Part shown: piece by piece, positions 1 to 25,973 of the stretch
Layout: each line of letters starts with the position of its first letter
Numbering within the stretch: the stretch's first letter is position 1
Assembly (NCBI GenBank): GCA_013695115.1
Contig: JACDBD010000422.1
Coordinates: 1-25,973 of the forward strand
Source: Actinomycetota bacterium
GTDB lineage: Bacteria; Actinomycetota; Acidimicrobiia; IMCC26256; JACDBD01
Reading direction: 5' to 3'
DNA: 25,973 nt
Position numbers and translations under genes: made by a program
Notes under the pieces: generated by a model
Database searches by the model: none
Seen by the model: only the letters and a program-made list of their open reading frames with translations
Told to the model about the DNA's origin: nothing

Positions 1-15
1 GGGGCCCGAGCGGCC

Positions 16-40
16 CGGCCCGAAGGGCCGAGAGCGGGAG
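16..40 (+). promoter_or_regulatory. Hairpin and ribosome binding site before the aldolase gene
   Basis: CGGCCC (16-21) and GGGCCG (25-30) form a perfect 6-bp stem around GAA. It is followed by a purine-rich stretch with GGGAG at 36-40, which ends 7 nt before the ATG at 48 and is a good Shine-Dalgarno match. The GGCCC/AGCGGGAG composition vaguely recalls the leader repeats elsewhere in this window, but the window starts too close to tell. Confidence 0.4.
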
Positions 41-47
41 AGCAGCT

Positions 48-1076
48 ATGACGGATATCAAGGCGCTGAACGAGGTCGCCCGGGCGATCGTGGCCCCGGG
101 GAAGGGGATCCTCGCCGCCGACGAGAGCAGCGGCACGATCAAGAAGCGCTTCGACTCGATAGGGGTCGAGTCGACCGAGGAGAACCGGCGCGACTACCGG
201 GAAATGCTGTTCCGGGCGGACGTCGCCGACTACATCAGCGGCGTGATCCTCTACGACGAGACCATCCGCCAGCAGGCGGCCGACGGCTCCCGTCTCGTCG
301 AGGTGCTGGAGCGCCGGGGCATCATCCCCGGCATCAAGGTCGATCTCGGTGCCAAGCCGCTCGCGCTCGCCGACGAGGACGAGACCGTCACCGAGGGTCT
401 CGACGGGCTGCGGGAGCGGCTCGCCGAGTACCAGGAGCTGGGGGCGAAGTTCGCGAAATGGCGGGCGACGTACACCATCACCGACACGCTGCCGTCGCCG
501 TACGCGATCGACGTCAACGCCCACGCTCTGGCGCGGTACGCGGCACTCTGCCAGGAGAACGGGATCGTCCCGATTGTCGAGCCCGAGGTGCTCATGGACG
601 GTACCCACACGATCGAGCGGGCCGACGACGTCACCGCCTCGGTGCTCCACGAGCTGTTCGACGCGTTGTTCGACCAGCGGGTTGCGTTCGAGGGTGTGCT
701 GCTGAAGCCGAACATGGTGCTGCCCGGTTACGACGGCCAGCAGCGCGTCTCCGACGGGGTGATCGCGGCGAAGACCGTCCGCTGCTTCCGCTGGGTCGTG
801 CCCGCGGCCGTGCCCGGCATCGTCTTCCTGTCGGGCGGGCAGTCCGATGAGCAGGCGACCGCGCGGCTCAACGCGATGAACAAGCTCGGGCCCCAACCGT
901 GGGAGCTCAGCTTCTCGTACGGGCGGGCGCTCCAGTCGGCCGCGCTCAAGGCGTGGAAGGGCGAGGCGGCGAACCTCCCCGCTGCCCAGGCCGCGTTCGG
1001 CCACCGCTCCCGCTTGAACAGCGCCGCCCGCTCGGGTGCCTACAAGCCGGAGATGGAGCAGGCCGGAGCCAACTAG
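48..1076 (+). CDS. Class I fructose-bisphosphate aldolase
   Basis: The 342-residue protein is full length for the Schiff-base (metal-independent) aldolase family, which cleaves fructose-1,6-bisphosphate to dihydroxyacetone phosphate and glyceraldehyde-3-phosphate in the cytosol. The N-terminus carries the family signature GKGILAADESSGTIKKR (about residues 19-35). The Schiff-base lysine is K220 within LLKPNMVLPG, followed by the phosphate-binding FLSGGQSDEQAT segment and NKLGPQPWELSFSYGRALQ. The C-terminal tail ends SGAYKPEMEQAGAN. The ATG at 48 has GGGAG 7 nt upstream and begins where family proteins begin. Class I enzymes are less common than class II in bacteria; no class II gene is visible here. 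The gene is monocistronic and faces a convergent flavin-reductase-like gene only 8 nt beyond its stop, with no obvious terminator between. Function is well supported by the motifs. Confidence 0.97.
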   Translation: MTDIKALNEVARAIVAPGKGILAADESSGTIKKRFDSIGVESTEENRRDYREMLFRADVADYISGVILYDETIRQQAADGSRLVEVLERRGIIPGIKVDLGAKPLALADEDETVTEGLDGLRERLAEYQELGAKFAKWRATYTITDTLPSPYAIDVNAHALARYAALCQENGIVPIVEPEVLMDGTHTIERADDVTASVLHELFDALFDQRVAFEGVLLKPNMVLPGYDGQQRVSDGVIAAKTVRCFRWVVPAAVPGIVFLSGGQSDEQATARLNAMNKLGPQPWELSFSYGRALQSAALKAWKGEAANLPAAQAAFGHRSRLNSAARSGAYKPEMEQAGAN

Positions 1077-1084
1077 CCGCCCGC

Positions 1085-1666
1085 CTACCCCTCGGGCTCG
1101 TCGTTCTCGGTCGGGTCCACGTCGTAGCCGGCGTCCTCGAGTCGGCTCAGGAGCCGGTCGCGGATCGAGTCGCCGGGCTTGCGCGCCCGCTCGCCGGTGA
1201 CGCGCCACCCGTGGCGGGCCGAGTACAGCAGCGGTGGCTCCTTGAGCCGGCCGTACCCGTAGTCGGTGACGCGGGCGAAGAAAAGCTCGTGGTCGAACAT
1301 CTCCTTGCGCTCGAGCGTCTCGCACCGCAGCCAGGCGATGCAGTCGGGCACCACCGGGAGCCCGTCGACCATCTCCAGGTACTCCTCGGCGATGTAGCGG
1401 AAGCGCCGGCCCGGGTACGAGAAGTACTGGCCGGCGTCGATCTGGTCGCCCGCCAGGATCGACACCGAGAACACCCCCGCCGCCGCCATCACCGGGTGGG
1501 TGTCGTGCTTGGGCGACACCGATGCCATGACGATCGGATCCTCGAAGCTCACCTGGCTGATCCAGTGCGAGCAGTACGCTCGCACCAGCCCGTCGTGGAC
1601 GGCCGCGACCACCTGCACACCCCGGATCATCTGACCCAGGGCGCGCTTGAGCTTCGGGTCGATCAC
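1085..1666 (-). CDS. Flavin reductase-like (FMN-binding split barrel) protein
   Basis: The 193-residue protein opens with LKRALGQMIRGVQVVAAVHDG, followed by the pattern SHWISQVSFEDPIVMASVSPKHDTHPVM, typical of the flavin reductase-like split-barrel family that binds FMN and supplies reduced flavin or acts as an oxidoreductase. The section FSVSILAGDQ and the later ...FDHELFFARVTDYGYG continue the family pattern. The C-terminal ~40 residues (HGWRVTGERARKPGDSIRDRLLSRLEDAGYDVDPTENDEPEG) are a polar extension. GTG at 1666 is chosen because it aligns with usual family starts; its ribosome binding site is weak. It lies 38 nt downstream of a small helical protein gene on the same strand, so the two probably share a transcript. 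The substrate cannot be told from sequence. Confidence 0.85.
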   Translation of the reverse strand: MIDPKLKRALGQMIRGVQVVAAVHDGLVRAYCSHWISQVSFEDPIVMASVSPKHDTHPVMAAAGVFSVSILAGDQIDAGQYFSYPGRRFRYIAEEYLEMVDGLPVVPDCIAWLRCETLERKEMFDHELFFARVTDYGYGRLKEPPLLYSARHGWRVTGERARKPGDSIRDRLLSRLEDAGYDVDPTENDEPEG

Positions 1667-1704
1667 GGAGTGCCGATCAGGACGCGCCGATCACCGCGTG
1701 ACGG

Positions 1705-1965
1705 TCAGCCGCCCTGCTTCTTCGCCTCCTGGTACTCCTTGAGCGCGCGCCGGTGGCCGTTGACTCCGGATCCGATGATCCCGCCGTCGCGCATCTCCTT
1801 CACCGCCTTCTCGAGCTTCTTCACCCGCTCGTAGATGTCGTCTTCGGCGTTGGCCGACACGACCTGGTCGAGCGCGTCGTGGACGGTGTCGAGGTGCCGC
1901 CGGAACTGCCCGTACTCGTCGTCGAGCCGCTTCTTCGCCTCGTCGACCGACAGTGGCTTGGCCAT
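1705..1965 (-). CDS. Small charged helical protein, unknown function
   Basis: The 86-residue soluble protein has no family I recognise. It is strongly helical and charged, with a probable coiled-coil centre (DDEYGQFRRHLDTVHDALDQVV and DDIYERVKKLEKAVKEMRDGG) and no cysteine, signal or membrane segment. Reality as a gene is supported by a strong Shine-Dalgarno (GGGAGGAAG) 6-8 nt before the ATG at 1965 and by G/C-rich third codon positions. It is the first gene of a likely two-gene unit with the flavin-reductase-like gene and is transcribed divergently from the tRNA deacylase gene. A longer overlapping frame across 1691-2233 is not favoured. Confidence 0.75.
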   Translation of the reverse strand: MAKPLSVDEAKKRLDDEYGQFRRHLDTVHDALDQVVSANAEDDIYERVKKLEKAVKEMRDGGIIGSGVNGHRRALKEYQEAKKQGG

Positions 1966-2060
1966 GAGACTTCTTCCTCCCGGTTCGTGATGTTCCGTGG
2001 CAGGCTACGCGTTTCCGCGCGGCGACCGGAGCGAGCAGCCGCGAGCGAAGGGAGCTCGCC

Positions 2061-2113
2061 AGCGAGCGAGCGCCCGCGGGCCGGGTATCCCGGCCCGCAG
2101 CGAGGGAGCGAGG
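2061..2113 (+). repeat. Shortened copy of the leader repeat upstream of dtd
   Basis: This block shares AGCGAGCGCCCGCGGGCCGG and, after a deletion of about 20 bases, CCCGGCCCGCAGCGAG with the 111-bp repeats at 20241-20351 and 24635-24745, in the sense orientation before a gene. Its core is a perfect 10-bp hairpin (2076-2085 with 2089-2098, loop TAT). The preceding 50 bases (TTCCGCGCGGCGA then GAGCGAG) also resemble the 5' part of the full repeats. A real ribosome binding site (AAAGGAGGGG) lies between this block and the GTG of dtd, so here the repeat does not abut the start codon. Confidence 0.6.
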
Positions 2114-2132
2114 AAAGGAGGGGTGCCGGACC

Positions 2133-2570
2133 GTGCGGGCACTCGTCCAGCGGGTCACCGAGGCCCGAGTGCGGGTGGATCGCGAGGTCGTGGCGGAGAT
2201 CGGCCCCGGGCTGTGCGTCCTCGTGGGGGTCACTCATGACGACGGTGTCAGCGTCGCCGGGCGGCTGGCGGAGAAGGTCTGGAACCTGCGGATCTTCGAC
2301 GACGACGACGGCGTGATGAACCGGCCGGTCGCCGACATCGGCGGCGGCGTCCTGGTGGTGAGCCAGTTCACTCTCTACGGCTCGCTCTCCCGAGGCCGGC
2401 GCCCGTCGTGGGTGGCGGCGGCGCCGCCCGAGCAGGCCGAGCCGCTGGTCGACGTCTTTTCCGCCACCCTGCGCGACCTCGGTGCCGAGGTGGCCACGGG
2501 CCGCTTCGGCGCCCACATGCTGGTCGAGCTGGTCAACGACGGCCCCGTCACTCTCCTGATCGAGCCCTGA
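2133..2570 (+). CDS. dtd: D-aminoacyl-tRNA deacylase
   Basis: The 145-residue protein hydrolyses D-aminoacyl-tRNA (for example D-Tyr-tRNA), and mischarged glycyl-tRNA, as a cytosolic proofreading homodimer. It has the standard length and both active-site signatures: SQFTLYG (77-83) and NDGPVT (135-140) with the Gly-cisPro pair G137-P138 that excludes L-amino acids. The N-terminus [16 protein letters not shown] is diagnostic. GTG at 2133 is the start, with an AAAGGAGGGG ribosome binding site about 11 nt upstream. It is divergent from the small helical protein gene; the spacer holds a shortened copy of the leader repeat. Confidence 0.96.
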
Positions 2571-2589
2571 CGCACTCATCAGGTTTCCT

Positions 2590-2607
2590 TTGCCCGAATG
2601 CGGGCAA
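2590..2607 (+). terminator. Inverted repeat after dtd, possible terminator or operator
   Basis: TTGCCCG (2590-2596) and CGGGCAA (2601-2607) form a perfect 7-bp stem with loop AATG, 20 nt after the dtd stop. No T-run follows, so a weak actinobacterial-type terminator or a protein-binding palindrome for the next gene are both possible. Confidence 0.35.
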
Positions 2608-2703
2608 CCTCCCGGGGTGGCGAGTACCCTCCTCCCTCCCGACCCGACGCGTCTCGTGCCCGCGACCAACGGCACCGGCCGTCCCCTCCCCCGCGGACCG
2701 GTA

Positions 2704-3009
2704 ATGGAACGCATCGACTCCACCCACAGCACCTGGATCTTCGACACCCAGCGCATGCGGTTCCGCCGCCTGCCGAAGGGCGTCGACCCGGCGACGCCGT
2801 CGCTCGAGAGCGACTGGCAGCCGTACTTCGCGCTCGACGTCGATCCTGAGTCGGGCGCATTCATGGTCGTGCTCAACGAGGACCGCACCCGCCTTCTGCG
2901 CGCCTGGCGCGCCGACGTCACCGGGCCTGCGGGCACCGACGAGACCGGTGCGCTGCGGACGAGGGAGCTACGGCTCGAGCCCAGCGGCGAGGGCCACCCC
3001 GATCGTTAG
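2704..3009 (+). CDS. Conserved-looking small soluble protein, unknown function
   Basis: The 101-residue reading from ATG 2704 (MERIDSTHSTWIFDTQRMRFRRLPKG) is preferred over longer upstream starts, whose added sequence is proline-rich with weaker codon bias. The protein is hydrophilic, with alternating strands (WQPYFALDVDPESGAFMVVLNEDRTRLLRAWRADV), and reads like a small beta-rich domain. No signal peptide, membrane helix or metal motif is present. I do not recognise the family. No clear Shine-Dalgarno precedes 2704; a possible -10 (TACCCT, about 2625) lies upstream. It stands alone between dtd and pcrA. Confidence 0.6.
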   Translation: MERIDSTHSTWIFDTQRMRFRRLPKGVDPATPSLESDWQPYFALDVDPESGAFMVVLNEDRTRLLRAWRADVTGPAGTDETGALRTRELRLEPSGEGHPDR

Positions 3010-3024
3010 GCCCGACCGCTAACG
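3004..3024 (+). terminator. Short hairpin over the stop codon, possible terminator
   Basis: CGTTAG (3004-3009, containing the TAG stop) pairs with CTAACG (3019-3024) around a 9-nt loop. It is short and lacks a T-tract, so termination is only a possibility. A second small inverted repeat (ACCGAC 3032-3037 with GTCGGT 3045-3050) lies just beyond, touching the putative pcrA -10. Confidence 0.3.
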
Positions 3025-3049
3025 GCGCGTCACCGACAGACCCCGTCGG

Positions 3050-3055
3050 TACGCT
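3050..3055 (+). promoter_or_regulatory. Candidate -10 box for leaderless pcrA transcript
   Basis: TACGCT matches the actinobacterial TANNNT -10 and ends 9 nt before the ATG at 3065. No Shine-Dalgarno separates them, as expected for a leaderless mRNA. No convincing -35 is seen. Confidence 0.45.
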
Positions 3056-3064
3056 GGCGGCGAG

Positions 3065-5338
3065 ATGCCGCAAGCCCCGTCCGATCTCCTATCCGGGCTC
3101 AACCCCGTCCAGCGCGAGGCCGCCAGCGCGCCCGACGGCCCGCTGCTCATCGTCGCGGGAGCCGGCTCGGGCAAGACGCGGGTGCTCACGCACCGCATCG
3201 CCTATCTGATCGCGGAACGCGAGATCTCGCCGTTCGGCCTGCTCGCGATCACGTTCACCAACAAGGCCGCCGGCGAGATGAAGGAGCGCGTCGCCGGGCT
3301 GGTCGGGCCGGTGGCCCGTCGGATGTGGGTCTCGACGTTCCACTCGGCCTGCGCCCGCATCCTACGACGCGAGGCCCCGAAGCTCGGGTATCGGTCGTCG
3401 TTCTCGATCTACGACCAGTCCGACTCGGTGCGCCTGGTCGACTACGTGCGGCGTGACCTGAACCTCGACCCCAAGCGGTACCCGCCCCGCAAGTTGCACG
3501 CGTCGATCTCGGCGATGAAGAACGACCTCGTGACCGTGGAGCAGGCCCAGGCCGACGCGATGACCCAACCGGAGCGGCGACTCGCAGACGTGTACCGCGA
3601 GTACCAGCGGCGCCTCCTCGAGGCGTCGGCGGCCGACTTCGACGACCTCCTCCTGCTGGCCGTTCGCCTGTTCCGCGAGCACCCCGACTCGCTCGCGCAC
3701 TGGCGGGGCCGTTTCCGCCACGTCCTGGTCGACGAGTTCCAGGACACCAATCAGGCCCAATGGGAGCTCGTGCGCATGCTGAGCGAAGAGCACCGCAACG
3801 TCACGGTTGTGGGTGACCAGGATCAGAGTGTGTACCGCTTTCGCGGAGCTGATTACCGGAACCTCCTGCGCTTCGAAGAGGAGTTCCCGGAAGCGACCGT
3901 CATCATCCTCGAGCAGAACTACCGCTCGACCCAGCGCATCCTCGACGCCGCCAACGCCGTCATCGCCAACAACGCCGCCCGCAAGCCCAAGCACCTCTGG
4001 ACCGAGCAGGTCGGGGGCGAGCTCATCACCCGCTACCACGCCGAGGACGAGCGCGACGAGGCCGCCTACGTCACCCACGAGATCGCCCGCCTGACCGACA
4101 CTGAGGGGTGCCGCTTCTCCGACCTCGCTGTCTTCTACCGGATGAACGCCCAGAGCCGCGTCATCGAGGAATCGCTCGTGCGGGCCGGCATCCCGTACCG
4201 CGTCGTGGGCGGCGTGAAGTTCTACGACCGCCGCGAAGTGAAGGACGCGCTCGCGTATCTCCGCAGCCTGGTCAACCCCGACGACGAGGTGAGCTGGAAG
4301 CGCATCGTCAATACGCCCAAGCGGGGCGTGGGCGACACGTCGGTGGCCAAGGTCTCGGCCCACGCCCAGGCCGCCGGCCTCACCTTCCGCGGCGCGCTCG
4401 AGCAGGCGGCGGCGGCCGGGGTCGGGGGCAAGGCGCTCGGCGGTGTCCAGGACCTGCTCGAGATCATGAGCGAGGTCGCGGGCGCGGCCGACACCGGCGT
4501 GGCCGCCACGGTCGAGGCCGTGCTCGAGGACACCGGCTACCTGGCCGAGCTCGAAGCCGACCGCTCGCTCGAGTCCGAGTCGCGCATCGAGAACCTGCGC
4601 GAGCTCGTCGGCGTGTGCCGCGAGTTCGACGAGGCGCTCGCCCGCGGCGACGTCACCGGACTGGCCGGCATCGCCGGGGACGGCGGTGAAGGCGACAACG
4701 AACCGACGATCCCGACCGGCCTGGGACGGGTGCAGGCGTTCCTCGAGGCGGTCGGGCTCGTCACCGACCTCGACGACCTCGAAGGCGAGCAGAGCACGGT
4801 CACGCTGATGACCCTGCACTCGGCCAAGGGACTGGAGTTCCCGGTGGTCTTCCTCACCGGGCTCGAGGACGGGATCTTCCCCCACCTCCGCAGCCTGGGC
4901 GATCCCGACGAGCTCGAGGAGGAGCGGCGCCTCTGTTATGTCGGCATCACGCGCGCACGGGAGCGGCTCTACCTGTGCCACGCTTGGAGCCGCACGCTCT
5001 TCGGTACCACCGACTACTACCCGCCCAGCCGCTTCCTCGACGAGGTCCCCGAGGAGCTGGTGCACGCGCTCGGCGTCGAACGGTCCGGCGGGATCGGCGC
5101 CCACCGCGAAGCGGTCGTGTCGGCCGCGCTCCGAGGGGACGGCGCACCCGCCGGCGCCCGCGGCGCCGAGAGCCTGGCGCTCAGAGTCGGCGACGACGTG
5201 GGCCACGAGACCTTCGGCGAGGGCGTCGTCCTCGACCTCATCGGCAACGGTGACCGCGCCGAAGCGGTGATCCGCTTCCGTGACGTCGGCGAGAAGCGCC
5301 TGCTCCTCGCGTGGGCGCCGCTCCAGAAGCTCTCGTGA
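3065..5338 (+). CDS. pcrA: ATP-dependent DNA helicase, UvrD/PcrA type
   Basis: The 757-residue SF1A helicase unwinds DNA 3'-5' in nucleotide excision and mismatch-type repair and clears stalled replication or transcription complexes. All motifs are present in order: Q-motif LNPVQREA (12-19), Walker A AGAGSGKT (31-38, K37), Ia TFTNKAAGEM, Walker B VDEFQDTNQ (D223-E224), III GDQDQSVYRFRGAD, IV EQNYRSTQRIL, V TLHSAKGLEFPVVFLTGLEDGIFPH, VI EEERRLCYVGITRARERLYL. The C-terminal ~50 residues (VGDDVGHETFGEGVVLDLIGNGDRAEAVIRF...) form the Tudor-like fold that PcrA/UvrD uses to contact RNA polymerase, which separates it from Rep or UvrD2. The 4-nt GTGA overlap with the OsmC-type gene implies co-translation. 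Length is normal and there are no lesions. Confidence 0.96.
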   Translation: MPQAPSDLLSGLNPVQREAASAPDGPLLIVAGAGSGKTRVLTHRIAYLIAEREISPFGLLAITFTNKAAGEMKERVAGLVGPVARRMWVSTFHSACARILRREAPKLGYRSSFSIYDQSDSVRLVDYVRRDLNLDPKRYPPRKLHASISAMKNDLVTVEQAQADAMTQPERRLADVYREYQRRLLEASAADFDDLLLLAVRLFREHPDSLAHWRGRFRHVLVDEFQDTNQAQWELVRMLSEEHRNVTVVGDQDQSVYRFRGADYRNLLRFEEEFPEATVIILEQNYRSTQRILDAANAVIANNAARKPKHLWTEQVGGELITRYHAEDERDEAAYVTHEIARLTDTEGCRFSDLAVFYRMNAQSRVIEESLVRAGIPYRVVGGVKFYDRREVKDALAYLRSLVNPDDEVSWKRIVNTPKRGVGDTSVAKVSAHAQAAGLTFRGALEQAAAAGVGGKALGGVQDLLEIMSEVAGAADTGVAATVEAVLEDTGYLAELEADRSLESESRIENLRELVGVCREFDEALARGDVTGLAGIAGDGGEGDNEPTIPTGLGRVQAFLEAVGLVTDLDDLEGEQSTVTLMTLHSAKGLEFPVVFLTGLEDGIFPHLRSLGDPDELEEERRLCYVGITRARERLYLCHAWSRTLFGTTDYYPPSRFLDEVPEELVHALGVERSGGIGAHREAVVSAALRGDGAPAGARGAESLALRVGDDVGHETFGEGVVLDLIGNGDRAEAVIRFRDVGEKRLLLAWAPLQKLS

Positions 5339-5802
5339 GCGAGGCCCGGGTTCACCGGTACCAGGCGCACTGCTCGTGGCGGGGATCGACCGGGGCCGGG
5401 TACGAGGGGTACGGCCGCGCCCACGAGGCCGGCGCGCCACCCGCGACCGCGGTGATGACGCTGTCGTCCGACCCGGCCTTCCGCGGCGACCCGACGCTGC
5501 TCAACCCCGAGCAGCTCGTCGTGCTGGCGGCGTCGTCGTGTCAGCTGCTCTCGTTCCTCGCGGTGGCGGCCCGAGCCCGGCTCGATGTGCGCGAGTACGA
5601 CGACGAGGCCGAAGCCGAGATGGACGAGGGTGACCCGCCGGCGCGCATCACCCGCATCGTGCTCCGCCCCCGGATCGTGTTGGCGGCGGGGCCGACGCGT
5701 GACCGGGTGGAGCATCTCGTCGACGTGGCCCACCGCGAGTGCTTCATCGCCAACTCGCTGCGTTCCGAGATGACGATTCAGCCGACGATCGAATTCTGCT
5801 AG
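5335..5802 (+). CDS. OsmC-type peroxiredoxin family protein
   Basis: The 155-residue protein belongs to the OsmC/Ohr fold, dimeric thiol peroxidases that reduce organic hydroperoxides. Both redox cysteines are visible: C69 in LAASSCQLLSFLAVAAR (the helix following the conserved NPEQLVV) and C136 in AHRECFIANSLRSEMTIQP. The N-terminal HCSWRGSTGAGYEGYGRAH matches the SalO/OsmC-like subgroup more than classical Ohr. GTG at 5335 is chosen over ATG 5311 because it gives the GTGA overlap with the pcrA stop seen repeatedly in this window, and because the homologous sequence begins there. Pairing with a DNA repair helicase is consistent with an oxidative-damage theme but may be incidental. Confidence 0.88.
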   Translation: MSEARVHRYQAHCSWRGSTGAGYEGYGRAHEAGAPPATAVMTLSSDPAFRGDPTLLNPEQLVVLAASSCQLLSFLAVAARARLDVREYDDEAEAEMDEGDPPARITRIVLRPRIVLAAGPTRDRVEHLVDVAHRECFIANSLRSEMTIQPTIEFC

Positions 5803-5808
5803 TTCCCA

Positions 5809-5855
5809 TTCTCGAGGCTGTGCAGTGCGGATTCCGCACGTCTCCGCCTCGAGAA
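5809..5855. terminator. Nested bidirectional hairpin terminator
   Basis: TTCTCGAGGC (5809-5818) and GCCTCGAGAA (5846-5855) are perfect 10-nt complements. Between them GTGCGG (5825-5830) and CCGCAC (5834-5839) make an inner 6-bp hairpin with an ATT loop. It lies exactly between the convergent stops at 5800-5802 and 5856-5858, which add CTAG on both outer sides. The position and symmetry fit a terminator serving both strands. Confidence 0.75.
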
Positions 5856-6335
5856 CTAGCCGGCGGAGAGGGTCGGTGCCGGGAGCCGCTTCCGGACGTC
5901 GATGATGAGGATCCCCTTGTCGGGCCCGGCTTTGGGGACGGTCACCTCGAACCGCTCGAGCTCCTCGCTCTGGAATCGGCGGTCGCCGCACGCGAACCGG
6001 TCGAACTGATCCTTCCACTTCACCGAGCAATTCGGGAGGTCCGACTGGTTGACCGCCAGCGCGACGACCTCGCCGTCCTCGAGCGCGAACACGATGCTGT
6101 CGTCGCCACCGAACGGGTCGGGGATGTAGTACGGACCCTCCTCACGAACCGAGTCCTCGACGTTGGACGCGAGCCCGGCCTCGAACGGCTGCGGCTTCTG
6201 GGGCGTGCTCCCGCCGTCTCGACCGGTCGATGCCACCAGCAGCACGGCCACGGCCACGCCCGCGAGCACGACCGCGCCGCCGGCGAACAGCAGCAAGTGA
6301 AGGTCGTCGCGGGCGGGGGGCACGCCGCCAGTCAA
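5856..6335 (-). CDS. Membrane-anchored Rieske-like domain without cluster ligands
   Basis: The protein of about 159 residues has one N-terminal membrane helix (LHLLLFAGGAVVLAGVAVAVLLVAS, about 12-36) and an exported domain. The domain follows the Rieske layout: YYIPDPFGGDDSIVFALEDGEVVALAV, then NQSDLPNCSVKWKDQFDRFACGDRRF, then LERFEVTVP...GILIIDVRKRLPAP. In place of the ligand motifs CxHxGC and CxxH it has QSDLPNC and ACGD, so the histidines and half the cysteines are gone; the two remaining cysteines could form a disulfide. TTG 6335 (or GTG 6323) is the likely start; the longer open frame above crosses the divergent gene. The Rieske relationship is my inference from pattern. The gene reality rests on codon bias, the helix and a matching terminator. 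Function unknown. Confidence 0.65.
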   Translation of the reverse strand: MTGGVPPARDDLHLLLFAGGAVVLAGVAVAVLLVASTGRDGGSTPQKPQPFEAGLASNVEDSVREEGPYYIPDPFGGDDSIVFALEDGEVVALAVNQSDLPNCSVKWKDQFDRFACGDRRFQSEELERFEVTVPKAGPDKGILIIDVRKRLPAPTLSAG

Positions 6336-6350
6336 GCATGGGTATCGTGA

Positions 6351-6371
6351 GCGGCCCGAGCGGGGGAGCGA
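6351..6371 (+). repeat. Partial leader-repeat 3' end acting as ribosome binding region
   Basis: CGGCCCGAGCGGGGGAGCGA here closely matches the end of the shortened repeat before dtd (CGGCCCGCAGCGAGGGAGCG), differing by one missing base and one substitution. It places GGGGGAG about 8 nt before the ATG at 6375, so it doubles as Shine-Dalgarno. It may be a decayed repeat or simple convergent purine-rich composition. Confidence 0.4.
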
Positions 6372-6374
6372 ACC

Positions 6375-6791
6375 ATGCAGCGGCGCTACCGCGTCGTCAT
6401 CGCCAAGCCCGGCCTCGACGGCCACGACCGCGGCGCCGAGGTGATCGCCCGCGCCCTGCGCGACGCGGGCTTCGAGGTCATCTACACCGGGGTGCACCAG
6501 ACGCCCGAGCAGGTGGCCGAGACCGCGCTCCAGGAGGACGCCGACGCCGTCGGGCTGTCGGTGCTCTCGGGCGCGCACCTCACGCTCTTCCCCCGGGTGG
6601 TCGAGCTGCTGCGGGGGAAGGGCATCGACGACGTCCTCGTCTTCGGCGGCGGGATCATTCCCGAGGGTGACGTCGGCAAGCTGAAGGACGCGGGGCTTGC
6701 GGCCCTGTTCACGCCGGGTGCGCAGCTGGCCGACATCACCGGCTGGCTCGAGCACGCCCTCGACGAACGAGAGACGCAGCCCGCGAGCTAG
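6375..6791 (+). CDS. B12-binding small subunit of an acyl-CoA mutase
   Basis: The 138-residue stand-alone cobalamin-binding domain matches the C-terminal domain of methylmalonyl-CoA mutase and the small subunits of split mutases (methylmalonyl-, isobutyryl- or hydroxyisobutyryl-CoA mutase). It has [18 protein letters not shown] with the DxHxxG base-off cobalamin motif (H17 is the lower cobalt ligand), then the SxL motif (GLSVLSGAH) and the FGGGIIP glycine-rich motif that cradles the nucleotide tail. It needs a large catalytic subunit, not present in this window. It is 13 nt upstream of sucC, so it is almost certainly cotranscribed with sucCD. That favours methylmalonyl-CoA mutase (product succinyl-CoA, the sucCD substrate), but the exact substrate is not proven. 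Confidence 0.9.
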
Positions 6792-6804
6792 CGTCCCCCT
6801 TCGC

Positions 6805-7953
6805 ATGGACCTGTTCGAGTACCAGGGCAAGCAACTCTTCGCGCGCTACGACATCCCGGTCTCGCCCGGCGAGGCGGTCACCACCGTCGACGCCGCGGTG
6901 GCCGCTGCCGACCGGATCGGCTACCCGGTTGTCGTGAAGGCGCAGGTGCAGGTGGGGGGGCGGGGCAAGGCGGGCGGGATCAAGATCGCCGCCAATGCCG
7001 ACGAGGCCCGCGCCCACGCCACCGCCATCCTCGGGATGGACATCAAGGGCCACACCGTGCGCACCCTCTGGATCGAGCAGGCCAGCGACATCGCCGACGA
7101 GCACTACGCGTCGTTCACACTCGACCGCGCCGCCAAGCTCCACCTCGGCATGCTGTCGGCGAAGGGCGGCATGGACATCGAGGCGGTCGCGGTCGAAGAC
7201 CCCGATGCCATCGCCCGCCTCCACGTCGACCCGGTCGACGGGTTGACCGAGGGCCGCTGCCGCGAGTGGGTGAGGTCGGCCCAGCTCGACGAGACGGCCC
7301 ACGACGGCGTCGTCGACATCCTGCTCGAGCTCTACCGCGCCTACACCGACGGTGATGCCGACCTGGTCGAGATCAACCCGCTCGTGGTGTTACAGGACGG
7401 CCGAGTGCACGCGCTCGACGCCAAAGTGTCACTCGACTCCAACGCCGCTTTCCGTCATCCCGAGTGGGAGGACTACGAGGCCACCCAGGAGCTCGACGCC
7501 CGGGAGCGGGAAGCGCGCGAGAAGGGCCTCCAGTACATCGGCCTCGACGGCAGCGTCGGCGTCATCTGCAACGGTGCCGGCATGACGATGGCGACCCTCG
7601 ACGTCGTGACCGAGGTGGGCGGGAGCGCCGCCAACTTCCTCGACGTCGGCGGCGGGGCGGGTGCCGACGTGCTCGCCAACGCGATCGAGGTCGTCAACAA
7701 CGACCCCGGGGTGCGGTCGATCCTCATCAACATCTTCGGCGGGATCACCAAATGCGACGAGGTCGCGCTGGGGGTCGTCGAGGCACTGGAGCGGGTCGAC
7801 CTGCGCTCGCCGATCGTGATCCGCCTCGACGGCACCAATGCCGCCGAGGGGCGCACCATCCTGAACGAGCGCGCGTCCGAACAGCTCATCCCCCAGCCGA
7901 CCATGCTCGACGCCGCCCGCAAGGCAGTGGAGATCGCCGGGGTCGCCGCGTGA
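6805..7953 (+). CDS. sucC: Succinyl-CoA synthetase (ADP-forming) beta subunit
   Basis: The 382-residue protein contains the ATP-grasp domain (MDLFEYQGKQLFARYDIPV, then PVVVKAQVQVGGRGKAGGIK around residues 36-55, and DLVEINPLVV for metal/nucleotide binding) and the C-terminal CoA-ligase domain (GVICNGAGMTMATLDVV, FLDVGGGA, NIFGGITKCDEVA). With the alpha subunit it converts succinyl-CoA, ADP and phosphate to succinate, CoA and ATP in the TCA cycle. Start ATG 6805 gives the invariant MDLFEYQGKQLF N-terminus; longer in-frame starts would overlap the mutase gene. It overlaps sucD by GTGA. Confidence 0.97.
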   Translation: MDLFEYQGKQLFARYDIPVSPGEAVTTVDAAVAAADRIGYPVVVKAQVQVGGRGKAGGIKIAANADEARAHATAILGMDIKGHTVRTLWIEQASDIADEHYASFTLDRAAKLHLGMLSAKGGMDIEAVAVEDPDAIARLHVDPVDGLTEGRCREWVRSAQLDETAHDGVVDILLELYRAYTDGDADLVEINPLVVLQDGRVHALDAKVSLDSNAAFRHPEWEDYEATQELDAREREAREKGLQYIGLDGSVGVICNGAGMTMATLDVVTEVGGSAANFLDVGGGAGADVLANAIEVVNNDPGVRSILINIFGGITKCDEVALGVVEALERVDLRSPIVIRLDGTNAAEGRTILNERASEQLIPQPTMLDAARKAVEIAGVAA

Positions 7954-8837
7954 GCATCTTCGTCGACGAGAACACGAAGGTCGTCTATCAGGGGCTCACC
8001 GGGAGTCAAGGTCGGTTCTACGGACTCCGCAACCGCGCCTACGGCACGCAGGTGGTGGCGGGGACGAACCCGAAGAAGGCCGGCAGCGACGTGGAGGGGA
8101 TCCCGATCTACGCCACCGTGGCGGACGCGCGCGAGGCGACCGGTGCGACGGTGTCGTGCGTGTTCATCCCCGCGCCGGGCGTCGAGGGCGCGGTGATGGA
8201 GGCGGCGCGGGCCGGGATGGAGCTGGTGATCGTGATCACCGAAGGGGTTCCGGCCCACGACGAGGCTCGCTTCTACAACGAGCTGCGCCGCAACCACCCC
8301 GGCACGCAGCTGCTCGGGCCCAACTGCCCCGGGGTCATCACGCCGGGGCAGTGCAACATCGGGATCACGCCGGGGGAGATCGCCAAGCCCGGCGGCCCGG
8401 TCGGCATCGTCAGCCGGTCCGGCACGCTCACCTACCAGGCGCTGCACGAGATGACCCAGCAGGGCATCGGGCAGACGACGTGCGTGGGCGTCGGTGGGGA
8501 TCCGGTGCCGGGCACGAGCTTCATCGACTGCCTGACCCGCTTCGAGTCCGATCCCGACACCAAGGCTGTCATCATGATCGGCGAGATCGGAGGATCGGCG
8601 GAGGAGGAAGCGGCCGAATTCGTCAAGGAAAAGATGTCGACGACGCCGGTCGTCGCCTATATCGCCGGTGTCACCGCCCCGCCGGGGAAGAAGATGGGCC
8701 ATGCCGGCGCGATCGTCTCGGGGAACAAGGGCACGGCCGCGGCCAAAATCGAGGCGCTCGAGGATGCCGGCTGCACCGTTGCCCGCAACCCGACCGAGAT
8801 CGGTGGCCTCATGGCCGACGTGGTCAAGCGCCTGTGA
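7950..8837 (+). CDS. sucD: Succinyl-CoA synthetase alpha subunit
   Basis: The 295-residue protein begins at GTG 7950 ([24 protein letters not shown]), where the CoA-binding Rossmann domain starts; the GTGA overlap with the sucC stop supports this start. [19 protein letters not shown] and [13 protein letters not shown] segments are intact, and the phosphorylated histidine is H251 in [14 protein letters not shown]. It forms the catalytic heteromer with SucC. The order mutase subunit-sucC-sucD suggests co-regulation of succinyl-CoA supply from propionyl-CoA and its use. Confidence 0.97.
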
Positions 8838-8841
8838 TCAG

Positions 8842-8847
8842 TAACCT
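8842..8847 (+). promoter_or_regulatory. Candidate -10 box for leaderless DUF4190 gene
   Basis: TAACCT fits TANNNT and ends 6 nt before the ATG at 8854, the spacing expected if transcription begins at the A of the start codon. No Shine-Dalgarno is present. It would allow expression independent of sucCD. Confidence 0.45.
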
Positions 8848-8853
8848 GCGCCC

Positions 8854-9186
8854 ATGACGCAGCCACCCCCGCCCGGCTCGCCCCCGCCCGGCACCCCCCA
8901 ACCGTCGGCGCAGTGGACGGCGCCGGCCTACCCGGCGACGACGGCGTCGCCCCGCACCAGCGGCCTGGCGGTGGCGTCGCTGATCACCGGCATCCTGTTC
9001 TGCTTCTTCGTCACGCCGGTCGTCGCCGTGATCACGGGCCACATCGCCCTCGACCAGATCGCCGACTCGGAGGGGATGAAGAAGGGACGGGGAATGGCGA
9101 TCGCCGGTGCCACCCTGGGCTGGATCTGGTTGGGCCTGACCGTCCTCGCTCTCGCCGGCTGGCTGGTCAGCATCCTCACGTTCTGA
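8854..9186 (+). CDS. DUF4190-type small membrane protein
   Basis: The 110-residue protein has a proline-rich cytoplasmic N-terminus (TQPPPPGSPPPGTPQPSAQW) and the DUF4190 pattern: a first membrane helix (SGLAVASLITGILFCFFVTPVVAVITGHIAL, about 36-66), a short loop with GRGMAIAG, and a second helix (TLGWIWLGLTVLALAGWLVSILTF). Members are widespread in Actinomycetota with no assigned activity. It follows sucD by 16 nt but has its own putative promoter. Its 3' end overlaps the convergent DUF4202 gene by 11 bp. Confidence 0.85.
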   Translation: MTQPPPPGSPPPGTPQPSAQWTAPAYPATTASPRTSGLAVASLITGILFCFFVTPVVAVITGHIALDQIADSEGMKKGRGMAIAGATLGWIWLGLTVLALAGWLVSILTF

Positions 9187-9688
9187 GGGCACGGGCGAGC
9201 GCGGCCCGCTCGTCCTCACCCAGTTCGAGCGTCAACGCCAGTGCCTTCCCCGCGTCGCTCATCTTGACCAGCGTCTTGCGCACGACGTCGTCCATCTTCT
9301 CGGTGTCGAGGCGGTCCGCCAGCGCGTCGAACTGCGTCTCGAGGAACACCAGGCACAGCGCGTCCTCGAGCGCCTGGACCTCGGGGTCTTTCCCCAGGCC
9401 GCGCTTGCGGATGATCGCCTGCACCCGTTCGATCAGGTCGGGCTCGTAGCCCGCGCCGGCGAGCGCGTCACCGGCGACCCGAGCGTGGAGGTCGTGCAGC
9501 GCCCGCCGCCACCGCAGATAGCCCGACCGACCGTCGGGATACGAGTCGCGGGGGATCTCCCAGCGGCGGACGTGATGGGCCCGGGCGGCGAGCAGCAGCT
9601 CCTCGGACGCGTCCGGCCGGAGACGCCGCACCCACCCCGTGACCAGCTCGGCGTGGGCGAGCTCCTTGGGCCGCTCCTCGCCCCGCAC
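9176..9688 (-). CDS. DUF4202 family protein, start codon problematic
   Basis: The translated 170 residues contain the DUF4202 hallmarks RPKELAHAELVTGWVRRL, LLAARAHHVRRWEIPRDSYP, GRSGYLRWRRALHDLHA, RKRGLGKDPEVQALEDALCLVFLE and EKMDDVVRKTLVKMSDAG. The AHH/RRWE and ED residues suggest an HD-domain-like helical metal site, but activity is unknown. GTG 9688 is the first canonical start, yet family-like sequence continues upstream in the same open frame (RFERAVAAIDAANANDPHRID, to about 9757), where no ATG, GTG, TTG or CTG exists before a TGA at 9794-9796. The gene may use a rare start, have lost one, or contain a sequence error near the upstream gene's stop at 9759. Confidence 0.82.
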   Translation of the reverse strand: MRGEERPKELAHAELVTGWVRRLRPDASEELLLAARAHHVRRWEIPRDSYPDGRSGYLRWRRALHDLHARVAGDALAGAGYEPDLIERVQAIIRKRGLGKDPEVQALEDALCLVFLETQFDALADRLDTEKMDDVVRKTLVKMSDAGKALALTLELGEDERAALARALRT

Positions 9689-9758
9689 GTCGATGCGGTG
9701 CGGGTCGTTGGCGTTGGCGGCGTCGATGGCCGCGACCGCGCGCTCGAACCGCTCGGAG

Positions 9759-10211
9759 TCAGACCGTGCCGGTCGCGCCGCGCTCGTTCCTGATCAGTAC
9801 GGCGCCGACGATCGACGCGAGCGCGGCGATGAGCAGCAGCCAGTATCCGAAGCCGGTGTCGGTCGTGCCTTTGTCTTGGATGAGGTAGGCGAGCGCCAGG
9901 ATGGCGGAGAAGAAGCCCAACGCCAGCAACAACTGAGTGAAGCCGAAGCCCAAGAAGCCTCGCGAGAGGTCGACGTTGGCGAATTTCGTCAGGACGACGA
10001 GGAGGCCCGCCACCACCGCGAAGATCGCGATGAGGGTCGCCACCGGGAACAGAAACGGGAAGTCGCTGCTCCAGGCGCTGAAGTTCTTGTCGACGGTCTC
10101 GAGCTCGGCATTGAATGTCTCTTGCTTGTAGAAGGGCAGGAACGAGGCGATCAACGCGACCGCTCCCGCCGCCATGACCACGATCTCGCCCGGTGTGATC
10201 TTGTTGTCCAC
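9759..10211 (-). CDS. Four-helix membrane protein, paralogue 1
   Basis: The 150-residue protein starts at GTG 10211 with GGAGGT 9 nt upstream. It has four predicted membrane helices (about 10-27, 54-75, 86-110, 120-140) and the N-terminal signature DNKITPGEIVVMAAG before helix 1, with LPFYK at its end and KFANVDLSRGFLGFGFTQLLLALGFF in the middle. It is a close paralogue of the next two upstream genes (identical loop KFANV-L). The extra loop between helices 1 and 2 (about 20 residues) is the main difference. No domain of known function is recognised. Its stop precedes the DUF4202 reading frame directly, suggesting a shared transcript. Confidence 0.8.
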   Translation of the reverse strand: MDNKITPGEIVVMAAGAVALIASFLPFYKQETFNAELETVDKNFSAWSSDFPFLFPVATLIAIFAVVAGLLVVLTKFANVDLSRGFLGFGFTQLLLALGFFSAILALAYLIQDKGTTDTGFGYWLLLIAALASIVGAVLIRNERGATGTV

Positions 10212-10243
10212 TGGATCCAAACCTCCGTCGTGTCGGACGCCGC

Positions 10244-10645
10244 TCAGGCCTGCCGTTCGTTCCTCATGATCACTGCCCCGACGACCGACCCGACCCCCGC
10301 GATCAACAGGAGGTAGTAGCCGAAGCCGAAGTCGACGCTGCCCTTCTCGGCGATCAGGAAGGCGATCGCCAGGATGGCGGCGAAGAAGCCCAGTGCGAGA
10401 AGAAGCTGGACGAACCCGAATCCGAGCACACCCGCCGAGAGATTCACGTTGGCGAACTTCACGAGGGCGACGAGCACGGCGGCCGCCACCACGAAGAGGG
10501 CGATGAGCGTCGCCACCGGGAACAACCCCTCGTCGAAGGAGTTCGCTGACTCCCCGTTCTTGTAGAAGGGAAGGAATGCGGCGATCAGGCCGACCGCCCC
10601 CGCCGCCAGCACCACGATCTCGCCCGGTGTGACCTTGTTGTTCAC
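10244..10645 (-). CDS. Four-helix membrane protein, paralogue 2
   Basis: The 133-residue protein starts at GTG 10645 with GGAGGT 9 nt upstream, the same ribosome binding arrangement as paralogue 1. The N-terminus NNKVTPGEIVVLAAGAVGLIAAFLPFYK and the segment LVKFANVNLSAGVLGFGFVQLLLALGFFAAILAIAFLI match paralogue 1 almost residue by residue, so this is a recent tandem duplication. Four helices lie near 10-27, 41-62, 73-97 and 108-127. Function unknown; these may be small membrane organisers. Confidence 0.82.
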   Translation of the reverse strand: MNNKVTPGEIVVLAAGAVGLIAAFLPFYKNGESANSFDEGLFPVATLIALFVVAAAVLVALVKFANVNLSAGVLGFGFVQLLLALGFFAAILAIAFLIAEKGSVDFGFGYYLLLIAGVGSVVGAVIMRNERQA

Positions 10646-10741
10646 TGGTTCTCGACCTCCATTTCACGAAAGGTGCCGTACCGGGCACCCGCGGGAGCTA
10701 GCTGATCATGGCCCTTGTGGGATTGCAAGCATCAGGTCAGA

Positions 10742-10778
10742 CGCGAAACGGCCCCCGCTACTGCGGGGGCCGTTCGCG
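10742..10778 (-). terminator. Strong hairpin terminator after paralogue 3
   Basis: ACGGCCCCCGC (10748-10758) pairs perfectly with GCGGGGGCCGT (10763-10773) across a TACT loop. CGCGA and TCGCG extend the stem past a single bulged A. The structure lies 15 nt beyond the stop of the gene ending at 10793, so it separates paralogue 3 from paralogues 2 and 1. No T-tract follows, as is usual for GC-rich actinobacteria. Confidence 0.8.
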
Positions 10779-10792
10779 TGACTCGCTTCGGG

Positions 10793-11311
10793 CTATGCCG
10801 TCGGTGGGGTAGTCGGTGGGGTAGTCGGTGGCGCAGGAGGAGGCGGCGGCGCGGCGGGGCCTCCGGCAGCACCGGCGTCCGCCGGGTCCTGCATCTTCAG
10901 GAACGCACCGGCGACGAGGCCGAGCGCCGCGATCATCGCGACGAAGAGACCGAACTTCCGGTCCAGGTCGCCGAGGTCGACGCCGAACGCCGAGACGCTG
11001 TCGGTGATCAGGAGCCGCAGCAGCACGAGCACTGCCGCCAGACCACCCAGGATCAGGTGGACTTGGCCCCACGTGAGCGATCCGACCTTGGGCATCTCGG
11101 TCGTGGTGAAGCGGGCGAGCGCAATTTGCACCGCCATGGCGAGCGCGAGCAACAGCGGTATCCAACCGAAGAAGAAGTAGTCGAAACCGTTGCGGTTCGC
11201 GTCTCCGAAGTCGCTGTCGAGCCCGTACCAGGGCAGGAACATCGCGATCAGGAAGACGATCGCGCTGATCGCGACGATCCGGTCTCCGGTCGTGAGCTTG
11301 TTGAGATCCAT
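10793..11311 (-). CDS. Four-helix membrane protein, paralogue 3 with proline-rich tail
   Basis: The 172-residue protein starts at ATG 11311 with GGAGG 6-7 nt upstream. It shares the N-terminal pattern of the two neighbours (NKLTTGDRIVAISAIVFLIAMFLPWY) and four helices (about 12-28, 46-66, 82-101, 117-137) but is more diverged. Helix 1 ends in LPWYG. A cytoplasmic tail of alanine and proline (GGPAAPPPPPAPPTTPPTTPP) is added. I know of no assigned function. The longer reading upstream to 11452 is rejected because it covers the divergent promoter region and has no domain. Confidence 0.82.
   Translation of the reverse strand: MDLNKLTTGDRIVAISAIVFLIAMFLPWYGLDSDFGDANRNGFDYFFFGWIPLLLALAMAVQIALARFTTTEMPKVGSLTWGQVHLILGGLAAVLVLLRLLITDSVSAFGVDLGDLDRKFGLFVAMIAALGLVAGAFLKMQDPADAGAAGGPAAPPPPPAPPTTPPTTPPTA
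10800..10831 (+). repeat. 12-bp direct repeat encoding the TTPP tail
   Basis: GTCGGTGGGGTA is repeated twice and then partly a third time (10800-10811, 10812-10823, 10824-10831). On the minus strand it encodes the Thr-Thr-Pro-Pro repeats at the end of paralogue 3. Perfect copies suggest recent slippage and possible length variation between strains. Confidence 0.8.
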
Positions 11312-11387
11312 GCACAGCCTCCGACGACTGCTCGAGGTGAATCGCCGGGTGCGGCGACCGGGGAAGCACACCACGGGCGCCGTGCTT

Positions 11388-11421
11388 ATTGCAAGAGCCG
11401 TTCCCGGCCCGGGGGTAGCTT
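11388..11421 (+). promoter_or_regulatory. Divergent promoter region, purN side
   Basis: TAGCTT (11416-11421) fits the TANNNT -10 and ends 6 nt before the purN ATG, consistent with a leaderless transcript. TTGCAA at 11389-11394 resembles a -35, but a 21-nt spacer is longer than usual. Read on the other strand, the same CTTGCAAT lies 77 nt before the paralogue 3 start, and an identical octamer lies about 81 nt before the paralogue 2 start. Confidence 0.4.
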
Positions 11422-11427
11422 GAGCCC

Positions 11428-11982
11428 ATGCGGCGGATCGGGGTGCTGGCATCGGGAAGCGGGACCATCCTCCAGTCCCTTCTCGACGCCGACCTCCCGA
11501 TCGTGGTCGTGGTCGTCGACCGGCCCTGCGCCGCGACCGAGCGGGCCGACCAGGCCGGGATTGCGACCGAGCTCGTCGAGCGATCCGGCTTCGGCCCCGA
11601 CTTCGACCGCCTCGCCTACACCCATCGGGTGGTAGACGCGCTCGAGCGTCATCGGATCGAGCTCGTCGCCATGGCCGGGTTCATGACGGTGCTCGAGAAG
11701 CCGATCTTCGACGCCTATCCCGGGAGCATCACGAACACGCACCCGGCGCTGCTCCCGGCGTTCAAGGGCGCCCACTCGGTCGAGGAGACCCTCGCCGCCG
11801 GGGTGAAGGTCACCGGCTGCACGGTGCACCTCGCCACCCTGGAGGTCGACGACGGTCCGATCCTCGCCCAGGAGGCGGTACCGGTCCTCGACGACGACAC
11901 GGTGGACTCGCTCCATGAGCGGATCAAGGAGGTCGAGCGCCGCCTCTACCCCCAGGTGCTGCGGGAGCTGATCGAGCAGTGA
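11428..11982 (+). CDS. purN: Phosphoribosylglycinamide formyltransferase
   Basis: The 184-residue GAR transformylase transfers a formyl group from 10-formyltetrahydrofolate to glycinamide ribonucleotide, the third step of purine synthesis. IGVLASGSGTILQSLL is the phosphate-binding N-terminus. The catalytic set is N103 and H105 in NTHPALLPAFKG and D141 in EVDDGPIL, corresponding to Asn106, His108 and Asp144 of the E. coli enzyme. Length is slightly short but complete. It overlaps purH by GTGA and is the first gene of the purN-purH-folD unit. Confidence 0.95.
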   Translation: MRRIGVLASGSGTILQSLLDADLPIVVVVVDRPCAATERADQAGIATELVERSGFGPDFDRLAYTHRVVDALERHRIELVAMAGFMTVLEKPIFDAYPGSITNTHPALLPAFKGAHSVEETLAAGVKVTGCTVHLATLEVDDGPILAQEAVPVLDDDTVDSLHERIKEVERRLYPQVLRELIEQ

Positions 11983-13484
11983 AGCGCGCCCTGCTCTCCG
12001 TCTGGGACAAGGCGGGCCTCACCGACTTCGGCCGGGCCCTGCACGAGCTCGGGTTCGAGCTGGTGGCTTCGGGCAACACCGCCGCCGCCCTGGAGAAGGC
12101 GGGCGTGCCCGTCACCGCGGTCGAGGACGTCACCGGCGCGCCCGAGCTGCTCGAGGGTCGCGTCAAGACACTGCACCCGCGCATCCACGGTGGCCTGCTC
12201 GCCGACCTGGGCAAGGCAGGCCATCGCGCCGATCTCGAGACGCACGGCATCGCCCCGTTCGATCTCGTGGTGAGCAACCTGTACCCGTTCACCGAGTCGC
12301 CCGACATCGAGACGATCGACATCGGTGGCCCCGCGATGGTTCGAGCAGCGGCGAAGAACCACGCCTGGGTCGCGGTAGTGACCGACCCGGGGCAGTATCC
12401 CGGCGTGCTCGAAGAGCTCCGTGGCGGCGACGGCTCGCTCTCCGACGACACCCGCCGCCGGCTGGCGCTCGAAGCATTCGCGCACACGGCGGCGTACGAC
12501 GGCGCCATCGTCCGCTGGCTCCAGGGCGACGAAACGCTGCCGCGTCATGTCGTCGTCGCGCTCGAGCGCACCGGCGACGAGCTGCGCTACGGCGAGAACC
12601 CGCACCAGCAGGCCGCCCGGTACCGCACGGTTGGCGAACGCAGCTGGTGGGACGACACCGTCCAACACGGCGGGCTCGCGCTCTCGTACCTCAACCTCTA
12701 CGACACCGAAGCGGCGTGGCAGCTCGTCCACGATCTCGGTAACCGCCCCGCCTGCGCCATCATCAAGCACGCCAACCCCTGCGGTGTCGCCGTCGCCGAC
12801 GATCTCGCCACCGCCTATCAGCACGCGCTCGAGTGTGACGACCTGTCCGCGTTCGGCGGGATCGTCGCCCTCAACCGCCCCATCGACGCTGCCACCGCCG
12901 CGCGCATGGTCGCCGGACCGCAAGCTGACGTCGTCATCGCGCCCGGCTGGCCCGACGGCAGCGTGGAGGCATTGACGAAGAAGCGCAAGAACACCCGCCT
13001 GCTCGAGGCGCCCGAGCCAACACGCGATCCGCTCGATTTCCGAACGCTCAGCGGCGGCTTCCTGGTCCAGGAGGCGCCACACTTCGCGAAGAGCCGTGCG
13101 GACTGGCGCGTCGTCACCAAGTTGTCGCCGACTGACGACCAGTGGCTGGATGCCGAGATGGCGTGGCGCGTGTGCGGGTACGTGAAGTCGAACTCCGTCG
13201 TCCTCGTGAAGGACCTTCAAGCCGTCGGCATCGGCGCCGGCCAGCAGAGCCGGGTCGGCGCCGGTGAGATCGCAGTGAAAAAAGCCGAAGGGCGCGCCAA
13301 AGGCGGCGCGTCGGCCACCGACGGCTTCTATCCCTTCGCCGACGGCATCGAGGCCGCCGCTGACGCCGGGGTGGCGGTCGTGGTCCAGCCCGGAGGGGCG
13401 ATACGCGACGACGAGCTGATCGCCCGAGCCGACGAGCTCGGCCTCGCCATGGTCATGACCGGCGAACGGCATTTTCTCCACTGA
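11979..13484 (+). CDS. purH: AICAR formyltransferase / IMP cyclohydrolase
   Basis: The 501-residue bifunctional enzyme completes IMP synthesis. The N-terminal MGS-like cyclohydrolase domain (about 1-185) shows [30 protein letters not shown] and [15 protein letters not shown]. The C-terminal formyltransferase domain has [23 protein letters not shown] and the active-site [14 protein letters not shown]. It ends with the conserved [16 protein letters not shown] stretch, [16 protein letters not shown] and the terminal GERHFLH. The start at GTG 11979 is dictated by the overlap with purN. Its stop shares one base with the folD start (TGATG). Confidence 0.97.
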
Positions 13485-14344
13485 TGGCAGCCAAGCTGCT
13501 TGACGGGAACGCCTTCTTGGAGACGGTCAAGGCCGAGCTCGCGGTGCGGGTGAAGGCGCTGGGCGATCAGGGCGTCACGCCGGGTCTCGGCACGATCCTG
13601 GTCGGTGACGACGAGAGCAGCGCGTCGTACGTCCGCATGAAACACGAGAACTCGGCCGAGCTCGGCATCGCCTCGTTCCACCAGGAGCTCCCGGCCGACG
13701 CCACCCAGGACGAGGTCTTTGCCGCGGTCAGCGCGTTCAACGAGAACCCCGACGTCGACGCCTTCCTCGTGCAGCTGCCCCTGCCGAAGCACCTCGACGA
13801 GGAGGCCACGCTGCGGGCGGTCGACCCCGACAAGGACGTCGACGGTCTCCATCCCGTGAACCTGGGCCGGCTGGTGATGGGCGTCGACGCGCCGGTCGCG
13901 TGCACGCCGGCCGGCATCCAGGCCCTGCTGGTGCATTACGGCGTTCCGATCGAGGGTCGCCACGTCGTCATCGTCGGTCGAGGCCTCACCATCGGCCGAC
14001 CCCTCGCCAACCTCCTCAGCCTCAAGCGACCCAACGCCAACGCCGCGGTAACAGTGGTGCACACCGGCATCTCCGACCTCGGGGCTTACACGCGCGAGGC
14101 AGACATCCTGATCGTCGCCGCCGGTGCGCCCGGCATCGTCACTCCCGAGATGGTGAGCCCGGGGGCTGCGGTGGTGAGCGCGGGGGTGACGTTCGGGGAG
14201 GGCCGCAAGCTGCTCCCCGACGTCGACGAGGCGGTTGCCGAGGTCGCGGGCTGGATCACTCCGCGGCTGGGCGGGGTCGGCCCGACGACCCGTGGCATGT
14301 TGCTGCGCAACACCGTGGCCGCGGCCAGCCGTCGAGCGCACTGA
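13484..14344 (+). CDS. folD: Methylenetetrahydrofolate dehydrogenase / cyclohydrolase
   Basis: The 286-residue bifunctional enzyme makes 10-formyltetrahydrofolate, the cofactor used by both PurN and PurH just upstream. That explains the operon order. Motifs include the catalytic YVRMK segment, [20 protein letters not shown], the nucleotide-binding [14 protein letters not shown] (usual family form has GRSxxVGxP, so a mild variation) and the C-terminal [19 protein letters not shown]. The ATG at 13484 overlaps the purH stop. The stop TGA at 14342-14344 overlaps a CTG that opens a strongly codon-biased small frame. Confidence 0.96.
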
Positions 14345-14466
14345 GCTCGAGCGTCGCGGTCGGCAACCGGATCCTGCAGTTCGACGTCCTCGGCTCCGAG
14401 GTGTCGCCGGAGGACGTGGGGGCCATCGACGAGGGACTCGTCAGGAAGGCCGTCCCCCGGTTCTGA
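14341..14466 (+). CDS. Possible 41-codon small protein with CTG start
   Basis: Starting at the CTG that overlaps the folD stop (CTGA), this frame reads [20 protein letters not shown] then [20 protein letters not shown] and ends at TGA 14464-14466. Forty of 41 codons end in G or C, as in real genes here, while the other frames do not. The residue mix looks like folded protein rather than noise. No ATG, GTG or TTG opens it earlier; GTG 14401 would leave only 21 residues. It could be translated from CTG by coupling to folD, or be the remnant of a gene that lost its beginning. No homologue is recognised. Confidence 0.45.
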
Positions 14467-14469
14467 CCA

Positions 14470-14510
14470 GCGGGTGCTCGACACCCGCGCGCGCTCGCGC
14501 TAGAAAGCGC
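14470..14510 (+). terminator. Two adjacent hairpins after the purine unit
   Basis: GCGGGTG (14470-14476) pairs with CACCCGC (14482-14488) over a CTCGA loop. GCGCT (14497-14501) then pairs with AGCGC (14506-14510) over AGAA. They follow the small ORF stop by 3 nt and could terminate the purN-purH-folD transcript. There is no T-tract. Confidence 0.5.
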
Positions 14511-14557
14511 TACATCGACGCGGGGGCCGGGCGGGTCAGTCGGGGGCTGTCAAGATC

Positions 14558-14785
14558 TTGAGCGCGCAGTTCGACATGCCGACAGCTGTCCCGGTGTCCG
14601 GGTCGTGCCCGCTGTGTGGACTCGCCGTCGAAGCTGTTGCCACCCGCTGCGCCGCCTGCGGCTATCACCTCGCCGGCATCGACGGTCGCCCCGGCCCGCT
14701 CACCCGCCCGGCGCTGTGGTGGACCACCGCCGGGCTCGCGATCGTCTACGTCGTCACCCTGCTGATCGTCCTCGCCGCTCGCTGA
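14558..14785 (+). CDS. Small zinc-ribbon membrane protein
   Basis: The 75-residue protein combines a two-CxxC zinc ribbon (CPLC at 17-20 and CAAC at 31-34) with a single C-terminal membrane helix (ALWWTTAGLAIVYVVTLLIVLAA, about 52-74), so the ribbon faces the cytosol or membrane surface. Start is uncertain: TTG 14558 gives MSAQFD at the front, ATG 14576 gives MPTAVPVSGSCPLCG and removes six residues; neither has a strong Shine-Dalgarno. Such ribbon-plus-helix proteins are common in actinobacteria without known function. It stands alone between the purine unit and icd. Confidence 0.75.
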   Translation: MSAQFDMPTAVPVSGSCPLCGLAVEAVATRCAACGYHLAGIDGRPGPLTRPALWWTTAGLAIVYVVTLLIVLAAR

Positions 14786-14830
14786 GTGAGGATGGCGCGG
14801 CCCGCTGAGGGCCCCGCAAGACCCCCCGGG

Positions 14831-14836
14831 TACGAT
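14831..14836 (+). promoter_or_regulatory. -10 box for the icd leader transcript
   Basis: TACGAT matches TANNNT and ends 6 nt before a GTG at 14843 that opens a 31-codon leader frame. This is the geometry of a leaderless transcript starting at that GTG. Transcription from here would put about 100 nt before the icd ATG. Confidence 0.5.
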
Positions 14837-14842
14837 CACGCG

Positions 14843-14941
14843 GTGGAAGCGGCACGATCAAGCCACGACGGATCAACGCGGCGTCCGAGTGAGCGCCCGC
14901 GTCGTCAGGTACCCGGCGCGAAAGCGACGAGGCAATAGAGC
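14843..14941 (+). repeat. Diverged leader repeat with short ORF before icd
   Basis: This is a third, diverged full copy of the leader element. It shares an exact 13-mer GCGGCACGATCAA (14849-14861) with the copy at 20241-20351, a 22-nt block with one difference (14880-14901 against 20293-20314), and the closing pattern GCGA..GAGGC.ATAG directly before the gene. A GTG-initiated frame of 31 codons (VEAARSSHDGSTRRPSERPR...) ends at TAG 14936-14938, 3 nt before the icd ATG. Shared leader residues with the other copies are AARS and RPSERPR. Its codons show little G/C bias at third positions (about 58%), so a translated leader or an RNA element is more likely than a stable protein. TCGTC and GACGA in the second half can pair. 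Confidence 0.7.
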
Positions 14942-16144
14942 ATGCCCGAGAAGATCACCCTGGACGACGGCGCACTGCGCGTCCCCGACGAGCCGATCAT
15001 CCCGTTCATCGAGGGCGACGGCACCGGCGTCGACATCTGGCCCGCGGCCCAGCGGGTCATGGACGCCGCGGTCGAGAAGGCGTACGGCGGCCGGCGCACG
15101 ATCGCCTGGACCGAGGTGCTGGCGGGCCAGAAGGCGTTCGACCAGACCGGCGACTGGCTCCCCGAGGCGACCGTCGACTCGTTCCGCGACCACCTCATCG
15201 GCATCAAGGGGCCGCTCACCACTCCCGTCGGCGGCGGCATCCGCAGCCTCAACGTCGCCCTGCGCCAGATCCTCGACCTCTACGTCTGCCTGCGCCCGGT
15301 GCGCTGGTTCAAGGGCGTCCCGAGCCCGGTGCTGCACCCCGAGAAGGTCGACATGGTCATCTTCCGGGAGAACACCGAGGACATCTACGCCGGCCTCGAG
15401 GTGGAGGAGGGCACTCCCGAAGCCAAGAAGCTGATCGAGATGCTGCGGGACGCGTTCGGCTGGGAGATCCGGCCCGACTCCGGCGTCGGCATCAAGCCGG
15501 TCTCGGAGACCGGGTCGAAGCGCCTGGTCCGCGCCGCCCTGCAGTACGCGGTCAGTCGGAAGCGGGCGTCGGTGACGCTCGTGCACAAGGGCAACATCCA
15601 GAAGTTCACCGAGGGCGCGTTCCGAAATTGGGGCTACGAGGTCACCCGGGACGAGTTCTCCGATGTCGCCGTCGGGTGGGACGACTGCGGCGGCGATCCC
15701 GGCGGCAAGATTCTGGTGAAGGACAACATCGCCGACATCACCCTCCAGCAGGTGCTCACCCGCCCCGACGAGTTCGACGTCATCGCGACCACGAACCTCA
15801 ACGGCGACTACATCTCCGATGCGCTCGCGGCTCAGGTCGGGGGCATCGGCATCGCTCCAGGAGGCAACATCAACTACGTCACCGGCCACGGGATCTTCGA
15901 GGCCACTCACGGCACCGCGCCCAAGTACGCGGGGCAGGACAAAGTGAACCCGGGCTCGGTGCTGCTGTCGGGCGTGATGATGTTCGAGCACCTCGGCTGG
16001 CAGGAAGCGGCCGACGCCGTCGTCGCCGCGCTCGAGGCGACCATCGCCGACAAGATCGTCACCTACGACTTCGCCCGGCTCATGGAGGGTGCCACCGAGG
16101 TGAAGACATCGGAGTTCGCGTCCGCCATCATCGACCGGCTCTGA
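14942..16144 (+). CDS. icd: NADP-dependent isocitrate dehydrogenase
   Basis: The 400-residue decarboxylating dehydrogenase converts isocitrate to 2-oxoglutarate in the TCA cycle. It is of the E. coli homodimeric type: [17 protein letters not shown], the substrate loop [17 protein letters not shown] (S102 equals the regulatory Ser113 region), [50 protein letters not shown] and [17 protein letters not shown]. The K328-Y329 pair indicates NADP rather than NAD specificity. ATG 14942 is the start; the upstream leader repeat ends 3 nt before it and supplies the only nearby AGG-type ribosome binding sequence. The J-domain gene follows by 36 nt. Confidence 0.96.
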
Positions 16145-16180
16145 CCGTCTCTCCAACGACGAGCGCTCCGTAGGAGTGGT

Positions 16181-16978
16181 GTGATCCTCGCCGAGCTCAA
16201 CGTCCGCCACACCCGGCGGCACATGCCGACCCGGCGGGTCGCGCTCGGCGACCACTACCTGCCCACCGGTGGCCCCGGCTACGGCGCCGTGCTCCTGGGC
16301 GCGGTCGCGGCCGACAGCGCGCCCGGCCTCGATCCCGAGCAGCAGGACGCGCTGGCTCGCTTCCTCGACGACGCCCGACGTGACGAGCTGTCCGTGCCGC
16401 GGATCGCGATGCGGTACCGGCTCCAGACCGACGTGCACGGGCTCGACCGTTCCCGCCACCGCATCGTCGGCGAGGACGCGGTCGGCGGGAACGGCGACCG
16501 GCCCCGCGTCGTGCTCGAGCTCGACGTCCACGGCCGCGCCGACCCCCAGCTGATCGGGACGGTGATGGCTGCGGCCGCGCTCCCGACCCGGGACGCCCGC
16601 CAGATCGCGTTCCGCGCGATCGAGAGCGCGCTCGCCCGGCCGGGAGTGCTCCCGGAGGGCGTCGTGCTGCGCCGCCTCTATGAAGGCGTCCCCGGTGCCC
16701 GGCCGGCCGCGCCCGGTGCCGGCGGGTACGGTGCCGGCCCCGCCCTCGACCCGTGGCGGAGTGTCCCCGCCGAGCGCCGCTGGGCCATGGAGGTCCTCGG
16801 GCTCGGCGCGGTCATGACGATCGACCGCGACGACGTCCAGCGCCGGTTCCGGCGCCTGGTGCGCCTGGCCCATCCCGACCATGGCGGCGTGGTCATCGGC
16901 GCGGCCGAGCGCATCGCCGAGCTCACCGAGGCGCGCGAGCTGTTGCTCACCGTTCTTGCGTCGCAAACCCTCGCCTGA
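16181..16978 (+). CDS. J-domain (DnaJ-like) protein with unknown N-terminal domain
   Basis: The 265-residue protein starts at GTG 16181 with GGAG 4-5 nt upstream. Residues 1-190 form an unassigned domain (AELNVRHTRRHMPTRRVALGDHYLPTGG, then a helical middle and VVLELDVHGRADPQLI strands). A glycine/alanine/proline linker (about 170-190) leads to a C-terminal J domain, RRWAMEVLGLGAVMTIDRDD through RRLVRLAHPDHGG, with the HPD tripeptide at 231-233 needed to stimulate DnaK ATPase. There is no G/F or zinc-finger region, so this is a specialised type III co-chaperone that would bring a particular client to DnaK. Its stop lies within the loop of a strong hairpin. Confidence 0.85.
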   Translation: MILAELNVRHTRRHMPTRRVALGDHYLPTGGPGYGAVLLGAVAADSAPGLDPEQQDALARFLDDARRDELSVPRIAMRYRLQTDVHGLDRSRHRIVGEDAVGGNGDRPRVVLELDVHGRADPQLIGTVMAAAALPTRDARQIAFRAIESALARPGVLPEGVVLRRLYEGVPGARPAAPGAGGYGAGPALDPWRSVPAERRWAMEVLGLGAVMTIDRDDVQRRFRRLVRLAHPDHGGVVIGAAERIAELTEARELLLTVLASQTLA

Positions 16979-16994
16979 GGTGGGTTTGCGACGC
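16958..16994 (+). terminator. 13-bp hairpin terminator enclosing the stop codon
   Basis: GCGTCGCAAACCC (16958-16970) is perfectly complementary to GGGTTTGCGACGC (16982-16994), with an 11-nt loop that contains the TGA (16976-16978) of the J-domain gene, followed by CAAAAC. It separates the icd unit from mdh. The left arm is coding sequence for the last residues. Confidence 0.8.
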
Positions 16995-17012
16995 CAAAAC
17001 GATGGGTGGCGG

Positions 17013-17018
17013 TAAGGT
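17013..17018 (+). promoter_or_regulatory. -10 box for leaderless mdh transcript
   Basis: TAAGGT ends 8 nt before the ATG at 17027. There is no Shine-Dalgarno between, again consistent with leaderless transcription. TTGCGA at 16986-16991 (inside the upstream hairpin arm) could be a -35 but with a 21-nt spacer. Confidence 0.5.
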
Positions 17019-17026
17019 CCCGCGCC

Positions 17027-18022
17027 ATGGCCGCTACGAAGTCTCCCGTCCACGTCACCGTCACCGGCGCGGCCGGTCACATCGGCTACGCGCTCGTGCA
17101 TCGGATCGCGTCGGGCCAGCTGCTCGGACCCGACCAGCCGATCGTGCTGCGCCTGCTCGAGATCGAACCGGCCATGGCCGCGCTCGAGGGCGTGGTGATG
17201 GAGCTGGAGGACGGCGCCCACCCGTTGCTCGAGGGCACCGAGGCCACCGCCGATCTCGAGCACGCGTTCGCCGGCGCGTCGTGGTGCCTCCTGGTCGGCT
17301 CGATCCCGCGCAAAGCGGGCATGGAGCGCAGCGACCTCCTGACCGTGAACGGCGGGATCTTCAAGCCCCAGGGCGAGGCGATCAACGCCCACGCCGCGGA
17401 CGACGTCCGGGTCCTCGTCGTCGGCAACCCGTGCAACACCAACTGCCTGATCGCCCGCTCGAACGCCCCCGACATCCCCGCCGACCGCTGGTTCGCGATG
17501 ACCCGCCTCGACGAGAACCGGGCCAAGACCCAGCTCGCCCGCAAGGCGGGCGTCCCCGTGCGTGACGTGACCAACCTGGCCATCTGGGGGAACCACTCGA
17601 CGACGCAGTTCCCCGACTTCGTCCACGCCCTCATCGGCGGCAAGCCCGCGCCCGACGTGATCACCGATCTCGACTGGCTCCAGGGACCGTTCATCGAGAC
17701 CGTGCAGAAGCGAGGCGCGGCGGTGATCGAGGCGCGGGGCGCGTCCTCGGCCGCGTCAGCGGCCCACGCCGCCATCGACTCGGTGAACAGCATCTGGCGC
17801 AAGACGCCGAAGGGGGACTGGCACTCGCTCGCGGTGGCCAGCCGAGGGGAGTACGACATCGCCGAGGGTCTCCAGTTCGGGTACCCCGTGCGCAGCGACG
17901 GATCGTCATGGGAGGTCGTCGAGGGCATCGAGCACGGCGAGTTCGCCCAGCAGAAGATCAAGGCGACCACCGACGAGCTCCTCGAGGAACGCGAGGAAGT
18001 GAAGGACCTTCTCCCGTCGTGA
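17027..18022 (+). CDS. mdh: Malate dehydrogenase
   Basis: The 331-residue enzyme oxidises malate to oxaloacetate with NAD. It is of the cytosolic/actinobacterial type rather than the LDH-like type: [23 protein letters not shown]ossmann start, [12 protein letters not shown], the substrate-binding [39 protein letters not shown] and the catalytic H190 in [13 protein letters not shown]. The C-terminal [11 protein letters not shown] and helical tail are complete. ATG 17027 is chosen because [17 protein letters not shown] matches family starts and sits behind a TANNNT box; a start 21 nt earlier is less likely. It overlaps the methyltransferase gene by GTGA. Confidence 0.96.
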
Positions 18023-18483
18023 CGCACTGGTGGCGGCAGCCGACGCCGGTCGGGGAGCTCACCGTGGTCGCGGGACCGAACGGGCTGTGCGAGATCGAGC
18101 TGCACGGGCCGACGCCGCCCGATGGTGACCCCGAGCGCGACGAGAGCATCGCAGCCGAACTCGACGAGTACTTCGCCAGGCGGCGTCGGCGGTTCACCGT
18201 GCCTGTCGACCTCGGGAGCGTCACGGCCGTCTTCCGCCGGCGGGTTCTCGAGACCCTCTACCGCGACGTGCCCTACGGCGAGACCGTCTCGTACGGGGAG
18301 CTGGCGGTCATGGCCGGTCGTCCGGGCGCGGCCCGGGCGGTGGGCTCGACCATGGCCACCAATCCGGTTCCCGTCGTGGTCCCGTGCCACCGGGTGCTCG
18401 CGGCGGGCGGGCGCATCGGCGGCTACGGCGGTGGGCTCCGCATGAAGCGGGCCCTGCTCGCGCTCGAGCGTGTCGACGTCTAG
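18019..18483 (+). CDS. ogt: Methylated-DNA--protein-cysteine methyltransferase
   Basis: The 154-residue protein directly reverses O6-alkylguanine damage by irreversible transfer to its own cysteine. The C-terminal DNA-binding/active domain has [25 protein letters not shown], the arginine-finger helix [17 protein letters not shown], and the acceptor C123 in [21 protein letters not shown]. The N-terminal domain is shorter than in E. coli Ogt (171 residues) but begins with a typical [23 protein letters not shown] 18019 overlaps the mdh stop. Co-transcription with mdh is likely; no functional link is obvious. Confidence 0.93.
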
Positions 18484-18488
18484 GTTCC

Positions 18489-18502
18489 GCCGTCGCTACG
18501 GC
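18489..18502. terminator. Small hairpin between convergent genes
   Basis: GCCGT (18489-18493) pairs with ACGGC (18498-18502) over CGCT in the 40-nt gap between the convergent stops of the methyltransferase and pspA. It is short, so its role as a shared terminator is tentative. Confidence 0.35.
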
Positions 18503-18523
18503 AGCATCCACGACACGCACTGA

Positions 18524-19321
18524 CTAGCTCGCGCCGCTGCCCTTCTCCGCCGGCTTGGCTTCCGCCGGCTTCGCCTCGGCCTTCTTCTCCTTCTCGGGCG
18601 CAGCCAGCCCCAGCTCGGAGCGCAGCTCGCTGAGTCGGGCGGATGCCTCGGCACTCATCTGCGCCTGCTCGACCTCGAGCATCTTGGTCGAGACGTCGGC
18701 GCCGGTGAGGTCGGACATGCCCTGGGCCTTGGCCAGGCGGCGCTCGATCTTGTCGCGCACCTGCTCGAAGGTGGGGACGTCTTCCCCGACCGTGGCGTTG
18801 AGCTGGTTCATCGCCTTGGTCATCTGCTCCTGCATCTTCGCCTGGTCGAGCTGGCTGAGGAGCTGCTCGCGCTCGGTGAGCTTCTTCTGCAGCGCGGCCG
18901 AGTTCTGCGCCACCATCTTCTTGGCCTTGTCGGCCTCCTGGGTGGTCGACAGCAGCTGCTTCTTGAGGTCGGCCACCTCCTTCTCGAGCTGAATGAGCTT
19001 GTTGGCGAACTGCTCGGCCGCCTGGTTGTAGTCGGACGCCTTGTCGGCCTTGCCGTCCTTGCCCGCCTCGTCAGAGAGGAGGAGGGCCTGGCGCGCCGAC
19101 GCGTTCGCCTTCTCGAACTCCTCGACTGACCGGTCGAGACGCATCTGCGTCTGCTTCTGGTTGGCGATGACGTTGGCGGCCTGCTCGGTGAGCTTGCGGT
19201 GCTGCTCGTGGGCCTCCTGGATCGCCTGCTCCAGCTGAACCTTGGGGTCGGCCGACTCCTCGAGCTTCCCCGAGACCTTGGCGACCATGTACTTCCACCA
19301 TCTGCGCAGCGCCTTGAACAT
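18524..19321 (-). CDS. pspA: PspA/IM30 family membrane-stress protein
   Basis: The 265-residue protein begins at ATG 19321 with an amphipathic helix (MFKALRRWWKYMVAKVSGKL) and ADPKVQLEQAIQEAHEQHRKLTEQAANVIA, the hallmark of PspA/Vipp1/IM30 proteins that polymerise on damaged cytoplasmic membranes. A long coiled coil covers about residues 25-215 (KLIQLEKEVADLKKQLLSTT, LQKKLTEREQLLSQLDQAKM). The final ~35 residues are a low-complexity KAEAKPAEAKPAEKG tail, making it longer than the roughly 222-residue E. coli PspA. It follows the coiled-coil membrane gene by 10 nt and is the last gene of the module, so that membrane protein is the natural candidate partner. Confidence 0.92.
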   Translation of the reverse strand: MFKALRRWWKYMVAKVSGKLEESADPKVQLEQAIQEAHEQHRKLTEQAANVIANQKQTQMRLDRSVEEFEKANASARQALLLSDEAGKDGKADKASDYNQAAEQFANKLIQLEKEVADLKKQLLSTTQEADKAKKMVAQNSAALQKKLTEREQLLSQLDQAKMQEQMTKAMNQLNATVGEDVPTFEQVRDKIERRLAKAQGMSDLTGADVSTKMLEVEQAQMSAEASARLSELRSELGLAAPEKEKKAEAKPAEAKPAEKGSGAS

Positions 19322-19331
19322 GGTCGGCAGC

Positions 19332-20237
19332 CTACGCGGTCCCGGTGCGGGTCGTCCCGCCGCCCTTGGCCCGACGCTTCTTGGGCTCGGCCGTGGGCAG
19401 CTCGATGTCGCCGGTGCCGCCCCGGCTCGCCCGCCCCGCCTCCTCCAGCGCAACCCGTAGCGACTCCATCTCGTTCACGAGCTCCTCGACGTCGCCGCCG
19501 AGGCCGCCCAGCTCGGCGACGTCCTCCGCCCGCAGCGACAGCTCGACCGCCCGGGCGACCGCCTCGTCGAGCCGCGCGTCGAGCAGGCTGAGCCGGTCGC
19601 GCGCATCCTGGGCAACGGTGCCGAGCCGTCCCGCCGACGCGACCTGGGCTTCGAGCGCCTCGATGGTCTGCACGTGGTTCTCGGCGAGGCCGGCCTTCTC
19701 GGCCGCGGCGGTGATGTCCTTTCCCTGGTCGTGGGCGCGCCGGAGCGGCTCTTGCGCCTCACCGGGCAGCGAGTTGATGAGCGCGGACAGCTGCTTCTCG
19801 GCCGACGCGGCATCGACCGAGCTCAGGCCGCCCTCGAGGGCGGCGCCGCGGCGGGCGATCCGGTAGCACTCGTGCACACCCTGCTCGATGCCGACGCCGA
19901 TCTCGTTGAGGCGGTCGCGCAACGGGCCCTCGGCGGCGGTCGCGACCGCGCGTCGGTAGCGGTGCTGGGCGTCGATCGCCTCGCGCACGAAGTGCCGCCA
20001 GGGTTCGGGCAGGCTCGCGAGCTCGATGCGTTCGGCCCGCTTCTTGCGGGGCAGCCCGAACGCCACCCGGATCCCGTAGGCGATCGCCCCGACGCCCGCC
20101 GCCGCCAGCAACGGGAGACCACTGAGCACCGCCGCCGCCGTCCCTGCCCCCGCCAGCAGGATCGCCGACGGCGCCAGCACCGCCTCCGCCGTCCTACGGG
20201 TCTTCAGGTGCTCCGGAAGCCGGTCTGCGAGTGGCAT
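19332..20237 (-). CDS. Membrane-anchored coiled-coil protein, partner candidate of PspA
   Basis: The 301-residue protein has an N-terminal cytoplasmic stub (MPLADRLPEHLKTRRTAEAV), a hydrophobic hairpin of probably two helices (about 20-60, LAPSAILLAGAGTAAAVLSG and LPLLAAAGVGAIAYGIRVAFG), a basic stop-transfer RKKRAER, and then about 200 residues of helix with coiled-coil character (ESLRVALEEAG, LDARLDEAVARAVELSLRAED). A basic tail KKRRAKGGG ends it. I recognise no named family. ATG 20237 lies 3 nt after the closing TAG of the leader repeat. Close linkage to pspA suggests a membrane receptor or anchor for it, in the way PspB/PspC or PspM serve other PspA proteins; this is inference. Confidence 0.8.
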   Translation of the reverse strand: MPLADRLPEHLKTRRTAEAVLAPSAILLAGAGTAAAVLSGLPLLAAAGVGAIAYGIRVAFGLPRKKRAERIELASLPEPWRHFVREAIDAQHRYRRAVATAAEGPLRDRLNEIGVGIEQGVHECYRIARRGAALEGGLSSVDAASAEKQLSALINSLPGEAQEPLRRAHDQGKDITAAAEKAGLAENHVQTIEALEAQVASAGRLGTVAQDARDRLSLLDARLDEAVARAVELSLRAEDVAELGGLGGDVEELVNEMESLRVALEEAGRASRGGTGDIELPTAEPKKRRAKGGGTTRTGTA

Positions 20238-20240
20238 TCC

Positions 20241-20351
20241 CTATGGCCTCGCTCGCTGCGGGTCGGGCCATCCAGAAGGGGATTGGCCGGCCCGCGGGCG
20301 CTCGCTCGGACGCCAAGTTCGCGGGGCGGAAGTTGATCGTGCCGCACTCAT
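20241..20351 (-). repeat. 111-bp leader repeat, copy before the coiled-coil/pspA genes
   Basis: This copy matches that at 24635-24745 without gaps; the 83 bp nearest the gene differ at 3 positions and the remaining 28 at 8. On the minus strand it runs exactly from an ATG (20351) to a TAG (20243-20241), a 36-codon frame (MSAARSTSAPRTWRPSERPR...) closing 3 nt before the downstream ATG. It starts 4 nt after the lipoprotein stop; TAACTT (20365-20360) would be a -10 box 8 nt before its ATG. GCGGGCCGGCCAATCC and GGATGGCCCGACCCGC form an imperfect hairpin. GCGAGCGAGG near the 3' end provides the only ribosome-binding-like sequence for the next gene. Confidence 0.85.
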
Positions 20352-20355
20352 CGCC

Positions 20356-22170
20356 TTAGAAGTTACTGACTACCGCGATGAACACCTTCTCGATCGTGGT
20401 CGGGTCGACCGCGTCGTAGGCGGCGGCGTTGGTGGCCTCGGCGATCCGCTGGAGCGTCCCGAGGTCGGCGTCGCCGCCGAACGCGATCGGGAACACCCGC
20501 ACCGGCTGGCTCGATTGGCCTTCGTTCTGACCCCGCAGGAACTGGATCAGCCCGTCGAGGTCGCGGTTGCGATCGTCCTCGTTGCGCCCGTCCGACAGGA
20601 TCACCACCGCGTTGATGCGAGCGGGGTCGAAGTCGGCTTCCATATCACGGTAGGACGCCTCGGTCACGGTGTAGAGCGGCGTGCCCTGAGTCGGGACCAG
20701 GTCGCGGATCCTGGACGCGAGGATCTCGCGGTTCGAGCTGATCGGGCCGAAGTCGACCACGTCGACGTAGTCGGTCGGCTCGCTGCCGCTGATCTCGGTG
20801 GAGAAGATGCGCAACCCGACCTCGTCCTCCGGTTTGAACTGGTCGAGCGCGTTGATCGCGGCCCGCTTGGCCAGATCGAGCTTGGTCTCGCCGGTCGACT
20901 CGTCACCCGGGTCGCCCATCGAGCCCGACACGTCGATCACCAGCATCACCCGCGCCGCCTTGCGAGTCTCGCCCCACTTCTCGATCAGGCCGACCAGCAC
21001 TTCGGGCTCGGGAACCTCGAGCGTCGTCTGCGGCTGACTGGGGTCGAGGCCGTTGCTCTTGTTGATCGGGTCGTCGATCGCGACCGATGGGTTGCCGGGC
21101 CGGAATCCGAACTCGAGCACGCGCTTCTGGTTCTCGGGTTCGCGCACGAACGCATCGAACTTCGCCGCCGCCTCCTTCTCTTTCGCGCTCACCCAGTTCG
21201 AGTCGAGGATGATGAACGGGTTGTCGGAGAAGAGCGTCCCCTCTTTCGGGTACACGGCCACCAGCGGTGTGCGGGGCTTCTTGGGCTTCTCGCCCGGGTC
21301 GAGGATGCCGTCGGGGTTCCCCCGGTTGTAGTCGATGATCGACTTCTCCTCGATGGCAACCGCCGACACGTAGGTCAGGGCGGTGCCGCGGGCGTCGGCG
21401 CGGTAGAGGTTGTTCAGGAACGTGTTGGTGATGTCGCCGTAGTGGACGACCGCCGACTCGACGCCCCGGGCGAAGTCCAGGACCTCGGGTCGGTTCAGAT
21501 CCTCCAACGTCAGGTCGGTCGTCTTGCCGGCGGCGGCGTAGTACTGCGCGACGGTGGCATGGAGCGCGCTGGTGGAGAAGTTCGGGTTGGTCTTGCCGAG
21601 GCGGAACGGTCCCCACTCGGGATGGCCGAACGCCCCCCAGCCGGCAGGGTCGTTCGCGAGCCGCAGGATGTCGGCGAAGCCGACGGGGGTATCGGGGTAG
21701 CCGAGTGCGGTGGCCATCGGCTCGGGCATCGCGATCACCAGCGGTGTGAGCATGAACGGCTTGCCCGCCGGCGCGACCGGGTCTTCGCCGGCGTCGGCCT
21801 TGCGCTGGTTGACGACCGCCCCCCACGCGCTCGAGGCCGGCGACCAGATCACGGGCTTGGGCCCGTTGACGTCGGGGTCGGGCCAGTCGTCGGCGACGAG
21901 GTTGGCGCCCTCACCCGACGACTTGCGCTGCACCCGCACGAAGATGCAGTCGCCGTCGACCTCGGCCTCATCGGAGTCGTTGAACGTGTTGGCGAGGTCG
22001 GTCAGCAGATCGAGCTTCTCGGGGGAGACCGCCATGTCGACCGCGATGCAGTCGCCCGGGTCTTCGAGGCCGTCGCTAGCGTCGTCGCCGTTCTCGACCG
22101 ACACCGAACAGGCGCCGGCAGTGAGCGTGAGCAGCAGCGAGAGTGCCGCGAACGAGCGGGGTCGGGTCAT
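20356..22170 (-). CDS. Lipoprotein with substrate-binding fold and vWA domain
   Basis: The 604-residue protein has a lipoprotein signal (MTRPRSFAALSLLLTLTAGAC, C21 the acylated cysteine). Residues about 35-395 form a periplasmic-binding-protein type II fold (AVSPEKLDLLTDLANTFNDS, WSPASSAWGAVVNQRK, ALTYVSAVAIEEKSIIDYN, DNPFIILDSNWVSAKEKEAA). Residues about 405-590 are a von Willebrand factor A domain with a complete MIDAS: DVSGSMG (D413, S415, S417), TQGTPLYTV threonine and ILSDGRNEDDR aspartate. This matches the known class of substrate-binding-plus-VWA lipoproteins in actinobacteria, whose ligand is not known. Start ATG 22170 overlaps the upstream stop (ATGA). No ABC permease is present, so transport is unlikely; metal-dependent ligand sensing outside the membrane is a reasonable inference. 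Confidence 0.9.
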   Translation of the reverse strand: MTRPRSFAALSLLLTLTAGACSVSVENGDDASDGLEDPGDCIAVDMAVSPEKLDLLTDLANTFNDSDEAEVDGDCIFVRVQRKSSGEGANLVADDWPDPDVNGPKPVIWSPASSAWGAVVNQRKADAGEDPVAPAGKPFMLTPLVIAMPEPMATALGYPDTPVGFADILRLANDPAGWGAFGHPEWGPFRLGKTNPNFSTSALHATVAQYYAAAGKTTDLTLEDLNRPEVLDFARGVESAVVHYGDITNTFLNNLYRADARGTALTYVSAVAIEEKSIIDYNRGNPDGILDPGEKPKKPRTPLVAVYPKEGTLFSDNPFIILDSNWVSAKEKEAAAKFDAFVREPENQKRVLEFGFRPGNPSVAIDDPINKSNGLDPSQPQTTLEVPEPEVLVGLIEKWGETRKAARVMLVIDVSGSMGDPGDESTGETKLDLAKRAAINALDQFKPEDEVGLRIFSTEISGSEPTDYVDVVDFGPISSNREILASRIRDLVPTQGTPLYTVTEASYRDMEADFDPARINAVVILSDGRNEDDRNRDLDGLIQFLRGQNEGQSSQPVRVFPIAFGGDADLGTLQRIAEATNAAAYDAVDPTTIEKVFIAVVSNF

Positions 22171-23216
22171 CCGGTGACCTGGCGCCATGAGTCCTGGAGC
22201 GCGATGAAGACGCCCGCGTCGGTGGGCAGGCCCGTCCCGGCCGGGAGTTGGATGCGTTTGCGGACGCCCTCGGCGAGATCCTGGCCGTCGACCCGCCAAC
22301 CCGTTTCGGCGAGCTCCTGCCGGGCGCGTCCACCGGCGGCGAGATCGGCGATGTCCTCGTCGCGGTCGTCGCTCGTGGTCAACGCGAGCACGACGTCGGC
22401 GGTGGTCACCGGCTCAGGGTAGAGCAGCGTGAACGCGTCGCGGCGGTCGGGCGCGGCCTCCGCGAGCACCGGACCCGCTTCGGCCTCGCTCGCACCGGCG
22501 GCGTCGTACACCGCGGTCGGGAACTTGCTGAGCATCTCCTCGAACGGCGACGCGGCCGGCGCGCCCGAGTCCTCGAGGCGCTCGAGCCAGGCGAGGAACT
22601 CGTCGGTCTGGAGCTCGGCCCGCGAGTAGCCGGGGCCGCCGAAGAACTCGCTCGCCGCCTGTGCGAGCACGAGCAGACCGGTCGCGCTCGTCGTCGGGTC
22701 CGTGTGCGCCACCTTGACGCTGCCCCACGACGCCTCGCCGCCGAGCTCATCCCACTCGTCGCCCGCGACGTCGCCCAGGCAGGGCCACGCCACCGCGCCC
22801 GCGCACGGTCCCTGCTCGAGCACCCGACCGCGGTCCTTGCGCATCACGATGACCAGCGGTGAGCGGGCGAGCGTGGTGGGCGACTCCTCGAACACCGGTT
22901 GCGACTGCTGCTGACCCCGCAGGATGTCGACGATCTGGGGCCAGGGTCCCGGCACCAGCCAGCCGTCGATCCCGGGGTCGTCGACCTCGGAATCAGGCAG
23001 TGCGACCAGGCGCTCGGCGGTCTCCCCGGCCGCCTCGACGGTGACGTCGAGCTCGCCCACCGCGTCGTCGAGCTGCGAGCACGCCTCCTCGAGCTCGGTC
23101 GCGCACACGAGCCGGGCGTTGCCGTCGGTATTGCGGGCGTCGTCGATGTCCGCCCGGATCAGCACCGCCGCCACCACCATGACGACCGCGGCCACGATCG
23201 CGCCGACGGTTTTCAC
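22167..23216 (-). CDS. Membrane-anchored substrate-binding-fold protein
   Basis: The 349-residue protein has an uncleaved-looking N-terminal helix (KTVGAIVAAVVMVVAAVLIRADIDDAR, no lipobox cysteine) and an exported domain with the type II periplasmic binding pattern: NARLVCATELEEACSQL, DGWLVPGPWPQIVDILRG, SPLVIVMRKDRG, SVKVAHTDPTTSATGLLVLAQA and KFPTAVYDAAGAS. The PTTSATGL segment is typical of molybdate/sulfate-type or ion-binding members. GTG 23216 is the start, 18 nt after the AAA+ stop. Translational overlap with the vWA lipoprotein and shared fold suggest the pair works together outside the membrane. No transporter components accompany it. Confidence 0.85.
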   Translation of the reverse strand: MKTVGAIVAAVVMVVAAVLIRADIDDARNTDGNARLVCATELEEACSQLDDAVGELDVTVEAAGETAERLVALPDSEVDDPGIDGWLVPGPWPQIVDILRGQQQSQPVFEESPTTLARSPLVIVMRKDRGRVLEQGPCAGAVAWPCLGDVAGDEWDELGGEASWGSVKVAHTDPTTSATGLLVLAQAASEFFGGPGYSRAELQTDEFLAWLERLEDSGAPAASPFEEMLSKFPTAVYDAAGASEAEAGPVLAEAAPDRRDAFTLLYPEPVTTADVVLALTTSDDRDEDIADLAAGGRARQELAETGWRVDGQDLAEGVRKRIQLPAGTGLPTDAGVFIALQDSWRQVTG

Positions 23217-23234
23217 GAACCGAAACCTATGTCG

Positions 23235-24632
23235 CTACGAGTCGGGGATGTCGGCGGCGACGAGCGTGCTGAGCTGCTCGTCGGTCGGCTTCTTCACGTC
23301 GACGACCCGACTCGCGTGGCGCGCGATCGCCGCCTCGAACAGGTTGCGGGCGAAGCGGCCGTTCCCGAACATCGGGCCGCGCGGCTCCGCCGCCAGGCGG
23401 GCCCGGAGCTTCTCGATTGCCGATGGATCCGCCTTGTAGTTGTGGTCCTCGCCGAACGCCTCGAAGATGCGGACCATCTCGTCGTCGGTGTAGTCGGGGA
23501 ACACGATCGTCTTGGGGAAGCGTGACCGGATCCCCGGGTTGGAGTCGAGGAACTTGTTCATCGGCTCGGGGTAGCCGGCGACGATCACCGCGAGATCGTC
23601 GCGGTGGTCCTCCATCTGCTTGAGCAGTGCCGCGATCGCCTCCGCGCCGAAGTCCTGCTCCCCACCCTGGGCGAGGGCGTAGGCCTCGTCGATGAAGAGG
23701 ATGCCGCCGAGGGCCTGTCCGCAGATCTCCACGACCTTGGTGGCGGTCTGGCCCACGTACCCCGCGACCACCCCGGAGCGGTCGGTCTCCACCAGGTGGC
23801 CCTTCGAGACGACGTCGAGGGCGGCGTAGATCTCTCCCAGGAGTCGAGCGACGGTCGTCTTGCCCGTCCCCGGGTTGCCGACGAACACCAGGTGGGCCGA
23901 CTGGTCGACCACCTTGAGCTTGCGGTCGCGCCGCATGTTCTGGACCCGGATGAGGTTTGTCAGCAGCCGCACCTCGGTCTTGACCGCGTCGAGCCCGATG
24001 AGCTCGTCCAACTCGTCGAGCAGCTCCTCCAGCGACTTCTTGGGTGGCGCCTCGGCCGCCTTCCCGACTTCGCCCGGGCCGGGCTCCTTGGCCATGCCCT
24101 CGGGGCGTTCGATGCCGGCGGCGCCGAGGCGGCGCAGCATCATCGAGCGGAAGGTGTCGACCGCCAGCAACTTCTCGCGGGTCGGTACGTCCTCGAGCGC
24201 GCAGGCGGCGTGGGCGACGCGCAGCCCTGCCTGGTAGTAGGTCCAGCCGTGGGTGGTGCCGGCGGCGGCGTCGGCGGCCACGATGGTCTCGAACATCGGC
24301 GACGGCGTGATCGGCCACGCCCGGTGCTGGCGGATGGCGTCGCCGTCGCGCAGTTGCCCGGGCGTGGCGCTCGCCAGCGACTCGAACCACGGCGCCAGCG
24401 CGGCGGCGAACTCCCGCAGCTCCCCGTCGCCGTAGCGCCCGTCCCCCGCGATAACCGCCGCCGCGATCGCCTGGGCCTCGAGGGCGGCGTCGCGCTCGTG
24501 ATCACCGGCACCGGCAGGTTTCGTGGCGACCGCGCCCTGCTTACCGTCGGCGCGCGACCGCAGGTCGCCGAGCACCGCGGTGAGGTCGGTGACGAACTGC
24601 TGGACTGGCTCGGCCAGCAAATTGACTGCCAT
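23235..24632 (-). CDS. CbbX/SpoVK-type AAA+ ATPase
   Basis: From ATG 24632 the protein has 465 residues. Residues about 45-160 are a helical domain (EAQAIAAAVIAGDGRYGDGE then LREFAAALAPW) with a TerB-like look, followed by a linker. The AAA+ domain spans about 195-465: LEELLDELDELIGLDAVKTEV, Walker A GNPGTGKTTVARLLGEIY (K258), pore region SGVVAGYVGQTATKV, Walker B GILFIDEAYAL (D315-E316), sensor 1 IVAGYPEPMNKFLDSNPGIRSRF with the arginine finger, and FGNGRFARNLFEAAIARHASR. It belongs to the CbbX/SpoVK/EccA group of hexameric remodellers. A TTG start at 24710 would add 26 residues that only translate the leader repeat, so it is rejected. It heads the module and acts in the cytosol, whereas its neighbours face outward. 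Confidence 0.92.
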   Translation of the reverse strand: MAVNLLAEPVQQFVTDLTAVLGDLRSRADGKQGAVATKPAGAGDHERDAALEAQAIAAAVIAGDGRYGDGELREFAAALAPWFESLASATPGQLRDGDAIRQHRAWPITPSPMFETIVAADAAAGTTHGWTYYQAGLRVAHAACALEDVPTREKLLAVDTFRSMMLRRLGAAGIERPEGMAKEPGPGEVGKAAEAPPKKSLEELLDELDELIGLDAVKTEVRLLTNLIRVQNMRRDRKLKVVDQSAHLVFVGNPGTGKTTVARLLGEIYAALDVVSKGHLVETDRSGVVAGYVGQTATKVVEICGQALGGILFIDEAYALAQGGEQDFGAEAIAALLKQMEDHRDDLAVIVAGYPEPMNKFLDSNPGIRSRFPKTIVFPDYTDDEMVRIFEAFGEDHNYKADPSAIEKLRARLAAEPRGPMFGNGRFARNLFEAAIARHASRVVDVKKPTDEQLSTLVAADIPDS

Positions 24633-24634
24633 CT

Positions 24635-24745
24635 CTATGGCCTCGCTCGCTGCCGGCCGGGCCATCCAGAAAGGGATTGGCCGGCCCGCGGGCGCTCGCT
24701 CGGACGCCAAGTTCGCGCGGCGCGAGTCGGCTGTGCCGCTCTCAT
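24635..24745 (-). repeat. 111-bp leader repeat, copy before the AAA+ gene
   Basis: This is the second copy of the element at 20241-20351, in the same orientation and the same position relative to its gene. Its 36-codon frame opens at ATG 24745, which overlaps the hydrolase stop as ATGA, and closes at TAG 24637-24635, 2 nt before the AAA+ ATG. In another frame the repeat reads [20 protein letters not shown] followed by SEAI, continuous with the AAA+ protein; all three differences from the other copy within the 83-bp core are silent in that frame. The central inverted repeat is retained. Confidence 0.85.
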
Positions 24746-25659
24746 TCTCTGACCGCCGCCGGCAACGCCGTGAGCCACGGCGTCACGAGCTCGAGGAAGC
24801 GGTCGGGCAGCTCGAGCTGGGGCGCGTGGCCGCAGTCGTCGATCACCTCGAGCGCGAACTCAGGGTGCCGAGCCGCCACCGCACGCGCCGAACTCACCGG
24901 CACGAGCCGGTCGAGGACACCGTGCACGATCAGCGTCGGGCACTTCACGCGGCCGAGGTCGGCGGGCATGCCGCGCTGGAAGTAGAAGAACAACGATCGG
25001 GCGGCGTCGGCGTACGCGGTGGGCACCTCCGGGAACGTGCTCCGCTCGGTTGCCAGTGCCACCAGCCGCTCCCGCAACGCCGGGTCGACGCGCTCGGGAT
25101 GGGCCACCGACCACTCGAGCGTCGTATCGACCATCCCCGCCGGCCCCAGCCGCCGGGCGCGCATCCCGAGGACCCGCCCGCCGATCTGCGGCACCATCAA
25201 CGGCGCCATGCGGGTGACGAGCTGCCACGGCGGCAGCCGGACTCCCCGTTGCGGGAGCGCGGGGTCGACGAGGACGAGGGCGCGCACGAGGTCGGGGTGG
25301 CGGGCGGCGAGGCCGACGCCGATCGCACCGCCCATGGAGTTCCCGAAAACCACCGCCGGGCCCAGCTCGGCCAGCAGCGCGGCGACGAGGCGCCCGCTCG
25401 CGCCGACGGTGGCGCGGCGACCCGCGGGAATGCGGGTGAGCCCGAAGCCGGGCAGATCGACCGCGGTCACGGTGGCGTCGAGCGCGGTGGCGAGACGTCC
25501 GCCCACCGGCTCCCAGCTCAGTGTGCTCGCGCCGAGTCCGTGGACCAGCAGGATGCGCTGCTCGCGGTCGGGATCTCCCCACTCGACGGCGTGGGCGCGC
25601 ACGCCGTCGACGTCGATCCAGCGTTCTGTCCCCGGTTGCACGGGGAGAGGATCGCGCAC
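24742..25659 (-). CDS. Alpha/beta-hydrolase fold protein
   Basis: The 305-residue enzyme has a canonical fold: oxyanion-hole LLVHGLGASTLSWEP, nucleophile elbow VFGNSMGGAIG (serine), acid in TLIVHGVLDRLVPV (aspartate) and CGHAPQLELPDRF (histidine). The cap region LPPWQLVTRMAPLMVPQIGG and size resemble C-C bond or ester hydrolases of the BphD/MhpC or haloperoxidase-like group; substrate is unknown. GTG 25659 is used, and GTG 25641 is an equally possible start. It is divergent from a second hydrolase. The stop overlaps the ATG of the leader repeat frame, so it may be cotranscribed with the AAA+ module. Confidence 0.88.
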   Translation of the reverse strand: MRDPLPVQPGTERWIDVDGVRAHAVEWGDPDREQRILLVHGLGASTLSWEPVGGRLATALDATVTAVDLPGFGLTRIPAGRRATVGASGRLVAALLAELGPAVVFGNSMGGAIGVGLAARHPDLVRALVLVDPALPQRGVRLPPWQLVTRMAPLMVPQIGGRVLGMRARRLGPAGMVDTTLEWSVAHPERVDPALRERLVALATERSTFPEVPTAYADAARSLFFYFQRGMPADLGRVKCPTLIVHGVLDRLVPVSSARAVAARHPEFALEVIDDCGHAPQLELPDRFLELVTPWLTALPAAVRE

Positions 25660-25699
25660 GGCCGGGCATGCCGCCTCTTCGGAAGGGCATGCTGGGCGG

Positions 25700-25973
25700 G
25701 TGCCGGAGCTTCGGACGTCCGACGGGGTCCGTCTGCACTACGTCGTCGACGGTCCCGACGACGCGCCGGTCGTCGTCTTGCTCCACGGGCTGGGCTCCGA
25801 CGGGCAGGCCGACCAGCCCCTGGTCGACGCCATCGGCGACCGGCTGCGGGTGGTGCGCCTCGATCTGCGGGGCCACGGGCGTAGCGAGCCGCTCACCGAT
25901 CCGGCGCGCTACGGCTGGTTCGATCGGTCCGCCGCCGACGTGGGCGAGCTGCTCGACGCGCTCGGGCTGGAGA
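25700..25973 (+). CDS. Second alpha/beta hydrolase, N-terminal part only
   Basis: Ninety-one codons are visible before the window ends. The sequence VPELRTSDGVRLHYVVDGPD then APVVVLLHGLGSDGQADQPL carries the first strands and the oxyanion-hole HG motif of the alpha/beta hydrolase fold. RVVRLDLRGHGRSEP is the typical strand-4 region. The nucleophile elbow would follow beyond the edge. GTG 25700 is the likely start, with GGAAGGG about 13 nt upstream. It is divergent from the hydrolase ending at 25659, with only 40 nt between the start codons. Confidence 0.8.
   Translation, partial: MPELRTSDGVRLHYVVDGPDDAPVVVLLHGLGSDGQADQPLVDAIGDRLRVVRLDLRGHGRSEPLTDPARYGWFDRSAADVGELLDALGLE

Follow-up and report, generated by a model that had tools for sequence, protein, structure and literature searches.

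The icd leader of an actinobacterial contig is probably one copy of a MIRU-like interspersed repeat lying at start codons

A short reading frame that ends just before icd and recurs elsewhere on the same contig raises the question of whether this gene shares a regulatory leader with other genes or whether the leader is of another kind. The window, by which we mean the whole 25,973-nt stretch of DNA analyzed, carries icd on the plus strand at 14942–16144, and its product was assigned as NADP isocitrate dehydrogenase by TIGR00183 and PRK07006. Upstream of it, genome blastn and a covariance model (69 bits, E = 1.2e-9) recognized a type-1 leader element at 14843–14939 (+). A preliminary description had reported that a GTG at 14843 opens a frame of 31 codons closing with TAG 3 nt before icd, that a TACGAT lies 6 nt ahead of this GTG, that a copy near 20 kb shares with the icd leader a perfectly matching 13-mer and a 22-nt block differing at one position, and that the leader ends with GAGGC-ATAG, and each of these features was found in the sequence. 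The leader ORF spans 14843–14938 (+), with its TAG at 14936–14938 and the icd ATG at 14942, and encodes MEAARSSHDGSTRRPSERPRRQVPGAKATRQ followed by the stop, with GTG read as M. The -10-like TACGAT box occupies 14831–14836 (+), the 13-mer GCGGCACGATCAA 14849–14861 (+), the block GGCGTCCGAG[T/C]GAGCGCCCGCG 14880–14901 (+), and a Shine-Dalgarno-like GAGG, within the end of the leader ORF, 14929–14932 (+).

The icd leader had been called a third copy; it is indeed a diverged copy, but one of 34 leader-type copies rather than the third. The genome of the window (G000; 2.65 Mb in 454 contigs, 87.9% complete) gave 50 blastn matches with the copy at 20240–20351 and 72 covariance-model matches at E up to 1; 64 of the latter were read and 8 left unread. 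The model was built from 25 copies including that of icd, which ranked 28 among the 72 matches and had a blastn E value of 9.8e-4 in the whole genome, so that its likeness to the family exceeds chance. Membership of the 34 type-1 copies, mostly 97 or 112 nt long, was judged by eye from the conserved 5′ half. Their layout is RTG NNN GCGGCA, a variable stretch, ACTTGGCGTCCGAGCGAGCG, a hairpin, GCGAGCGAGGCAATAG and the gene start, and on this is superimposed a second layer, a shorter core (GCGAGCG, hairpin, GCGAGC) that is found also without the leader half. The diverged 3′ part of the icd leader is common to the alaS copy (L089), and because of this the two look like a sub-type of the repeat.

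Two further type-1 elements of the long class were identified by blastn and the covariance model on the minus strand of the window. The element at 20240–20351 carries a leader ORF of 36 codons plus stop (20351–20241) ahead of a gene starting at 20237, whose protein had no NCBIfam match. In the element at 24634–24745, the start ATG overlaps the stop of an alpha/beta hydrolase gene (24742–25659) as ATGA, and a 36-codon ORF plus stop is followed by an AAA ATPase gene starting at 24632. In addition, the covariance model detected a core-only element (GCGAGCG, hairpin, GCGAGC) at 2063–2108 (+), in which no leader ORF was recognized; it lies before a gene with a GTG at 2133, which we take to be dtd from its protein sequence rather than from a family search.

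A gene start on the same strand lies 1–7 nt past the element in 31 of the 34 copies, counting two whose frames leave the contig end. The genes concerned are unrelated to one another and include def, fmt, gmk, nadB, trpC, alaS, rplJ and icd. The list of downstream proteins had 33 entries; 18 of these, each following a leader copy, were searched in NCBIfam or Pfam together with the L086 frame, and 17 of the 18 had a family match, spread over many different pathways. The matched products include peptide deformylase, L-aspartate oxidase, ribosomal proteins S18 and L10, isocitrate dehydrogenase, AAA ATPase, Met-tRNA formyltransferase, guanylate kinase, TrpC, class I (W/Y) and alanyl tRNA synthetases, prephenate dehydratase, an HMGL-like protein and an IMPDH-like protein. 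We read the names trpS, pheA, nadD and guaB used here from Pfam classes. The proposal that the common leader links icd to an envelope module is therefore not supported, since the same leader stands 1–7 nt before 31 gene starts of many unrelated pathways, and this diversity likewise disfavors reading the downstream genes as a shared regulon.

The reading frame is the most regular feature of the type-1 copies. With the gene start of each copy picked by us among candidates, a start at the standard place (ATG, GTG or TTG), an open frame and a stop near the gene start were found in 24 of the 34 copies, the frames being 21–41 codons long (31–36 in most intact copies). The stop lies 2–5 nt before the gene start in 22 of these 24, and overlaps it by 4 or 8 nt in L070 (pheA) and L076, both of which carry a 1-nt deletion. 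Four further copies (L074, L082, L157 and L026) have only a later in-frame ATG, so that a simple leader frame is present in 28 of 34 copies in total. Two more (L066 and L090) were read by eye as split into two short frames, and four (L077, L084, L086 and L087) are broken, intragenic or run-on. The new gene start is usually preceded by GAGG. Reading by eye also showed that L157, L158 and L026 have lost the hairpin and still keep the ORF in frame. With respect to the termination-reinitiation control that had been suggested for icd, the geometry thus stands at the level of sequence, in its simple form in those 28 copies. The repeat can be explained without a regulatory role. In L090 (C432:5941–6039, +, before a nadD-like gene), each of the two tandem short ORFs ends with a similar GAGGCCATGACGATGG stop-start junction.

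A typical leader peptide reads MxAAR..TWRPSERPR..QRARQ, with a variable middle. This segment was measured in 29 of the 34 copies (L079, L087, L090, L157 and L026, with a misplaced automatic anchor, were read by hand, L079 from its own sequence, and left out). Its length is nearly constant, 21 nt in 27 of the 29 copies, between conserved flanks (in the icd copy, 14855–14875 of the window), and its mean pairwise DNA identity over the 21 nt of these 27 copies is 38%. Stops in the leader frame within this segment were not significantly depleted (3 seen versus 5.35 expected, P = 0.20), and stop depletion was therefore rejected as proof of coding.

Where the leader begins is informative. In 13 of the 34 type-1 copies, a TANNNT box precedes the leader start by 6–8 nt, i.e., at 13 of 102 positions, versus 2 of 1768 positions at 9–60 nt upstream, a count that includes the misplaced automatic anchors of L087, L090, L157 and L026. 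All but two (L084 and L090) of the 13 box-bearing copies have a simple intact frame. A -10 box at a spacing of 6–8 nt is typical of leaderless transcripts. In 7 of the 34 copies counted, an upstream frame of 201–499 codons has its stop overlapping or directly adjoining the leader start, the limit of 200 codons having been chosen after the table was seen. Pfam matches were obtained for all seven of these frames (NAD kinase, thiolase, CoA-transferase III, alpha/beta hydrolase, polyprenyl synthetase, DUF202 and TsaD-like), and none for the shorter overlapping upstream frames tested (L064 and L085). In both the promoter and the stop-overlap class, the leader start occupies a site at which the start codon of a gene itself would usually lie, and it is therefore expected that orthologues free of the element should use those sites themselves.

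This expectation was examined with 29 non-own loci each for alaS, trpS and pheA, which we selected from among the 13 promoter-class genes. When any candidate start near the N terminus was counted, TANNNT lay 5–9 nt before it in 11 of 12 readable relatives for alaS, 27 of 29 for trpS and 14 of 14 for pheA. Loci in which the N-terminal motif was not found were dropped (alaS 17/30, trpS 0/30, pheA 15/30, recN 14/30 and icd 3/30). The orthologues of alaS, trpS and pheA thus appear mostly leaderless, as predicted. For recN, the previous stop lay within 8 nt of a candidate start, or overlapped it, in 10 of 15 readable relatives; few of these have an exact overlap. The picture for icd itself is mixed by the same kind of comparison: 5 of 26 readable relatives look leaderless and 18 of 26 have a Shine-Dalgarno-like 4-mer, and in L219, L220 and L223, whose start was misplaced by the automatic count, the ATG as read from the sequence has no TANNNT at 5–9 nt. 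Core-like hairpins occur upstream of icd in two relatives (L222 and L238). In a genome of the same family (G001), the region upstream of icd (L216) has a GTG 66 nt before the icd ATG and 6 nt after TAGTCT; this GTG is in frame with icd, begins GTGGTGGCGGC, faintly like a type-1 start, and could be either an N-terminal extension or an old relic.

The type-1 leader appears confined to one genome. It is absent from all 26 readable icd orthologues, a result that speaks against a conserved regulator of icd and not against a lineage-specific inserted element. A search of 58 genomes of the order with a leader pattern of 23 letters (21 specified, up to two mismatches) gave matches in G000 alone, which holds 25 matches to the pattern among its 30 hits. 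An exact 18-mer of the leader family occurred at 7 unrelated places in a genome contig collection that may omit records near the window; none of the seven stretches is from a mycobacterium.

Taken together, we consider it probable that the leader of icd belongs to a genome-specific, MIRU-like interspersed repeat that settles at start codons and carries an ORF passing ribosomes on by translational coupling. According to this proposal, the repeat would come to lie at the start codon of a target gene, and the leader ORF would take over the old initiation site, either by standing first in a leaderless transcript downstream of a -10 box or by overlapping the upstream stop. The ORF would then cross the conserved GC-rich segment and stop, in most intact copies, 2–5 nt before the new start, usually placed after GAGG, at which terminating ribosomes could re-initiate on the displaced gene. 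The DNA itself shows the number of copies, their orientation and geometry, the promoter spacing, the verified overlap with upstream genes and the leaderless orthologues of alaS, trpS and pheA; from these we infer leader translation, re-initiation driving the gene, and spread by insertion.

The hairpin suggests a different account, in which the repeat is a structured, REP-like extragenic palindrome and the open frame a by-product, the GC-rich core happening to be open and the copies being too young to have been broken. The arms of the core hairpin covary, with 800 of 820 pair cells standard among 82 distinct cores compared with a maximum of 683 in 1000 shuffles, a count inflated by preselection of cores for at least 6 of 10 pairs. 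Core matches were obtained by model scan in 14 of 60 relatives, with up to 66 in one genome, and often without the leader ORF; in the core elements of the relatives the frame running across the core varies, and we claim no order-wide leader ORF. The 3′ hairpin core itself is a REP-like repeat found across the order, and the insignificant stop depletion in the variable part would also suit this account. A palindrome with an incidental frame is less easily squared, however, with leader starts at transcript-start or stop-overlap positions, with hairpin-less copies that keep the ORF, or with frame-shifted copies that still stop at the gene start. Furthermore, the stability of the icd leader RNA is not unusual, its folding being no better than that of shuffles (z = +1.32), with that of the def leader slightly better (z = −1.38). 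We therefore regard this account as unlikely.

More doubtful still is a host regulatory leader, acting as a peptide attenuator or translational switch on a regulon of icd and the genes at 20 and 24 kb. The conserved WRPSERPR..QRAR end of the peptide, seen by eye, and an order of leader, hairpin and gene that resembles attenuators would suit it, but the 17 family-matched downstream proteins span many pathways, the middle of the peptide varies to the extent given above, and the icd orthologues examined lack the leader. With respect to the features of a leader-peptide attenuator, no regulatory codon run common to the copies was seen by eye, and an Rfam scan of the window returned no match at E up to 1. 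Finally, gene starts could have been mis-assigned, the leader being the N-terminal or promoter region of each gene. Fusion of L086 in frame inside a gene, the run of L087 in frame into the next gene and the upstream in-frame GTG of the G001 icd orthologue all point that way; against it, a TAG or TAA closes the leader frame just before the gene start in most copies, and the orthologues of alaS, trpS and pheA begin near the assumed gene starts, so that we consider mis-assignment highly improbable.

As for how the MIRU-like repeat might have spread, L086 (C418:5927–6038, +) is embedded in frame in a molybdopterin oxidoreductase gene, flanked on either side by Pfam domains and just ahead of the dinucleotide-binding one, and L087 and L067, read by eye, form a tandem pair before a guaB-like gene. 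Both arrangements are as expected of spread by insertion. Beyond the start codon, no target-site duplication was seen by eye. The transposase search was made with the Y1_Tnp family (RAYT, PF01797), a gene of which was present in 5 of 61 genomes searched; G000 gave no match, and at 87.9% completeness the gene could be missing from the assembly. A RAYT transposase as mobilizer in G000 was set aside on this absence, within the completeness just given, and carriage by a plasmid or phage was rejected after a plasmid/phage search without a match; around a single viral 18-mer hit no further element sequence was present. A literature search, with most subscription journals outside its scope, found no report of this repeat family.

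Among known systems, REP and BIME sequences are extragenic palindromes, and MIRUs reach lengths of up to about 100 bp. The present repeat resembles REP/BIME in its GC-rich hairpin core, its many copies, its covarying arms and its frequent location between genes, and differs from them in that type-1 copies stand at gene starts with an ORF running through them and that no Y1_Tnp (RAYT-type) gene was found in G000. MIRUs are described, in the parts of the sources drawn on here, as 53–77 bp long (PMC4213456) and as repeats that appear mobile, insert at start codons with an ORF coupled to the gene at −4 nt, and likely have little effect on expression (2025 review, PMC12548453). Compared with these accounts, the present family is likewise a short interspersed repeat at co-oriented gene starts (34 copies, 31 with a gene start 1–7 nt on). 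It differs in lineage, in its REP-like hairpin core, in its spacing, which is mostly +2 to +5 with −4 only in L070, and in that 13 of 34 copies lie behind TANNNT boxes as at leaderless promoters; a simple ORF is present in 28 of 34 copies. As regards sequence, the indirect 18-mer check matched no mycobacterial contig.

Mycobacterial leaderless uORFs coupled to downstream genes were reported by Shell et al. (2015; PMC4633059), and in an example given in the portion of that report consulted, leaderless initiation and coupling are kept and the peptide sequence is not. Similarly, the leader described here would be a short ORF beginning at the first codon of the transcript and ending at or near the next start, the transcript start being predicted from the -10 box in 13 of 34 copies. 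The uORFs of that portion are separate loci, whereas here one repeat supplies about 28 such frames. Thus, the repeat seems to work like MIRUs and leaderless uORFs and to be a member of neither, with no sign of shared sequence. Rickettsia palindromic elements, for their part, insert in frame within genes, as stated in the part of PMC10969869 used; L086 is comparable, but it is only 1 of 34 copies, and a separate leader cistron is the rule here.

We further propose, tentatively and with less confidence than the coupling itself, that the repeat is a non-autonomous mobile element, unrelated to MIRUs, which targets the start codons of leaderless or stop-overlapping genes and which is harmless by virtue of a complete coupling cistron, borrowing the ribosome entry of its target and returning it to the displaced start. 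If this is true, actinobacteria evolved the targeting of start codons by a repeat with its own leader cistron at least twice, in the present case out of a palindromic core found throughout the order. To the known repeats hiding at start codons by translational coupling, the family would add a second case, apparently unrelated in sequence. Its element-bearing genes and their leaderless orthologues would provide natural before/after pairs in which to study whether ribosomes that terminate can supply the start that follows. Starts beside GC-rich repeats in such genomes would need care in annotation, and shared leaders need not imply shared regulation.

Several minor observations were made alongside. 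In L163, L166, L170, L171 and similar places in G000, the core hairpin directly follows the upstream stop, with an apparent second hairpin and the next gene about 40 nt on; this arrangement looks like a third, intercistronic type. At the nusG-rplK junction (L245–L274), 22 of 30 loci were readable, 13 with a spacer of 15–58 nt and 9 with one of 95–242 nt; several of the longer spacers carry GC-rich repeats, and a core whose in-frame ORF stops immediately ahead of rplK occurs in G000, G002 and G042. Within the window, the stretches 9781–10051 and 10254–10524 are similar at 74% DNA identity, and 10125–10226 and 10559–10660 at 85%; they belong to adjacent similar minus-strand genes for small membrane-like proteins, apparently a tandem duplication.
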